Of a DNA stretch of 64,000 nucleotides, positions 1-64,000 are shown piece by piece. Under the pieces are notes generated by a model. That model was not told where the DNA came from. It saw only the letters and a list, made by a program, of their open reading frames with translations, and did not search any database. Positions within the stretch are counted from its first letter, which is position 1. Each line of letters starts with the position of its first letter. The position numbers and the translations under genes were made by a program. The stretch comes from Cytophagales bacterium (GTDB lineage Bacteria; Bacteroidota; Bacteroidia; Cytophagales; Flammeovirgaceae): contig JANWWC010000001.1 of assembly GCA_025056215.1 (NCBI GenBank), positions 620,001 through 684,000 on the forward strand, written 5' to 3'.

Positions 1-726
1 CGATATAAACATTTTGTTTCTTCTACTCATAACGTCCCTTTAAACTTACCTGATTTTGAAAATCCTTTCGGAGGAATGTTTCTACAGCCAGCAGGCTTTT
101 TGGATATCAATACTTTTTTAACATGTGCTTATTCTTACCTTGCTCAACGTCACATGTTTATAAGAGAAAAGCTCGACTACACAAGCATTAAAATCTATTC
201 TGATAAAATTGTTTGGAATTGTATAGAAGCCCGTAAGCTCATTTTTTCCGAAGGACAACGAAACTATTTAAATCCCTTTTTTCCTAATCTTAAGTATCAT
301 CGAGTTAAAGGTGAAATTCTTACTATCTATTCGCCTAATGCAGAGAGTATTCCGTATGTAATAAATAAAGGAATCTGGGTAGTTCCATTAGGCAATCACT
401 TATATAAAATAGGTTCTACATACGATAACCTCCAACGCGACACAATTCCTACCGAAAAAGGCAAGCAAGAAATTTTACAGCGCTTTACAAAAATGTTTCA
501 TTGGCAATACACAGTTGTAGAACACCATGCAGCTATTCGTCCTGCCACTTTTGATAGAAGACCATTTGTAGGACTTCATACTCAGTACAAGAATATCGGT
601 ATTTTTAATGGAATGGGCACAAAAGGAGTTTCTATGTCGCCATATTTAGCAGAACACTTTTACAATGTACTCGAAAACCAGGTTCCTTTGATGTCAGAAA
701 TAAATTTTAACCGTTGCTACACATGA
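1..726 (+). CDS. FAD-dependent oxidoreductase, DAO family (5' truncated)
   Basis: The frame is open from the first base, so the N-terminus with the FAD-binding Rossmann motif lies outside the window; about 241 C-terminal residues are visible. The pattern FGGMFLQPAGFLDI followed later by RPATFDRRPFVG and the closing NGMGTKGVSMSPYLAEHF is typical of the substrate and C-terminal FAD-contact regions of D-amino-acid-oxidase/glycine-oxidase-like flavoproteins. The substrate cannot be told. The stop codon overlaps the ATG of the next gene (ATGA at 723-726), so the two are probably translationally coupled. Alternatives within the family (thiazole-synthesis glycine oxidase, generic DAO) cannot be separated without the N-terminus. 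Confidence 0.8.
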   Translation, partial: RYKHFVSSTHNVPLNLPDFENPFGGMFLQPAGFLDINTFLTCAYSYLAQRHMFIREKLDYTSIKIYSDKIVWNCIEARKLIFSEGQRNYLNPFFPNLKYHRVKGEILTIYSPNAESIPYVINKGIWVVPLGNHLYKIGSTYDNLQRDTIPTEKGKQEILQRFTKMFHWQYTVVEHHAAIRPATFDRRPFVGLHTQYKNIGIFNGMGTKGVSMSPYLAEHFYNVLENQVPLMSEINFNRCYT

Positions 727-1955
727 AATTGCCACCACACTTTAAGACGATGGCTATCGCCGCACTAGTTCTTAAAATAATAGCCGGTTGGGGAATTGGT
801 TGGCTATATTTATACTATTACGGTGGCAATGGTGACACGTGGCAATACGATTGGCAAGCAAAAGTTATTAACCAATTAGCAAAAGAAAACCCACAAAAAT
901 ATTGGCTTTTTATGCGAACTATCTACGAGCCTATTCATCTGAAAGACGTATACGATAGATGTCACTGCGAAAAGCCACGCGCTATGCTGATGACCAAAAT
1001 AGTTTCGATACTATATCGCATCACAAATAACAACTATTGGATAAGTAGTGCTTTGCTTTCTATTATCGCTTTTACAGGGCTCTTATACGCTCTTTTACAA
1101 ATCATACGCCTTTTCCCTCAACATTCAACGGCTTTGACAATAGGTTTTTTATGGATTCCTTCTACTGTAGTTTGGTCATCAGGGCTTCTTAAAGAGACCA
1201 TCATGATGACCTGCATTAGTGGCATTGTGGGAATTTCGTTTTCATGGTACCAAAATATTTCTCAATCGCTAAGCAAAACTATTTTTAAAGTATTGCTTTT
1301 ACTAGTGTTCTCGAGTTTACTGATTTTTCTCAAATATTATTACGCTGCTACTCTTTTCCCTACTCTACTCGCCTTCTTTTTGGCAGATTATCTTTACAAA
1401 ACGTTTCAGTTTCAATTTTATATAACCTTTTTTATTGCTTGGTTATGCTGCGCTGCTATCGGAACGAGTTTTCATCCTAACCTACATTTTCAAAACATTC
1501 TTGAAGCGACTTACAAAAATCATCAAAACATTATTGCTGAAACTGTTAATCCAAATAATCTTCTCTTTTTTTACAAATTTCAGCCTACTATCAAAAGTTT
1601 TCTTTTGAATATTCCGCTGGGCATAATGCAAGGATTGTCGATGCCTTACATTTGGAAAGTACAACATTGGTTTCAAGCGTTGGCTTCTTTTGAAAATATG
1701 TTATTCTTAGTTCTTGCTATTATTCACATGATTAACTTTAAAAAAACCTTTAAAGTTTCTCCTAAAGAAAAATTAGCTATCCTGGCAGTAGTGACATTTA
1801 GCCTTAGCACTTTAGCATGGCTTTCATTAGCTGTTCCAAACGCTGGTAGCCTTACAAGATACAAAATAGGATTTTTGCCGTTTTGGGGAAGTCTCTTGTT
1901 ATGCGGAGTTATTCCAAAAATTTCTCTACTACTTCAACGATATCGTCCATTTTAG
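723..1955 (+). CDS. Polytopic membrane protein of unknown function
   Basis: About 410 residues with roughly nine or ten hydrophobic segments; the first loop carries an aromatic, polar stretch (GGNGDTWQYDWQAKVI) and a CHCEKPRAM motif before the second membrane block. The overall look (membrane segments throughout, long polar loop after the first helix) recalls GT39/GT87-like polyprenyl-sugar glycosyltransferases, but I see no decisive catalytic motif, so no function is assigned. I chose the ATG at 723 because it forms an ATGA overlap with the preceding flavoprotein gene; a TTG at 714 in the same frame is less likely. The 3' end overlaps the convergent gene on the minus strand by 47 bases. Confidence 0.75.
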   Translation: MKLPPHFKTMAIAALVLKIIAGWGIGWLYLYYYGGNGDTWQYDWQAKVINQLAKENPQKYWLFMRTIYEPIHLKDVYDRCHCEKPRAMLMTKIVSILYRITNNNYWISSALLSIIAFTGLLYALLQIIRLFPQHSTALTIGFLWIPSTVVWSSGLLKETIMMTCISGIVGISFSWYQNISQSLSKTIFKVLLLLVFSSLLIFLKYYYAATLFPTLLAFFLADYLYKTFQFQFYITFFIAWLCCAAIGTSFHPNLHFQNILEATYKNHQNIIAETVNPNNLLFFYKFQPTIKSFLLNIPLGIMQGLSMPYIWKVQHWFQALASFENMLFLVLAIIHMINFKKTFKVSPKEKLAILAVVTFSLSTLAWLSLAVPNAGSLTRYKIGFLPFWGSLLLCGVIPKISLLLQRYRPF

Positions 1956-2454
1956 CATCGGAATAAGCTCCCGACGTTGTATAAACAATTTTTCCGTTTT
2001 TATCTAAAACAAAAAAATAAGGAAGTTCCTTTTCACCTAGTTTAAGAAGTTCTTTATATTCTTTGATACTTCCTTCATAAACCAGAACGTTCGAATGCAG
2101 TTTGCTATCAATTTTAACTTTCATATCCTTAATAATCTTATCACTTACTACATCTGCCAATCCTCGCAACATTCCAATAAAATACATATGCACGTCGTAC
2201 TCATCAGTAGGAACTAGCACCGATTTAGGAGGATTGATAAACGTTTCGTACATAGGGTTATGCCACTCTTTTAGAAGTTCATCTGACTTTTTGGAATAAG
2301 CAATTCCAACAAGAGTAACTTTTCCTTTTGTAGAAGAGGGAATGCTCATTTTTTTCTCTTTGAGCGTAATACCTTCAATTTCAGGAAACAACAAACCTAT
2401 CTGACCCCAAACGCTCTGAGAAAACAAGCTTAATAAAAAAATAATTTTTTTCAT
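1909..2454 (-). CDS. Exported thioredoxin-fold protein lacking a CXXC motif
   Basis: About 181 residues beginning with a clear signal peptide (MKKIIFLLSLFSQSVWGQ). The body has a thioredoxin-like pattern: GKVTLVGIAYSKKS near the N-terminus, a middle helical stretch, and LPYFFVLDKNGKIVYTTSG near the C-terminus, which matches the cis-proline and beta-hairpin region of redoxin folds. There is no CXXC, so a disulphide redox role is doubtful; ATP10-like and other redoxin-derived assembly factors look similar. The ATG at 2454 is preferred over an upstream start at 2481 because it begins the signal peptide directly. It converges on and overlaps the membrane protein gene. Confidence 0.65.
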   Translation of the reverse strand: MKKIIFLLSLFSQSVWGQIGLLFPEIEGITLKEKKMSIPSSTKGKVTLVGIAYSKKSDELLKEWHNPMYETFINPPKSVLVPTDEYDVHMYFIGMLRGLADVVSDKIIKDMKVKIDSKLHSNVLVYEGSIKEYKELLKLGEKELPYFFVLDKNGKIVYTTSGAYSDAKMDDIVEVVEKFLE

Positions 2455-2637
2455 CGCAACAACCTTTGTGATAATACGCAAAACAAATTACTAATTTGTA
2501 AAGCGCAAGATTTTTACTTTAATTTGATTTAAATTGAAATCTACCTTCGCTCGACAATACAATATACTGCTTAAAGCTTAAAAGCTAAAAAATTTGAATT
2601 GCAAGGTTACAATTGAGTAACTTAGATTGTATGTATT

Positions 2638-5600
2638 ATGACTGCTACTAACCTTCTGAAAATGAAATTTTGTGTAAGTTTTCTGCTTATCTGCTTAGGA
2701 ATTACAAAAGTTTGGTCTCAACTTCCTTATGGTAACGAATGGATAAACTACGGAAAAAGATACTGGAAAATTACACTCGATAGCAATGGAATTTATCGCA
2801 TTACTTTTCAAGACTTAATCCGCGTAGGGTTTCCTGTTACAGCCACCGACCCACGCAATATCAAAATGTTTTTTCGCGGAAAAGAAATTGCTATCAACAT
2901 CGTAGGGCAAGAAGACGGAGTTTTTAACCCTAACGACTTCATTGAATTTTATGGAATGACTAATGATGGATTCATGGATGCAATGCTCTACAACAACAAC
3001 GTAGACTGGAATCCTAATCCATATGTTAATATTTACGACAATCACACTTATTATTTTCTAACTACAGATGACACCCCTGGAAAGCGTATTCAGATTTCTA
3101 ATTTCACGAGTGGATTGCCTGTGGTAGCTTACCACATGCGAGAAGACTTGATTTCTAACGCATCAGCCTTTGCATGGGGTACTTTACTTTTAGAAGCACC
3201 TGATGGTATTTGCGGTGGGTTTCCTTGTTTTGGATACTATGGTTCCGTAGATGCAAATTGGATAAGTGGAAAAGGATACTCATCAGCACCATTCCCTGAA
3301 AACGAACAACCTACTTGGAGATTTAACTTGCGTAGGCTTTACAGCGGTACTGATGCTCCTTTCCCTTCTTTGGAAGTGCGCGTCAATGGGAAAAATAATT
3401 CTGGTCTGCATCACTATCAGATTTTTTCGAGCAACGATAGTATCAATTTTACTTTTATTAGCGATGGATTTGTAAACAATCGCGAAAACTCGGTATTCAG
3501 AGGAAATTTTTCACAACGATTTTCAGCTACAGACACAGCTGTTTTTATTCGCGTTTCTCAAGTAAATTTAAGAACTTATACCGAGTATATCGCCGTAGGA
3601 GCTATAAAAATCCGATATCCTCAGCAGCTCGTACAATTTGGCGATACATTCCGAATTTACCATATTCCTGCTCAGTCAATCTCTAATGTAAACGTGGAAA
3701 TCGATAATACTTTTAACGGATTGCGCGGTATTGACATAACTGACTTTTGGAACGTAAGATTTTGCAATGCGTTTTTTTCAGGAGGAAAAACTTTTATGAC
3801 TCTCACTAATGCTCAAAATCCTATTAAGCTTGCTGTTACTTTGCCATATAAACATCGCATCAAAGAAATAAAAGAAATTAGTTTTGTTCCTTATAACCTC
3901 GCAGACCGCGATTATTTAATTATCTCACATCGCAAGTTGATGCAACCTGTAGCAGGAAGCTTAAATCCAGTACAAGATTATGCTAATTATCGCGCTTCTT
4001 TAGCGGGTGGAAACTTTAAGCCTATCGTAGCAGATGTTGAACAACTTTACGATCAATTTGCCTACGGAGAGCGTCACCCTATGGCCATTCGACAATTTTG
4101 CCGCTTAAGTCTTCAGGTGGGGAATCCTAAATTTTTGTTCCTTATTGGAAAATCGAGAAATATCGCAAATCAAGCTACTACGCGCATTTTCTCTTCTTAT
4201 AGCGGAAACTATGCTGCTTTATGGGACGAAGAAATGCCTAATCTGGTTCCTACTTTTGGAGCACCTCATTGCGACAACTGTTATACTGCTAACTTGCGCC
4301 CTAGTAATCCGTTTGAAGCAATTCCTACTGGCAGACTTACCGCTACCACGCCTGCTCATGTTTTAAGCTACTTAAACAAAGTGCGAGAGCACGAATCATT
4401 AGAACTCGATAACCTTTGGCGCAAAAATGTTTTGCATCTTTCAGGAGGAAAAGTTCTAGTAGCCAATGAAATCTTGCGCTTCCGCAGCTATATGCAACAA
4501 CTCGGCAACCTGATTCAAGGACCATTTTTTGGAGCGAATTTTAATTTAATTTCTCGTCAAACCTCTGGATATATTGAAACGTTTGACATTAGCCAAGAAA
4601 TCAACGAAGGACTTTCAATTATCAACCTTTACGGACACAACGATATTACAACTCCTGATGTCAACATAGGAAACCCTGCAGACCCTACTACTGAAATTAA
4701 CAATCGGGGAAAATACCCGCTTGTCATCATGAATGGTTGTAACTCAGGAAATATTTCTGAGGGGATTTTTTCCTACGGAGAAAACTGGATGCTTACCCCT
4801 AACAAAGGTTCTGGTTTGTTTGTAGCTCATAGCGCTCTTGGCATTGACCCTCAACTTTACCAATACAGCCAAAGCCTATATCGAAACATTTTTGGAGATA
4901 GCACGCAAATCAGCAAGCCTTTCGGAGAAGCTTATGCAGAAGCCAAACGACGATATGTAAACGAATTTCCTTCTGACGGAAGTCGTATCGCTGTAGTGCA
5001 ACAAATGGTCTTACAGGGAGATCCTGCTTGGAAAGTATTTCCTTTCAACAGACCCGATTATAAAATCACAGATTCAGACCTATTTCTAAGAAGTTTTGAA
5101 AAAGATGGAAAACTTTTAGCTACGTCAGATTCTTTTCAAATTGGCTTAATTATCAGCAATTTAGGCATTACTCATCACCAACCTTTTTATATTCAGGTTA
5201 GACGTACTTTCGGCGATGGTTCTGTTGCACGCTACGACTCCATTTTATGCCTTCCAATAGCTTATAAAGATACTTTCTTTATTACAATCCGACAAAATGC
5301 CGCCGATAAAGAAAGAGCAGCAGGAATTAACTCGTTTAGCATCACTTTAGATTATCTTAACCAAATCGACGAATGGAATGAAAACAACAATACTGCGCAA
5401 CTTATCAATCAACGGTTTTTACGCGCTTCGATTCTCCCTATTTTTCCGCCAGAGTTTAGCATCGTAAACACCCGAACTGTCGGATTATATGCGCTTAATC
5501 AGGTAAATTTTGCAGAAGCTCGTCAATACCGCATCGAAATCGACACCTCTCACTTATGGAACAGTCCTTTAAAAAAAGATACTATCTTAACAGCAGTAGG

Positions 5601-7842
5601 CTCTCCAAGTTGGATTGTGAGCTTACCTCAAGTTCCAGACACTACCACTTTTTATTGGAGAGTTAGCTACGCAGAACTTCGAAACACCGATGATACTATC
5701 GCAGGAAAAAGTTCATTTACTTTTATTCCAAACGGTCCTACGGGCTGGTCACAAAATCATTTTCCTCAATACAAAAGAAATTTGCTCACTGATATCATTC
5801 ATGACGAAGCAAGCAGAAAATGGAAAGTTCTTACAGAAGGCATCAAAATTGAGATTCAAGCAGGAGGCGATAGTGTTCCATCTTTTTTGCGCACTACTAA
5901 CCTAGTACAAAATCGAACGTTTGACTTTGAAATTAAAGATTGCGACAACGGAATTATTATTGCGCGACTAGACAAAGAAACGTTGCGGCCCTTATTAATG
6001 GGAAGCCATAATGACCAATTTTCTGGAGTAAGCTGCGGCGCTGGAAATCCAGGAGCCGTTTTGAGCACTCGAAACTTATATCCTGGAATTTTAGTAAACA
6101 ACTTTTTTGATGTTCATAGCAATACAAATGCCAATCCGCTCACTTTGCAACCAGGTGATTATTTTATCATCATGAGCAAAGGAAGAGTCGATTGGACTTG
6201 GTACAACGAAGCAAACATGCGAAACTTTTTTGTGAGTTTAGGCAAAATTGGGGTAGATTCCCTCTTTATGCTCGGCTTAGATCGCGACTACTTTCAACGT
6301 CTCGATGCTAATCAAATTCATTTTATTATTGGCAAGTTCAATGGTCGCGGAAAAGCAGGAGAAGTACTTCTTTCTCAAACTGTTCCTTACGGTTTCTTCA
6401 ATCAAGCAAAAGGAGAAATCATTATCAACGCGCGCTCGCGCGTAGGTACCATTAAAACGCCTCTTATCGGACCTGTAGAAAAATGGGAAAACGCTTATCG
6501 GCGCTTTTCCGCTGCTGATAATAATGGCGATAAATGGAAACTCGATATTATTGGAGTAGATAACAATGGAAATGAAACCATTCTAAAAACAGACACTTTC
6601 CCCCAATCAGAAGGAAAATTTATCAATCTAGCTGATATTTCGGTTTCTCAATATCCATTCCTACGCTTGCAAGCAACCATGGAAGCAGACTCTGTTAATC
6701 TGACTCATTACACCTTAGACAAATGGCAAGTGTATTATAGCCCTATTCCTGAAGGAATCTTACTAGTAGATAGCGCTACTACCGCACTTGCTTCTCAATT
6801 AGCAAATAGGCAAGAAGGCGACACGATGAGCTTAGGATTTGTTTTTAGAAATATCTCTTCTGCTGATTTCAAGCAGCCTATTCAAGTAGTATACAACCTT
6901 ACCAATAGCAATAGGACTCTTATCTTTACCCAAACCTTGCCTGCTCTGAAAGCAGGAGAAGAAGTTAGATTCAGAAATCCTACTTTGCAAACATTAGGTT
7001 TTTTAGGAGATAATATTTTATCAGTATATGTGAATTCACCTGATAGTAGCAATCCTTTTCGTCAAACCGAGTTATTTTACGGAAACAATTTTTTAGATTT
7101 TAGATACAAAGTGCTTCCTGATCAAAAAAATCCAATTTTAGAGGTTACTTTTGATGGCCGCTACATCCTCGACGGAGAAATAGTTTCTCCTACTCCTCTC
7201 ATTCAGATTCGCCTTAAAGATGAAAATAAATTTCGCCCTTTGCAAGATACTTCTGCCGTAGATATCTTCTTAGCATCTATCGGAAAATCGGATAGCATTG
7301 TCTTTCGAAAAATCTCTTTTAGCGATCCGCGCCTTTCTTGGCAACTTGATGCAAACAATCGCCTGGAGATTTCTTACCGCCCCGAACGCCTCTCTAACGG
7401 ACTCTACTTGCTGCGAGTACAAGGAAAAGACGCAAATGGCAATCGCGCGGGAAGCTCACCTTATCAAGTTCGTTTTGAAGTTATTAACGAGTCTTCGGTA
7501 TCTTATTTTTACCCTTACCCTAATCCTTTTTCTACTAGTGTGCGATTTGTATTTACTCTTACAGGCGATGAAATTCCTGATGAAATGAAAATTCAGATTA
7601 TGACAGTATCCGGCAAAGTTGTAAAAGAAATTACACAAAGCGACATAGGTCCTATTCACATCGGCAATAATATTACGCACTACGCTTGGGATGGAAAAGA
7701 CGAATATGGCGACCAATTAGCAAATGGAGTGTATTTGTATCGCGTTCTCATGCGCAAAAATGGACAATCTTTAGAACATCGCTCCACAGCGGGTGACCGT
7801 TTTTTTGAGCGTGGCTGGGGAAAAATGTACTTACTTCGATAA
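2638..7842 (+). CDS. C25 (gingipain/PorU-type) cysteine peptidase, secreted, 1734 aa
   Basis: The protein starts with a signal peptide ending near KVWSQ. The peptidase C25 core is visible: YGHND supplies the catalytic His at about residue 667 and MNGCNSG the catalytic Cys at about residue 701, 34 residues apart as usual for the family. A long middle part follows, rich in beta structure and resembling CARDB/Ig repeats. Near residue 1623 a YPYPNPF motif opens a FlgD-like Ig domain ending in GVYLYRVLMRKNG. In Bacteroidota such proteins belong to the type IX secretion system: PorU is the sortase of cargo, and longer relatives carry extra Ig domains. At 1734 residues it is longer than PorU of Porphyromonas (about 1160), so it may be a paralogue. 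A start at 2662 is also possible. Confidence 0.8.
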   Translation: MTATNLLKMKFCVSFLLICLGITKVWSQLPYGNEWINYGKRYWKITLDSNGIYRITFQDLIRVGFPVTATDPRNIKMFFRGKEIAINIVGQEDGVFNPNDFIEFYGMTNDGFMDAMLYNNNVDWNPNPYVNIYDNHTYYFLTTDDTPGKRIQISNFTSGLPVVAYHMREDLISNASAFAWGTLLLEAPDGICGGFPCFGYYGSVDANWISGKGYSSAPFPENEQPTWRFNLRRLYSGTDAPFPSLEVRVNGKNNSGLHHYQIFSSNDSINFTFISDGFVNNRENSVFRGNFSQRFSATDTAVFIRVSQVNLRTYTEYIAVGAIKIRYPQQLVQFGDTFRIYHIPAQSISNVNVEIDNTFNGLRGIDITDFWNVRFCNAFFSGGKTFMTLTNAQNPIKLAVTLPYKHRIKEIKEISFVPYNLADRDYLIISHRKLMQPVAGSLNPVQDYANYRASLAGGNFKPIVADVEQLYDQFAYGERHPMAIRQFCRLSLQVGNPKFLFLIGKSRNIANQATTRIFSSYSGNYAALWDEEMPNLVPTFGAPHCDNCYTANLRPSNPFEAIPTGRLTATTPAHVLSYLNKVREHESLELDNLWRKNVLHLSGGKVLVANEILRFRSYMQQLGNLIQGPFFGANFNLISRQTSGYIETFDISQEINEGLSIINLYGHNDITTPDVNIGNPADPTTEINNRGKYPLVIMNGCNSGNISEGIFSYGENWMLTPNKGSGLFVAHSALGIDPQLYQYSQSLYRNIFGDSTQISKPFGEAYAEAKRRYVNEFPSDGSRIAVVQQMVLQGDPAWKVFPFNRPDYKITDSDLFLRSFEKDGKLLATSDSFQIGLIISNLGITHHQPFYIQVRRTFGDGSVARYDSILCLPIAYKDTFFITIRQNAADKERAAGINSFSITLDYLNQIDEWNENNNTAQLINQRFLRASILPIFPPEFSIVNTRTVGLYALNQVNFAEARQYRIEIDTSHLWNSPLKKDTILTAVGSPSWIVSLPQVPDTTTFYWRVSYAELRNTDDTIAGKSSFTFIPNGPTGWSQNHFPQYKRNLLTDIIHDEASRKWKVLTEGIKIEIQAGGDSVPSFLRTTNLVQNRTFDFEIKDCDNGIIIARLDKETLRPLLMGSHNDQFSGVSCGAGNPGAVLSTRNLYPGILVNNFFDVHSNTNANPLTLQPGDYFIIMSKGRVDWTWYNEANMRNFFVSLGKIGVDSLFMLGLDRDYFQRLDANQIHFIIGKFNGRGKAGEVLLSQTVPYGFFNQAKGEIIINARSRVGTIKTPLIGPVEKWENAYRRFSAADNNGDKWKLDIIGVDNNGNETILKTDTFPQSEGKFINLADISVSQYPFLRLQATMEADSVNLTHYTLDKWQVYYSPIPEGILLVDSATTALASQLANRQEGDTMSLGFVFRNISSADFKQPIQVVYNLTNSNRTLIFTQTLPALKAGEEVRFRNPTLQTLGFLGDNILSVYVNSPDSSNPFRQTELFYGNNFLDFRYKVLPDQKNPILEVTFDGRYILDGEIVSPTPLIQIRLKDENKFRPLQDTSAVDIFLASIGKSDSIVFRKISFSDPRLSWQLDANNRLEISYRPERLSNGLYLLRVQGKDANGNRAGSSPYQVRFEVINESSVSYFYPYPNPFSTSVRFVFTLTGDEIPDEMKIQIMTVSGKVVKEITQSDIGPIHIGNNITHYAWDGKDEYGDQLANGVYLYRVLMRKNGQSLEHRSTAGDRFFERGWGKMYLLR

Positions 7843-7858
7843 CTTTAACACAAAGCCT

Positions 7859-8083
7859 ATGAAATTAATTGGTTACTATACTTTATTAGCACTTTCACTC
7901 GGATTTTTAGTGATTGGTATACATCAAATCATGGTAGTAGGTTGGGCAGAAAGCTACTTTTTGCTAATGGCTTCCATCCTGTTTTTATTAATAGCCCAAA
8001 CTCAAAAAAATAAAACCATAGCTAGTAACCCATTAAAATCAGCGCATTCGCAAACTTCCAATAAAAAATTGCGCAAGAAATAA
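7859..8083 (+). CDS. Small two-helix membrane protein
   Basis: A 74-residue protein with two hydrophobic helices (MKLIGYYTLLALSLGFLVIG and a second around residues 32-48) and a basic, lysine-rich C-terminal tail ending KKLRKK. It starts 16 bases after the C25 peptidase stop codon, so it is probably co-transcribed with it. No family is recognised. I chose the ATG at 7859 because it opens the first membrane helix cleanly; a longer frame from 7793 would overlap the peptidase gene. Confidence 0.55.
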   Translation: MKLIGYYTLLALSLGFLVIGIHQIMVVGWAESYFLLMASILFLLIAQTQKNKTIASNPLKSAHSQTSNKKLRKK

Positions 8084-8093
8084 CAAATTTTAC

Positions 8094-8123
8094 TTGAAAT
8101 ATGACGAATTCTCATGATATTTG
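8094..8123 (+). promoter_or_regulatory. Putative promoter of tRNA-Met
   Basis: A TTG at 8094-8096 is followed after 19 bases by GATATTTG at 8116-8123, one mismatch from the Bacteroidota -7 element TAnnTTTG. The tRNA begins 15 bases downstream, which suits a start of transcription just before the gene. Confidence 0.4.
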
Positions 8124-8138
8124 CGATGCAAACGTTTC

Positions 8139-8212
8139 GGCGGGGTAGCTCAGATGGTTAGAGCGTTGGATTCATAACCCAAAGGTCACGGGTTCGATTC
8201 CCGTCTCCGCTA
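8139..8212 (+). tRNA. tRNA-Met (anticodon CAT)
   Basis: The 74 bases fold into a standard cloverleaf: acceptor GGCGGGG with CTCCGCT (two G-T pairs, at 1-72 and 6-67), D arm GCTC/GAGC, anticodon loop TTCATAA with CAT at 8173-8175, variable loop AGGTC, and T arm ACGGG-TTCGATT-CCCGT. The discriminator base is A and CCA is not encoded. The last pair of the anticodon stem (31-39) is A-C, a mismatch. A CAT anticodon can also belong to tRNA-Ile with lysidine; the general sequence resembles elongator Met. Confidence 0.93.
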
Positions 8213-8234
8213 CTTTTGTGCGGTAGCTTTTATC

Positions 8235-8849
8235 ATGGACGAAAATGCTTGTCTAATTTCTACTAGTTACTTTCCCAGCATTTATTATTTTTGGCTAATC
8301 GGCAAGCATTCAACAGTTTGGATAGAGGCTTGTGAAAATTTTCAGAAACAGACCTTCCGAAACCGCACCTATATCCTTACAGCAAATGGTATAGAAAGGC
8401 TAACAGTACCCGTGCGTCGAGCTAATTCCAAACAATCTATTGCAGAAGTAGAAATTGACAATTCTGTCAGATGGTATGCTCAACATTGGCGGGCTTTGCA
8501 ATCCGCTTATGGGAAAGCCCCCTTTTTTCTCTACTTTCGCGATTGGATTCATGACATTTTGTTTAAAAAACACACATTTTTGTTGGAATTAAATCAGGAT
8601 ATCCTGACAACTTGTCTGCATCAAATTTGGAAAACTTCAATCACTATTCAATTCACTACCAATTATCAAAAAACCGCGATTCCATCTCTGCAAGACTACA
8701 GACAAGCAATAGAATCCGTACAATTTTTTAAACAAATAGAATACCCGCAATGTTTTGGCAATAAGTTTGTGCCTCATTTATCAGTATTAGACTTGCTTTT
8801 TTGCATCGGAAACCTTCCTTTCGATAAGTTTGGAGGAAAAATTGAATAA
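8235..8849 (+). CDS. WbqC-like family protein
   Basis: A 204-residue soluble protein with the hallmarks of the WbqC-like family: an N-terminal SYFPSIYYFWLIGKHSTVWI segment, then ENFQKQTFRNRTYI, then LTVPVRR and WRALQSAYGKAPFF. Family members occur in O-antigen and sugar-nucleotide gene clusters and also, as here, as lone genes in Bacteroidota; their reaction is not firmly established, although an acyl or aminotransferase-related role in sugar modification has been suggested. The gene sits between tRNA-Met and clpC on the same strand with no evident sugar cluster nearby. Confidence 0.85.
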   Translation: MDENACLISTSYFPSIYYFWLIGKHSTVWIEACENFQKQTFRNRTYILTANGIERLTVPVRRANSKQSIAEVEIDNSVRWYAQHWRALQSAYGKAPFFLYFRDWIHDILFKKHTFLLELNQDILTTCLHQIWKTSITIQFTTNYQKTAIPSLQDYRQAIESVQFFKQIEYPQCFGNKFVPHLSVLDLLFCIGNLPFDKFGGKIE

Positions 8850-8912
8850 ATTATTTGGTGATTGTTCGATGAATTGTTAACTTTATTTTCTGAAACGGTA
8901 ATTTAAAAAATC

Positions 8913-11465
8913 ATGGATGTGAAATTCTCTGACCGCGTAAAAGAAGTCATCTCACTCAGCCGAGAGGAAGCAATACGTCTCGGACATGATTACATTGGCA
9001 CGGAACATATCTTGTTAGGCATGATACGCGACGGAGACGGTATTGCTATGCAACTAATACAAAAGCTTAAAGTATCCTTAGAGGAACTTAAACAATACAT
9101 CGAACAATGTGCCCGCCCTGTTCCCATGAACAAAAACTTAAAAAGTATTACTAATATTCCGCTTACTAAACAAGCAGAGAAGGCTCTCAAAGTTACTTTT
9201 TTAGAAGCTAAAATCCTGAAATCTTCTCTTATAGGAACAGAACATTTACTTTTAGCAATTCTGCGCGACGAAGATAACTTAGCAACCCAAATTCTCCATA
9301 AATTCGATATCACCTATGAAATCATTAAAGAACTTCTTAACCATTATAACGAACATCCTTTAGAAGAAAGTATCGAATCGATAGAGCTTCCTCGTGCGGC
9401 CTCCGATACGGATGATAGCGACGATGAACCCCAACGAGGCGGAATTTTTGGAAGTTCAAGAAGCGAACAAAAAGGAACAGAAAAATCGAGAACCCCTGTA
9501 TTAGACAACTTCGGTCGAGATCTTACCAAGATGGCAGAAGAGGGCAAACTCGACCCCATCATTGGAAGAGAAAAAGAAATTGAACGCGTCGCTCAGATTC
9601 TTAGCCGCAGGAAGAAAAACAATCCGATACTGATCGGAGAGCCAGGAGTAGGAAAAACCGCCATAGCTGAAGGTTTAGCACTCCGAATCGTACAGAAAAA
9701 AGTTTCGCGCGTGCTCTTTAATAAACGCGTCGTGACGTTAGATTTAGCATCTTTAGTAGCTGGAACAAAATACCGCGGTCAGTTTGAAGAACGCATGAAA
9801 GCTGTGATGAACGAGCTTGAAAAAGCTCCAGAAGTCATTTTGTTCATCGATGAAATCCATACTATTGTAGGAGCGGGAGGCGCGTCAGGTTCTTTAGATG
9901 CTTCTAATATGTTCAAGCCTGCTTTAGCGCGTGGTGATATTCAATGCATCGGTGCTACTACTCTTGACGAATATCGCCAATACATTGAAAAAGATGGTGC
10001 TTTAGCACGGCGTTTCCAAATGGTAATGGTAGACGCTACCACCCCAGAGGAAACTCTCGAAATTTTGAACAATATCAAAAGCAAATATGAGGAACATCAC
10101 AAAGTATCCTACAGTCCAGAAGCTTTAGAAGCATGCGTAAAATTATCTGACCGGTATATTACTGATCGATTTTTGCCTGACAAAGCTATTGATGTCCTCG
10201 ACGAGGCAGGCGCAAGAGTTCATATCAACAACATTCATGTGCCTGATGATATAGTGAAACTCGAAAAACTTATTGAAGAAGTAAAAGCTGAAAAAAATCG
10301 CGTTGTCAAAAATCAAAAATACGAAGAAGCAGCTCAATTGCGCGATAAGGAAAAAAAATTATTAGAGCAATTAGAGCAAGCCAAAATTCGTTGGGAAAAA
10401 GAAACTAATGAAAAAATTTATCCTGTCACAGAAGAAAATATCGCAGAAGTAATTTCTATGATGACAGGAATTCCCGTTACACGTATCGCTCAGTCGGAAG
10501 GTCAAAAACTTTTAGGAATGGCCGATGAGCTTAAACGGCGCGTTATCGGTCAAGATGAAGCTGTCAATAAGCTTGTAAAAGCTATTCAACGCACGCGTGT
10601 AGGCTTGAAAGACCCTAAAAAACCTATCGGCTCATTCATTTTCTTAGGACCTACGGGTGTCGGAAAAACAGAACTCGCTAAAGCATTAGCTGCCTATCTC
10701 TTTGACAAGGAAGATGCCCTCGTAAGAATTGATATGAGCGAATATATGGAAAAATTTAGCGTTTCGCGCCTCATCGGAGCGCCTCCCGGCTATGTAGGGT
10801 ACGAAGAAGGAGGGCAGCTTACAGAAAAAATTCGTCGCAAACCATATAGCGTAGTATTACTTGACGAAATCGAGAAGGCTCACCCTGATGTATTTAACTT
10901 GCTGCTTCAAGTCCTTGACGATGGAATCCTTACTGATGGACTCGGAAGAAGGGTAGATTTCAGAAATACTATCATTATTATGACTTCTAATATTGGTGTG
11001 CGAGACCTGAAAGATTTTGGTGCAGGGATCGGCTTTTCTACTAAAAAAACTGCCGAACAGCTCGACGAAATAATGAAATCTACTATTCAAAGTGCTCTTA
11101 AACGCGCTTTCTCTCCAGAATTTCTCAACAGATTAGACGATATAATTATTTTTAATTCTCTTGAAAGAGAACATCTTCATAAAATCATCGATATTTCACT
11201 TAACAAGCTCTTTAGTAGAATAAAATCGTTAGGGTATGAACTCCAACTCACGACGGCTGCTAAAGACTTTTTAGCTGAAAAAGGATACGATCCACAATAT
11301 GGCGCACGTCCTTTAAATCGCGCAATTCAAAAATATTTGGAAGATATCATTGCAGAAGAGTTGCTCAAAAACGAACTTAAAGAAGGTGATGTTATCTTAG
11401 CCGATTACAAACCTAATGATGATGCGCTCTCAATTACAATCAAACAGAAAGAAACCGCAAGTTAA
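8913..11465 (+). CDS. clpC: ClpC-type AAA+ unfoldase of the Clp protease
   Basis: Full-length at 850 residues. Two Clp N-terminal repeats occupy about residues 1-145 (FSDRVKEVI...GTEHILLGMI). The first AAA module has Walker A GEPGVGKT at residues 242-249. A UVR-like middle segment (KNQKYEEAAQLRDKEKKL) marks it as ClpC rather than ClpB or ClpA. The second AAA module has Walker A GPTGVGKT at residues 579-586 and the DEIEKAHPDVFNLLLQ Walker B region. The C-terminal D2-small domain is present (YDPQYGARPLNRAIQKYLE). It feeds unfolded substrates into ClpP and helps in heat and oxidative stress. It ends just before a strong hairpin terminator, so it forms the end of a transcript. Confidence 0.96.
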   Translation: MDVKFSDRVKEVISLSREEAIRLGHDYIGTEHILLGMIRDGDGIAMQLIQKLKVSLEELKQYIEQCARPVPMNKNLKSITNIPLTKQAEKALKVTFLEAKILKSSLIGTEHLLLAILRDEDNLATQILHKFDITYEIIKELLNHYNEHPLEESIESIELPRAASDTDDSDDEPQRGGIFGSSRSEQKGTEKSRTPVLDNFGRDLTKMAEEGKLDPIIGREKEIERVAQILSRRKKNNPILIGEPGVGKTAIAEGLALRIVQKKVSRVLFNKRVVTLDLASLVAGTKYRGQFEERMKAVMNELEKAPEVILFIDEIHTIVGAGGASGSLDASNMFKPALARGDIQCIGATTLDEYRQYIEKDGALARRFQMVMVDATTPEETLEILNNIKSKYEEHHKVSYSPEALEACVKLSDRYITDRFLPDKAIDVLDEAGARVHINNIHVPDDIVKLEKLIEEVKAEKNRVVKNQKYEEAAQLRDKEKKLLEQLEQAKIRWEKETNEKIYPVTEENIAEVISMMTGIPVTRIAQSEGQKLLGMADELKRRVIGQDEAVNKLVKAIQRTRVGLKDPKKPIGSFIFLGPTGVGKTELAKALAAYLFDKEDALVRIDMSEYMEKFSVSRLIGAPPGYVGYEEGGQLTEKIRRKPYSVVLLDEIEKAHPDVFNLLLQVLDDGILTDGLGRRVDFRNTIIIMTSNIGVRDLKDFGAGIGFSTKKTAEQLDEIMKSTIQSALKRAFSPEFLNRLDDIIIFNSLEREHLHKIIDISLNKLFSRIKSLGYELQLTTAAKDFLAEKGYDPQYGARPLNRAIQKYLEDIIAEELLKNELKEGDVILADYKPNDDALSITIKQKETAS

Positions 11466-11487
11466 TAATCTTACTTATAGCCATGAA

Positions 11488-11524
11488 AATACGTGCCGCT
11501 TTTCTACAAACGGCACGTTTTTTA
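11488..11524 (+). terminator. Rho-independent terminator after clpC
   Basis: An 11-bp stem (AAAACGTGCCG at 11488-11498 with CGGCACGTTTT at 11511-11521) closes a 12-base loop, and the stem runs into a T tract. It lies 22 bases after the clpC stop codon. Confidence 0.85.
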
Positions 11525-11570
11525 TTAATGTTTTGATAAGCTGATATACAACCATTTAAACTTTAAAAAC

Positions 11571-14500
11571 ATGCCCAAAAAATACCTAGCGTGGTTTCTT
11601 GCTATACTGATTGCTTGCTTTGCAGGACAAGGCGCTGAACATCGCACTTTCAATGAAATATTAGAATTACAAAATGCTGAAAAAGAGGAAATGTTGCGCC
11701 GCCAACGTCTCTTAGAGCAGCAACGCCAGAAATGGGTCGATAGCATTCTTCAAAACATGTCCATAGAAGAGCGCATAGGACAACTTTTTATGGTAGCTGC
11801 TTACTCTAACAAAGACGAATCCCACTACCGAGAAATTGAAAAACTTATAACTCAGTACCACATTGGTGGTCTTATTTTCTTTCAAGGAGGCCCCATAAGA
11901 CAAGCTATTCTTACCAATCGCTATCAAAAACTTGCTAAAACTAAACTCCTCATCGGAATTGATGCCGAATGGGGACTTGGGATGCGCCTGGATTCTACCA
12001 TGAGTTTTCCACGTCAAATGACATTGGGCGCTATTCAAGATAATCAGCTCATTTTTCAAATGGGCCAGGAAATTGGCAAGCAATGCCGAAGAATAGGAAT
12101 CCATATCAATTTTGCGCCCGTTGTAGATATAAATATCAATCCTTCTAATCCTGTAATAGGTTCGCGTTCTTTTGGAGAAAATAAAATAAATACAGCTCTC
12201 AAAGGAAGTGCTTATGCTAGAGGACTTCAACTCGAAAAAGTATTAGCTGTTGCTAAACATTTCCCTGGACATGGCGATACTGACAAAGATTCTCATTATA
12301 CATTACCAATTCTTTATCACAACAAGCAACGACTCCATGAAATAGAACTCTATCCTTTTCGGCAACTTATTGCCGATAGTGTAGCAGGAATTATGGTAGC
12401 ACATTTGCATATTCCCGCTTATGATAGTATGCCTCAACGCCCTACCACACTTTCTCCTATTGTTGTAAAATCTCTTTTAAGAGACTCTCTCAATTTTCGG
12501 GGACTTATCTTTACGGATGCTCTCAACATGCAAGCGATTACCAAATTCTATGCTCCTGGAGAAGCAGACCTACAAGCTTTTATTGCGGGCAACGATATTC
12601 TATTGTATCCTAATGACGTAGCCAAAGCTGTTGAAACATTCAAAAAGGCTTTAGCAGATAGCATTATTTCAGAGTCACAAATCAACGAAAAAGTAAAAAA
12701 AATTTTGCGTGCAAAATTTGATGTAGGACTACATGAGTACCAACCAATAGAACTGGCAGGAATTTATTCAGATTTACAAACTACGAGTGCGCTCCAAATC
12801 AAAGCAAAACTTTATCAAAAAGCTATTACAGTAGTTAAAAATGTTAAAAATGCTCTTCCCATTCAAACTCGTGATACGCTCCAAATCGCTGTAGTATGCA
12901 GCAATTCGAATGCAAATGCACCTCTTTTGCAGCTATTACCCAAATATCATACAAACCTGAAAGTGTATCATATTTCTAAAAACATCAGTAAAGAAAACCT
13001 AATAGGAATGTTTTCTCTTCTTAAAAAAGCTGATATCATTGTATTTGCTTTCTTAGGCATGAACTCTCGCGCAAGTGAAAACTATGGAATTCCACAACAT
13101 ATCGGAGAATTGGCTAAAAAATTAGAAGAACATACAAAAACAATCGCCATTGCATTTGGTTCTCCTTATAGTCTTCGATTATTAGACAACTTTTCCCATA
13201 TTATTTGCGCTTACGAAGAAGACGAATTAGCCCAACAAGCAGCTTTACAAGTATTATTTGGCGCTATCGGATCGAATGGTAAGCTCCCTGTATCTTCTGG
13301 CAACTTTAAAGAAGGAACAGGTATTGAACTAAGCAGCTTAAAAAGATTCGGATTTGGAATACCAGAATCTGTAGGTATGAATAGTCAGATTCTTCAACAA
13401 ATAGATTCTATTGTATTAGACGGTATTACACAAAAAGCAATGCCAGGTGCACAAGTAGTAGTAGCCAAAAATGGAATTGTGGTTTATCAAAAATCGTTCG
13501 GCTATCAAACTTATCAACCTATTTCCCCTATCACAGATACAACTTATTACGATATTGCTTCTCTTACGAAGGTAATCTCTACACTACAAGTTCTTATGTG
13601 GCTCTATGACAACAAACGTCTCGACTTGGATAAAACCGTAAAAGATTACCTTCCTGAAACAGATACTACCAACAAAGGCGATATGATAATCAAAGAAATT
13701 CTTTGCCATCAAGCGGGATTATTAGCTTTCATGACCTTTTGGGAAAAATTTGTTAAAAATAAAAAAATCGACCCTAATTTTCTTTCAGAAACTCCATCTG
13801 AAAAGTTTCCTATTCAAGTTACACCTTACTTATACGCTTCCTCTGCTGTAACAGATAGCATATGGCGCTGGATCTGGGAATCACGCCTTACTATTCGAAA
13901 AAATCCAAAAGGGGGGTTCGGCTATTTATATAGCGATTTTGGATTTATGATTATGCGTAAAATTGCAGAAAGAATTACGGGAGAATCTATTGAAAAAACA
14001 GCTAATCGTTTATTTTTCAATCCTTTATCTCTCAAGATAACCTATAATCCTCTCCAAAAAGGAATTCGAAAGGAGCAAATAGCTCCTACAGAAATGGATA
14101 CCGACTTCAGACAAGGTTTATTGCACGGCTCTGTTCATGATCCTGCAGCAGCACTTCAGGGAGGAGTGGAAGGACATGCAGGGCTTTTTGCCAATGCTTT
14201 AAGTGTTGCAGTTATCATGCAAATGAATCTTCAAGAAGGCTATTACAATGGGATACAGTTTTTCTCCCCTCAAACAGTCAATACCTTTAATACGCGTCCT
14301 TACATTCATAATAATAACAGGCGAGCCTTAGGGTGGGATAAACCTGACCTAGAAGATAAAAAAGCTACTGGCATTTCCCAATATTGTTCTGATTTTACTT
14401 TTGGACATACTGGGTTTACTGGCGTATGCGCTTGGGCAGACCCCGCCTATGATATCGTATTCGTATTTCTATCAAACAGGATTTATCCTACTGTAAACAA

Positions 14501-14582
14501 TAAAAAACTTATCACCCTTAATATCAGAACTCGCATTCATGATGTTATTTACAAATCTATTGGTTTACCTATCGCTTTGTAA
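11571..14582 (+). CDS. GH3 beta-N-acetylhexosaminidase fused to a serine beta-lactamase-like domain
   Basis: Residues 1-22 form a signal peptide and about 30-60 a charged helix. Residues about 60-400 form a GH3 domain of NagZ type with the signature KHFPGHGDTDKDSH at 229-242, which contains the general acid/base His-Asp pair of bacterial N-acetylglucosaminidases. A GH3 C-terminal domain follows, then from about residue 600 a class C beta-lactamase/PBP4-like fold: SxxK as SLTK (Ser664, Lys667), a YSD in place of YxN, and GHTG in place of KTG. This two-domain fusion is common in Bacteroidota and is thought to act on peptidoglycan fragments in the periplasm. Whether the second domain is an esterase, peptidase or inactive is not known. 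Confidence 0.9.
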   Translation: MPKKYLAWFLAILIACFAGQGAEHRTFNEILELQNAEKEEMLRRQRLLEQQRQKWVDSILQNMSIEERIGQLFMVAAYSNKDESHYREIEKLITQYHIGGLIFFQGGPIRQAILTNRYQKLAKTKLLIGIDAEWGLGMRLDSTMSFPRQMTLGAIQDNQLIFQMGQEIGKQCRRIGIHINFAPVVDININPSNPVIGSRSFGENKINTALKGSAYARGLQLEKVLAVAKHFPGHGDTDKDSHYTLPILYHNKQRLHEIELYPFRQLIADSVAGIMVAHLHIPAYDSMPQRPTTLSPIVVKSLLRDSLNFRGLIFTDALNMQAITKFYAPGEADLQAFIAGNDILLYPNDVAKAVETFKKALADSIISESQINEKVKKILRAKFDVGLHEYQPIELAGIYSDLQTTSALQIKAKLYQKAITVVKNVKNALPIQTRDTLQIAVVCSNSNANAPLLQLLPKYHTNLKVYHISKNISKENLIGMFSLLKKADIIVFAFLGMNSRASENYGIPQHIGELAKKLEEHTKTIAIAFGSPYSLRLLDNFSHIICAYEEDELAQQAALQVLFGAIGSNGKLPVSSGNFKEGTGIELSSLKRFGFGIPESVGMNSQILQQIDSIVLDGITQKAMPGAQVVVAKNGIVVYQKSFGYQTYQPISPITDTTYYDIASLTKVISTLQVLMWLYDNKRLDLDKTVKDYLPETDTTNKGDMIIKEILCHQAGLLAFMTFWEKFVKNKKIDPNFLSETPSEKFPIQVTPYLYASSAVTDSIWRWIWESRLTIRKNPKGGFGYLYSDFGFMIMRKIAERITGESIEKTANRLFFNPLSLKITYNPLQKGIRKEQIAPTEMDTDFRQGLLHGSVHDPAAALQGGVEGHAGLFANALSVAVIMQMNLQEGYYNGIQFFSPQTVNTFNTRPYIHNNNRRALGWDKPDLEDKKATGISQYCSDFTFGHTGFTGVCAWADPAYDIVFVFLSNRIYPTVNNKKLITLNIRTRIHDVIYKSIGLPIAL

Positions 14583-14585
14583 AAT

Positions 14586-14980
14586 TCATGGAGTTGATTT
14601 TTGAACAAATGTTAGCTTGTGAGGTTTTCCATGAATTTTATTCGTAAAGCCAGCATCTACATCGATATGAATGAGGTTCCCATGCTTATCGATAATCGCA
14701 AATTTGTCAAAAATCTCTATCTGACTATCAATGAAATCATCGTGAAGCTTTTGCAGATCTTTTTGGTGTTCTTTAGAACAACCATCAAAAAGCTCTTTCC
14801 AATCATTTCTTCTCTTTTGTAACCGAGCAAATCAAGATAGTTCTGATTCATGCCAACGTAAATGCCATGTTCATCGGTTACACATACACAAAGTTTAGTG
14901 TCTTCAATGATGCGCTCAAAATCCTCTGGATTAGCATCTACTGCTTTTTTAATGCGTTCTGATTCTAATAAATCCATCAT
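14586..14980 (-). pseudogene. PAS-domain signalling protein, frameshifted
   Basis: Reading down from the ATG at 14980, the first frame gives a normal PAS start: NPEDFERIIEDTKLCVCVTD, then HGIYVGMNQNYLDLLGYKRE and EMIGKS. It then turns into an unconvincing tail ending at 14717. The neighbouring frame continues the PAS fold from KELFDGCSKEHQKDL through IEIFDKFAIIDKHGNLI to a stop at 14586. The switch lies near 14800; one extra A in the GGAAAGAG run would restore a 131-residue single-PAS protein (IGKELFDG). It lies 31 bases behind the GAF gene, so the two form an operon. It may be a real mutation or a sequencing error. Confidence 0.75.
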
Positions 14981-15011
14981 TGCCGTAGAAATTTAAATGG
15001 TTAAAATTATA

Positions 15012-16007
15012 TTAAGCTGTTTTTTGGAAGGGTATTCTAAGTTTGTTTAATTCTTCCTCTGCTTCTGTTAATGCAGCTCTCACTCTATCAAGTTCTTTTT
15101 TAGTTTCTTCAAGTTCTCGCTTAGTTTGTTCTATTTCTTGACGCATCTGTCCTATCTTTTCATATGCTTTTTCTTGGACTGATTTTACACGCTCCTTCAA
15201 GATGCGTTCTCCTTCAATTGCTTGTCTTTTTAGTTCTTCTTGCGTAGCATGCAACTCTTCTAAGGTCTGACGCATCTCTTCTTCTTGTGCTTGAAGCTCT
15301 TCTGTTTTCTGCTGAGAAATTAGTAATAGCTCTTCTGTTCTTTGGTGTACCTTTGCATTAAAAATAACAGCCGCTACATTTTCACCTAATTTTTCAAGAA
15401 ATTCTATATGATGAGGCTGAAATACTTCAAAAGAAGCTATTTCTAAAATTCCTAATACTTCGTCGTTATACAGAAAAGGAACTATCGCCAACTCTTGAGG
15501 AGGTGCGTCTCCCAACCCAGAAGTAATCCTAATATAGTTTGGCGGAAGCTTAGAAAAAATAGTTGTTTGTTTTTCTAAATATGCCTGTCCAAGCAAACCT
15601 TCTCCTAACTCCACCCTTTGACGCAAATATTTTTTACGGCTGTAAGCATAAGTTGAAACCAATTCTAAAAAAGGCTCTTTCTCTGACGTATTTACCAAAA
15701 ACAATTTGCCTTGATTAGCATTTACGTACTTTATCAACGAAGAAAGAATGTTATCGCATAGTGCTTCAATATTTTGTTGATATTTTCTGAGAATTTCTAA
15801 AAATTTCGCAAGTCCTTCATTGATCCACCTTCTTTGACGGTCAGCCTCTGCAAGTATTTGCATCTTTTGATACATTCTTTTCAGCGCTCGCGTGGATTCA
15901 CCTTCATAGTAATTATGCCAATCTTTTATACGATTATTTTCAATATCTTCAATGAGTTGCAAAGAAGAATTGAGTTCTTTTTCTAACTCATTAAGTTGAT
16001 GGAGCAT
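15012..16007 (-). CDS. GAF-domain coiled-coil sensor protein
   Basis: About 331 residues, soluble. An N-terminal helical region (1-90) is followed by a GAF domain (about 95-235: STYAYSRKKYLRQRVELGEG, LLGQAYLEKQTTIFSKLP, VPFLYNDEVLGILEIASF) and a long C-terminal coiled coil (about 240-325) of Glu/Gln/Leu heptads. There is no kinase, cyclase or phosphatase output domain, so it probably acts through a partner. The next gene is the broken PAS gene. The GAF and coiled coil closely match those of the membrane-bound protein at 60267-61973. The ATG at 16007 is preferred over a TTG at 16034. Confidence 0.8.
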   Translation of the reverse strand: MLHQLNELEKELNSSLQLIEDIENNRIKDWHNYYEGESTRALKRMYQKMQILAEADRQRRWINEGLAKFLEILRKYQQNIEALCDNILSSLIKYVNANQGKLFLVNTSEKEPFLELVSTYAYSRKKYLRQRVELGEGLLGQAYLEKQTTIFSKLPPNYIRITSGLGDAPPQELAIVPFLYNDEVLGILEIASFEVFQPHHIEFLEKLGENVAAVIFNAKVHQRTEELLLISQQKTEELQAQEEEMRQTLEELHATQEELKRQAIEGERILKERVKSVQEKAYEKIGQMRQEIEQTKRELEETKKELDRVRAALTEAEEELNKLRIPFQKTA

Positions 16008-16222
16008 TTTCGCTACTTGCTCTCGATGTAGCAATTAATATTTTCCAATTTTCATAACACAATTGCTTTATTATAGTAAACGTATGTGAAGTTTTGAAAG
16101 TTTTATAAATTCCATTTTTTTGACAAAATATAAAAAACTTCAGCATAAAATAAAATTTTTTTACAAGCTAAGCTCTAAAGCATATTTTTTGCTTGCCAAA
16201 GCTTTAAATTTCCGAAAGAACT

Positions 16223-16262
16223 AAAAAACTTGCGTTCAGTTGGGAAATAGTTTTTCGCAAGT
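16223..16262 (-). terminator. Probable terminator after the GH28-like gene
   Basis: On the minus strand ACTTGCG at 16262-16256 pairs with CGCAAGT at 16234-16228 around a 21-base loop and is followed by six T. It lies about 45 bases after the stop codon of the gene ending at 16307. The other bases of the gap 16008-16306 are AT-rich with no gene seen. Confidence 0.45.
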
Positions 16263-16306
16263 CATCAACAAAAGCAAGGTGCTTTTAATAATTTAGAATT
16301 CGAGCT

Positions 16307-17833
16307 TTACTTCAGAACTGAAAGAGTAGAGTTTTTAAGAACAAAAGGGGTTACATGAGAAGCAGACGCTTTTGCTAAAAAAGCGCGTATATAGCCTCCA
16401 TGCACATTTTTTGCCCAAATGACAGGATAATCAGCTTCGCGAGAACTCTCGTAAGAGAGACGGAATATTCTTTTACCGCCGTTTTCAATTCTTTCAGGAT
16501 GTTTCCAGTCAGCTGGAATTGTATCTTTTGCCCAGGTAATCAAAATATTTTCTACAACAAGATTTCGAATATTTTCCGCTACAATAGCCCCTGTAGCGCC
16601 TCGCGCTTCCAAATTATGCTCTGCTTTTGGATATTGATTGCTTTTAATTCCTTCAATGTAAGGAATAGGATTCTCTTGATAGGCATATTCTAACATAATA
16701 TCTCTAAAAGAAATATTTTCTATTAATGTACCTTCCTGCGCTGTCAGCAAAATTCTTCCTTGAGTTTTACACTGAAAATTGCTAATTTGTATATTTCGCA
16801 CAGAACCTGGCAAACGGTTATCTTTAGGTTTTTCCGCCATAATTTGAATAGGTCGATTCAACACAAAAGGAGCATTCGTATTTGCAACAATGTTATTTAT
16901 AGAGATATTTTCATAATTACCTCCTTCTTTTGTATAAAGTCCTATCGCTCTAGAAGATTTATCTATTACGCAATTGCTAAAAGCTATATCAGAAATATCT
17001 TTAAAAGATTCGTTGCAGCCCAATTTAAGAGCTACACAACTGGTTTGAATGATACAATTTGTCACTGTAACACGTCGGCATGGCTGGCTCTCTGTAAGTG
17101 TCTTCAAACATATTCCATCATCACAAGTACGTATGTAACAATCTGAAATTGTGATGTCATTGCCCCCAGTAATATCAATCCCGTCGGAATTAGGGCTAAA
17201 CAATGAGTTATCAATTCGAACTCCTGTGATTTTAACTCTTTGGCAATCGTGTAAATGGATGTTCCAACCTCCACCAGTCTTTACAGTAATATTTTCTATA
17301 AAAACATTTTTACATCTCACTAATTCAATAAGAGGACTTACTTTTTTATCTTTAGGCATGATCCATCGAGGTTCAACAAAATTGCCTTGTGCATCTTTTT
17401 CATTATCCTCGCGCCAAAAATGTTTTCCATTCCCATCGATAATACCTTCTCCTATGATAGAAATATTTTCGGCTTCTTGAGCTACAATCAAATGATAAGG
17501 TTGGCGGTCGGCATTATGTCCTTGTGTAAGAGGAGTGTAATCTTCTATGGAGGGAGAACCTAACAACGTAGCACCTGCTTGTATTTGAAGAGCGACATTA
17601 TTTTTTAAAAACAAAGTACCGCTTAAAAATTGTCCTGGGGCGTCTAAAATCAACTTGCCTCCTCCAAAAGCAGCGAGTTGATCGATAGCTTTTTGTAAAA
17701 TGTTGGTGTTAAGCGTTCTACCATCAGCTACAGCACCGATCTCGGTAGCATAAAGAATTTTGAGAGATTCAGTTTTTGGGTTGCAAGACAATAGCCCTAT
17801 TGCACTAAAAAATGCTATTTCCCATTTCCACAT
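16307..17833 (-). CDS. GH28-like right-handed beta-helix lipoprotein (polygalacturonase superfamily)
   Basis: 508 residues with a lipoprotein signal (lipobox LLSC, Cys17), so it should sit in the outer membrane or periplasm. The N-terminal part (GAVADGRTLNTNILQKAI, GGGKLIL) is typical of pectin-degrading parallel beta-helix enzymes. GH28 acidic residues are present as NSD (215-217) and DD (238-239, in TCDDGICLK). The usual GHG histidine and the RIK motif are replaced by SCVALKLG and SRAIGLYTK. Related Bacteroidota proteins show the same variation, so the substrate is uncertain (pectin or rhamnogalacturonan side chains possible). It follows the MazG gene by 28 bases. Confidence 0.8.
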   Translation of the reverse strand: MWKWEIAFFSAIGLLSCNPKTESLKILYATEIGAVADGRTLNTNILQKAIDQLAAFGGGKLILDAPGQFLSGTLFLKNNVALQIQAGATLLGSPSIEDYTPLTQGHNADRQPYHLIVAQEAENISIIGEGIIDGNGKHFWREDNEKDAQGNFVEPRWIMPKDKKVSPLIELVRCKNVFIENITVKTGGGWNIHLHDCQRVKITGVRIDNSLFSPNSDGIDITGGNDITISDCYIRTCDDGICLKTLTESQPCRRVTVTNCIIQTSCVALKLGCNESFKDISDIAFSNCVIDKSSRAIGLYTKEGGNYENISINNIVANTNAPFVLNRPIQIMAEKPKDNRLPGSVRNIQISNFQCKTQGRILLTAQEGTLIENISFRDIMLEYAYQENPIPYIEGIKSNQYPKAEHNLEARGATGAIVAENIRNLVVENILITWAKDTIPADWKHPERIENGGKRIFRLSYESSREADYPVIWAKNVHGGYIRAFLAKASASHVTPFVLKNSTLSVLK

Positions 17834-17861
17834 TTTTTCCAGATTTATTATTTATTTCTGA

Positions 17862-18203
17862 CTAGGATTCACGTATCTTAGTGTTTTGAAGGTGTCGTTG
17901 GTGGTCTCGAGAAGTTTTCTTTTCAATATTTCTTTGAAATGCTTCTGTAAGGTCGATATGAGTCTGATTAGCAATGCAGATGAGGACAAATAAAACATCA
18001 GCAAGTTCATCAGCAAGGTCTTTTTCAATCTCAGACGACTTAACGGATTGTTCTCCATACCTTCTCGCCATGATTCTTGCCACTTCGCCTACCTCCTCCG
18101 TTAAAAGAGCCATGTTAGTGAGTTCGTTAAAATAACGAACCCCGTAATTTTTAATCCAGTCATCTACAATTTTTTGAGCTTGTGCTAAGGTCATGGTGAA
18201 CAT
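17862..18203 (-). CDS. MazG-like nucleotide pyrophosphohydrolase
   Basis: 113 residues matching the all-alpha NTP pyrophosphohydrolase (MazG/iMazG) fold: LTEEVGEVAR around residues 34-43 supplies the first Mg-binding glutamates, and ELADVLFVLICIAN around 67-80 the second acidic set. Such enzymes cleave non-canonical (d)NTPs to the monophosphate and diphosphate. It is a short, single-domain version, unlike the two-domain MazG of about 260 residues. It lies 28 bases before the GH28-like gene on the same strand. Confidence 0.88.
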   Translation of the reverse strand: MFTMTLAQAQKIVDDWIKNYGVRYFNELTNMALLTEEVGEVARIMARRYGEQSVKSSEIEKDLADELADVLFVLICIANQTHIDLTEAFQRNIEKKTSRDHQRHLQNTKIRES

Positions 18204-18323
18204 TTATTAAATCGAGCCATTTTTTGCTGTAAAATCGGACCCCATAGCAATTACAAAGAATTATTTTACAAATCAAAACTTTTTCTTTTTAGATTCTACT
18301 GCTAAAAATTTTGTAAAAAAATC

Positions 18324-19202
18324 TCAACTCAAGTAATTTCGAGTGACGAGTTTGCGGAGCTCTCGCAATTCATCTTCTAAACGCCAATAAGCATTTTTAA
18401 TTTCTTCTAAGGAAGTAGATTCTTCTGGAATTTTTTTAGTAATCAACAAAACAAATTTCCATATTTCCATGATATCTTCTATAGATACTTCATAAGGCTG
18501 ATAAATCATGTTGGTAGATTTCAACAACAAAGTTCCTGTTTTCTCAGAGCGGTTGTATACTTTTTTCAATACAATTCCTTCTGTTCTAGTAACCACAACA
18601 CATACGTCGCCATCTTTAATATCTCGAATCCAATTTTCTACGTATTCTCCTATCACAATAGAGTTGGGTTGAATAGGGAGCATAGAATCTCCGCTAATCT
18701 CAAAAGCGCGGTAAGTTTTATTGGAAGGTAAAAATGGAAGATTAAAGCGAGGGAGCTCTCTTAAATAGCTTTCATCGGCATACCCTCTCGTATATCCTGC
18801 TGATGCTCTTTCGGGAACAAGTTCAATATTTTCATTTCCTTTTTTATCTACGCTAATAGTTAAAATACGCATTTTTTCGCCACTAGCGTATTTTTTTATA
18901 TCTTCTTTATGTTGGATATCTTCTAATTTGTACATTCCTAAATCTATTCGCAAAAGGTGGTCTACTGTAATATTAAAAAACTTTGCAATATAGCTTAGAA
19001 TTTCTAATTTGGGTTCGGCACGACCATCTTCGTAAGAGCATATATTATTGCGCGTAACTTCTTTTGCTTCCGGATCATCTTGCCTGCATAACAAGGTAAG
19101 TTGTTCTGCCAGCTTTTCTTGGGTGAGCTTAGTGGGATAGTTCTCTCGCAGGTAGCGTAAATTTTTGCTAAAAAATTTGTTTAAATCTTTTTTATCTGCC
19201 AT
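18324..19202 (-). CDS. LexA/cI-like autorepressor: HTH plus S24 self-cleaving peptidase
   Basis: 292 residues. The N-terminal XRE helix-turn-helix (about residues 10-85: KNLRYLRENYPTKLTQEKLA, NICSYEDGRAEPKLE) binds DNA. The C-terminal S24 domain carries the nucleophile in SGDSMLP (Ser173) and the general-base lysine in VLKKVYN (Lys213 or 214). A likely self-cleavage bond, Ala135-Gly136 in ERASAGYTRG, sits between the domains as in LexA and phage repressors. This suggests a repressor that inactivates itself on a damage signal through RecA. No phage genes lie nearby. A long inverted repeat sits between this gene and cobA upstream. Confidence 0.85.
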   Translation of the reverse strand: MADKKDLNKFFSKNLRYLRENYPTKLTQEKLAEQLTLLCRQDDPEAKEVTRNNICSYEDGRAEPKLEILSYIAKFFNITVDHLLRIDLGMYKLEDIQHKEDIKKYASGEKMRILTISVDKKGNENIELVPERASAGYTRGYADESYLRELPRFNLPFLPSNKTYRAFEISGDSMLPIQPNSIVIGEYVENWIRDIKDGDVCVVVTRTEGIVLKKVYNRSEKTGTLLLKSTNMIYQPYEVSIEDIMEIWKFVLLITKKIPEESTSLEEIKNAYWRLEDELRELRKLVTRNYLS

Positions 19203-19220
19203 AGTTCTAAACGATTACAA

Positions 19221-19260
19221 GTTAATATTTACAAAATAAACATATATTTCGTAAATTAAC
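19221..19260. promoter_or_regulatory. Inverted repeat, probable operator of the autorepressor
   Basis: TTTACAAAATA (19228-19238) and TATTTCGTAAA (19245-19255) form 11-bp arms with one mismatch and a 6-base spacer. With a 2-base bulge the symmetry extends to GTTAAT/ATTAAC at 19221 and 19260. It lies 18-58 bases upstream of the repressor ATG, where an autoregulatory operator is expected. Confidence 0.55.
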
Positions 19261-19299
19261 AAATAAGAAATTTAAAAAAATGACAAAATTTAATATTTT

Positions 19300-20034
19300 T
19301 TACTCATTTTGTTTAATGAGTTGTTCATATAAACCCACTACTTCGCCTATTACAATAATAGCTGGATTGGTGAGCTTTTGGCTTTGTACTATTTCAACGA
19401 TAGAAGATGCGGTTCCGATAGCGATGCGCTGCTGAGGAGTGGTTCCATTTTCAATAATAGCAATTGGAATAGTTGGTTTGTTGGCTTGCAGATATAAAGA
19501 AACTATTTCTTTAATTCGGTTTATTCCCATTAAGATAACAATCGTGCTATTAGTCTGAATGGCTAATCGGATATCATTAGAAAGAGAATCTGACTTGGAG
19601 GTGCCTGTCATGACCCAAAAGCTTTGATTAGTACCTCTGGTAGTAAGAGGAAGTCCTATTGAGGTAGGTACTCCGATACTACTCGAAATACCAGGAATTA
19701 CTTCTACATGAATTCCATGCGAAGCAGCATACAAAAGTTCTTCAAATCCTCTACCAAATACAAAAGGGTCGCCTCCCTTAAGACGAACCACATGCGAATA
19801 TCGTTCAGCGTAGTACAAAATAAGTTCATTGATTTCATCTTGTTGTAAAGCTGCATATTTATAACGCTTTCCTACAAACACTTTTAAAGCGCTGTTTGCG
19901 TGCTTCAATAAATTTTCATTTACCAAAGCATCGTATAAAACTACATCAGCTTGCTGTAAAGCTTTTATTCCCTTTAATGTAATAAGTTCTTCATCGCCTG
20001 GGCCAGCTCCTACTAAAGTTAGTTTTTTATTCAT
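19300..20034 (-). CDS. cobA: Uroporphyrinogen-III C-methyltransferase
   Basis: About 244 residues of the SAM-dependent tetrapyrrole methylase fold. Signatures are GAGPGDEELITLKG at the N-terminus, KGGDPFVFGRG in the middle (SAM site), PGISSSIGVPTSIGLPLTTR, and a C-terminal ENGTTPQQR. The enzyme methylates uroporphyrinogen III at C2 and C7 to give precorrin-2, the entry to siroheme and cobalamin. The oxidase/chelatase partner (CysG N-terminal type) is encoded separately at 48989-49582. I chose ATG 20034 because the SAM motif starts a few residues later; a longer frame from 20058 is unlikely. Confidence 0.94.
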   Translation of the reverse strand: MNKKLTLVGAGPGDEELITLKGIKALQQADVVLYDALVNENLLKHANSALKVFVGKRYKYAALQQDEINELILYYAERYSHVVRLKGGDPFVFGRGFEELLYAASHGIHVEVIPGISSSIGVPTSIGLPLTTRGTNQSFWVMTGTSKSDSLSNDIRLAIQTNSTIVILMGINRIKEIVSLYLQANKPTIPIAIIENGTTPQQRIAIGTASSIVEIVQSQKLTNPAIIVIGEVVGLYEQLIKQNE

Positions 20035-20047
20035 AAACCAATACGTT

Positions 20048-20524
20048 CTAAGGTACAAAATTCGCTACAGATATGTTCTTAAAAGTACCCTCTAAGACAT
20101 GTACCCAAGTAGCATCCAAAGGATTATACGCAATAAAATAAAAAGTTCCACTGACATATTTTTCATCATAATAAGTAATTCTGATAAGTCCCTCTGTAGT
20201 ACCTGACGATAAAGTAGAATAAACCGCGTTAGGCTGTGACTGCCCAGGAATATACCTGGCATAGCTTGCTGAAAAACTATCCAAAAAATAGTCCTCTTTT
20301 TTAGGTTGAAAAATAAAAAGTTGGATTTCTTCTCCATTGCCTTCTCTAGCTCCAATCACAAGAACCTGACGAGTAGGATTTCGCTTGTCTATGTATGCTA
20401 CAGGATTAGAGGGTATCCACAATTTTCCGTCAATTTCAGCGGATAAAAACGCTTGAGTAGGGCTTACTTCTTGCGATGAGCGACAACTCACACATATAAT
20501 GCAAATCAAAAAAATGCGTTTCAT
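20048..20524 (-). CDS. Lipoprotein of unknown function (DUF6252-like)
   Basis: 158 residues with a lipoprotein signal (CIICVSC lipobox, Cys14). The rest is a single small beta-rich domain: AEIDGKLWIPSNPVAYID near the start, DSFSASYARY in the middle, and ISGTF-type strands (YVSGTFYFIAYNPLDATWVHV) at the end. This resembles the Bacteroidota DUF6252 lipoproteins. It precedes cobA by 13 bases and follows the next exported gene by 6 bases, so all three are probably one transcript; no functional link to tetrapyrroles is evident. Confidence 0.6.
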   Translation of the reverse strand: MKRIFLICIICVSCRSSQEVSPTQAFLSAEIDGKLWIPSNPVAYIDKRNPTRQVLVIGAREGNGEEIQLFIFQPKKEDYFLDSFSASYARYIPGQSQPNAVYSTLSSGTTEGLIRITYYDEKYVSGTFYFIAYNPLDATWVHVLEGTFKNISVANFVP

Positions 20525-20530
20525 AGATAT

Positions 20531-20971
20531 TTAAAATAACTCTTGAGCTTTTTCTAAAATGTAAATCAAATGTTCTACATCTGTTTCGTTAAGCTTTAAA
20601 ATCCCTTTGAACGTAACAATTTCATCAGGCTTATACTTCCTTGTTCTGATAGGATACACTTCTACAATCGATTCAATGCCTGCTCCCCCGCAAAAGAAAC
20701 AGCTCGCATTAGGATAAGCTGAAAGTGCTACGTAGTTTTGCCCATATATCATTGGAAGAACGTACCCCGTAATCTGGATTTCTTTTCCGTTAAGCGCTTT
20801 TACTGCTGAACTAAATACAGGATAATCAATTTCTACACCAAGTTGCGGACTCATCTTCTGAGTCCAACCTACTTTAAGGAGTAACTGCCATATATTATTT
20901 TGGGCAATAGATTGCCCGAAAGATAAAGAAAACACTCCAAATATCAATCCTACCGCGATGACCACTCGCAT
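20531..20971 (-). CDS. Exported DUF3299-like protein
   Basis: 146 residues with a signal peptide (MRVVIAVGLIFGVFSLSFGQ). The body contains GYVLPMIYGQNYVALSAYP followed by NASCFFCGGAGIES, a CxxC pair (two cysteines in SCFFCGG) conserved in DUF3299-like exported proteins, and EIVTFKGILKLN. The cysteine pair could bind a metal or be redox-active. It starts a compact group of three minus-strand genes that ends with cobA. The ATG at 20971 opens the signal peptide; an in-frame TTG at 20992 is less likely. Confidence 0.6.
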   Translation of the reverse strand: MRVVIAVGLIFGVFSLSFGQSIAQNNIWQLLLKVGWTQKMSPQLGVEIDYPVFSSAVKALNGKEIQITGYVLPMIYGQNYVALSAYPNASCFFCGGAGIESIVEVYPIRTRKYKPDEIVTFKGILKLNETDVEHLIYILEKAQELF

Positions 20972-21028
20972 ATTCGTATAAAAATAATTCAATCATTTAT
21001 TAAAATAATACAACAAAAATCTTACATA

Positions 21029-21059
21029 TTACTTTTAATAATTGTATAACGTACATTTG
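21029..21059 (+). promoter_or_regulatory. Putative promoter of a short transcript
   Basis: TACATTTG at 21052-21059 matches the Bacteroidota -7 consensus exactly. The -33 site is only TTA, 20 bases upstream. There is no plus-strand gene within the next 60 bases, but an intrinsic terminator is found there. Confidence 0.4.
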
Positions 21060-21064
21060 CTAAT

Positions 21065-21121
21065 TGAGGTCGATTGGCTATGAAAATGAGCATGCTATTT
21101 GTTAAAAAATAGCTTTTTTTT
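21065..21121 (+). ncRNA. Candidate small RNA or short leader transcript
   Basis: The stretch runs from just after an exact -7 element to a good terminator and would give an RNA of about 55-60 bases. It contains a 10-codon frame (MKMSMLFVKK, 21080-21112) whose stop lies inside the terminator stem. No known RNA family is recognised; it may be a leader peptide for the membrane-protein gene at 21264 or an independent small RNA. Confidence 0.3.
21094..21121 (+). terminator. Rho-independent terminator
   Basis: GCTATTT (21094-21100) pairs with AAATAGC (21107-21113) around a 6-base loop and is followed by eight T. It lies upstream of the gene at 21264, not downstream of any recognised plus-strand gene. 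Confidence 0.6.
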
Positions 21122-21185
21122 AATGGATATTACATAAACGCTCAATTTGCTATAACAATTTTTCGGAGCAAGTACCGTTCTTAAG

Positions 21186-21193
21186 TAATTTTG
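21186..21193 (+). promoter_or_regulatory. Putative -7 element for the membrane-protein gene
   Basis: TAATTTTG is an exact match to TAnnTTTG, 71 bases before the ATG at 21264. A -33 TTG is not visible; a TTT lies about 22 bases upstream. Confidence 0.35.
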
Positions 21194-21263
21194 CAGTGCT
21201 GTCAAAATGATAGCATTGCAAAAAAGCATTTCAAATTTATGAAACAAATGCTTGTATGCAATT

Positions 21264-22475
21264 ATGTTAAACCAAATTTTTACGAATTTGGAAGCATTTA
21301 AAAACTTGGGTATTAACCTGCGCTACATCAAAACGCTCAAGCCGTTTACTATTTTTATCGTTTCATCTCTTTTAGGAATTGTAGCGATATCTTTTTCTGG
21401 CAAATATATTTCTCTTATTTTATTCTTTAGTTTTTGGGCGGGTTTTTTTGAAATTCTTTTTTTCCTCAAGTTATATCGCTTGGTTCATCAGAAATATATA
21501 GAAAATGTTTGGCTAAAAGTAGCGTTCGGACCTAAACCGACGCTAAGTATTGCATTTTTAGGGTTTATAATAGCTTCTTTAGGAACATTGCTATACATAG
21601 GAAGTTTTCATAAATGGAACGCTTCTCAATACTTAAGCGGTATCTCTGCCTTCATTGCAGGCGTTTCTTTTAGCATCATGTTTGCTGAAAAAATTTTTGT
21701 TCCTTCTAAAATTTCTCTCAACCACTCTATCAAAGTAAACCGATATGAGTTTTTTAGTGCAGCTTTGTTGTGTAGTATCTTGTCGGCTATTCACTTCCAA
21801 GTGATGTTTCCTCAAAAACCGTGGTTTGAGATAGGAATGGCACTCATCCCACTGATGTTTGCGCTTATGAGTTTAATTGTAACTTGGTTTGGTGCATATT
21901 TTTTAGAAAAATATGCTCATCAGTTTGATATTCCGCTGAGAGTTGTTGTTCATCTTATCACTACACTTGTGCTGATGTCGAGTGCTGATATTTTAGTAAA
22001 TAGCTTAATTCCAGAGTACATCATGAGTCAAGGGCGAGAATATTCTTCTCGCGTTGTGCTTCGAACGATGCAAGTAGGCATCTTAATAGGGCTCTTCGCT
22101 GGCTTTATCACTTTGTTTTATTCTAAAATTTCTAAGTGGTATATCGATTATCTTGTAAGCTCACAATCACGTTCTTTTATAATTAATTTCGTATTACGAT
22201 TGTTTATCAATGGATTAATAGGATGCTTACCCTTTGCTTTGGTAGTATACGGAGTTTTATATGGTTATCAAACGCTAAACTTATACGGAATTTCTCTCAT
22301 ACTGATTTCAATGCTTTCTCATGGCAGCATCAGCGGATTGCTTATCGAAACCGATGAACTCAAATTTGAAAAGCTTACTTTTCTTACTGGCGGCCAGCGC
22401 TTAAAAATTTCTAAAATTTCGCCTACTTTTCGCCAAGTGATTCGAAGGATTCGCCACAAAAGCTTATCTTTTTAA
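21264..22475 (+). CDS. Polytopic membrane protein of unknown function
   Basis: About 403 residues with roughly ten hydrophobic segments separated by short loops; the C-terminal 45 residues are polar and basic (GGQRLKISKISPTFRQVI, then RRIRHK). No transporter or enzyme signature is recognised. The ATG at 21264 is preferred to a TTG at 21252. It is convergent with the PAP2 gene, 9 bases away, and is preceded by two possible promoters and a terminator-like hairpin. Confidence 0.7.
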   Translation: MLNQIFTNLEAFKNLGINLRYIKTLKPFTIFIVSSLLGIVAISFSGKYISLILFFSFWAGFFEILFFLKLYRLVHQKYIENVWLKVAFGPKPTLSIAFLGFIIASLGTLLYIGSFHKWNASQYLSGISAFIAGVSFSIMFAEKIFVPSKISLNHSIKVNRYEFFSAALLCSILSAIHFQVMFPQKPWFEIGMALIPLMFALMSLIVTWFGAYFLEKYAHQFDIPLRVVVHLITTLVLMSSADILVNSLIPEYIMSQGREYSSRVVLRTMQVGILIGLFAGFITLFYSKISKWYIDYLVSSQSRSFIINFVLRLFINGLIGCLPFALVVYGVLYGYQTLNLYGISLILISMLSHGSISGLLIETDELKFEKLTFLTGGQRLKISKISPTFRQVIRRIRHKSLSF

Positions 22476-22484
22476 GAATAAAGA

Positions 22485-23069
22485 TTAATTAGTAGGTTGT
22501 AAGGAAGATTTTTGTCTCTTCTTTATCCAAAGTTTATAAAAATAAAAAACGATTATTGCCCAAACTACACCTGAAAGCGCTCCTACAATAACATCACCAG
22601 GATAGTGCACTCCTACATAAACACGACTATAGGAAACAAGAGCAGCCCACGCAAACATCCAACGAACAGAAGGATATTCTTTTTTTAACAATAAAAACAA
22701 AAAAGTAGCTAATCCAAACGTATTTGCTGCATGCGAAGAAATAAAGCCAAAATCTCCGCCACATTTTCCTACCAAATGAATAAGGTGTTTAATTTCCTCG
22801 TTATAACAAGGGCGCAACCTCCCAAAAAAAGGCTTACAAAAACTTGAAGCAAATTGATCGCACAAAGTAATGGTTATGGCAATCGCTACAATTATGCTAA
22901 TAGCATTCCGATTGTATTTCCAGAACAAAAACCAGATAATAAGTACATAAAAAGGAATCCATGGTTTTTTATCAGTAATGATTCCCATGAATACGTCTAA
23001 GCCTTGGTTATGAAATTGATTAAGAAATAAAAAAAGCTCTTGATCTATTTGATGAAGTGTTTCTAACAT
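22485..23069 (-). CDS. PAP2-family membrane phosphatase
   Basis: 194 residues with five or six membrane helices. The three PAP2 motifs are present: KPFFGRLRP (KxxxxxxRP), SSHAANTFG (the PSGH motif in SSHA form, with the catalytic His), and SRVYVGVHYPGDVI (SRxxxxxHxxxD). It should dephosphorylate a lipid phosphate, undecaprenyl diphosphate being one possible substrate. It starts 3 bases after the stop codon of the response-regulator gene, so they are one operon. Confidence 0.9.
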   Translation of the reverse strand: MLETLHQIDQELFLFLNQFHNQGLDVFMGIITDKKPWIPFYVLIIWFLFWKYNRNAISIIVAIAITITLCDQFASSFCKPFFGRLRPCYNEEIKHLIHLVGKCGGDFGFISSHAANTFGLATFLFLLLKKEYPSVRWMFAWAALVSYSRVYVGVHYPGDVIVGALSGVVWAIIVFYFYKLWIKKRQKSSLQPTN

Positions 23070-23072
23070 AAT

Positions 23073-23753
23073 TTATTCATTAGCTCGTTTCATGATATAT
23101 CCCATTCCTGTTACAGTATAAATAAGTTTTTCAGAAAATCCTCTATCAATTTTATTTCTTAGGTAATTGACGTAAACATCTACAATATTGGTTCCGGGGT
23201 CGAACTCTAAATGCCATACATTTTCTATAATTTCTCGGCGAGAAAATACTCGATTAGGATTTTTCATAAAAAGCTCTAACAACAAGAACTCTTTGGCTGT
23301 TAAATTAATATTTTTTCCTCCTCTTCTTACTGCTTTGGAAGATAAGTCGAGCTCCAAGTCTGCAAATCGTAAGGTTGTATGTTCTGCAACCTGATTTACG
23401 CGTCTCAACAGGGCTCTAATCCGCGCTAAAAGTTCTTGAAATCGGAATGGTTTTACAATATAATCATCTGCACCGCTATCTAACCCTTGTACAATTTCTT
23501 CAGGGGAACCTAACGCAGTTAGCATCATGACAGGGGTTTTGATATTTTCGTCTCTAATTATTTTACACAACTCAAAACCATTTATTTGAGGAAGGTTAAT
23601 ATCTAGTATAATAAGATGATAAAAATTTGTAAGTGCTAATTTTTTCCCTGACAATCCATCTGAAGCAATATGCACTTCGTATCCATTTTCTTCTAACCCT
23701 TTTTTTATAAATGTTATAATTTGAATATCATCTTCAACATAAAGTATTTTCAT
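23073..23753 (-). CDS. OmpR-family response regulator
   Basis: 226 residues. The receiver domain has acidic residues Asp8 and Asp9, the phosphorylation site Asp51 in LIILDINLP, Thr79 and Lys101. The winged-helix DNA-binding domain follows (NLTAKEFLLLELFMKNPNRV, VDVYVNYLRNKIDRGF). It looks functional. No sensor kinase gene is adjacent; the downstream partner is the PAP2 phosphatase. CusR/RprY-like regulators of Bacteroidota are the nearest in style. Confidence 0.93.
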   Translation of the reverse strand: MKILYVEDDIQIITFIKKGLEENGYEVHIASDGLSGKKLALTNFYHLIILDINLPQINGFELCKIIRDENIKTPVMMLTALGSPEEIVQGLDSGADDYIVKPFRFQELLARIRALLRRVNQVAEHTTLRFADLELDLSSKAVRRGGKNINLTAKEFLLLELFMKNPNRVFSRREIIENVWHLEFDPGTNIVDVYVNYLRNKIDRGFSEKLIYTVTGMGYIMKRANE

Positions 23754-23821
23754 AACAAAGTAAGTTTCCTTGCAAATAAAAAAAATTAGTCTTAATATTA
23801 ATAACCTTAAAAAAAGAGCAA

Positions 23822-23845
23822 TAAAAAATCCCCTTTTTGGGGATT
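23822..23845 (-). terminator. Rho-independent terminator
   Basis: AATCCCC and GGGGATT form a 7-bp stem with a 5-base loop; on the minus strand the stem is followed by a T run (TTTTTTATTG). It lies just after the stop codon of the small gene ending at 23850. Confidence 0.75.
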
Positions 23846-23849
23846 AGGT

Positions 23850-24053
23850 TTAAGTTTTTTTTCTTTTAGTGCAATACTGCTTGATTCCATAACCAAGTCC
23901 TGCAGCGGCTAAAAACCCGATACCACCATCGATGGGAACTACAGGGTCATCAGGATCAGGTGGAGGTGGAGGTTGAGAAAACACTTTTAACGATATAAGA
24001 AGATTACTAGCAAAGAGCAAATAAAACAGGAATCTTTTAAGCGCTTTTTTCAT
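23850..24053 (-). CDS. Small secreted protein with a PID-CTERM-like sorting tail
   Basis: 67 residues: signal peptide (about 1-26, ending VFSQ), a Pro/Asp linker (PPPPPDPDDPVV), then PIDGGIGFLAAAGLGYGIK and a basic tail (KRKK). A short motif, a hydrophobic segment and a basic end is the layout of C-terminal sorting signals. The PIDGG start matches the PID-CTERM signal described for Bacteroidota. There is essentially no mature domain between the linker and the tail. It lies 81 bases after the large T9SS cargo gene, with a terminator hairpin between them. Confidence 0.7.
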   Translation of the reverse strand: MKKALKRFLFYLLFASNLLISLKVFSQPPPPPDPDDPVVPIDGGIGFLAAAGLGYGIKQYCTKRKKT

Positions 24054-24089
24054 TTTTAAATAATTTAGGGTTATAAGTTGTACTTATAA

Positions 24090-24129
24090 AAAATATTTTC
24101 TGGCAAGTTACTTTTTTACTTGCCAGAAA
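24090..24129 (-). terminator. Terminator between the T9SS cargo and the small gene
   Basis: A perfect 12-bp stem (TTTCTGGCAAGT at 24097-24108 with ACTTGCCAGAAA at 24118-24129) closes a 9-base loop. On the minus strand it is followed by a T-rich stretch. It starts 5 bases after the stop codon at 24135. Confidence 0.8.
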
Positions 24130-24134
24130 TTCGA

Positions 24135-27100
24135 TTATTTGATTAAGACTTTGTCAGAAACTACTCCAGAGGAAGTTGTTACTTTCACTACATATATTCC
24201 ACTGTTAAGAGGAGCATTCAATTTTAGAATGCTTCCGCCCTGAGCAATGAATGGTGCTACCACAACTTGCCCCACAGTGTTCATCACTGCAATAGTAGCC
24301 TCTGCTTGCGAGCTCAAGTCTACATAAGCTGATGTTCCGTCGCTAAATATTTTTACACTACTAACGTCGGATTTTTTATTCACTCTCGTTGAAAGTACTG
24401 CTTCTTCGCGGCTTAAGTGCAATAGGAAACGATTGTTAGTTTCACCGCTCGGAAGGGTTACGCTATAAGGACCTTGCTCTAAATCGACTACTTCGTCGCT
24501 TTGAGTATCTTCAAGAAGTATTTTGGCATCTTCAAATCCTTCTTTCTTAACAGTACTTAAAACGTAGGTACCTGCATTCTTTACTTCTATACCAATAGGG
24601 AACGTTTTAGTACTACCCATTAAAAGTTCATCTTTTGCCTGTATGACATAGCGCCGATTGTTGAGCAACGAATACAACTGAACACCCGCTTGAGCTACTC
24701 TCTTTTTAGGAGCATCCATGGTGAGATCTTCTCCTTCTGTAGCTTCAGGGCTACATCCTACTAAAATAGTATTGATATTTTCTCCGTTTGCATCAGTTGC
24801 AGCAATCCACACCTTTTCTTTTCCAGCTTCCTCTCGATAAAATTGGTTGTTGTGAACAGTGCGGCGAATGCTATCTCTGAACACCACATTTCCATTTGTA
24901 TTTACTTTTACGAAAAATCCTTGTCCTGATGCAATGAAGGGCTGAGGAGAAACATAGGTAGGAGATGTTACATTTGTTACTGCTCCAAAAGCATTGATAG
25001 AGACGTAGCGGTCTGATGTTCGTACATCCGATGCGTCGTCATATAGATAAACATGCGTAATTCCTAACGAAGAGTTGGAATTAATAAAACTTGGAACAGA
25101 AATCGAAGAAGGATAAGGATTTCCTATCAAGTTCCACCCAATAGAATCTACGGCGTTGTTTGCTGTTCTTGTAACAGGAATACTCACATTACCACTATTG
25201 AAGGTTCCTGTAAAAGTGATTGTTCCTGCTTTATAAGCTGCGTATCCTCTTCCTGGAGTCATAGTAAAACTTGTGGGTACATTTATCCAAGAAGGACCTG
25301 CATATTGTGGATGCGTTTCATCATACATAAAAGCTGCTTTCCCTGAATTTGCTGTGAGTAAACTAACGGGAGCGTTTGTAATAGGAGAGGAAACATAATT
25401 ATAGCGATTGTGATTCGCTGCTTGACGAATCATTTTACAAGTACCTACAACTCTTCCTCCTCCGTTTGGTCCTGTAGTGGTATCTAAGACCACTGCGTTA
25501 TTGGCAAGTGTAAGATTTCCATTACAATTTACGTTTCCTGAACCTGTTACAACCACCCTATTTAGAATGGTAAGCGGTTGAGTAATATTTAGCGTGCCGC
25601 TTCCTCGATTCTCAAACCCAAAAAGAGTTGAAATTCCTGAAATGGTGGTGTTGTTTTCTAAATCGAAAGCAAGTGTAGAAGAGGCACCAACATTGAGTGT
25701 ACCTCCCGATATATTGAGCGCAGTAGTAGCACCGAAAGGAACTAATATAGCGGGAATAGAATCTCCATTAGGATAGCCCGCACCGCCATTTACTACCGTA
25801 GCTCCAGTAATTTTTCCGAAAGCATCAACACTCGTAATCTGCATTCGTGCTGCGCCATTACCAACGGTAGCTCCAGCAGAAGCTAAAACTGCTACGCGTT
25901 GCCCAACAGTAAAGCCACCCGGAGAATAGGTTGTATTGTTATCTAAACCTCTGCCTACTACCAAAGTGGCAAAATTGGCAGGTCCTTGTCTGTAAAAACC
26001 AAAAGCCTGCCCATCGCCACCCGGAATATTAAAAGTACTTGATACACCATATCCTGACCCAAAATTCACTAATTCTAAGTGAGTAACAGCTCCGTTCTGT
26101 GTATAAATATTCATCAATCCTCCTGTTCCCGCTCCAGGAATGGGAACATTTGTTTGATTGGTATAGCCTGAGCCATTTAAGAAAGGAACTGTCGCTAAAC
26201 CAGTTACTTGTCCAGATGATACGGTAATACGTGCGCGCGCCGCTTTTGTAAAATCATAATCGCGAATAACAAGTGTCCCACTGCCTACATCGAGCGTTCC
26301 TGCCAACAAGTTAAGTTTTTCATTTACGCGAATTTCACTGCCTGTGCCAATCGTTATTGTAACACCAGAACGATTGAGTGTAAATTGATTAAACGTAGCT
26401 GTAGAAGTAAAAGGGCTTCCCACAATAGCTCCTGTTCCCCCAATAATTAAGTTTCCAAAAGGTGGGTTAGGAGCTGTAATTCTTCCTGAAACGACTCGTA
26501 TAGGGCCCAATACTTGAAGCTCAGGTAATTGAATAGAGGGACTTGACTTACCAAAAACTCCCGCTGTTTCTGAACCGAAGCGAAGTTCTCCGTCTATTAA
26601 CGCTAAAGTACCATTAATGACTAATTTATTTTGCACGCCATCGGAAGAGGATTTATCGTTTGATGCAAAAATTGCTGCATTCCCTGTCATATTAACATAT
26701 ACATTCAGAGTAAGCCCAGGAACCACTCTTCTCGGAATTTCTGGACCGATATTAATATCCGCGCCTGTGCGAGAGTAAAATACGTTGAGCGTGCCTGTGG
26801 GTACGTTCCAAAGCCCGGGGGTACAACCTCCACTTGGAAAACCGGGTTCTACATATTCACATGGAAAATGACGCACACCAAAAACATTTGCTTGTGCTTC
26901 ATTGTTTCCAGGGAAGCTAACTCCATTGATTAAGATATGATTGCTAGTACCTTTTCTGATAATATTACAATCATTTCCAAAAGTAATGGGATTATTTAAA
27001 TTAAAATTATTGTTCACAATAGCCAAATTTTTCTTTACGGTGGTAGCTTGTGAGAGAGTACGCGCTGCACCTGCTACAATAATGTGATTTACAGAAGCAG

Positions 27101-28391
27101 GCATATCACTTCCTGTACCTCCCGCTGTACCAATAAAATCAAAGCCTGTATCATTGGCTCCGCTGTTGTTCAGGTCTTTAGTTCCTGTGTTAGTAATTGC
27201 ACCATTCACACCAGTTGCGTTCGAGATGCGAACGATACTATTCGACTTCATAACAAAATTACCGACTCCGCTCACAATTAATGTACCTAATTGCAAAATA
27301 GCATTGTCATCTACTGTTAGAGTTACTCCTGATGGGATAGTATAATTAGCATTAAAAGTTACGTGAGGGGGAGTAGGAGTAGCAGCAGTGCTCATGAGCT
27401 GAGAAATATACAAATCGGTTGAGTTGAAGGTAAGTGTGACCACATCACCTACTTGATAGCCGATTCCTGCAAAAACAGCCGTTCCAATTGAAGAAACCAA
27501 CCCTAAACTGGTAGTGGTTATATTAAAAGCAGCATGTTTACCAGAGCCTCCCGATAAAACTACAGGCACCGTGGCATTAATAGGATAACCAACACCTGAT
27601 GTGGTAAGAGAAATGCCTGTAATTCCTCCTGCATTGTTCACAGCAGTTACAGTAGCAGTAGCATTTACAACAGGTTGCCAACAGCGCACTGTGAGAGAAA
27701 GATAACTCAAATTAGATTTATCAGTGCGCACATTCGATGCAGCTAAAGAAATAGGAGCCACTACGTAGTGAACAGGTGTAGCTACAAAAGAACCTCCAGA
27801 ACCATCGCCAAAACCTCCATTGTTATTATTACTATTAAGATTTCCAGATACACGAACAATGCCCGTGGTTCCTGTGTAGTGAATATAATTTCTAAGCTCG
27901 CTTGCTTGACCAAAGATAAGATTCCCCTGTACATTAATAATGCCGTTATTTAACAGCACCCGAGCATCTTGTGTATCACCGCCACTGCCGCCATTGATGG
28001 CTAAATTTCCACCGACTATGAGTGTACCGTCGTTGACATTCAGCGTTTTGAATATGCCTGCTGTGTTAGCATTTATCGTAACATTTCCTGAACAAAAAAG
28101 TATCATGCTACCCATGTTCAAGGTAGAATTAGCATTTCCACTGTTTATGGTTAAAGAAGCGATGGTGTCTGAAATATCCATGGTTACAGTGTGGCCGTTA
28201 GCGATTGTAACGTTGCAGTTTGATGAAAGACCTTGCCCGGGTGTATAAGTACAGCCACCAGCAGTAGTCCAAATAGCACTATTCCAATTACCGCTCGCAT
28301 TTGAAGTAGCTGTCTGAGCACAAGCAATCCGTATCAGTCCTATCAAAGGAAAAATAAACAACAAAGCAATATTGAATAGTCGTTTTTTCAT
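24135..28391 (-). CDS. Large secreted beta-helix protein with T9SS C-terminal sorting domain
   Basis: 1418 residues. The signal peptide ends near IACAQ. Most of the chain is repetitive beta structure with many LxVxGxGNxxxN-type strands typical of autotransporter-like surface proteins. Three or four copies of a GxGY-containing unit (for example TSGVGYPINATVPVVLSGG and VNGGAGYPNGDSIPAILV) are spread through residues about 250-900. The C-terminal 75 residues are a T9SS type A sorting domain (SVKIFSDGTSAYVDLSSQAE, GQVVVAPF, LNSGIYVVKVTT). It should be exported by T9SS and anchored or released at the surface. The role (adhesion or matrix) is not known. Confidence 0.85.
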   Translation of the reverse strand: MKKRLFNIALLFIFPLIGLIRIACAQTATSNASGNWNSAIWTTAGGCTYTPGQGLSSNCNVTIANGHTVTMDISDTIASLTINSGNANSTLNMGSMILFCSGNVTINANTAGIFKTLNVNDGTLIVGGNLAINGGSGGDTQDARVLLNNGIINVQGNLIFGQASELRNYIHYTGTTGIVRVSGNLNSNNNNGGFGDGSGGSFVATPVHYVVAPISLAASNVRTDKSNLSYLSLTVRCWQPVVNATATVTAVNNAGGITGISLTTSGVGYPINATVPVVLSGGSGKHAAFNITTTSLGLVSSIGTAVFAGIGYQVGDVVTLTFNSTDLYISQLMSTAATPTPPHVTFNANYTIPSGVTLTVDDNAILQLGTLIVSGVGNFVMKSNSIVRISNATGVNGAITNTGTKDLNNSGANDTGFDFIGTAGGTGSDMPASVNHIIVAGAARTLSQATTVKKNLAIVNNNFNLNNPITFGNDCNIIRKGTSNHILINGVSFPGNNEAQANVFGVRHFPCEYVEPGFPSGGCTPGLWNVPTGTLNVFYSRTGADINIGPEIPRRVVPGLTLNVYVNMTGNAAIFASNDKSSSDGVQNKLVINGTLALIDGELRFGSETAGVFGKSSPSIQLPELQVLGPIRVVSGRITAPNPPFGNLIIGGTGAIVGSPFTSTATFNQFTLNRSGVTITIGTGSEIRVNEKLNLLAGTLDVGSGTLVIRDYDFTKAARARITVSSGQVTGLATVPFLNGSGYTNQTNVPIPGAGTGGLMNIYTQNGAVTHLELVNFGSGYGVSSTFNIPGGDGQAFGFYRQGPANFATLVVGRGLDNNTTYSPGGFTVGQRVAVLASAGATVGNGAARMQITSVDAFGKITGATVVNGGAGYPNGDSIPAILVPFGATTALNISGGTLNVGASSTLAFDLENNTTISGISTLFGFENRGSGTLNITQPLTILNRVVVTGSGNVNCNGNLTLANNAVVLDTTTGPNGGGRVVGTCKMIRQAANHNRYNYVSSPITNAPVSLLTANSGKAAFMYDETHPQYAGPSWINVPTSFTMTPGRGYAAYKAGTITFTGTFNSGNVSIPVTRTANNAVDSIGWNLIGNPYPSSISVPSFINSNSSLGITHVYLYDDASDVRTSDRYVSINAFGAVTNVTSPTYVSPQPFIASGQGFFVKVNTNGNVVFRDSIRRTVHNNQFYREEAGKEKVWIAATDANGENINTILVGCSPEATEGEDLTMDAPKKRVAQAGVQLYSLLNNRRYVIQAKDELLMGSTKTFPIGIEVKNAGTYVLSTVKKEGFEDAKILLEDTQSDEVVDLEQGPYSVTLPSGETNNRFLLHLSREEAVLSTRVNKKSDVSSVKIFSDGTSAYVDLSSQAEATIAVMNTVGQVVVAPFIAQGGSILKLNAPLNSGIYVVKVTTSSGVVSDKVLIK

Positions 28392-28571
28392 TTTACATAC
28401 AATTTTAATTTAATTAACACATATCTTTAAAAAAACTATTGTATGAGTAATCTGCAAATTTTCTTCAAGTAAGTTTTTAAAATCGAGTTTTGCAAGCGTA
28501 GAATAATCAGAAAATCTTGTATTAACATGTTTTAACAAAAAAAATGTCTGTTTTTTTTGTTTATATCGTTA

Positions 28572-30674
28572 TTAACTAATTTTGCTCCACATGGTTTGTT
28601 TTGATCTAAAAAGCGACTGCTTAAGAATTTGATGTTCGGGCCTTTCTAAAAGAGGGTCGTCTTCTAAAATTTTTTGAGCAATTGCTCTTGTTTCTTGCAC
28701 TAAAAACGCATCTTGAGAAAGGTCTGCAAATCTAAGTTGAAGAATGCCGCTTTGTTGAGTTCCTGCAAGATCGCCAGGACCTCTTAGCTTGAGGTCAGCA
28801 TCAGCAATTTCAAAGCCGTTAGTAGTTCGTACCATAGTAGAAAGCTTAAAACGCGCTTCTTTGCTTATTTTATCTCCTGATATCAAAATGCAGTAAGACT
28901 GTTCTGCTCCCCGTCCGACTCTTCCGCGCAATTGGTGCAACTGGGCTAATCCAAACCTTTCTGCATTTTCAATGACCATCATGGTAGCATTCGGCACATT
29001 GACTCCTACTTCTATGACAGTAGTAGCTACCATAATATGAGTTTTTTGTTCTTTAAAAGCCTGCATTTCAGCTTCTTTTTCATTCGGTTTCATTCTTCCA
29101 TGCAGAATGCTTACCCTGTATTGCGGGAATTCCTGACAAATCACTTCATATCCTTTTAACAAATCCTTTAAATCGGCATTTTGTTCAGATTCTTCTATTA
29201 CTGGATACACCACATACACTTGCCTTCCTTTTTGAATTTCTTGTTTCATCAATCCAAATACGCGCAAACGATTTTTTTCAGAAAACCAAAGCGTGTGAAT
29301 CGGTTTTCTACCAGCAGGGAGTTCATCGATGATAGAAACATCTAAATCTCCGTATAAGGTCATTGCAAGAGTTCTAGGGATAGGAGTAGCTGTCATCACC
29401 AATACATGAGGCAGAGTTTTGCTCTGCTTTTCCCATAACTTGGCGCGCTGAGCTACTCCAAATCGATGCTGTTCATCAATAATACAAAGCCCTAAGTTGT
29501 GAAACTTGACACTATCTTCCAATAAGGCATGAGTTCCAATAATAATTTTCAAATCTCCTTTTTCTAAGTCTTCTAATAGCTTTGTTCGCGCAGTTTTTTT
29601 AGTAGAGCCCGTAAGCAGAGCCATAGAAATGTTGAGCATTTCAGAATAAGGCTTCAGTCCTTGAAAATGCTGAGTAGCTAATATTTCAGTAGGCGCCATT
29701 AAGCAAGCTTGTGCGTTGTTATCAATTGCTAACAACATACAAATAAAAGCTACAATTGTTTTTCCGCTTCCGACGTCGCCTTGTAAAAGTCTGTTCATTT
29801 GCTTGCCCGATTTTAGATCCTGAAAAATTTCACGGATGACTCTTTTTTGGGCGTCAGTCAAATCGAAAGGGAGATAATTTTTATAAAAATGTGTGAGTAG
29901 TTGCGTTTTTTGAAAAACTTGCCCATCGCATTTTTGTTTTCTTTCTGTTTTTAAATGCAACAACCTGAGTTGAATATAAAACAGCTCTTCAAATTTGAGC
30001 CTTGCTTTTGCTTTTTGAAGTTGTGCAATATTTTCAGGGAAATGAATAAACTGAACAGCTTGAGATTTAGAAATAAGCTTGTATTTTTCTAAGATATACC
30101 CTGGGAGAGTTTCTTGAATATAAGGAAGCGCTAACGGAATCAAAGCTTCGAGCAATTTAGAAATTCCTTTGCTATCTAACCCACGCTTTTTAAGCTTTTC
30201 AGTAGTATGATATATAGGTGTAAGTCCTAATTTTGGAGGTTGTGCAGATATTAGAACATCAATTTCTGGGTGAACCATATTAAACTTATCGCCAAAACGA
30301 GTCACCTTTCCGAAAACAATATACTCAACATACGGCTTGATATTTTTTTGTATCCAGCTAATTGCTTGAAACCAAACCAGTTCCATGCTACCAGTTTCGT
30401 CTTTAAAAGTAGCTACGAGCCTTTTTTTTGTGCCTTCTCCTACGATTCGCATTTCTGTAATGCGTCCTTGAATTTGTACACAAGGCATTTCATCTGAAAG
30501 TTGGCAAATTTTAATCAAGCAACTGCGATCTTCATGGCGAAAAGGATAATGCTCGAGAAGTTCTCTGAAAGTAAAAATGCCGAGCTCTGTATTAAGCAGC
30601 ATTGCTCTTTGCGGACCCATTTCCTTCAAATACTCGATTTTAGTTTCCAAGAAAGGAACATTCTTATTCAACAT
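28572..30674 (-). CDS. recG: ATP-dependent DNA helicase RecG
   Basis: 700 residues, the usual length. The wedge/OB-fold domain fills about residues 60-190, the helicase Walker A motif is LQGDVGSGKT near residue 300, the Walker B box is IIDEQHRFG near residue 400, and motif VI lies around LRGRVGRGAEQSYC. RecG reverses stalled replication forks and processes Holliday junctions. The ATG at 30674 gives the family-standard N-terminus; a frame opening at 30737 is possible but longer than relatives. It stands alone on the minus strand. Confidence 0.95.
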   Translation of the reverse strand: MLNKNVPFLETKIEYLKEMGPQRAMLLNTELGIFTFRELLEHYPFRHEDRSCLIKICQLSDEMPCVQIQGRITEMRIVGEGTKKRLVATFKDETGSMELVWFQAISWIQKNIKPYVEYIVFGKVTRFGDKFNMVHPEIDVLISAQPPKLGLTPIYHTTEKLKKRGLDSKGISKLLEALIPLALPYIQETLPGYILEKYKLISKSQAVQFIHFPENIAQLQKAKARLKFEELFYIQLRLLHLKTERKQKCDGQVFQKTQLLTHFYKNYLPFDLTDAQKRVIREIFQDLKSGKQMNRLLQGDVGSGKTIVAFICMLLAIDNNAQACLMAPTEILATQHFQGLKPYSEMLNISMALLTGSTKKTARTKLLEDLEKGDLKIIIGTHALLEDSVKFHNLGLCIIDEQHRFGVAQRAKLWEKQSKTLPHVLVMTATPIPRTLAMTLYGDLDVSIIDELPAGRKPIHTLWFSEKNRLRVFGLMKQEIQKGRQVYVVYPVIEESEQNADLKDLLKGYEVICQEFPQYRVSILHGRMKPNEKEAEMQAFKEQKTHIMVATTVIEVGVNVPNATMMVIENAERFGLAQLHQLRGRVGRGAEQSYCILISGDKISKEARFKLSTMVRTTNGFEIADADLKLRGPGDLAGTQQSGILQLRFADLSQDAFLVQETRAIAQKILEDDPLLERPEHQILKQSLFRSKQTMWSKIS

Positions 30675-30970
30675 AATTAGTAAACTCTCAAAGAATAACG
30701 TGGAATTACATATAACAATTTTAGCAAATTTTTTCAAACTTTTTTAAATTTTAAGCTTTATACAACCTAAACTTTTCGAAAGTTCCACGAAAGCATTGTG
30801 TAGAAACTGCTTAAATCATATCGATGCAAGCCTTAATGTTGTACTTGTCGCTGTACAAATGATTTAACAGAAAAAATTAGGTAGAAAATAAAAAATTTGT
30901 TCTAAAAAAGAGTGCTGTAAGAAATACAGGAAAAAAGGAAGCATTGTAAGAAATGTCCTAAAATTATAGC

Positions 30971-33346
30971 TTAATACCTGATAAATATTCGAAAATTAAT
31001 GAATCGCTGCGTAAGAGTATTAGGTACTCCGTATTGATTTCCATCAAAATCGCGTAGCCAAGTAAAAGAAACGGTATTGCGAACATTAAGTAAATTCAAA
31101 ACATCTAATCCAATGAGGCAAGATTCTAAAGAGCGATGATTGACTTTTTGTTTGCTTCTGTACCAAACGACTTTACTAAAACCTAAATCGGTGCGAAAAT
31201 AGCGAGTTCCTTTTTCAAAAAACTGACGATACTGAAGTTGGTTAGGAGGGCCAAAAGGCAATCCAGAACCGTACAAAATGCGAATATTCATTCTCCAAGA
31301 GGGATTCTGCAAAATATGGTCTTGAAAAAAAACAGATACCGTAATGCGCTGGTCAGAAGGACGACGAATCCAGTTTCGATGATCAAAACCGACATTTTCG
31401 CGAGTTTGCAAATAGCTAATATTAAACCAAGACTCTAATTCACGCACAAACTCTCCATTAATACGTATATCAGCGCCATAAGCATAGGCGATAGCTTGGT
31501 TATTGCCATAATATCGCAAACGCACATTATCAATATCGTAAGCGACAACATTCCACAGGTTTTTGTAATAAGTTTCTGCTATAAATCGAAAGATTCTTCT
31601 CCACATCCAAAAATGATAATCCATTCCTACAATCGCATGAAAAGATTGCTGAGCACGCAACTGCGTATTAACGTTTCCCAACGGGTCGCGCATTTCTCGA
31701 TAAAAAGGAGGTTGCGCATAAAATCCTAAAGCCGTCTTAAAGACAACATCTCTCCTCCAATGCGGACGGAAACTATATTGTACTCTGGGACTTAATAAGA
31801 GTTGTTTATTCAACGAGCCGTAATTAAAACGCATGCCTACTGTGAGTGTGTGAAAAGTGTCAGTAGAAAAAGTAAGTTGCCCATAACCACTTGTTCGGTC
31901 CGTATAAAGAGACGCTTGACTACGAAAAGAATAAACCGCTTTAATGAAATCCACAGAGTCAGTAAGTTGATATTCATTGAGAAAATCTTGAATCCTTTCT
32001 TGCTCGTATCGCAAACCAAATTGAGCAGTAAATTTCTCATTGATAACAAAAAGATTTCTGTTTTCTGTAGCAAACACCTGTGCTTCTAAAATATTTCTTC
32101 CTACTTGATAACTGCTTGCAATTCCTCGCGTACTGATGCATTTGTTATTATCTTGGAGAGTAGGATTTTCTAATCGGCAAATTGCATAAAACGCTTCTGT
32201 GTTGAAGAACTCCCTTTCACGCGTGGTCATACCTGAAACAATCCAATCAGATTGAAAGCGATGAGAAAATCGCCGTTGAAAGCGAATACTTTGTTGAAAA
32301 GTATTGTACTTCATGCGCTCTTTTCCATCGAAATCCACATTTAAACGAAAGTTTTCAAACAATGTTCCAAAAGTTGTTTCTCGCGCTTGCGGGAATACTT
32401 CATAGCGATTGGCAGCATAGTTTGTCAATATCCCAAGAGTAGTGCTTGAAGATGTCTTCTGAAGAGGAGAAAGCACCACGTGAGTATAGTTTTGAACATC
32501 TGTAAAGTACGGAAAATACTCTCCATCGATATCAGGCAGTCCGCCAAACTGGAAAAGGTATTTAGCGGATTTATGTCGCAAACTAGTGATAGTAGAAACT
32601 CTTTTGATGGTATTCTCTACTGTAAAGCTTCCTCCTAACAATCCTGCATTAAAACTCGCACTAAAACGCTTCGGTTGTTTATATTCTACATTCAAAACAG
32701 AAGAAAGCTTATCGCCGTACTTGGGTTGCCAACCTCCTGCTGAAAACTCAACAGACTTAACCATATCAGGATTAATAAAACTTAAACCTTCTTGCTCGCC
32801 TGCTCTCACTAAAAAAGGGCGATAAACTATCATACCATTTACATACACTAAGTTTTCGTCAAAATTTCCTCCTCTTACTGAGTAGGCAGAAGAAAGTTCA
32901 TTATTCCCTGAGACTCCTAAACCGATGCTCATGAGCGCCTGATTAAAATCTAAGAAGGGCGACGGAATGTTTTGCAAAGTGCGGGGTTGTAAGATTATTG
33001 TTCCTGCTTGCTCTCGCTCTTGAGTTGGTGCCAAAATTTCTACATCTGAAAGAATCTTAGTTTCTTTGATCATTTGCTTTTTGATAAGAGCAGGAATAGC
33101 TGATGCCGAAATATACAAAGTATCTGTTTGATAGCCTAAGAGTCGGAAAACAAGTCCGATGTTTTGAGTAGGAGGAATTTCTAATGTAAAACTTCCCTTT
33201 TCAGAAAAAGTAAATTTTTGAGTATAAATTTCGTAAATTACTACACCATCGAGCGCTGACTCATCATCATACACTGTACCCTTAAGACGAATAGTCTGGC
33301 TAAACGCTACAGAGATTCCACAGAAAACAGTTATAATCCATTTCAT
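30971..33346 (-). CDS. TonB-dependent outer-membrane receptor
   Basis: 791 residues. Signal peptide (to about VAFSQ), then a carboxypeptidase-regulatory-like Ig domain, then a plug domain (AYSVRGGNFDENLVYVNGM, VEFSAGGWQPKYGDKLSSVL) and a long beta-barrel ending in an aromatic residue (INFRIFIRY). No SusD-type partner follows, so it is more likely a siderophore, cobalamin, metal or small-peptide receptor than a SusC-type glycan one. A DUF2490 gene lies 24 bases upstream on the same strand. The ATG at 33346 is used; a TTG at 33364 is in frame. Confidence 0.9.
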   Translation of the reverse strand: MKWIITVFCGISVAFSQTIRLKGTVYDDESALDGVVIYEIYTQKFTFSEKGSFTLEIPPTQNIGLVFRLLGYQTDTLYISASAIPALIKKQMIKETKILSDVEILAPTQEREQAGTIILQPRTLQNIPSPFLDFNQALMSIGLGVSGNNELSSAYSVRGGNFDENLVYVNGMIVYRPFLVRAGEQEGLSFINPDMVKSVEFSAGGWQPKYGDKLSSVLNVEYKQPKRFSASFNAGLLGGSFTVENTIKRVSTITSLRHKSAKYLFQFGGLPDIDGEYFPYFTDVQNYTHVVLSPLQKTSSSTTLGILTNYAANRYEVFPQARETTFGTLFENFRLNVDFDGKERMKYNTFQQSIRFQRRFSHRFQSDWIVSGMTTREREFFNTEAFYAICRLENPTLQDNNKCISTRGIASSYQVGRNILEAQVFATENRNLFVINEKFTAQFGLRYEQERIQDFLNEYQLTDSVDFIKAVYSFRSQASLYTDRTSGYGQLTFSTDTFHTLTVGMRFNYGSLNKQLLLSPRVQYSFRPHWRRDVVFKTALGFYAQPPFYREMRDPLGNVNTQLRAQQSFHAIVGMDYHFWMWRRIFRFIAETYYKNLWNVVAYDIDNVRLRYYGNNQAIAYAYGADIRINGEFVRELESWFNISYLQTRENVGFDHRNWIRRPSDQRITVSVFFQDHILQNPSWRMNIRILYGSGLPFGPPNQLQYRQFFEKGTRYFRTDLGFSKVVWYRSKQKVNHRSLESCLIGLDVLNLLNVRNTVSFTWLRDFDGNQYGVPNTLTQRFINFRIFIRY

Positions 33347-33370
33347 GCTAAAAATTAGAACCAAGACAAA

Positions 33371-34129
33371 CTAAGAGTCTTTCGATTTATTTTCTTTTTT
33401 TCTTAAGTCAATCTGGTGAAAAAGGAAAAAACGAGCTGTATTACTTTCTACGTAGCTGGAAGGAGCAGGTTGTTGCAAAAAAGTATGCATGTAGCCAACC
33501 TGAAAATGAATGGTGGGAGTAATTTGAAACCCTACTCCTACAAACAAGCGGTTTTGATCTAAATAATTATAAATAATTTCTTTACCTGCATTCATGAGCA
33601 ATTCGTTTTGAAGTACGCCCACAAGGCTCTTCGGTTGATTAGGCTTTTTATTATTAAGACTAACTGAAATGTTCAACATGTAACGCAAACGATGATTGAA
33701 ATTATATCCTGGCACAATTTCTCCGTTAAGCATTTTTTGGCGGTAGCGCTGTTCAAAACGAAAGCGATGCATAATGCGCATACGCGGATAAGTATTAACC
33801 CATTGAACTTGTTGCCATATGCGGTGTTCGTTTCGGTCGATACGGTTAATATTCTCAAAAGAATGCAAGTTAGCGTAACCTCCAACAAACATCGTACCTA
33901 ACTTATTTCGATAGATAACCCCTACTCGAACAATCCAAAAAGAGTTAAGATTTAAATTTTCTGTCCGCAAATGAAAATCAAACCAACTTCCCCACCTTTC
34001 CGTATTGCGCGCCTGAAAAAGGTAACCATACCACATATAATTTTTATGTGTAACACGCTTTGCAGGCGATTGTGCAAACAAAATTGGAATCTTAAAACTC
34101 AAAACTAAAACTAATAACAAAACTTTCAT
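33371..34129 (-). CDS. DUF2490 outer-membrane beta-barrel protein
   Basis: 252 residues with a signal peptide ending near FAQSPAK. Repeating amphipathic beta strands rich in aromatics (WYGYLFQARNTERWGSWFDF, RTENLNLNSFWIVRVG, HRLRYMLNISVSL) fit the small outer-membrane barrels of DUF2490. It ends in a Lys-rich tail, not in an aromatic residue. It begins the two-gene unit with the TonB-dependent receptor. Function is unknown. Confidence 0.8.
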   Translation of the reverse strand: MKVLLLVLVLSFKIPILFAQSPAKRVTHKNYMWYGYLFQARNTERWGSWFDFHLRTENLNLNSFWIVRVGVIYRNKLGTMFVGGYANLHSFENINRIDRNEHRIWQQVQWVNTYPRMRIMHRFRFEQRYRQKMLNGEIVPGYNFNHRLRYMLNISVSLNNKKPNQPKSLVGVLQNELLMNAGKEIIYNYLDQNRLFVGVGFQITPTIHFQVGYMHTFLQQPAPSSYVESNTARFFLFHQIDLRKKENKSKDS

Positions 34130-34146
34130 GCCAGTAGATACCTTTA

Positions 34147-34183
34147 CAAAAATAAAAAAGGCTATGACATGATCACAGCCCTT
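34147..34183 (-). promoter_or_regulatory. Promoter with an inverted repeat in its spacer (DUF2490/TonB-receptor operon)
   Basis: On the minus strand TATTTTTG (34154-34147) is an exact -7 element. A -33-like CTG lies 21 bases upstream. The inverted repeat GGCTATGA/TCACAGCC (34160-34167 and 34173-34180, one mismatch, 5-base spacer) lies between them, where a repressor would block RNA polymerase. The same hairpin followed by T could also act as a terminator. Confidence 0.45.
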
Positions 34184-34428
34184 AGTCTAGTAAATATGAA
34201 AATGAAAAAATTGCTTTTTTTAAATTAAGAACCTAAAGAAGTTCTTAATATTTCTGAGACAAAAATATATTTGTTTCTTTGAATTACAAAATCTTCTATG
34301 CGAATTTAAGAATTTTGCATGTAAGATAGATTTTTCTTATTTACACTTTTAAAACAATTTTTTCTTAAATATAGACATCCTTTAAGTAACTTTTTGTTTC
34401 AAAAACTTTTTTTTTAACATCAAAACAA
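34184..34428. other. Non-coding gap 34130-34464
   Basis: The 335-base gap between the DUF2490 operon and the MaoC gene is AT-rich and without a plausible gene. Besides the promoter elements listed separately it holds one further hairpin, TTAAGAAC/GTTCTTAA at 34225-34232 and 34241-34248, of unknown use. Confidence 0.5.
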
Positions 34429-34436
34429 TAGTTTTG
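34429..34436 (+). promoter_or_regulatory. Putative -7 element for the MaoC-type gene
   Basis: TAGTTTTG matches TAnnTTTG exactly, 29 bases before the ATG. The -33 region is only a T run. Confidence 0.4.
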
Positions 34437-34464
34437 TAGGTGTTTTTACTTAGGCTCTAATACT

Positions 34465-34884
34465 ATGGAAAACTCACCTTTAAAAGTAGGAGACAGCTAT
34501 GAATATTTATTTAGTTTTTCGCAAGAACAAGTAAATGCTTTTTCCGAACTCACAGGTGACTTCAATCCATTGCATCATGATAAAGAGTTTGCTGCCCAAA
34601 CTCCTTTTAAAGAGCCGATTATTCATGGTTTTTTGGCAGGAAGCGTATTTTCTAAAGTACTCGGCATGGAATTTCCTGGAAAAGGAAGCATCTACGTATC
34701 TCAGTCCATGTCATTTCTCAGACCAATGTACGTAAAAAAATATTACAAAGCCGTTTTCACAGTGTTAAATATTGATCCAACCAAGAAAAAAGGAACGATT
34801 CGCACGCAAATTTTTGACGTAGAAAAAAACAAGCAAACAATTGAGGGTGAAGCGGTTATCATAAACGAGCGATTTGTGCAATAA
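34465..34884 (+). CDS. MaoC-like (R)-specific enoyl-CoA hydratase
   Basis: 139 residues of the single hot-dog fold. The hydratase-2 motif is complete: LTGDFNPLHHD (catalytic Asp32 and His37) followed by PIIHGFLAGSVFSKVLG. It resembles PhaJ-type enoyl-CoA hydratases, which form (R)-3-hydroxyacyl-CoA; other MaoC-like proteins act in branched or keto acid routes. The gene stands alone, so its pathway is not shown by context. Confidence 0.88.
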   Translation: MENSPLKVGDSYEYLFSFSQEQVNAFSELTGDFNPLHHDKEFAAQTPFKEPIIHGFLAGSVFSKVLGMEFPGKGSIYVSQSMSFLRPMYVKKYYKAVFTVLNIDPTKKKGTIRTQIFDVEKNKQTIEGEAVIINERFVQ

Positions 34885-34996
34885 CTCTTTATCCCAACTT
34901 TACTGATAAATTCAAATGATTGCGTAATTTTTTTCTAAATGTAATTTTTTTTATAAAATTTCACTTTTTATGAGTCAAATTTTTATGTTTTTCCCT

Positions 34997-35815
34997 TTAT
35001 CGACATATAGAAAGTTGAAGGCCTAAAATTTTGAGAATATTTTGTTGAATTTCTATGTTAGGCGCATCCCACATAAACATTCCTTTTCCTATTTTGACGC
35101 CGTGTAACTTAATCAGTGTTCCTTCAGTCTGTGGCAAAATTTGAATATAAGCCAATCTATCGACTTCTATATCAAAACTGCCTTGTCGCATACGCGGGTA
35201 TTTACCGCCATAATACCCTATGTTTGTCTGTAAAGGACTCGGAGAAGTCTCTATTAAAAATAAATCTCCTTGTTTGATAATACGCCGTATGTGATAAATA
35301 AAATTTCTCTGTTCTGAGATTTCAGAATCTTCCCCTACAGTTGAATAAGGAGAAATTCCTACAAGCCAACAAAGGGTTTCGCTATCTACATAATCTCCAT
35401 TGCTAAAATAATTAGAAAGATCCAACAAACGCCCCTCCACTGTAGGAGCCTTTAACAAAGGCAAAAGTTCTTGAATAGTTTTGCGTTGAGAAAGTTGTTT
35501 CTGAAATTTTTGAGTGTAATGATACTGCTGAGACTGATAAGTCAAAATGAGAGTATCTCGAGCAAAATTCCATTCTGCTTTCCAGCGAATAGAGTCGTTT
35601 TGCAATCTAAAAGCATTTTTTTGTACTTTATAACGCACATCGTAAAAAGGCTTGCCGCGGTACTGAACTTTACATTTTCCTCTTTTTTCTAAAATAATTA
35701 CTTGCGGAATATCTCGAGAAAGTACATCACAACAATACCATGTGCCGTAGGGTAAGCGAGATTGACAAGAATTTAAAATCACAACAATTCCTAGAAAATA
35801 AAACACTTGTTTCAT
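34997..35815 (-). CDS. Lipoprotein of unknown function
   Basis: 272 residues with lipobox ILNSC (Cys17). The N-terminal half (about 22-110) has a beta-rich pattern (GTWYCCDVLSRDIPQVIILE, DTLILTYQSQQYHYTQKF) that looks like a lipocalin-like small barrel. The second half is different, with an RLLDLSNYFSNGDYVDSETL stretch. No family recognised. It overlaps the MFS gene by 4 bases (ATGA), so translation is coupled. It is the last gene of a five-gene minus-strand operon. Confidence 0.6.
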   Translation of the reverse strand: MKQVFYFLGIVVILNSCQSRLPYGTWYCCDVLSRDIPQVIILEKRGKCKVQYRGKPFYDVRYKVQKNAFRLQNDSIRWKAEWNFARDTLILTYQSQQYHYTQKFQKQLSQRKTIQELLPLLKAPTVEGRLLDLSNYFSNGDYVDSETLCWLVGISPYSTVGEDSEISEQRNFIYHIRRIIKQGDLFLIETSPSPLQTNIGYYGGKYPRMRQGSFDIEVDRLAYIQILPQTEGTLIKLHGVKIGKGMFMWDAPNIEIQQNILKILGLQLSICR

Positions 35816-37023
35816 ATGGAATTAAACGAAGATTTTTCGGGAACAAATGCAATGAACAAAGCTAAAACAGAAGCAAATGCTGCTGAAATAAAAGCAGGTG
35901 CAAACTGATGCGTCTGATTCAACAACCAACCTGCCAAAAAAGCCCCACTACCGATGCCTGTTTCTAAAAAAATATAAATAGTAGCTAAGGCTCTTCCTCG
36001 GTATAAATGGGAACTGCGATCAATAGCCCAAGCAAACAAAGCGGGAGTATTGAGTCCTGAACCTAATCCATAAACAACCGCACCTAAAAATAAAGTAGCA
36101 GGCTTATTTGCATAAGCAATAACACAAAGCCCTACAATCATTCCTATGATTCCGATTTTTACAACAACTTTTCTTCCGTATATATCAGAAACTCTTCCGC
36201 CAAATAGTCGAGAGAGAAGGGATGCAAGGGTGTAATATACATAAAAAATACCTTTATTAGCTATGCCGAGACTTACACTAAAATCTGGAATGAGCGTAAG
36301 AATCACGCCAAAAGCATATAAAGTGAGAAGAGTAATAACAGCAGGCTGTAGCACATGAGGTTCAAAAAGATCAGTTTTTGAAATTCGCAACATTTTCCAT
36401 GTGAAGCGCTGTTTGTTATGAAGGGTTTCTGGCATACTTCCTAACATAAGAAAAGCTATAAAAGCAATAACGGCTGAAACTCCAAAAAGTGCTGGAAGAG
36501 AATATGTTTGCGCTATCCAACTCCCAGAAAAAGGAGCTACTGCCATTCCCAAATGACTAAAAAAACTTTGAATGCTGAGCGCTTCTCCTCTTTTATGAGG
36601 AGCACTAATATCTGCTAAATAAGCAGTAGTACCTGTTGGAGTAAATCCAGTAGAAAAGCCATGCAGCAATCGCAACATTAAAAATCCTAACACTACTTCT
36701 GCAAAAGGATACAATGAGCTACATACCATGCAGAATACAGTTCCTGTTACCATAATAGGCACACGTCCAATCGTATCGGTGAGTTTTCCTGTAAAAGGTC
36801 TAGAAAGTCCTGCTGTAACTGTAAACAAGGCAATAATAAAACCTTTGTAAGACTCTCCACCCATTTTAGAAAGATAAGAAGGAAGTTCGGGAATTAACAT
36901 GTTAAAACTTACAAAAAACAAAAACGAGCCTATGCACACCATAAAAAAGCGAAAGGTGTAGAGAGAGTCTGTTGGCGCTGAATTAGTCGATGTTAAGTTG
37001 TTGATAAATTGTCGGAGGTTCAT
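35812..37023 (-). CDS. MFS transporter
   Basis: 403 residues with twelve predicted helices. The loop between helices 2 and 3 carries the MFS signature GKLTDTIGRVPIM (GxLaDrxGRkxxl-type), and a second copy is GGRVSDIYGRKVVV in the C-terminal half. It belongs to the drug/sugar-efflux type; the substrate is not determinable. The gene overlaps the preceding phosphoesterase by 41 bases. The first helix needs this start (MNLRQF). Confidence 0.9.
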   Translation of the reverse strand: MNLRQFINNLTSTNSAPTDSLYTFRFFMVCIGSFLFFVSFNMLIPELPSYLSKMGGESYKGFIIALFTVTAGLSRPFTGKLTDTIGRVPIMVTGTVFCMVCSSLYPFAEVVLGFLMLRLLHGFSTGFTPTGTTAYLADISAPHKRGEALSIQSFFSHLGMAVAPFSGSWIAQTYSLPALFGVSAVIAFIAFLMLGSMPETLHNKQRFTWKMLRISKTDLFEPHVLQPAVITLLTLYAFGVILTLIPDFSVSLGIANKGIFYVYYTLASLLSRLFGGRVSDIYGRKVVVKIGIIGMIVGLCVIAYANKPATLFLGAVVYGLGSGLNTPALFAWAIDRSSHLYRGRALATIYIFLETGIGSGAFLAGWLLNQTHQFAPAFISAAFASVLALFIAFVPEKSSFNSI

Positions 37024-37696
37024 TTTTTTCTAGGTTAAACTGAATAGCAGACAAATACCCCATCCCTTGCTTAGTAGTGTACACTGCGCCAGAATCAATA
37101 TAATAATTTCCATATACTAATTTAGGCGCAAAAGCCGTAGGAATATGACCAACTACTTGCACATATCCGGGAATCACAGCTAACTTATCTTTATTAAAAA
37201 TGGGAGAATCTAAACTAAAAAAATCGTTTTGCAGCACGTTTGCAATTGTAAAATGATTTTTAGCAAAAAAAGATTTACTAATTCCACCATGAGTGAGTAA
37301 ATACTTTTTGCCAAAATTTGTGTCTACCAAAACAACTCGGTGAAAAGTTTGAAAGTATTGTGCAAGCTGTTCAATAAACATATCTAAATGAATTTCATTG
37401 CGAGGAGCAAGATTTCTTCTCACAGATTCAATAGTTTGCAGTCCTCCACGCTCTTGCCAAAAATGTCCATATCTCGGGTTTTTTCTATGGATGCAATAAA
37501 ACTCATGGTTTCCTAGCAAACATTCTAGTTTATTTTGTCGAACAAATTCTACTGTTTCGTAAGAGCGCTTACCTTTATTAATAAGGTCTCCGCATAAAAT
37601 AATGCGGTTGCCTGCAGTCGGAATTTTATCTAACAAAGACTGTAGTGTATGCAAACATCCATGCACATCTCCAATTACAGTCAAATATTTATTCAC
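36983..37696 (-). CDS. Serine/threonine-phosphatase-type metallophosphoesterase
   Basis: 237 residues with the calcineurin-like motifs: GDVHG (residues 9-13), GDLINKG near 37, GNHEFYC near 61, and later THGGIS and VVGHIPT. Close to bis(5'-nucleosyl)-tetraphosphatase and bacterial Ser/Thr phosphatases of the lambda type. The start is a GTG at 37696, 4 bases after the GWxTD stop codon, consistent with translational coupling. It overlaps the MFS gene by 41 bases at its 3' end. Confidence 0.85.
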   Translation of the reverse strand: MNKYLTVIGDVHGCLHTLQSLLDKIPTAGNRIILCGDLINKGKRSYETVEFVRQNKLECLLGNHEFYCIHRKNPRYGHFWQERGGLQTIESVRRNLAPRNEIHLDMFIEQLAQYFQTFHRVVLVDTNFGKKYLLTHGGISKSFFAKNHFTIANVLQNDFFSLDSPIFNKDKLAVIPGYVQVVGHIPTAFAPKLVYGNYYIDSGAVYTTKQGMGYLSAIQFNLEKNEPPTIYQQLNID

Positions 37697-37700
37697 TTTT

Positions 37701-38927
37701 TTAGTCTTTTGTAAGAAATCCGGTTCGCCACTTGTCTACAGCGTTGTACCATTCTTCTTTATATTCAACCTTACGCGCTAACTCATAGCAATTGTTACAA
37801 AATAACGTATGCTTTTTGTAAAACTCAAACCTTATTTCTTGTTGATAAGCATTTTTTCCATACACCCATATTTCTTTATTTTCGTAGGAAATGATTTGCG
37901 TAGGTTCTCCGAAAACAATGTAAATAATTCCTTGGTCTGTCTTCCAACCTTCTTTATAGCCCGAAAAATATTTGTTAGCATAACTAACGCGCGTATAATA
38001 CGTTTTAATGAGGTTTTTGGCTTTCTCAGGATTGCCTGCTATATTTATCCAATATGCATCCAGTGTTCTTTTTTTATCATCCGTACTGTAAAATTCAGCC
38101 ATTTCACGCTGAGAAGAAATATAGATAAGAGGCTCTATAACGCGATGAATTTTCTTATACTTCGGAAAATCTTCAGGAGTAACTAAAATGGGAATTCCTG
38201 TTTGAGATAAAATGCTTTCTTTTAAAAAATAAAGCCCTGTTTTGGAAAGTACAAAAGGTTCATTAGTGCGAACCACTAAAACAGTGTCATGTTCAAAGTT
38301 CATATTTTCTGCATGATTCACTATCATCGGAGGAAGAGCAGGTGCAAACGTCCTACCAAAAAAATATAAAAAAACTTCTTTTGTCTGCTTGCTTTCAATC
38401 CATAAAGTATCATTGACCCTTACAGCATAATTTCCTACTGTAGGAGCATTTTTAATGATTAATTTGAGTGAATCGTGAATCGAAGAAACTGAAGAAGAAC
38501 CAAACAGATATTGATGTTGAACTTTTTGAGAAGTTAATAAGTCGTAAAGTACGATTTCTAAAGAAAAAGGCTTTTGTTCTTTAAGATACTCTATTTTCAA
38601 AGGGAAATGCCAAGCTAGGTTTTTCTTATAACAAAAAAGTCTTTCTCCTTCTAAGCTATCTGTTTCGATAATTTGAAAAATAGAATCGTAAAGCGTATAA
38701 ACCACAGCGATATTATTGACTTGTTCTAACGGACTTAAGCGAGGAATTTCAAAAACTAAAAGAGCATCAATTGTATTTTGATGCACTTTTACTGAAAAAT
38801 CAGATTTGATTTCTTTTAAATATTGATAGCTTATTTTTTGCGCATAAGCGTTTAAGTTGAACAATAACCAAAGCCCATAGAAAAGCCTCTTGCCACAAAT
38901 TGAAAAGTTTTTATTCTTTATTAACAT
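37701..38927 (-). CDS. GWxTD domain-containing exported protein
   Basis: 408 residues with a signal peptide (ending NAYAQ). The C-terminal part carries the GWxTD domain: AYWINIAGNPEKAKNLI, then YFSGYKEGWKTDQGIIYIVF (GWKTD at about residue 332) and GEPTQI. These domains are frequent in Bacteroidota and Acidobacteriota with no proven function. The gene overlaps the upstream lipoprotein gene by 17 bases. Confidence 0.82.
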   Translation of the reverse strand: MLIKNKNFSICGKRLFYGLWLLFNLNAYAQKISYQYLKEIKSDFSVKVHQNTIDALLVFEIPRLSPLEQVNNIAVVYTLYDSIFQIIETDSLEGERLFCYKKNLAWHFPLKIEYLKEQKPFSLEIVLYDLLTSQKVQHQYLFGSSSVSSIHDSLKLIIKNAPTVGNYAVRVNDTLWIESKQTKEVFLYFFGRTFAPALPPMIVNHAENMNFEHDTVLVVRTNEPFVLSKTGLYFLKESILSQTGIPILVTPEDFPKYKKIHRVIEPLIYISSQREMAEFYSTDDKKRTLDAYWINIAGNPEKAKNLIKTYYTRVSYANKYFSGYKEGWKTDQGIIYIVFGEPTQIISYENKEIWVYGKNAYQQEIRFEFYKKHTLFCNNCYELARKVEYKEEWYNAVDKWRTGFLTKD

Positions 38928-39546
38928 TGATAGTTACTTGTGTTGGAAGCCCAAACAACAAAACGCGAGTTCCATTCGGGTAAATAATTCCGATTTGTAT
39001 TCTAATAGGTTCAACTAAAAAAGCCATACCGGGAGGTGCGTTCGGCCCTGCTTCTTCTCGGGTAATAAATTCTTCAAGACCTTTATTATTTTCTCCATTA
39101 AAAGTTACAGAAGCTAACAAACGAATTTCAGTAGGATTATGCACTCTGTCATAACTAATGGTATCTTTGTTGAACAAAAACTCTACGGGAGAAGTCCTGT
39201 ATTCTTTTTGTCCACCGGGTAAAGCAATATATTTACTTCCTCTGACAGAATACAAAAGTTGAGCAAAATAGCGCAATTGTGCATCTGCATTTCTATACAC
39301 AGGTTGGATACCTCGGATATCTACGATAATACTATTAGCAGTTTTATTAGAGGGCTTATAAGATGCTGAAAACGTCGTGCGTTGCTGAGGTTGAGGAACT
39401 CCATTAGCATCCAACACAGTAATTGCATCGTCTATGCCCACATCTCCAATAGAAGAATCTCCAACCACGGGCGGAATTTCTTCTTGGGTTCTTTTACAAC
39501 TTATAAAAGAAAATAGTGTTATTAACAAAATAATACATTTTTTCAT
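38911..39546 (-). CDS. Lipoprotein of unknown function
   Basis: About 211 residues with lipobox FISC. A variable linker (EEIPPVVGDSSIGDVG) is followed by one compact beta-rich domain (SIIVDIRGIQPVYRN, IRIQIGIIYPNGTRVLLFG). It heads the five-gene minus-strand operon and overlaps the GWxTD gene by 17 bases. The start is ATG at 39546, one lysine-codon pair after a TTG at 39552. No family recognised. Confidence 0.6.
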   Translation of the reverse strand: MKKCIILLITLFSFISCKRTQEEIPPVVGDSSIGDVGIDDAITVLDANGVPQPQQRTTFSASYKPSNKTANSIIVDIRGIQPVYRNADAQLRYFAQLLYSVRGSKYIALPGGQKEYRTSPVEFLFNKDTISYDRVHNPTEIRLLASVTFNGENNKGLEEFITREEAGPNAPPGMAFLVEPIRIQIGIIYPNGTRVLLFGLPTQVTINVNKE

Positions 39547-39571
39547 TTTCAAGTTAGTTTGTTTTTGGAAG

Positions 39572-39601
39572 CAAAAATAGTTTTTTATCTCATATAATGA
39601 A
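39572..39601 (-). promoter_or_regulatory. Putative promoter of the five-gene operon
   Basis: On the minus strand TATTTTTG (39579-39572) is an exact -7 element with TTC (one mismatch to TTG) 19 bases upstream. The downstream ATG is at 39546. Confidence 0.5.
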
Positions 39602-39827
39602 GCTTTTTAAGCGGAATTTAAGTAACAAGAGAAAATTTGCCCCTTAAAATGATTAAACAAAAATTCTTATTAGCATAAGAAGAAATTTCCTTAGACGGCT
39701 TTTACCCCTTTCTTTTTTCTTTTGCGAAAGGCTCACACCATCGTAAAACAAACATCAGCACAACATTAATAGCTTTATTAATGCTACCTTTCTATGTCAC
39801 AAGAACATTACTTTGTCGTATTTCCGT

Positions 39828-41513
39828 TTAACCATTCATGGAAAGGAGAAATTCTTCATTATCTTTAGTACCTCTCATGTTATTGAGCAAATATTCCATT
39901 GCTTCATCTGTTTTCATATCAGACATAAATTTGCGAAGGATCCAAACGCGACCGAGTACATCCTTATCCAAAAGCTGATCTTCGCGCCGCGTACCAGAAG
40001 CCAAAATATCAATAGCAGGAAAAATTCTTTTATTAGCTAAACGCCTATCGAGTTGAAGTTCCATGTTACCCGTGCCTTTAAACTCTTCAAAAATTACCTC
40101 GTCCATTTTAGAACCTGTATCGATTAAAGCTGTAGCAATGATAGTGAGAGAGCCTCCGTTTTCCACATTGCGAGCTGCTCCGAAAAAGCGTTTAGGCTTA
40201 TGCAACGCATTTGCATCTACGCCACCTGAAAGAATTTTACCTGAAGGAGGTTGTATAGTATTATAAGCGCGCGCTAATCGAGTAATCGAGTCAAGAAGGA
40301 TGACAACATCATGCCCACATTCTACCATGCGCTTGGCTTTTTCTAATACCATGCTCGCGACTTTTACGTGACGCTCAGCTTGCTCATCAAAAGTAGAAGC
40401 AATCACTTCTGCTTTCACGCTGCGTTGCATATCAGTTACTTCTTCAGGGCGTTCATCTATTAGCAAAACGATCAAATAAACCTCTGGATGATTCTTAGCA
40501 ATAGCATTAGCAATTTCTTTGAGTAAAACTGTTTTTCCCGTTTTAGGCTGTGCAACAATCATTCCGCGCTGTCCTTTCCCGATAGGAGCAAACAAATCCA
40601 AAATTCGCGTAGAATACACATCTGCCTTATAAGAAAGCTTTAGGCGTTCGTTAGGGAATAAAGGAGTAAGATACTCAAAAGGCACCCTATCTCGAATTTG
40701 TTCAGTGGTTTTTCCATTTACAGATTCTACGCGAAGAAGCGCAAAATATTTTTCGCCTTCTTTGGGCGGACGAATTTGCCCCCGCACTGTATCTCCAGTT
40801 TTCAGGCCGAATAGCTTAATTTGCGATGGAGATACGTATACATCATCGGGGCTTGCTAAATAATTGTAATCAGAAGAGCGCAAAAATCCGTAATTGTCTG
40901 TCATGATTTCTAGAACTCCTTCGCAGGTGATAGCACCATCAAATACTCGCAAATCAGGGCGCCGAGGAGTTGACTTTGATTGCGAACCTTGCTTTGTTGG
41001 AATACTGAGCACATTTGTTTCATCCTCTGAAAGTTCCTCAGAAGAGAACCCGCCTGCAGAAGAAGCTTCCAAAGCATCAAAATCGGGCATAGGATAAGCT
41101 GCTTCTATATCTTCTCCTGGAAGAATGGTAGGCTGTAGTCTTTCTATATCTTCTAAAAAAGCATCTGACGATTTAGTTTCTTCTTGTTGAGTAGTAGCGT
41201 CCAAAACAGGAGCTTCTACAGACGAGTGATGCTCAGGCTCTACATTTTCTCGCTTGCTAATTCGGGTTCTTTTTCTGTGCTCTGTAGTTTCTTGATTGAA
41301 TTGATTATCAGAAACTTCTTCTTTAGAGCGCTTCGCTAATTTGACTTTTTTTTCTTTTGACTCTTTGGATGCAAAAACCTCCGGAGGAGCAGCCGCTATA
41401 ATTTGGATTAGCTCTTTTTTAGTTTTTTCCGCAATATTAGTAACACCAATTTCCTGCGCAATAGCGCGCAGTTCTGAGAGTAACTTAACTTCCAGTTCTT
41501 CTAATGTGTACAT
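39828..41513 (-). CDS. rho: Transcription termination factor Rho
   Basis: 561 residues. The Rho N-terminal helix domain ([20 protein letters not shown]) occupies the first 50 residues. About 130 low-complexity charged residues follow (acidic, Ser, Gln, with basic patches), then the cold-shock RNA-binding domain ([20 protein letters not shown]). The RecA-like ATPase has Walker A QPKTGKT near residue 325 and the conserved Q/R loops ([20 protein letters not shown]). It terminates untranslated transcripts. The insert is longer than in Escherichia coli and typical for Bacteroidota. Confidence 0.96.
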
Positions 41514-41745
41514 GAAAATAAAAATTGATTTTGTTTTTGAAGACTATCTATTAAAGATTTTAACATATTTTAGAGTAAAACCGCACTTTTTGCTTTAAGG
41601 AAAGGTAAAATCTTATATCGCAAACCAAACGCAAATATAAATTTGAACATAAAAAAATCAAAAACATTAGTTTTTTTCTTTTTTGATGTGATATATAAGA
41701 AAAATTTATCATAAATTTGGCAAAAAACTTAAATCTTAACAAAAA

Positions 41746-44205
41746 GTGAACATCAGTCAGTTTTCTTTTAGGCCTCGTTTTTTTTCGTTTCAGACCGTCA
41801 AAGCAAGATTGCTCTTCGCGTTTGTCGTCTTTTTGATGGTATCTTTATTTATGGTGATCGCAGTAGTATGGTTCGAATCTAAAGAAAATCGCATCAATAA
41901 CTTAGTTTCTACTCTCACCCAAATCAACCTTGACCTAAAAGATTGCGGGAAACTCGAAAAAGATTTTTTTACCTACGAAACTATCAACCCACAATTTTTT
42001 GAGCAAGGTACAAGTGAATTCTTATTAAAGCGAAAGATTATTCACCAAGATATATTTCAAAAATTAGCCAAACTCAAACACTTGGAGGAATTAGAAGGAA
42101 TCGAAATTGACCAAAATATCGATGAAATTGTATATCAACTTCAAAACTTCAATATTCTATTTGATAGCTTGGTTTTTTTGAGCAAAAAAAGAGGCTTTAA
42201 AGATTACGGATTAGAAGGAGAAATGCGGCGTTGTATCCATCAAATCGAAAAATCGGGCTATTTGTTCAATCATACTACTTTACTAACCATGCGCCGACAT
42301 GAAAAAGACTTTATGCTCAGAAAAGAAGAACAATACGTCCAAAAAGTCCTACAGACAGCTTCTCTTTTACGACAAGAACTCTCTCAAAATAAAAATCTTT
42401 CAGAATCTGAGCGAATTAGGGTGAACGATCTTTTGAATCGTTATGTGATTTTATTTAATGAAATTGTAGAATTAGAGCGTCATATCGGATTGAATATAAA
42501 CTTAGGATTAAAACACAGCATTTCAAGTCTTGAAATGGATATCGAAAACAAACTCCACGAAATTAATAACAAAATTTTTAATGAAGTAGAGGAAATCGGC
42601 ACACAAATTAAAATTTTGCTTGTAATTGTGATGATTACAGGAATTACCCTTAACATCCTAACTGCTTATGTGATTCTTAACAAACTAGGAAAGCCTATCA
42701 TAGAGCTCTCAGAAAATATTCGAAATATTATTAACAATCATCTAGAGAATGAAGATAAGTTACTCGAGATTACAAGCAAAGACGAAATTGGACTTTTAGC
42801 TAGCGACTTTAATACTATGCTCGCCGAAATTAGAGCACAAAATAAAGAAATCAGACATCAAAATGCACAACTACAGGAAGCGTACGAAAATATCAAACTT
42901 CTCTCGCGCTTAGGGCAAGACATAACAGCCCACCTGGATATGACCACTCTTATTGACCGCGTATATGTAAGTGTACAATCGCTCATGCCTGCAGAGTATT
43001 TTGGAATTGGAATTATCGATGATACTCACCAACAAATTTGCTTCAAAGACCAAATTTTATACGGAGAACGTATCGAAAAAATGTCTTTTTCTCTCAACGA
43101 TACCAAACACATTGCTCTATGGTCAATTAAAAACCGAGAAGATATTTTGATTAAAGATGCTTCGCAACCCCATCAGTATTTTCCTTATAAAATATTACCT
43201 ATTAAAGAAAAAATACCTTTATCTCTAATCGTTGTTCCGTTATTTTCTCAAGAAGAAATCATCGGCGTGATGACAGTACAAAGTTTTAATTCTCACGCCT
43301 ATTCTGAATATCATCATGGACTTCTCAAAAATCTAGCCACTTATATTACAATTGCTTTGGAAAACGCTAACTCGTATTTTGAAATTCAACAACAACGCCA
43401 AGAAATCCATGAAAAAAATCAAAATATTCAAATGAGTATTCATTACGCGCAACGCATTCAAGAAGCTATTTTGCCAAGCCTAGAAAAAATCCATAAAACT
43501 CTACCTGAATCATTTGTTTTCTTTCGCCCCCGCAATTTTGTTTCTGGAGATTTTTATTGGTTTAACGAAACCAAAGAGAAAATATTTATTGCAGCAGCAG
43601 ATTGTACAGGCCACGGAGTGCCAGGTGCTTTTATGAGCATGATGTGCTACGAAATGCTCAACGAAATCATTATCAAAAACAAAGTATACGACCCTGCTCG
43701 CATTCTAAAACTTTTAGATAAAGGCATTGTTTCTGCTCTCAAACAGCATGAAACTCAAAATAAAGATGGCATGGATATTTCTCTTTGCATAATCGACAAA
43801 CTCTCTGAAACAAAATCAGTAGAGTTTGCAGGCGCTAAGCATCCGTTATATTATATACAAAACGAAAGATTACATATTATTAAAGGAGATATTTTTCCAT
43901 TAGGAGGAGTATTTCCCAAAACTTCTGTACAAAAAGAATATAAAAAACATCTTATCACGCTTCACGAGAAAACACCTACTACTTTTTATTTGTGTTCCGA
44001 TGGTTATCAAGACCAGTTTGGCGGTCCTTTTAGGAAAAAATTTATGACAAAGCGCCTTAAACAGCTTTTTTTAGAAATATATCCCCTTTCTATGGAAGAA
44101 CAAAAAGCGAAAATTAATGATACTTTTATCGACTGGAAAGGAGATTGCGAACAAACAGATGATATTCTTATAATAGGATTTAAAATTAATTCACTTCAAA
44201 GCTGA
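41746..44205 (+). CDS. Membrane sensor protein phosphatase: HBM-like sensor, HAMP, GAF, PP2C/SpoIIE
   Basis: 819 residues starting at a GTG. A first membrane helix (about 20-45) and a second (about 285-310) bracket a helical periplasmic sensor; MRRHEKDFMLR is a motif known from helical bimodular sensors. A HAMP domain (about 311-365), a GAF domain (about 390-545) and a linker coiled coil follow. The C-terminal PP2C/SpoIIE phosphatase has the metal-binding acids in ADCTGHGVPGAF and DGMDISLCIID. It probably dephosphorylates an anti-sigma-factor antagonist or similar partner, none being encoded nearby. The 3' end overlaps the next convergent gene by 15 bases. Confidence 0.9.
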   Translation: MNISQFSFRPRFFSFQTVKARLLFAFVVFLMVSLFMVIAVVWFESKENRINNLVSTLTQINLDLKDCGKLEKDFFTYETINPQFFEQGTSEFLLKRKIIHQDIFQKLAKLKHLEELEGIEIDQNIDEIVYQLQNFNILFDSLVFLSKKRGFKDYGLEGEMRRCIHQIEKSGYLFNHTTLLTMRRHEKDFMLRKEEQYVQKVLQTASLLRQELSQNKNLSESERIRVNDLLNRYVILFNEIVELERHIGLNINLGLKHSISSLEMDIENKLHEINNKIFNEVEEIGTQIKILLVIVMITGITLNILTAYVILNKLGKPIIELSENIRNIINNHLENEDKLLEITSKDEIGLLASDFNTMLAEIRAQNKEIRHQNAQLQEAYENIKLLSRLGQDITAHLDMTTLIDRVYVSVQSLMPAEYFGIGIIDDTHQQICFKDQILYGERIEKMSFSLNDTKHIALWSIKNREDILIKDASQPHQYFPYKILPIKEKIPLSLIVVPLFSQEEIIGVMTVQSFNSHAYSEYHHGLLKNLATYITIALENANSYFEIQQQRQEIHEKNQNIQMSIHYAQRIQEAILPSLEKIHKTLPESFVFFRPRNFVSGDFYWFNETKEKIFIAAADCTGHGVPGAFMSMMCYEMLNEIIIKNKVYDPARILKLLDKGIVSALKQHETQNKDGMDISLCIIDKLSETKSVEFAGAKHPLYYIQNERLHIIKGDIFPLGGVFPKTSVQKEYKKHLITLHEKTPTTFYLCSDGYQDQFGGPFRKKFMTKRLKQLFLEIYPLSMEEQKAKINDTFIDWKGDCEQTDDILIIGFKINSLQS

Positions 44206-45102
44206 TACAATCTTTTGCAAGTTGCTTTCCATCATGCCGATATAGGTTCCTTCTTTGCTATTAGGACTTCCTAACGCATCTGTAAACAAAGTACCTCCTA
44301 TTAGTACTTGATGTTTTTTTTGCAAACAACCTTCTACAACTGATTGCATTAGCTTAGGTGAAATAGTGCTTTCCAAAAAAACAGCTTTTACTTTTCTGCT
44401 CACAATCAGCTGAATTAAGTTTTCTACGTCTTTTACACCATAATCAGAAACAGTTGAAACGCCTTGCAAGCTCTCGACTTCTATACCATACGTTTTTCCG
44501 AAATACTGAAAAGCGTCGTGTACAGTAATTAAGATTCGTTGTGAGGGCGGAATTTGTTTAATTTCAATCACAATATCTTCGTGTAAAGCTGTAAGCTTTT
44601 CAATATAAATAAATAAATTTTCTTCATAAAAATCTCTATTCTGAGTATCTACAGCTGCAATTTCTTGAGTGATATATTTGCAAGCTTCTGCCCACAAAGG
44701 TACTGAAAGCCATATATGAGGATCGAACGTATTGGGACCTACTGAAATAAGGTCTGATTTTTCCAAACCATCAGAAGCAAAAATTATTTTTTTTTCAGAT
44801 GTAAGTTTTTGCAAGATTTCTGTCATTTTACCTTCTAAGTTCAGTCCATTAGAAACAATAATGTCAGCCTCTTGCAAAGCGGTAATAGTTTGAGGGGTAG
44901 GTTTGAATAAATGTGGGTCTATGCCATAACCCATGAGAGCAATTACTTCTGCAGAATCTCGTACGATATTTCGGACAGCATCGGCTAAAATACTTGTAGT
45001 ACAAACAATCCGCTTTTTAGATGCTTGATAAGATGTTTCTGTTTCCTGGCAACTCCACAAAATAATTCCTCCTAAAAATAGTAATAAGACTCGCTTAATC
45101 AT
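44191..45102 (-). CDS. Zinc/manganese ABC transporter substrate-binding lipoprotein (TroA/ZnuA type)
   Basis: 303 residues with lipobox ILWSC. Expected metal ligands are visible: a His in GIDPHLFKP, a His in FDPHIWLS, a His in VHDAFQYFG, and an Asp in FTDALGSP. The characteristic TroA-type spacing supports metal uptake, but no ATPase or permease gene lies in the window, so it is an orphan component here. The ATG at 45102 forms an ATGA overlap with rhaM, which fixes the start. Confidence 0.88.
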   Translation of the reverse strand: MIKRVLLLFLGGIILWSCQETETSYQASKKRIVCTTSILADAVRNIVRDSAEVIALMGYGIDPHLFKPTPQTITALQEADIIVSNGLNLEGKMTEILQKLTSEKKIIFASDGLEKSDLISVGPNTFDPHIWLSVPLWAEACKYITQEIAAVDTQNRDFYEENLFIYIEKLTALHEDIVIEIKQIPPSQRILITVHDAFQYFGKTYGIEVESLQGVSTVSDYGVKDVENLIQLIVSRKVKAVFLESTISPKLMQSVVEGCLQKKHQVLIGGTLFTDALGSPNSKEGTYIGMMESNLQKIVSALK

Positions 45103-45428
45103 AACTGAAAAATTTTTTCCATCAGGACCCATTTCTCTCCCTGCTTAGCATGAGGTAATGGTTTCTGATATTTCCACATGAGAGTTTCCCATTCTTGTTG
45201 GCGAGGCAAAGTAGCTAATAAGGACATTTGTTTTTCAAAATCAAAATCGTCAGGTGTTTCAATAATCATAAACATTCGATTACCTGTGCGATAAATTTGC
45301 ATATCCTGAATGCCTACTTGGCGGATTCCATCTATGATTTCTGGCCAAACATGCTGATGATGAGAAATATATTCTTCAATTAAAGAAGTATCTTCTTGTA
45401 AATCAAGTGCTAAACAAAATCGCTTCAT
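45099..45428 (-). CDS. rhaM: L-rhamnose mutarotase
   Basis: 109 residues matching the family of dimeric ferredoxin-like rhamnose mutarotases: MKRFCLALDLQEDTSLIEEY, HHQHVWPEIIDGIRQVGI, QIYRTGNRMFMIIE, LPRQQEWETLMWKYQ. It interconverts alpha and beta L-rhamnose. No rhamnose isomerase, kinase or aldolase genes are present, so it may serve another sugar route or another epimerase step. It overlaps the metal-binding lipoprotein gene by 4 bases, an odd partner. Confidence 0.88.
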   Translation of the reverse strand: MKRFCLALDLQEDTSLIEEYISHHQHVWPEIIDGIRQVGIQDMQIYRTGNRMFMIIETPDDFDFEKQMSLLATLPRQQEWETLMWKYQKPLPHAKQGEKWVLMEKIFQL

Positions 45429-45457
45429 ACAATGAAATTTATTTTGGTTTAAGAAAC

Positions 45458-45496
45458 AAAAAAATCCCTTACAAGGATTTTTCTCGTAAGGGATTT
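45458..45496 (-). terminator. Rho-independent terminator after htrA
   Basis: AAATCCCTTAC (45462-45472) and GTAAGGGATTT (45486-45496) form a perfect 11-bp stem with a 13-base loop; on the minus strand it runs into seven T. It starts 7 bases after the htrA stop codon. Confidence 0.8.
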
Positions 45497-45502
45497 ACAA
45501 AT

Positions 45503-47008
45503 TTACAATCCGATTCCGTAGAAGGCTTTTTCACCACCAGGATAAACCCCTTCAATCAGCACCCCTCCTCGAGCAAAGTTAAGTGCTTGTTGCAAATCTT
45601 CTATTTTTGCAATAGGACGCTTGTCGAATCTTGTAATGACAAATCCTTCTCTTACGCCAGCTTCTTTTAATTTTCCATCGTATAACTTCTTAATTTTAAG
45701 TCCAGCTTCTACGTTATATTTTTTCTTATCATCATCAGAAAGCTCTACAACTTCAGCGCCAAGCTCAGAAAGCATGCGAGCTTTGTCTTTATTATCAGCT
45801 TTCACTAAGTCGGTAGTATTCATTTGATTTTTAAGAATAGCAGTTGTTTGCAAAACTTTATTATCTCTTCGATAAGTAATTGTTACTTTATCTCCTGGTC
45901 GCTGGCGCGCAATTAGTTCCTGAAGTTCTGACGTATTATTTACTTTAATGCCATTTACCCCTAAAATTACGTCCCCGCTCTTAATACCCGCATTTTCAGC
46001 GCCGCTTCCCTTTCCTACTTCAATCACATAAACCCCTTCTACATTAGGCAATTTGTATTCTTTAGCTACTTCCGCATCTACATCGCGAATTTGAATTCCT
46101 AATAAACCTCGTTGAACAGTACCAAACTCTTTTAAATCCGTTACTACCTTTTTGACTAATGCAGAAGGAACAGCAAAAGAGTATCCTGTATAAGAACCTG
46201 TATTAGAAGCAATAGCAGTGTTAATACCAACTAAGTTGCCATTTAAATCCACTAATGCTCCTCCGCTGTTTCCTGGGTTTACAGCTGCATCTGTCTGAAT
46301 AAATGATTCTATAGAAAGATTTGTTTTCTGGCGTAAGATGCCGATGTTGCGAGCTTTAGCACTTACAATTCCAGCAGTTACAGTGGAGGTAAGGTCAAAG
46401 GGGTTTCCAATAGCTAAGACCCATTGCCCAATTTTTACATTATCAGAATTGCCAAAAACCAAATAGGGTAAATCTTTGGCTTCGATTTTTAAAAGTGCTA
46501 AATCCGTGCTAACATCTGTTCCGATAATTTTAGCTTCAAAACTTCTTTTGTCGTTAAGAATCACCTCAATTTTATCCGCATTTTCGATTACATGGTTGTT
46601 TGTTACAATGTAACCATCCTCTGAAAGAATGACTCCTGAACCTGTAGCCACTCGAACTCCTCCATTGGGATTGCCGTAGTATCTAAAAAAGTCGTCGCCA
46701 AAAAATTCTCGCAACATATCATCCATGCGGCGGCTAGGTCCTATAGAACCCGTCTGCTTAAATTGGGTTTTGATGTGGACCACTGCTGGAGTGACTTTTT
46801 CGGCAGCTTGCACAAAATTTAAGCCATCTGGCACTATGTAATTTTCTTTTTCAACATCTTTGTCGAGCCGAGAGAGTACAATTTTCCGATCCTCTACTAA
46901 AACAGGCTGGTTCTTATTTTCGAAAAAATGCTTGTACCCTATTAAGCTAACAGCACCTCCCAAAAAAGAAGAAAGCAAGACTATAAAAGCCAAACTACGA
47001 TGATTCAT
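45503..47008 (-). CDS. HtrA/DegP-type periplasmic serine protease
   Basis: 501 residues with an N-terminal membrane anchor or uncleaved signal (LAFIVLLSSFLGGAVSLIG). The trypsin-like domain has the triad His139 (GYIVTNNHV), Asp169 (STDLALLK) and Ser248 (NPGNSGGAL). Two PDZ domains follow (about 285-385 and 410-500). It degrades misfolded envelope proteins under stress. It has its own promoter, starting inside the terminator of the ribosomal-protein operon, so it is not part of that operon. Confidence 0.93.
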   Translation of the reverse strand: MNHRSLAFIVLLSSFLGGAVSLIGYKHFFENKNQPVLVEDRKIVLSRLDKDVEKENYIVPDGLNFVQAAEKVTPAVVHIKTQFKQTGSIGPSRRMDDMLREFFGDDFFRYYGNPNGGVRVATGSGVILSEDGYIVTNNHVIENADKIEVILNDKRSFEAKIIGTDVSTDLALLKIEAKDLPYLVFGNSDNVKIGQWVLAIGNPFDLTSTVTAGIVSAKARNIGILRQKTNLSIESFIQTDAAVNPGNSGGALVDLNGNLVGINTAIASNTGSYTGYSFAVPSALVKKVVTDLKEFGTVQRGLLGIQIRDVDAEVAKEYKLPNVEGVYVIEVGKGSGAENAGIKSGDVILGVNGIKVNNTSELQELIARQRPGDKVTITYRRDNKVLQTTAILKNQMNTTDLVKADNKDKARMLSELGAEVVELSDDDKKKYNVEAGLKIKKLYDGKLKEAGVREGFVITRFDKRPIAKIEDLQQALNFARGGVLIEGVYPGGEKAFYGIGL

Positions 47009-47062
47009 GACTAAGAAATTTTTTGAACTACTCTTAAAAAAACAATTTTTCTACCAAAAAAA

Positions 47063-47094
47063 CAAAAGTAACATACTTTATGACAAAAAGACAA
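47063..47094 (-). promoter_or_regulatory. htrA promoter
   Basis: On the minus strand TACTTTTG (47070-47063) is an exact -7 element with a TTG (47094-47092) 21 bases upstream. The htrA ATG is at 47008, about 50 bases further on. The promoter overlaps the distal arm and T run of the rpsG terminator. Confidence 0.7.
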
Positions 47095-47122
47095 AAGCCC
47101 TTCCTGTTTTAAAAGAAGGACT
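47082..47122 (-). terminator. Terminator of the rpsL-rpsG operon
   Basis: AGTCCTTC (47122-47115 on the minus strand) pairs with GAAGGGCT (47103-47096), one G-T pair, around an 11-base loop, followed by T-rich sequence. It lies 22 bases after the rpsG stop codon. Confidence 0.65.
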
Positions 47123-47143
47123 GACATATTGACAACTTTGCAA

Positions 47144-47632
47144 TCAACGTAATTTGAAGTGTGAGAATGCTTTGTTAGCTTCTGCCATACGATGCGTATC
47201 ATCTTTCTTTTTGACTGCGGCTCCTTCTCCGCGATATGCGGAAAGAATTTCAGCAGCGAGTTTGTCGGTCATGGTTTTTTCGTTTCGCTTGCGAGCAAAC
47301 ATAATTAACCATTTAATCCCCAGAGATTGTCTTCTCTCTGGACGTACTTCCGTAGGTACTTGGAATGTAGCCCCTCCTACGCGTCGGCTTTTTACTTCTA
47401 CACTCGGCATAACATTCGCAAGTGCCTGCTTCCAAATTTCCAAGCCCGATTTTTTTTCCTCAGCGTTTTTATTGGCTTTCAATTCTACAAGCTCAATAGC
47501 GTCGTAGAAAATCTTATAAGCAATAGACTTCTTGCCTGAGACCATCAAATTGTTCACAAACTTGGTTACCAGCACGTCGCCAAATTTGGGGTCCGGCAAT
47601 ACATAACGCTTCTTGGGTTTACCTTTTCTCAT
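47144..47632 (-). CDS. rpsG: 30S ribosomal protein S7
   Basis: 162 residues, close to the usual 155-158. The sequence [59 protein letters not shown] and [14 protein letters not shown] is the standard S7 pattern. S7 nucleates the head of the small subunit on 16S rRNA. The ATG at 47632 is used. It follows rpsL by 30 bases. No fusA follows; a terminator does. Confidence 0.97.
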
Positions 47633-47662
47633 CTGAAACAAACGTTAGGTTATGAAAACAAT

Positions 47663-48082
47663 TTATTTTTTCTTAGCAGGAGCTCCTTTTGCGGGTTGTG
47701 CTGCCTGACCAGGTTTTGCTTTTTTTGTGCCGTATTTAGAGCGACCTTGCTTGCGTCCGTTTACGCCAGCAGTATCCAAAGCGCCTCGAACAATATGATA
47801 GCGAACTCCTGGAAGGTCTTTTACACGTCCTCCGCGAACTAACACAATAGAGTGTTCTTGTAAGTTATGCCCCTCTCCAGGAATGTAAGCAATCACTTCT
47901 TGCTGGTTAGTCAAACGCACTTTGGCCACCTTGCGCATAGCTGAATTAGGCTTTTTAGGCGTAGTAGTGTACACGCGCGTACAAACGCCTCTTCTCTGGG
48001 GGCAAGAATCGAGTGCTGGAGACTTCGACTTCCAAACTTTTTGTACTCGACTTTTTCTTACTAACTGTTGTATTGTAGGCAT
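47663..48082 (-). CDS. rpsL: 30S ribosomal protein S12
   Basis: 139 residues with the usual [20 protein letters not shown] start and the highly conserved centre [20 protein letters not shown] and [20 protein letters not shown]. The lysines linked to streptomycin sensitivity are retained (Lys43 and the one in RVKDLPG), so wild-type S12 decoding is expected. The C-terminal Lys/Ala/Pro tail is longer than in Escherichia coli. It begins the truncated str operon. Confidence 0.98.
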
Positions 48083-48128
48083 CTAGACGAGAATTTTATT
48101 CTTTAACTTTCTTAGTTTTTTGGAGCCC

Positions 48129-48160
48129 CAAATCTAATGAGAGAACCTATAAATTTACAA
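48129..48160 (-). promoter_or_regulatory. rpsL-rpsG promoter
   Basis: On the minus strand TAGATTTG (48136-48129) is an exact Bacteroidota -7 element and TTG (48160-48158) lies 21 bases upstream. The 5' leader before rpsL would be about 40 bases. Confidence 0.72.
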
Positions 48161-48170
48161 CTATTTTATT

Positions 48171-48887
48171 TTATTTTTTATGGCTGAAATCCAAATGTTG
48201 TAACAAATATTCCCATAATACATTCCCTTGAGGAGGAAGTGCTTTTATTTGAATATATTTTCTCTGAATAGGATGCTCAAAAGCTATTTGATATGCATGT
48301 AGCATAATTCCTCCTTCCGGATTAGAACGCTCAGCACCATACTTAATATCTCCTTTGATGGGTGCACCTATTGCAGCTAATTGCGCACGAATCTGATGAT
48401 GTCTTCCTGTAAGGGGTCTTATTTCTAAGAAATGATAGCGCTCAGAGCTAAATAGATATTTATATTGCAAAATAGCTTCCTGACTTTTGGGAACTGGCTG
48501 CCAGTATGCTTTCGTTTTATTAATTCTCTGATGATGAACTAAATAGTGAACAAGCTCTCCTTCTAAAGGATGAGGCAATCGAGAGGTTACTGCCCAATAA
48601 TATTTGGCTATCTTCCTTTCCTGAAACATGCGATTAAGCTTCGAAAGAGTTTCTTGGGTTTTAGCTAAAATGACTGCTCCCGTTACGGGCTGGTCAAGTC
48701 TGTGTGGAAATTGATAATGTTCTATTTTGGAGGCACTTTCATATATTAAAGCTCTTTGACGCAGTACGGATAATAAACCTTGCTCTCCTTTCTTGTTGGA
48801 TTGCAAAGGATAATATCCCAACTTATTGATAACCATCAGATTTTTATCTTCGAAAAGAATTTGATAATGCCATTCTAATTCATTCAT
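48171..48887 (-). CDS. RluA-family pseudouridine synthase
   Basis: 238 residues with no N-terminal S4 domain. The catalytic motif HRLDQPVTG has the nucleophilic Asp65. Further RluA signatures are RLDxxxTG-type spacing, LEIRPLTGRHHQIRAQLAAI near residue 170, and KYGA. It isomerises a uridine in rRNA or tRNA; the short form is closest to TruC/RluA-like enzymes. The target is not determinable. It ends just above the rpsL promoter on the same strand. Confidence 0.9.
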   Translation of the reverse strand: MNELEWHYQILFEDKNLMVINKLGYYPLQSNKKGEQGLLSVLRQRALIYESASKIEHYQFPHRLDQPVTGAVILAKTQETLSKLNRMFQERKIAKYYWAVTSRLPHPLEGELVHYLVHHQRINKTKAYWQPVPKSQEAILQYKYLFSSERYHFLEIRPLTGRHHQIRAQLAAIGAPIKGDIKYGAERSNPEGGIMLHAYQIAFEHPIQRKYIQIKALPPQGNVLWEYLLQHLDFSHKK

Positions 48888-48937
48888 AACTCGAAAATAT
48901 AAGTGAAATGTAGAAATTTCTTAGCACAAAATAGTTG

Positions 48938-48945
48938 TAATTTTG
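48938..48945 (+). promoter_or_regulatory. Putative -7 element for the CysG-N/HemJ genes
   Basis: TAATTTTG matches TAnnTTTG exactly, 43 bases before the ATG at 48989. The -33 site is weak (TTTC). Confidence 0.4.
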
Positions 48946-48988
48946 CTAAATGTTTTCGAACCTTTTATAAATCAACCTTACTTAAGAT

Positions 48989-49582
48989 ATGACAAATCAT
49001 GATGCTAATAGGCTGTTCCCTGTTTTTTTTAAGTTAGAAAATTTACACACTCTCATCGTAGGAGGAGGGAATGTAGGGCTAGAAAAATTAGAAGCTATTC
49101 TCAGAAATTCGCCGAACGCACCCATTACATTAGTAGCTACTCAAATTAAAGAAGAAATCAAAAAAATAGCTCAGCAAAAAAGCAATCTGAATCTTTTAGA
49201 ACGCCCATTTTGCTATACAGATTTAGAAGGAAAAGACTTGGTAATTTTAGCTACCAATGATCGTCACTTACATCGCTGCATTAAAGCAATGACTTCTCGT
49301 ATGCATCTGATGACAAATGTAGCTGATACGCCCGAATTATGCGACTTCTATCTGAGCTCTATCGTACAAAAAGGAAATCTTAAAATTGCTATTTCAACCA
49401 ACGGAAAATCTCCTACCATTGCCAAAAGAATTCGAGAACTTTTAGAGGAAGTGATTCCAGATTCTTTTGATGAAATTCTCGAAAAAATGGTAGAAATTCG
49501 CAAAAGATTAAAAGGAGATTTTCGCTATAAGGTAGAAAAACTTAATGAAATTACTACCGAATACCTAAAAAAAGAGTCTTAA
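48989..49582 (+). CDS. Precorrin-2 dehydrogenase / sirohydrochlorin ferrochelatase (CysG N-terminal type)
   Basis: 197 residues. An NAD-binding Rossmann motif LIVGGGNVGLEKLEAIL opens the protein, followed by the siroheme-synthase core (DLVILATNDRHLHRCI, NVADTPELCDFYLSSIV, LKIAISTNGKSPTIAKRIRE). It oxidises precorrin-2 to sirohydrochlorin and may insert iron, completing siroheme after CobA (19300-20034). It is a stand-alone Met8p/SirC-like form and not the trifunctional CysG. HemJ starts directly after its stop codon. Confidence 0.93.
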   Translation: MTNHDANRLFPVFFKLENLHTLIVGGGNVGLEKLEAILRNSPNAPITLVATQIKEEIKKIAQQKSNLNLLERPFCYTDLEGKDLVILATNDRHLHRCIKAMTSRMHLMTNVADTPELCDFYLSSIVQKGNLKIAISTNGKSPTIAKRIRELLEEVIPDSFDEILEKMVEIRKRLKGDFRYKVEKLNEITTEYLKKES

Positions 49583-50122
49583 ATGGAGTTTCTTTACTTA
49601 AAAGCTATTCATATCATTTTTATAGTAACATGGTTTAGTGGCATGTTTTATTTGGTAAGATTGCTGATTTACCAGCGCGAAGCATACGATAAGCCAGAAC
49701 CTGAAAAAAACATTCTATTATCTCAATTTGATGTAATGTCCAAACGCTTATTATTTGGAATTACAATGCCCTCCGCTATTATTACGTTATTAATAGGAAT
49801 TCGGTTAGTATGGATATATCCTTCCTTCCCAAGTTGGTTGGCTATCAAAATCATTTTTGTTTTATTGCTTTACTTATACCATTTTTCGTTGCATAAGCTA
49901 TATAATTTGCATCGAAAAAGAGTTTTTAAGTTTTCGAGCCTTCAATTACGAATGTGGAACGAGGTTCCTACTGTTTTATTAGTAGCCATCGTACTATTAG
50001 TTATAGTCAAACAAAACATGAGCCTTGTTTATGGTTTTCTAGGACTAGGTGCTTTAATGATCGCATTAGTAGTAGGCATTCGTATCTACAAGTTATTTCG
50101 AGAAAAACAACATACATTGTAA
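49583..50122 (+). CDS. hemJ: Protoporphyrinogen IX oxidase HemJ-type
   Basis: 179 residues with four membrane helices and the CopD/HemJ pattern: YLKAIHIIFIVTWFSGMFYL with a conserved His, LWNEVP-type motif RMWNEVPTVLLVAIVLLV near the C-terminus, and the basic loop KLYNLHRKR. HemJ converts protoporphyrinogen IX to protoporphyrin IX in the haem branch. It begins at the base following the CysG-N stop, so the two genes are one operon. Confidence 0.88.
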   Translation: MEFLYLKAIHIIFIVTWFSGMFYLVRLLIYQREAYDKPEPEKNILLSQFDVMSKRLLFGITMPSAIITLLIGIRLVWIYPSFPSWLAIKIIFVLLLYLYHFSLHKLYNLHRKRVFKFSSLQLRMWNEVPTVLLVAIVLLVIVKQNMSLVYGFLGLGALMIALVVGIRIYKLFREKQHTL

Positions 50123-50396
50123 TCTTATTTAGCACAATTATAAACCTTAAATTTATGTTGAGAATTGACAAGCTTTTAGAAAGTAAAGCGTACAAAAGCA
50201 TATCCTATATTCGACTACACAAAAAAGTTTAGCTATTCTTTTGCTAAGCAGTCGAGCATAGAAAATGAATGGAGTATGGTTTATTTTTAGAACAATTCTT
50301 AATAAATTGCCAATAAAAGAACGTACGACTTCCTGAACAAGTCGGGACATTTTGTTGCTTAAAGTTTCTAAACATTCAATTCAATTAGGACATTAG

Positions 50397-53300
50397 TTGC
50401 TTTGGAGAGTTATTTTTATAGCTATAATGTGTTGGACAACAGAAAGCGAAGCACAAAGCTCTCTTTTGCGCTGTCAAAAACTGAAAAATCACTTTTCTGT
50501 TCTCTTAAGTGATACTCTCACGATTGCACCTGAAACCATTTATTTACCTGAAATTGAAAAAGGAAAGTATCAAGTTTCATATGATAACCAAGCCAATCAA
50601 GCTCAAATTATTTTTGAAGATTCCATTTCGAAGGATTCTATTTTAATATGTTATCGAGTATTTCCAGTTCTGTTTACTGCTCCACAGTCTAACCGTTCTT
50701 TGGCTGATTACCAAACAGGAAAATATGAACTCGCCTATTTGCAAGAACAGATGCAATCCCAATCAAAAACCCTAATAAGTACCAAAGAAGAATTTTTCCA
50801 AACGGGAAATATTCAGAAAACGGGTTCTCTTACGCGAGGTATCTCTATTGGAAACACTCAAAACATGTTTGTAAACTCTTCATTAAACTTACAACTCGAT
50901 GGAAAACTCACACCCGATTTGCACCTTACTGCTACCATTTCTGACCAAAACATTCCTTACCAACCCGAAGGAAATACGCAAAATATTCGAGAGTTTGACC
51001 GTATTCTTATTCAACTATCTCATAAATATGCTAGCCTGTCGGCGGGAGATATTATTCTAAAAAACGATTCTTCTTATTTTTTAAGATATTATAAAAACGT
51101 TCAAGGCGGGCAAGCACAAATTTTTTGGCAAAATGTCAAAAAGGACTTAAAAAATGATAGCAGCTCTCAAGAAGCTATTACCAAAGCGAGCTTTGCAATA
51201 GCAAAAGGACAGTTTCACTCCACTCAAATTGCAGTACAAGACGGCGTTTTAGGTCCTTACCGCATCACAGGACCCGGCAATAATCGATTTATCATCATTT
51301 TAGCAAATTCCGAACGCGTGTTTTTAGACGGAAAAAAATTAGAGCGAGGCTTCGATTACGATTATATTATCGATTATAATACAGCTGAAATTACCTTCAT
51401 GCCTCGCGTTCTCATCACTAAATTTTCACGCGTGCGAATCGACTTCGAATTTGCATCCCAGCATTATTCGAGAGCCATCCAACAAGCAAGACACCAACAA
51501 AAAATAGGCGCTCATAATCAAATCAACATCGATTTTTATCGAGAAGCAGATAATCCGAATAGCCCTATTTTGCAACAACTCTCTGTTCAAGATCAACAAA
51601 TTCTCTCCTTTGTAGGGGATAATATCCAACAAGCTATTTCTCAAAACGTAGATACAGTAAACACATTTTCAGACAATCAAATCCTTTACACTTACCGAGA
51701 TACATCTGTAAACGGAATAAACTATCGAATCTTAGTACGCGCCCGCAATACAGACCGTCCTTTGCTGCGCGCATCTTTTGCAGAGGTAGGCGAAGGACAA
51801 GGAAATTATGTCTTAGGAAGCCCTACTAGCAACGGAAGAGAATACATTTGGGTAGCACCCAGAGGTGGAATTCCGCAAGGAAAATACGAACCTGTGCGTT
51901 TATTAATTGCACCTAACGAAAAGCAACTGATTTCAGCCTCTTTCTCTCAACAAATCGGTAAATACAAACATTTCAGTACCGAATGGGCAATTTCTCAGTT
52001 CGATAAAAATCGTTTTTCTTCAAAAGATAATCAGGATAATTTAGGACATGCCTTTAAGATCGCATATTCTCAAAACCAGCTTAATCTTTCTCAGAGAACG
52101 CGACTTTTTTATGGAAGCGATATAGAGTGGCTACAAGCCTATTTTTCTCCCATTGACCGTTTTCGATACATCGAATTTGACCGCGATTGGTCTCAAGATT
52201 CTACTCAAAGAGCTCATGATTTTATTCTGACATCGGTTGTAGGTCTCAAACAAAACGATACTCTTAAAGCAGAGTACAAAGTAGTCTATCGCCAAAGAGG
52301 AAACTATATGAATGGCTGGCAACATCATTTTTTAGGAAATGAACAACTCAACAAAATAAAATTGCAGACACAATTTTTTCAGATGCACTCAAATCGCGCT
52401 GATAATTCGCAGTCCGATTGGTGGAGGTGGCGTTTAGATATCTCGAGGCGAAACGCCAAAGCTTTTATACCTGGCTATGTTTACCAACTCGATCGCAACC
52501 AAGTTCGCCAAAAAGATACAGACTCTGTAATCAGTTCGGCTATGTTTTTTCATGAACAAACGTTTTACCTAGAAAGCGTAGACAGTGCTCAACTAAAATA
52601 TCGAGTAGATTACACAGTTCGAGAAGATAAAAGTCCACAAAACGGGATCATGGAAAAAAGTGCTTATTCTGAAACTTATCAGCTGAGTGCTCAACAAAAC
52701 AAAGAACACTACACCTTGCGCGGACAAGCTATTTACCGAAAACTTAAAAATACAAATCTTACTACTACCCCTTTGGAAGAAACCGTAAGTGGAAGAATAG
52801 ATTATTATCATACCTTTTGGCAAAAAAATATTCGCTCTGAGTTGAGTTGGCAAACAGGTTCAAGTCGTGAACTAAAACGAGAATTTGTTTTCATACGCGT
52901 AGAAAACCAACTCGGCACTCATACCTGGCGAGACAACAACAAGGACGGAATCCAACAACTCGATGAGTTTTTTATTGCTATCAACCCCGACGAAAAAAAC
53001 TTTGTGAAATTTTTTGTGCCTACAGACCAATACATTCAAGCATTTAATACTCTTCTCAATTATCGTCTTAATATCGAAACTCCTCATACTTGGAGCAAAA
53101 AAAACTTGCTTTTCAAAACTTTTCACAGGTTTTCCTTAGTAAGCTCTATTCAAACTAATAGCAAAAACACCTCTTCTACTGCATTGCATCGCTTGCTTCC
53201 TCTGCTCAATCAGAGAGAAGAACATTTGTTGTCAGACCGCTCTATTATCAGAAATACACTTTTTTTTAATAGAAGAAATCCTAAAATAGGAGGAGAATGG

Positions 53301-53882
53301 AGAACTATTTTTATGCAAAACAAGCAACTCTTGTCAAGTGGATTTGAATGGCGATATCAAAGAGAGAACTTTTTATCAGGACGCTGGAACGTTTCACAAT
53401 ATACTAACATAAAACAAGAATTCATGCAAAAGGAAATAAGCAATCGTTCAGATTTTTTGCCGAGTCGCAACTTTCTTATTTATGAACAAGGAACAGAATC
53501 TTCTTTTTCTTATCAGCCCAACATTTATACGCGCATCACACTTGGCTATACTCTAAAAAATAAAAAGAACAATTTCTCTCAACAGGGAGAAAAAGTCTTT
53601 CAACAAGATGTCAATTTTTTGATTCGCTATTCCAAAGCCAACAGCCGAAACTTAGAGATTTCAGTTCGACGTTCTAAGATGGATTTTATAGGCAACCCAA
53701 ACACGCCTGCTGCTTATGAAATGTTAGAAGCACAAACTCCAGGCATCAACTACAATTGGAATATTAACTACATACAACGACTTGCTAACGGATTGCAACT
53801 CTCTCTAAATTATACAGGAAGAAAATCAGAGCTTTCACCTGTTGTCCACATAGGGAGAGTACAAATTACGGCCTTATTTTAG
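50397..53882 (+). CDS. Large outer-membrane beta-barrel protein of unknown function, 1161 aa
   Basis: The likely start is a TTG at 50397: an AGGA sits 8 bases upstream, a TAG stop immediately precedes the TTG, and the product begins with a signal peptide (LWRVIFIAIMCWTTESEAQ). An ATG at 50427 would cut it. The N-terminal third carries SLTRGISIGNTQNMFVNSSL and ISDQNIPYQPEGNTQNIREF and YASLSAGDI, which I know from a large Bacteroidota protein family without an assigned function. The rest has many aromatic amphipathic strands and ends VGRVQITALF-like with Phe, typical of an outer-membrane barrel. Confidence 0.7.
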   Translation: MLWRVIFIAIMCWTTESEAQSSLLRCQKLKNHFSVLLSDTLTIAPETIYLPEIEKGKYQVSYDNQANQAQIIFEDSISKDSILICYRVFPVLFTAPQSNRSLADYQTGKYELAYLQEQMQSQSKTLISTKEEFFQTGNIQKTGSLTRGISIGNTQNMFVNSSLNLQLDGKLTPDLHLTATISDQNIPYQPEGNTQNIREFDRILIQLSHKYASLSAGDIILKNDSSYFLRYYKNVQGGQAQIFWQNVKKDLKNDSSSQEAITKASFAIAKGQFHSTQIAVQDGVLGPYRITGPGNNRFIIILANSERVFLDGKKLERGFDYDYIIDYNTAEITFMPRVLITKFSRVRIDFEFASQHYSRAIQQARHQQKIGAHNQINIDFYREADNPNSPILQQLSVQDQQILSFVGDNIQQAISQNVDTVNTFSDNQILYTYRDTSVNGINYRILVRARNTDRPLLRASFAEVGEGQGNYVLGSPTSNGREYIWVAPRGGIPQGKYEPVRLLIAPNEKQLISASFSQQIGKYKHFSTEWAISQFDKNRFSSKDNQDNLGHAFKIAYSQNQLNLSQRTRLFYGSDIEWLQAYFSPIDRFRYIEFDRDWSQDSTQRAHDFILTSVVGLKQNDTLKAEYKVVYRQRGNYMNGWQHHFLGNEQLNKIKLQTQFFQMHSNRADNSQSDWWRWRLDISRRNAKAFIPGYVYQLDRNQVRQKDTDSVISSAMFFHEQTFYLESVDSAQLKYRVDYTVREDKSPQNGIMEKSAYSETYQLSAQQNKEHYTLRGQAIYRKLKNTNLTTTPLEETVSGRIDYYHTFWQKNIRSELSWQTGSSRELKREFVFIRVENQLGTHTWRDNNKDGIQQLDEFFIAINPDEKNFVKFFVPTDQYIQAFNTLLNYRLNIETPHTWSKKNLLFKTFHRFSLVSSIQTNSKNTSSTALHRLLPLLNQREEHLLSDRSIIRNTLFFNRRNPKIGGEWRTIFMQNKQLLSSGFEWRYQRENFLSGRWNVSQYTNIKQEFMQKEISNRSDFLPSRNFLIYEQGTESSFSYQPNIYTRITLGYTLKNKKNNFSQQGEKVFQQDVNFLIRYSKANSRNLEISVRRSKMDFIGNPNTPAAYEMLEAQTPGINYNWNINYIQRLANGLQLSLNYTGRKSELSPVVHIGRVQITALF

Positions 53883-53999
53883 CTCATTTACACAAAAAAC
53901 GTTGCTCCTCCTTAAGTGTTGTGGCGAGGTGTTAAAAAAAATGAAAATGTTAAAATTATTGAGAAATAACTATTTTTTCCTGGAATTTTTCTTGCGTTT

Positions 54000-54745
54000 T
54001 TACTTCAGGAACTTCTGTCTTATTTGTATGTTATTAATAAAGGGTGTCACCCTATTAATAATTGCTCCGGCCTTTTGCCCTTTTGCAAATGCTTGAGGTT
54101 CATAGTTTCCTGCTTGAATATTTTACCTTCGTAAACTAGCAAAATACGGTTTTTCTTCCTTAGCAGCTTTTTGCGCCATACCATCATGTCTATAATTCGT
54201 TGTCAATACAAGAGTATTGTCAAACTTCTGAGCCATTACAAAGCTTAATGTCATAATGAAAATGCTGAAAACAAATATTGCTTTCTTAACTACACTTCTT
54301 ATAACCCGATAAGCTAATTTTAAGATCCAAATTCAATACAACTTGCTTATAATCAAGAAAAAATCTACGAGATTTTCTTATCGTTTTTCTAATTTCAAAT
54401 TATTAAAAATTCTAACCTCGAGAAGTTCATGATTTATAAACAATTCAACACTAATTTGAGTAGTAGAAGCTTCTCCATTTTCTATCAAGATATCTATCAC
54501 TCATTCGGAAGTGTTGCGACATCAAAATGAGTTTCAAGCTTGATAAAAAACTTCCACTTTAAAAAGTACCCATGACCGTAGTTGCATCTACCTTAAAAAC
54601 CAAAAGAGCAGCGATATAAGGAATCCCAGAGCTATCCTTCCAGTTGTCTCAACGAGTCGCTAAAATAATGCTGAGTGTAGAGAGCGGTGCCACCCCAATT
54701 TCTATTATCATAAAAAAGGGTATCTTTATAAAAAAAGTAGGATTC
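54000..54745 (-). pseudogene. Decayed exported-protein gene (remnants in several frames)
   Basis: Conceptual reading of the minus strand gives protein-like pieces interrupted by stops and frame changes. First comes LFYDNRNWGGTALYTQHYF continuing to SLRQLEG (about 54740-54640), then DSSGIPYIAALLVFK, then ENGEASTTQISVELF, then a signal-peptide-like KKAIFVFSIFIMTLSFVMAQ with a stop after about 55 codons (54290-54123). A further piece (NIQAGNYEPQAFAKGQKAG) runs to about 54000. The signal peptide lacks a start codon in place. More than one old gene may be mixed here. Confidence 0.45.
54031..54063. repeat. Imperfect inverted repeat
   Basis: TTATTAATAAAGGGTG is mirrored by CACCCTATTAATAATT around a single T, with one extra A in the left arm. 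It lies inside the degraded region and is not followed by a clear T run on either strand. Confidence 0.5.
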
Positions 54746-54980
54746 TAATAAAAATTTTATAAGTAAATTAAAAAGTTTGCGACAGCGGTTGCAAAAATAT
54801 AATCTTTTATTAATAATCTTTACATTTTATTAATGTATTTTTAATAAATAAACGTTGCAGACATAAAAGCGAATACAATTTCTTTATGCATAAAACGCCA
54901 TTCTAAAAATTTTTGATTTAAAATAATGCTCTTAATTTTTTAACTTTCCATATTTACATACAATTCTAAAATTTAAAAAT

Positions 54981-55124
54981 ATGAGAACTTTCATAACGTG
55001 CTTATTAATGTTTATTGGCATTCTAGGTGCTTCTCTCCAATCTTGCCACTCTAGTAAGCAATTTCACAGAAAAGGCAAAATCAAAAAAGGGCGTGGCCTG
55101 CCTTGTCCTGTTAAAGATTGTTAA
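54981..55124 (+). CDS. Small lipoprotein, 47 aa
   Basis: ATG at 54981 gives MRTFITCLLMFIGILGASLQ followed by SC, a standard lipoprotein signal with Cys22. The mature part is only about 26 residues: a basic HSSKQFHRKGKIKKG stretch and the tail RGLPCPVKDC with two more cysteines. Short lipoproteins with a final CP..C pattern occur in other Bacteroidota, but I cannot name a family. It is too short for routine gene callers and lies beside a gene graveyard. The trpA promoter overlaps its stop codon. Confidence 0.65.
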   Translation: MRTFITCLLMFIGILGASLQSCHSSKQFHRKGKIKKGRGLPCPVKDC

Positions 55125-55148
55125 GAAAGCTCTTTAAAAGTATTTTTG
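55118..55148 (+). promoter_or_regulatory. trpA promoter
   Basis: TTG at 55118-55120 and TATTTTTG at 55141-55148 (exact -7) are separated by 20 bases. The trpA ATG follows 50 bases later. Confidence 0.65.
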
Positions 55149-55198
55149 AGAGCCTAAAATTATCGCACAATTTTGGCGCAAAAGTTTTTTAAATAAAT

Positions 55199-55975
55199 AT
55201 GAATAGAATAGACCAAGCTTTTCAACAAAAAAAAAACATTCTCAACATCTACTTTACAGCAGGCTTTCCCTCTTTAAACGATACTACGCGTATTATTCGG
55301 CTCTTAGAACAATCAGGAGGAGTAGATATGATAGAAATCGGAATTCCTTACTCTGACCCTGTAGCCGATGGTCCTACTATTCAAGAGAGCAATCAACGCG
55401 CCATAAAAAACGGAATGACTCTCAAAAAACTATTCGAACAGCTTTCTGACTTGCGTTCATATTGTGCACTTCCTATTATCTTAATGGGATATATTAATCC
55501 TGTCATGCAATACGGAATAGAAAAATTTCTTCAAAAATGCACCGAAATCGGAATTGACGGTACTATCCTGCCAGACCTTCCTTTTCAAGAATTTTTAGAT
55601 GATTACAAAGCTTTATACCAAAAATATGGCATTTATAATATTTTTTTAATTTCCCCACAGACTTCAGAAGAACGCTTGCGCAAAATAGACACTGCCTCAG
55701 AAGGATTTATTTATATGGTTTCTTCTAACAGTATTACAGGCGCCAAACAAAAGCAAACAGAAGAACAAATTAAATATTTTCAGCGCATAGCAAATATGAA
55801 TTTGCGCAATCCTCGTTTAATAGGATTTGGAATTTCAAATCGGACTACCTTTGAAAATGCTTGCAAGTATGCTCATGGCGCTATTATAGGAAGTGCTTTT
55901 ATTCAACTCTTATCGAAACATCAAGATAATTTAGAAGAAGCTATTCCGGCATTTATCAAAGAAATTAGAGGCTAA
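55199..55975 (+). CDS. trpA: Tryptophan synthase alpha subunit
   Basis: 258 residues, the normal TIM-barrel length. The catalytic residues are present: Glu46 in DMIEIGIPYSD (Escherichia coli Glu49) and Asp57 in PVADGPTIQ (Asp60). The phosphate-binding loop IGFGISNRTTF and GAIIGSAF are conserved. It cleaves indoleglycerol phosphate to indole and glyceraldehyde 3-phosphate, passing indole to TrpB. No other trp gene is in the window, so the pathway is split. It has its own promoter, and its 3' end overlaps the convergent symporter gene by 4 bases. Confidence 0.95.
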   Translation: MNRIDQAFQQKKNILNIYFTAGFPSLNDTTRIIRLLEQSGGVDMIEIGIPYSDPVADGPTIQESNQRAIKNGMTLKKLFEQLSDLRSYCALPIILMGYINPVMQYGIEKFLQKCTEIGIDGTILPDLPFQEFLDDYKALYQKYGIYNIFLISPQTSEERLRKIDTASEGFIYMVSSNSITGAKQKQTEEQIKYFQRIANMNLRNPRLIGFGISNRTTFENACKYAHGAIIGSAFIQLLSKHQDNLEEAIPAFIKEIRG

Positions 55976-57549
55976 CGAGAGTTTAAAGAAGAACTTTTGA
56001 CTTTAGCAAGATAGTTTTCTAAATCTTCATAAACTTCCTTTGACATCAATACCAATCCTAAAATATTGGGGAAAGCCATGCCTAGAATCATCATATCAGA
56101 AAAATCGATTACGGCTCTCATATTCGTAGAGCTTCCTATAACGATAAAGCAAAGAAAAATAATTTTGTACAGTACAATAGAGCGCTTTTTTTTCCCAAAA
56201 AGGTAAGCCCAGGCAATTGTGCCATAGTAAGACCAAGCAATCATCGTTGAAAAAGCAAACAAAAATACCGTAAGAGTAAGCACATAAGGAAACCACGAAA
56301 TTTGTGAAGCAAAAGCCATATTGGTGAGCTGTACGCCCGTAACCCCTTGATACTTGTACATTTCTGTAATGATAATCACGAGCGCTGTCATGGTGCAAAC
56401 CACAATCGTATCAATAAAAGGTTCAAGCAAAGCTACCAAACCTTCTGTGATAGGCTCACTTGTGCGTACTGCAGAATGCGCAATAGAAGAAGAGCCTACT
56501 CCTGCTTCATTGGAAAAAACGGCTCTTCGGAATCCTTGCACCACTACTCCAACAAAACCTCCGTACATAGCATCATTAGAAAAGGCACTGCTTAAAATAA
56601 GATAACATACTTTTGGAAGTAAACTAATATTCATTCCGATAATTACTAAAGAAGCTACCACATAAATTCCGCACATCAACGGAACGAGTTTATCGGTAAC
56701 ACGAGCAATTGTTCGAATCCCCCCAATAATAACCGCTCCCACCATGAGAGCTACTATTACCCCAAACTCAAAACCGTAGGGTTTTAAAGCAGGAATTTGA
56801 CCAGCTAACATCTCAAAAGCCTGATTAGCTTGAAACATATTTCCTCCTCCAAAAGAACCGCCAATACAAAGCAAAGCAAAAATGACTGAAAGAGCCTGCC
56901 CAAGTTGAGGAAACCCGATGCGTGCAAATCCTTCCTTCAAGTAAAACATAGGACCTCCAAATACACGCCCTTTTTTATCGATATGACGATATTTGACACC
57001 AAGAGTACATTCTGTAAATTTAGAAGTCATTCCTAAAAAACCTGCTACTATCATCCAGAACGTAGCACCAGGTCCTCCGAGAGATACCGCTACTGCCACA
57101 CCTGCAATATTGCCAAGCCCTACAGTAGCTGAAAGAGCTGTAGCTAATGCCTGAAAATGGGAAACTTCTCCTTGGTGCATGCTGTGTTCTGCTTTGTATT
57201 TTCCGCGTACCAAATCGAAGGCGTGTCGAAGACCTCTAAGGTTAATAAACTTCATGCGTATTGTAAAAAAAATGGCACCAAAAATTAACCATGCTACCAC
57301 CAAAGGAATGGGTTGCTTTTTTACGCTACCATCGGCATTCAAAACTGCTTTTCCATTTTCATCGTATACGGTAGCGTCATAAATTCCTATTGCCTCGAAA
57401 GGGTCATAAAAAAGAACGCTCGCCATTACTTCTACAATAGGGGAAAAAAATCTGTTAATTCGTTCAGAAACACTCATTTCTTCTGTTTGTGCTAATGTCT
57501 CTGTAGAAATCGAAAATATCAACGCAGTAAAAAGCAAATATTTTTTCAT
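55972..57549 (-). CDS. Alanine/glycine:cation symporter (AGCS family)
   Basis: 525 residues. After a signal-like start (MKKYLLFTALIFSISTETLA) and a polar stretch (about 45-80, DATVYDENGKAVLNADGSVK) come about ten membrane helices with the AGCS pattern: GEVSHFQALATALSATVGLG, NIAGVAVAVSLGGPGATFWM and GVGSSSIAHSAVRTSEPI. It takes up alanine or glycine with Na+ or H+. The start at 57549 is used; a frame from 57615 is less likely. The N-terminal extension is common in Bacteroidota members. Confidence 0.92.
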   Translation of the reverse strand: MKKYLLFTALIFSISTETLAQTEEMSVSERINRFFSPIVEVMASVLFYDPFEAIGIYDATVYDENGKAVLNADGSVKKQPIPLVVAWLIFGAIFFTIRMKFINLRGLRHAFDLVRGKYKAEHSMHQGEVSHFQALATALSATVGLGNIAGVAVAVSLGGPGATFWMIVAGFLGMTSKFTECTLGVKYRHIDKKGRVFGGPMFYLKEGFARIGFPQLGQALSVIFALLCIGGSFGGGNMFQANQAFEMLAGQIPALKPYGFEFGVIVALMVGAVIIGGIRTIARVTDKLVPLMCGIYVVASLVIIGMNISLLPKVCYLILSSAFSNDAMYGGFVGVVVQGFRRAVFSNEAGVGSSSIAHSAVRTSEPITEGLVALLEPFIDTIVVCTMTALVIIITEMYKYQGVTGVQLTNMAFASQISWFPYVLTLTVFLFAFSTMIAWSYYGTIAWAYLFGKKKRSIVLYKIIFLCFIVIGSSTNMRAVIDFSDMMILGMAFPNILGLVLMSKEVYEDLENYLAKVKSSSLNSR

Positions 57550-57635
57550 CCGAATAGTCTTTAAAATTGTCTTTATGGTAGTTTTATTTTTCAAAATAAT
57601 AAAAATTTGAATCAAAATTCATATTTAAGAAACTT

Positions 57636-59510
57636 ATGTTCTACCAATTATTTGCGGTGCTTCTTGCAAGGTTTTTCTTAACAATCGGATTCTTTACAAT
57701 ACATCGAATTTTCTTCTTACTTCTTAATTTTCATTCGTTTTATACTATCGATTTTCAAAAGACTATCTATTCGCTACTTTTAGGAATTCGCTTCGACATT
57801 TCTACGTTCTGGATATTTTGTGGAATATGGATGATACTATCGGCTATTCCTGTGCATTTGCGCTATGAAACTACTAAACGAAAAATTGTAGAATTTCTCG
57901 CTGCAATAAGTCATGGATTGGTCTGTTCGTTGAATATAACAGATGCAGAGTATTTCAAATTTACAGGGAAGCGACTTACTTGGCAACAATGGCTTTCAGT
58001 AAAACAAGACGCTCTCGAACAAATACCTAACTTAATTTTACATTATTGGTATATTGTCTTGTTGATTGTTGTTATTAGCTGGTTGTACATTACCGCCTTT
58101 CGCAAAATAAGCCTTTATCAAGTAACCTATCCTTCTTCAAATCCTGCGTATTTCTTTACGTTTTTGCCTCTTCTGATAATTAGTTCAATTATAGGAATTA
58201 GAGGAGGAATTCAACTCAAGCCTCTTCAAATGGGAGAAGCTTATCGGTTTGCTCCTCCGCAATTAGGAGCACTTACCTTAAATACGCCTTTCTCGTTAGT
58301 ACAAAGCTTTGAAAAAAGAAAATCTGCCTTAGAAATGGTGCAACTTGTCTCAGAATCAGAACAAAAAGACTGGCAACAACGCTCTTTGTACGGCTTACCT
58401 GATTCTACTGCGCAAAAAACAAACATTGTAATTCTTATTTTAGAGAGCTTCTCCGCCGAATATATTGGGTTCATGAATGGAGATAAACGCTATACTCCCT
58501 TTTTGGATTCTCTTTCTAAAACAAGTATTTGGTTTCCGAATGCTTACGCGAATGGAAGAACCTCTATTGACGCAATCCCGTCTCTCCTTGCTGGACTACC
58601 TCATCTGATGGAAGAACATTTCATCGCTTCCGTGTACCATACGAATCATATAGGCGGAATAGGAAATACCCTAAAGAAGCACGGCTATACCACAGCATTT
58701 TTTCACGGCGGAAAAAATGGAACTATGGGTTTCGATATGTTTGCGCGCCAAAATGGGTTCGAGTACTATGGTAAAAATGAATTCGATAAAGAAGTTCCCG
58801 ATGCAGAACGACACTACGACGGTGCGTGGGGCATCTACGACGATGTTTTCATGATGTACATGCTTCAAAAGCTTTCATCTTTTCAAAAGCCGTTTTGTGC
58901 TGTTTTGTTTACATTGAGTTCTCATGCTCCTTACCGACTCCCCACTTACGAGTGGTTTAAATATCCTAAAGGAACCTTGCCTATTCATGAAAGTATCGGA
59001 TATGTAGACAATGCTCTCAAAAAGTTCTTCGAAAAAGCCAGTCAAAATCAATGGTTTAAGAATACTCTTTTTATCATCACTGCAGATCATACACAAGAAA
59101 CCGACGATCCAAAATATGTCTTTCTTTCGAGTAGATACAAAATTCCCTTTATGATGTATTATCCTAAGGGATTTTCCATATTTCCTGATACATCTAAGCT
59201 CGTGCAACAAATAGACCTTCCTGCTACTATTTGCGATTGGCTCGGACTACACCATGAAAAAGTTTTACCCTTCGGAACTTCAGTGTTTAGTCGGAACGAG
59301 AGCCCAGCAATTACCTTTATACAAGGAAACTACTACGCATTTCAAAAAAACTTTTACGCTGTTTTTAAGGAAAATCACAGCATGTTTTTCAATATTTCCG
59401 ATATCGCTATTCAACCCAATGAAGAATGTGCAAAAACTGAAATGTTTTTAAAAAATGCCATTCAATATCACCACAATAACATGATAAAAGATAGCTTTTA
59501 TGAAAGATAA
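57636..59510 (+). CDS. LTA synthase-type membrane sulfatase/phosphoglycerol transferase
   Basis: 624 residues: five membrane helices in the first 200, then an alkaline-phosphatase-superfamily catalytic domain. Metal and catalytic sites seen are NIVILILESFSAEYI (Glu270), the nucleophile Thr309 in ANGRTSIDAI, FHGGKNGTMGFDMF, and ITADHTQET (Asp and His). In Bacteroidota such enzymes modify lipids or surface sugars with phosphate-linked groups; there is no teichoic acid, so the substrate is unknown. It overlaps the SDR gene by 11 bases. Confidence 0.9.
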   Translation: MFYQLFAVLLARFFLTIGFFTIHRIFFLLLNFHSFYTIDFQKTIYSLLLGIRFDISTFWIFCGIWMILSAIPVHLRYETTKRKIVEFLAAISHGLVCSLNITDAEYFKFTGKRLTWQQWLSVKQDALEQIPNLILHYWYIVLLIVVISWLYITAFRKISLYQVTYPSSNPAYFFTFLPLLIISSIIGIRGGIQLKPLQMGEAYRFAPPQLGALTLNTPFSLVQSFEKRKSALEMVQLVSESEQKDWQQRSLYGLPDSTAQKTNIVILILESFSAEYIGFMNGDKRYTPFLDSLSKTSIWFPNAYANGRTSIDAIPSLLAGLPHLMEEHFIASVYHTNHIGGIGNTLKKHGYTTAFFHGGKNGTMGFDMFARQNGFEYYGKNEFDKEVPDAERHYDGAWGIYDDVFMMYMLQKLSSFQKPFCAVLFTLSSHAPYRLPTYEWFKYPKGTLPIHESIGYVDNALKKFFEKASQNQWFKNTLFIITADHTQETDDPKYVFLSSRYKIPFMMYYPKGFSIFPDTSKLVQQIDLPATICDWLGLHHEKVLPFGTSVFSRNESPAITFIQGNYYAFQKNFYAVFKENHSMFFNISDIAIQPNEECAKTEMFLKNAIQYHHNNMIKDSFYER

Positions 59511-60306
59511 AGTAGTAATTATTACAGGGGGAACGTCTGGCATCGGAAAAGCACTCGCTTTTGAGTTTGGCAAACAAGGAAGCCTAATTGCTATTACAGG
59601 GCGCCATCCAGAAACAGTCGACCGAACAGTTCAAGAGCTTAAGAATCGAAACATACAAGCTATTGGCATAGTAGCAGATGTAAGCAGTCTGCAAGATAAT
59701 TATCGCATGGCAGCCCAAGTAATAAATCAGTATGGCAAAATTGATATACTCATTAATAATGCAGGGATTAGCATGCGCGCACTTTTTGAAGAAGTAGATA
59801 TCTCAGTAATTCATACAATAATGAACATCAACTTTTTTGGGGCTGTATACGCCACAAAAGTCTGTCTTCCTTACATTCGACAAACTAAAGGAAGTATTGT
59901 AGGAATTTCTTCTATTGCTGGCTTTCGAGGACTTCCTGCGCGAACAGGGTATTCTGCTTCTAAATTTGCTTTGCAAGGTTTTTTAGAAGCACTGCGCACA
60001 GAGCTCTTACCTACAGGTGTCCATGTTCTAATTGCTTGTCCAGGATTTACGCAATCAAACATTCGAAAAAGTGCTTTGCTAAAAGATGGAAAGCCCCAAG
60101 GAGAATCTCCTCGTGACGAGTCTAAGGAAATGCCTGCTGAAGAAGTCGCCAAACGCATCTACACTGCAACTCTACAACGAAAGAAGTTGCTCATTATGAC
60201 TACACAAGGAATCCTTACAGTATGGCTCAACAAATTTTTTTCGGGCTGGCTTGACAAAAAAGTATATCAAGCATTAGCCACAGAGAAAGATTCTCCTTTA
60301 CATTGA
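59500..60306 (+). CDS. Short-chain dehydrogenase/reductase
   Basis: 268 residues with a complete classical SDR core: TGGTSGIG (9-16) for NAD(P), NNAG (86-89), catalytic Ser137/138, and YSASK with Tyr151 and Lys155. The C-terminal region carries a hydrophobic stretch (LLIMTTQGILTVWLNKFF) that may touch the membrane. It overlaps the sulfatase gene by 11 bases, suggesting a joint lipid-related function, and converges with the sensor gene, overlapping it by 40 bases. Confidence 0.9.
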   Translation: MKDKVVIITGGTSGIGKALAFEFGKQGSLIAITGRHPETVDRTVQELKNRNIQAIGIVADVSSLQDNYRMAAQVINQYGKIDILINNAGISMRALFEEVDISVIHTIMNINFFGAVYATKVCLPYIRQTKGSIVGISSIAGFRGLPARTGYSASKFALQGFLEALRTELLPTGVHVLIACPGFTQSNIRKSALLKDGKPQGESPRDESKEMPAEEVAKRIYTATLQRKKLLIMTTQGILTVWLNKFFSGWLDKKVYQALATEKDSPLH

Positions 60307-61973
60307 AAAATTTCAGTCAAATCGATGATTGAAAAATCTACTACTTTAACATGATCTTCGGTGGTCGATAAAACTCCTTTTTCATAAACTTCTTTGATAT
60401 TGTTTTTATTTGTTACGATGCGGTAAGTTACATCGTACTTTCCTGTTGCTTTGAGTTTATTCTGGATTGTATGCGACACTAATTTTCTATCTTCAGGATG
60501 AATAAACTCGTAAATATCTTTTTTTCGATAAAAAGAAGAAGAACTTTCTGTAAGTCTTTGGATGTATTCATTTATAGATAAAATACTTCCCTCCTCATCG
60601 TAAACGTACCTACCAATTACAGCGGGGAGAATAGAATTGACAGTGTTGTAATAGCTTTCCAATTGCTTATTTTTATGTTGAACAGAGTCTTGAGTAGCAG
60701 TGAGTTCCTCCATATTTTGGCGAAGCTCTTCATCTCTTTGTTGAAGCATCTGAGTTTGTTCTTGAGAAATCATCAGCAATCGTTCTATTTCTTTCATGCG
60801 ATTAGCGTTAATAATAGCTACTGCCAAAGAGTCGCAGGCTTCCTGTAAAAATTTAATTTTAATGTCGTCGAGTTTTTCTAAATGTGCAATCTCTAAAATT
60901 CCTTGACATTCTTGGTTATATTCTACAGGGTTAAGCAGTAAAAAAGAAGGAGGAGTATCTCCAAGTCCAGAGCGAATCTTCATATAATCATTAGGAACTT
61001 TGTACAGGATAGTTAATTCTTTTTCTAAGAAGACTTGTCCTACTAATCCTTCTCCTATGTCGAATTTTCTATGTAAATACTTTCGCCGGTTGTACGCATA
61101 GCAAGCTACCATTTCTAAAAATTCAGTTTGATTTTCATCCGCTTTCAAATATAACGCTCCTACGGAAGCTCCTACTCGCTTTACTAAAAAACTCAAAATA
61201 GCGTTGAAATTTTCTTTATCTGTTAAATCCGTTTTCTGAAGCAATACATTAAATTCAGAAAGTGCATTAGCAGCCCATTGTTTTTGTTTTTCTTTTTCTT
61301 TTTCCTTTTCAAGCTCTGCAATCACTTGATTGAGTTTAGATTGATTTTCCAACAAAGATGCATTCTGCTCATTTACTATCTTAATATATTCTTCGTTTTT
61401 ATCCATATATTTCCAATTGATTTTTTGCAATAAATAAGCAAGTGTACAAAACGTTAAAATAGCCGTAAAAGTAGATGTTTTATCCATGATTGGGGAATTC
61501 CAAACCGAACCATCAATATTTAGATTAATGTTTTCAGATAGTTCGTTGCGAAATAAGATAGCAAGAAAACAAATTACGAGAGAAAGTATTTGAAAAAAAG
61601 GTTCTTCGCGCAAGTCGAATAGTGCAACAGGAGTGAGCACAAACGAAAACGCTAACAAGTATGAGCCTGTAAAAGATAATTCATTGTTAATAATCACCAC
61701 GTTTGCTGCTACTACTAATAAAGTAGATGAAATTGATATAATAAACCGAGAAATTTTAAAAAAACCGTATTTGTTCAACAGCAAAGAAGTTCCCACATTA
61801 AACAAGCCTATAAATGGAATAAACATTAAAAGAGGAGATATTATCAAACAAAGAACTATATACGTAATACATATGAAAATAAAAGCTATTATAAAATAAT
61901 TGCACAAGATTACTTTTTGCTTTTCGTAATCAGTTCGAGCAAGGTGAAGACCTGTTTCAATAATTCTTTTCAT
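60267..61973 (-). CDS. Membrane sensor with GAF and PAS domains
   Basis: 568 residues. About six hydrophobic helices fill residues 25-190, followed by a coiled coil, a GAF domain (about 240-385), another coiled coil (about 390-435) and a PAS domain with PAC end (about 440-565). The GAF part (AYNRRKYLHRKFDIGEGLVG, IRSGLGDTPPSFLLLNPV) and the following MISQEQTQMLQQRDEELRQN are clearly homologous to the protein at 15012-16007. No kinase or effector domain is present. It seems to be a receptor acting through another protein. Confidence 0.82.
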   Translation of the reverse strand: MKRIIETGLHLARTDYEKQKVILCNYFIIAFIFICITYIVLCLIISPLLMFIPFIGLFNVGTSLLLNKYGFFKISRFIISISSTLLVVAANVVIINNELSFTGSYLLAFSFVLTPVALFDLREEPFFQILSLVICFLAILFRNELSENINLNIDGSVWNSPIMDKTSTFTAILTFCTLAYLLQKINWKYMDKNEEYIKIVNEQNASLLENQSKLNQVIAELEKEKEKEKQKQWAANALSEFNVLLQKTDLTDKENFNAILSFLVKRVGASVGALYLKADENQTEFLEMVACYAYNRRKYLHRKFDIGEGLVGQVFLEKELTILYKVPNDYMKIRSGLGDTPPSFLLLNPVEYNQECQGILEIAHLEKLDDIKIKFLQEACDSLAVAIINANRMKEIERLLMISQEQTQMLQQRDEELRQNMEELTATQDSVQHKNKQLESYYNTVNSILPAVIGRYVYDEEGSILSINEYIQRLTESSSSFYRKKDIYEFIHPEDRKLVSHTIQNKLKATGKYDVTYRIVTNKNNIKEVYEKGVLSTTEDHVKVVDFSIIDLTEIFQCKGESFSVANA

Positions 61974-61997
61974 ATTTACTATAGATTAAGTACTGTC

Positions 61998-62005
61998 CAA
62001 AAATA
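61998..62005 (-). promoter_or_regulatory. Putative -7 element for the membrane sensor gene
   Basis: On the minus strand TATTTTTG matches TAnnTTTG exactly, 24 bases before the ATG at 61973. The -33 region has no TTG. Confidence 0.35.
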
Positions 62006-62119
62006 CACTTATTTTTGATATTTTCTTTTTCTTTCTTTAAATTTTTTCTTTTATTATTGCATAGCTTTTCAAGAATTTTCTGATGTCTTTGAAGTTGAAT
62101 ATTTTTGTATTTAGAACAC

Positions 62120-63694
62120 ATGAAAACAAATTTTCTTTTCATTATTGCTTTTTTCGCTTATTTTATTGCATATTCCAACAACATACAAGTAACTAATGTA
62201 GGAATCATCAATCAAAATACCACCTTAGATTTTTCCATGATACGCTTCGATATATCATGGCAAAATTCTTGGCGCACTTCTAATTTAGAAAGCAACTGGG
62301 ACGCAGCGTGGGTATTTGTCAAGTACAGAAGAAAATGGTCAAACGAGTGGTTTCATGCTTATTTGCACAATACTGGGCATTCTGCTCCGAGTGGATGTAC
62401 TCTTCAACCAGGGCTAATGAATACAAGTGCATCTTTCGATTCGATTACCAACCCTGCCGTAGGTGTTTTTGTATATCGCTCTTCTGACGGAATCGGAAAT
62501 ATCAGTTTTAACAACATCCAATTGCGTTGGAACTACGGTGTAAACGGTTTAGCAGATTACGATAGCGTAGAAGTGTGCGTTTACGCGATTGAAATGGTGT
62601 ATATTCCACAAGGTAGCTTCTACGTAGGCGATAACGATATGTTAAACAATTCCACATCATCAGGAAGATTTCGAAGAGGAGATGCTGATTTGCCTTTTCA
62701 AGTGACATCGGAGGCAGCTCTGACTATTAACAATACATCCGCCACAGAACTGTGGGGAACCTCTACTTCAGGAACTAACACTATCGGAGGAAGTGGCACT
62801 TTGGCAGCAAGTTTTCCCAAAGGGTATGGAGCTTTTTATATTATGAAATACGAGCTTTCTCAGTATATGTATAAGGAATTTTTAAACAAACTTACTCGAA
62901 CTCAACAGTCTTCAAGAACTTTTATATCTGTTGTTGGTAATTATCATTGTAACTCAGGCGGCGGATGTACTTCTATTCAAAATAGAAACGGGATTCGTTT
63001 GATAAGTGACCCAGGAGGTAGCCTACCTCGCGTCTTTGGAAACGATTTGAGTGGTAATCTAACACCAGACGAATCCAATGACGGTCAGTACATCGCTCAT
63101 AATTGGACAAGCAACGACGATTTATTTGCTTTTGCAGACTGGTCAGGACTTCGACCTTATACAGAACTAGAGTACGAAAAAGTATGTAGAGGAACTTTGG
63201 TTCCTTTAGCCAATGAACGTCCGTGGGGAAACACGAACCAGACAACAGCAACAGGTATTACAAATCCTGGGCAAACTAATGAAATTGCTTCTCCTACAAG
63301 TGCCAATATCGTTTTAGGAAATGCTCCTTCTGTGCAAGGTCCTCTTAGAAGTGGAAATTTCGCAAGAGCTTCTTCAGACCGAGAACAAGCAGGCGCTGCC
63401 TATTACGGCGTGTTAGATATGGGAGGAAATCTTTGGGAGCTTATCGTTTCAGTAGGAGTACCAACTCACAGAACATTTCAAGGAAATATACATGGCAACG
63501 GTAACTTAAATGCTGCCGGTAACTCGGATGTAAGTGGATGGGCTCCTTCTCTATGTTATAGAGGAGGTTCTTGGGGGAACACACTGCCTACTACCATTCA
63601 CCATACATCCGATAGAACATTTGCAAGCAGTGTGAATCCTAACAATATTCGCTACAGTAGTGTAAGCATTCGTCTCGCAAGAACAAGCCCTTGA
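62120..63694 (+). CDS. Exported SUMF1-like (FGE-sulfatase domain) protein
   Basis: 524 residues with a signal peptide (KTNFLFIIAFFAYFIAYSNN). The first 150 residues form a separate domain (DISWQNSWRTSNLESNWDAA, FHAYLHNTGHSAPSGC) found with such proteins in Bacteroidota. The C-terminal part is a formylglycine-generating-enzyme-like fold: IPQGSFYVGDND, IMKYELSQYMYKEF, WSGLRPYTELEYEKVCRGT, MGGNLWEL and CYRGGSWGN. The paired active-site cysteines of true FGE are not evident in the usual place, so a structural or binding role is likely. The ATG at 62120 is chosen over a TTG at 62105. A paralogue follows. Confidence 0.85.
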   Translation: MKTNFLFIIAFFAYFIAYSNNIQVTNVGIINQNTTLDFSMIRFDISWQNSWRTSNLESNWDAAWVFVKYRRKWSNEWFHAYLHNTGHSAPSGCTLQPGLMNTSASFDSITNPAVGVFVYRSSDGIGNISFNNIQLRWNYGVNGLADYDSVEVCVYAIEMVYIPQGSFYVGDNDMLNNSTSSGRFRRGDADLPFQVTSEAALTINNTSATELWGTSTSGTNTIGGSGTLAASFPKGYGAFYIMKYELSQYMYKEFLNKLTRTQQSSRTFISVVGNYHCNSGGGCTSIQNRNGIRLISDPGGSLPRVFGNDLSGNLTPDESNDGQYIAHNWTSNDDLFAFADWSGLRPYTELEYEKVCRGTLVPLANERPWGNTNQTTATGITNPGQTNEIASPTSANIVLGNAPSVQGPLRSGNFARASSDREQAGAAYYGVLDMGGNLWELIVSVGVPTHRTFQGNIHGNGNLNAAGNSDVSGWAPSLCYRGGSWGNTLPTTIHHTSDRTFASSVNPNNIRYSSVSIRLARTSP

Positions 63695-63716
63695 TTTTTA
63701 CTAAAAACATAGATGT

Positions 63717-64000
63717 ATGAGAAAATCATTTTTACTCATTTATTTTTTCTCTTTCTTATGCTCAGCTAATAATATTCAAATTAACAATGTAGCTGTGGGA
63801 GGGCAAAATTTAGCGCTTAAATATACACTTGTTCAATTTGATATATCTTGGGAAAACTCTTGGAGAACTTCTACTTATGAAAGTAACTGGGACGCTGCTT
63901 GGGTCTTCGTAAAATATCGCAAAAAATGGGATACGCAATGGTTTCATGCTTATTTGCACAACAGCGGACATAACGCACCCTCAGGTTGTACCATTACACC
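63717..64000 (+). CDS. SUMF1-like exported protein, tandem paralogue (3' truncated)
   Basis: Begins 22 bases after the stop of its neighbour and runs off the window. The visible 94 residues start with a signal peptide (RKSFLLIYFFSFLCSANN) and follow the neighbour nearly residue by residue: NIQINNVAVGGQNLALKYTL, then FDISWENSWRTSTYESNWDA, then WFHAYLHNSGHNAPSGC. Hence a recent tandem duplication of the same N-terminal domain is likely, with the FGE-like part expected beyond the edge. Confidence 0.85.
   Translation, partial: MRKSFLLIYFFSFLCSANNIQINNVAVGGQNLALKYTLVQFDISWENSWRTSTYESNWDAAWVFVKYRKKWDTQWFHAYLHNSGHNAPSGCTIT

What the first reader, a model, noticed from the sequence alone, without database searches (positions are those of the whole stretch)
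19221..19260. Large inverted repeat upstream of a LexA/cI-like repressor
Arms TTTACAAAATA and TATTTCGTAAA with a 6-base spacer, extended by GTTAAT/ATTAAC, lie 18-58 bases before the repressor ATG. The repressor has all parts of a self-cleaving S24 protein, including an Ala-Gly bond and a Ser/Lys pair. Together they suggest an autoregulated SOS-like switch without phage genes, possibly the damage regulator of this organism.
Basis: partly seen in the sequence, partly recalled or inferred. Interest (0 to 1): 0.55.

Follow-up and report, generated by a model that had tools for sequence, protein, structure and literature searches.

The report
Self-regulated LexA-like repressor with diverged operator
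The inverted repeat sits over the promoter of a known kind of DNA-damage repressor of the Bacteroidota, and one arm is the repressor's own likely binding site, altered from its relatives' version, in a genome that has lost the error-prone polymerases such repressors usually control.

Summary
The repeat is real and exactly where stated. Its gapless arms alone are not unusual for such AT-rich DNA (456 of 3000 shuffles do as well); as a bulged hairpin it is (3 of 400). The gene behind it belongs to the published "non-canonical LexA" family of the Bacteroidetes (PMC8565304): CI-type HTH, S24 domain, Ala135-Gly136 bond, Ser173/Lys213, extra C-terminal helix. The family's operator is CTAA-N5-TTAG, found upstream of 47 of 80 named orthologues against 37 of 4000 shuffles. 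A matrix built only from close relatives' operators picks one arm, TGTTTA-TTTTG-TAAATA (19226-19242, minus), as its best match in the 64-kb window, at nearly the relatives' distance from the conserved coding start. So the "large palindrome" is most likely one diverged 13-bp operator (TTTA-N5-TAAA) plus a weaker neighbour, over the promoter. The wider SOS regulon is mostly unsupported: the palindrome is unique, recA has no box, and the genome lacks the Y-family polymerases that 17 of 18 family genomes have. One candidate target, recG, lies in this window (16 of 1000 shuffles). A known kind, with a diverged operator and an apparently shrunken regulon.

The parts
18324..19202 (-). Repressor, 292 aa: CI-type HTH (residues about 4-90), linker with Ala135-Gly136, S24 domain with Ser173 and Lys213, C-terminal helix 265-291
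19221..19260 (.). The inverted repeat of the finding (arms 19228-19238 and 19245-19255, extensions with a 2-base bulge)
19226..19242 (-). Operator O1, TGTTTA-TTTTG-TAAATA (core TTTA-N5-TAAA): rank 1 in the window for a matrix of relatives' operators
19245..19261 (-). Weaker second site O2, TGTTAA-TTTAC-GAAATA, 19 bp from O1; on its own not above chance (61 of 500 shuffles)
19232..19239 (-). Possible -7 promoter element TTATTTTG (consensus TAnnTTTG, one mismatch) inside O1
   Evidence: consensus from PMC7366714
19260..19263 (-). Possible -33 element TTTG, 20 nt before the -7-like element
17862..18203 (-). MazG-like nucleotide pyrophosphohydrolase downstream, same strand, 120-nt gap; possible co-transcription
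19300..20028 (-). Uroporphyrinogen-III C-methyltransferase upstream, same strand; not part of the switch
30710..30726 (-). Candidate site TGCTAA-AATTG-TTATAT, 35 nt before the recG ATG (16 of 1000 shuffles)
28572..30674 (-). RecG, ATP-dependent DNA helicase; recG is a reported member of the CTAA-N5-TTAG regulon in other species
   Evidence: PMC8565304 section 12

Best explanation
The gene is this organism's member of the non-canonical LexA family of the Bacteroidetes, and it represses itself. A dimer binds a 13-bp dyad (TTTA-N5-TAAA, within 19226-19242 minus) that overlaps the -7 promoter element, probably helped by a second, weaker site next to it; the two near-palindromic sites together make the large inverted repeat. 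On DNA damage RecA filaments would stimulate cleavage at Ala135-Gly136 by the Ser173/Lys213 pair and the promoter would open. The operator has drifted, perhaps together with the recognition helix, from the ancestral CTAA-N5-TTAG, and the regulon seems to have shrunk to the gene itself and perhaps recG. Shown here by sequence: family, cleavage residues, operator position and its conservation. Inferred: binding, repression, cleavage, RecA dependence, damage induction.
For: Model: mean pLDDT 78; HTH like P22 c2, TP901-1 CI and DdrO; S24 domain like LexA, T. maritima LexA Z 11.4 over 119 residues. In 93 other members Gly136, Ser173 and Lys213 align in 93 and Ala135 in 92. Operator: CTAA-N5-TTAG, a motif taken from print, upstream of 47 of 80 loci against 37 of 4000 shuffles. 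Matrix of 8 distinct relatives' sites, window left out: O1 is first of about 128,000 positions in the window; 15 of 3000 shuffles of the intergenic stretch reach it; symmetric version 2 of 500. Distance from the site to the codon aligned with the relatives' start: 23 nt plus 8 codons = 47 nt; relatives 47, 50, 51, 51, 51, with outliers 28, 38 and 63. Extended relatives' motif, up to 1 mismatch, in 7 relative genomes: 11 places (3 for the reversed control), 6 of them upstream of a gene of this family. Four of those 6 helped to build the pattern; the two at paralogues (L177, L183) did not. Dyad series: CTAA-N5-TTAG (L028, L036), CTAA-N5-TAAA (L030, L032, L033, G014), TTTA-N5-TAAA here.
Against: The promoter carries no exact CTAA-N5-TTAG. 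TTTA-N5-TAAA alone is common in AT-rich DNA (365 of 3000 shuffles of the intergenic), and in the genome TRTTTA-N5-TAAAYA has 5 places against 8 for the reversed control. The relatives' degenerate pattern has 19 places against 17 and TGCTAA-N5-TTAGCA 22 against 17, so no regulon stands out. With the symmetric matrix O1 is only 5th in the window. O2 is not above chance. recA has no convincing box. 33 of 80 orthologue promoters lack the exact motif, that of Flammeovirga pacifica among them.
Confidence: 0.8

Rival explanations
1. The conserved element is only the -7 promoter box (TAnnTTTG) with its flanks, and the repressor binds elsewhere or not at all here.
For: Several relatives' sites hold an exact TAnnTTTG (L027, L028, L029, L036, G014; sequences); O1 holds it with one mismatch.
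Against: The right half (TTAGCAA or TAAACA) is outside that box and is conserved; most Pontibacter and Hymenobacter sites (CTAA-N5-TTAG, 74 to 174 nt upstream) hold no TAnnTTTG; the long motif recurs at paralogue promoters.
Confidence: 0.08
2. The whole 40-bp inverted repeat is the functional unit: one large palindrome for a higher oligomer or another factor, or an RNA hairpin at the 3' end of the upstream methyltransferase transcript.
For: Bulged hairpin better than shuffles (3 of 400; z -4.85); some relatives also have strong hairpins there (L030, L031, L036: 0 of 60 each).
Against: No T-run follows and no terminator is called there; no Rfam match; the full palindrome is not seen in relatives, only one arm; two adjacent near-palindromic sites give such a repeat by themselves.
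Confidence: 0.07
3. The repressor answers a signal other than RecA-ssDNA and is no longer part of any DNA-damage response, for example because its classic targets are lost.
For: No Y-family polymerase in the genome and no other S24 protein, hence no UmuD; no convincing box at recA.
Against: All cleavage residues are kept; recG, a reported target elsewhere, has a candidate site.
Confidence: 0.15
4. It is the CI repressor of a decayed prophage.
For: HTH and S24 match phage repressor families (phrog_4, E 8e-17).
Against: Neighbours are cellular genes; orthologues are found across the family and Cytophagales; 0 of 27 pattern stretches in viral contigs encode a relative; phage matches are all under 60% identity (39 records).
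Confidence: 0.03

Closest known systems
Non-canonical LexA of the Bacteroidetes, CTAA-N5-TTAG group (Sanchez-Osuna et al. 2021, PMC8565304; P. actiniarum WP_025606010.1)
   Same: CI-type HTH plus S24 domain, Ala-Gly bond, Ser-Lys pair, extra C-terminal helix, dyad-N5-dyad operator in its own promoter
   Different: Operator TTTA-N5-TAAA instead of CTAA-N5-TTAG; recognition helix RNNIC instead of RSAIS or RSLVG; 12-residue insert before that helix; no Y-family polymerase to control
Elizabethkingia anophelis SOS regulator WP_078407279.1 (same paper)
   Same: Diverged operator (TTAC-N5-GTAA) with the same 4-N5-4 geometry
   Different: Different half-site; lies next to an error-prone polymerase gene, as reported in that paper
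Canonical LexA
   Same: S24 cleavage domain fold; autoregulation
   Different: CI-type HTH here, not winged HTH; different operator
Phage CI repressors and HdiR
   Same: HTH type and domain order
   Different: Chromosomal orthologue across Cytophagales; no phage genes noted nearby

Membership tests
Non-canonical LexA of the Bacteroidetes (PMC8565304) | S24 domain with scissile Ala-Gly and Ser-Lys pair | tested here: met
   PF00717 E 4e-8; A135, G136, S173, K213 invariant in 38 rows
Non-canonical LexA of the Bacteroidetes (PMC8565304) | CI-type (not winged) N-terminal HTH | tested here: met
   HTH_19 and HTH_3 below cut-off by sequence; model residues 5-90 match P22 c2, TP901-1 CI and DdrO at Z 9.6-11
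Non-canonical LexA of the Bacteroidetes (PMC8565304) | Extra C-terminal helix | tested here: met
   Helix 265-291 in the model, pLDDT about 44-69
Non-canonical LexA of the Bacteroidetes (PMC8565304) | Groups with members whose promoters carry the family motif | tested here: met
   Starred set of 16 rows (SH-aLRT 96) with Microscilla, Flexithrix and Flammeovirga orthologues; Pontibacter and Hymenobacter orthologues in the same tree
CTAA-N5-TTAG subgroup | Exact CTAA-N5-TTAG in its own promoter | tested here: not met
   O1 is TTTA-N5-TAAA at the orthologous place. The paper reports diverged sites in this group, so this bars the exact-motif label, not family membership
CTAA-N5-TTAG subgroup | Closer to this group than to the GGA-N5-TCC group by sequence | not tested
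   No GGA-group reference sequence was put in the tree
LexA by function (the paper's definition) | Controls an SOS network (repair, translesion synthesis, cell-cycle arrest) | tested here: inconclusive
   recA no, Y-family polymerases absent, recG candidate; other targets not examined
LexA by function (the paper's definition) | DNA-damage induction and specific operator binding | not testable with these tools
   needs RT-qPCR and EMSA
Canonical LexA | Winged-helix N-terminal domain | tested here: not met
   Five-helix CI-type domain in the model; the E. coli and T. maritima LexA chains align only to residues 122-261, while residues 1-98 match CI-type domains

The most novel reading that the evidence does not exclude
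A lineage that lost all Y-family polymerases and UmuD kept its SOS repressor as a nearly target-free, self-regulating damage sensor. Operator and recognition helix changed together in a symmetric way (CTAA to TTTA on both half-sites; Ser52-Ala53 to Asn52-Asn53 plus a 12-residue insert), with relatives' hybrid CTAA-N5-TAAA sites as the intermediate. The idea that SOS repressors are kept in order to restrain mutagenic polymerases would then not hold here.
Probability: 0.3. Interest if true: 0.5.

Novelty: new member of a known kind. Interest (0 to 1): 0.32.

Why it matters
The family and its autoregulation are in print, so the core is not new. What it adds is a readable path of operator drift (both half-sites changing in step while the N5 spacing stays) in Cytophagales, where the published study left the Cytophagaceae homologues unassigned, and a test case for what an SOS repressor does once the error-prone polymerases are gone.

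Tried and rejected
Large palindrome as a regulon marker: unique in the genome. Searches for a regulon in the window's genome with four other patterns: one search gave 310 places against 224 for the reversed control; the others were near or below control (22 against 17, 19 against 17, 5 against 8). For the 18 places with at most 1 mismatch, gene context was read for all; the three intergenic ones other than the repressor's own (L109, L116, L123) were translated and showed no recognised SOS gene (identities by eye: polyphosphate kinase, aspartate-semialdehyde dehydrogenase). Contexts (19 places) and (4 others) gave no recognised SOS gene either; names there are read by eye, not by a family search.

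Co-regulation of the downstream mazG by a conserved operon: no MazG was noted next to the orthologue in the 15 loci read (by eye). Sequence search of P0001 alone against solved structures: 0 matches. Rfam: 0. Sigma-70 scan: fewer sites than shuffles. The RNA-hairpin and terminator readings were set aside for the reasons under the rivals.

Recognition-helix co-change is a lead only: Asn52 in 0 of 93 others (Ser 81, Ala 4, Pro 3, Lys 2, Thr 2, Gln 1), Asn53 in 2 of 93. The idea that these are base-contacting positions, as in the 434 repressor, is recalled, not tested.

Full report
What was claimed and what is there. The repeat is at the stated place, 18-58 nt before the ATG at 19202 on the minus strand. 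Its arms pair at 10 of 11 positions, and the outer extension is offset by 2 bases. As a gapless repeat it is not rare for the 97-nt AT-rich intergenic (456 of 3000 shuffles). As a bulged hairpin it is (3 of 400). The palindrome is single in the genome.

The protein. P0001 has 292 aa. Pfam gives Peptidase_S24 at E 4e-8 and weak HTH matches. It is the only S24 match in the genome. An AlphaFold model from 38 sequences (mean pLDDT 78.4) shows a five-helix HTH like phage CI-type repressors, a LexA-like S24 domain (T. maritima LexA Z 11.4, rmsd 3.0, 119 residues) and a C-terminal helix; the region around the cleavage site (133-142) is of low confidence. Ala135, Gly136, Ser173 and Lys213 are invariant in that alignment. 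In a wider set of 93 others L036 departs at these sites, with Leu-Gly at the cleavage site and a broken GDSM context.

Its family. This is the family described by Sanchez-Osuna et al. 2021 (PMC8565304; I read the abstract, sections 12, 13, 14, 16 and 17, and passages; not the supplements). They report CI-type S24 repressors that run the SOS response in Bacteroidetes, bind CTAA-N5-TTAG or GGA-N5-TCC, regulate themselves, and in E. anophelis bind a diverged TTAC-N5-GTAA. They could not place the homologues of Capnocytophaga and Cytophagaceae in either cluster. 18 of 18 genomes of the window's family match P0001, one of them (G015) only weakly in the HTH part. Equal contig lengths (801766 and 4904383) identify two of these genomes as Flexithrix dorotheae and Flammeovirga pacifica. 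A quick tree places the window's protein in a starred set of 16 rows (SH-aLRT 96) with Microscilla, Flexithrix and Flammeovirga orthologues.

The operator. The published motif CTAA-N5-TTAG stands upstream of 47 of 80 orthologues against 37 of 4000 shuffled promoters. Near the window's lineage the sites read TTGCTAA-N5-TTAGCAA (L028, L036) and TTGCTAA-N5-TAAACA (L030, L033, G014; L032 with ATGCTAA). A matrix from eight distinct sites of relatives, with the window left out, gives TGTTTATTTTGTAAATA (19226-19242, minus) as the best of about 128,000 positions in the window, and 15 of 3000 shuffles reach it. With a symmetric matrix 2 of 500 shuffles reach it, but it is then 5th in the window. The distance to the codon aligned with the relatives' start is 47 nt; relatives with a site have 47 to 51 nt in five of eight cases and 28, 38 and 63 in the others. 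Compared with CTAA-N5-TTAG both half-sites have changed in the same way, keeping dyad and spacing. The neighbouring site TGTTAATTTACGAAATA (19245-19261) is not above chance on its own (61 of 500). The -7-like TTATTTTG lies in O1 and a TTTG lies 20 nt before it, fitting the sigma consensus quoted in PMC7366714 (one passage read); repression by blocking the promoter is inferred from this.

Autoregulation. In 7 relative genomes a long version of the motif has 11 places at up to 1 mismatch (3 for the reversed control). Six lie 47-61 nt before genes of this family: four are sites that helped to define the pattern, and two are at paralogues that did not (L177, L183).

Regulon. In the window's genome no pattern rose clearly above its control (one search gave 310 against 224). 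recA has no TTTA-N5-TAAA, CTAA-N5-TTAG or TTTA-N5-TTAG within one mismatch in 300 nt. It has two CTAA-N5-TAAA places with one mismatch, and its best matrix score is 8.7, 129 nt upstream. No Y-family polymerase is found (99.5% complete genome), while the 17 other genomes of the 18 searched in the family have one or two. recG, reported as a target elsewhere, has TGCTAA-AATTG-TTATAT 35 nt before its ATG (16 of 1000 shuffles; rank 4 in the window with the asymmetric matrix; not in the first 15 with the symmetric one). uvr, recN, ssb, ruvB and splB genes were not examined.

Verdict. A known kind of regulator with a diverged self-operator and an apparently contracted regulon. No paper on this organism's regulator was looked for by name; the two searches made on LexA in Bacteroidetes showed no other study of Cytophagales operators in their listings.

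Noticed in passing
genome G000 as a whole: No IMS (Y-family polymerase) match in a 99.5% complete genome, while the 17 other genomes of its family each have 1-2.
   Followed up: partly
L036:2998-3789: An orthologue with a perfect TTGCTAA-N5-TTAGCAA operator has Leu-Gly instead of Ala-Gly and FEVQDSG instead of the GDSM context: possibly a naturally non-cleavable repressor, or a sequence error of the MAG.
   Followed up: no
residues 36-48 of P0001 (window about 19059-19097, minus): 12-residue insert between helix 2 and the recognition helix; 86 of 93 relatives have 1 residue there and 7 have 6, Flammeovirga among them.
   Followed up: partly
L177 and L183: Paralogues of the repressor, one of them short (88 aa, HTH part only), carry the same operator and stand back to back with a small membrane-like protein that also flanks the Microscilla orthologue (L178).
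   Followed up: no
window 17862-18203: MazG-like gene follows the repressor on the same strand with no terminator called on that strand between them; no MazG was noted beside the orthologues read.
   Followed up: partly
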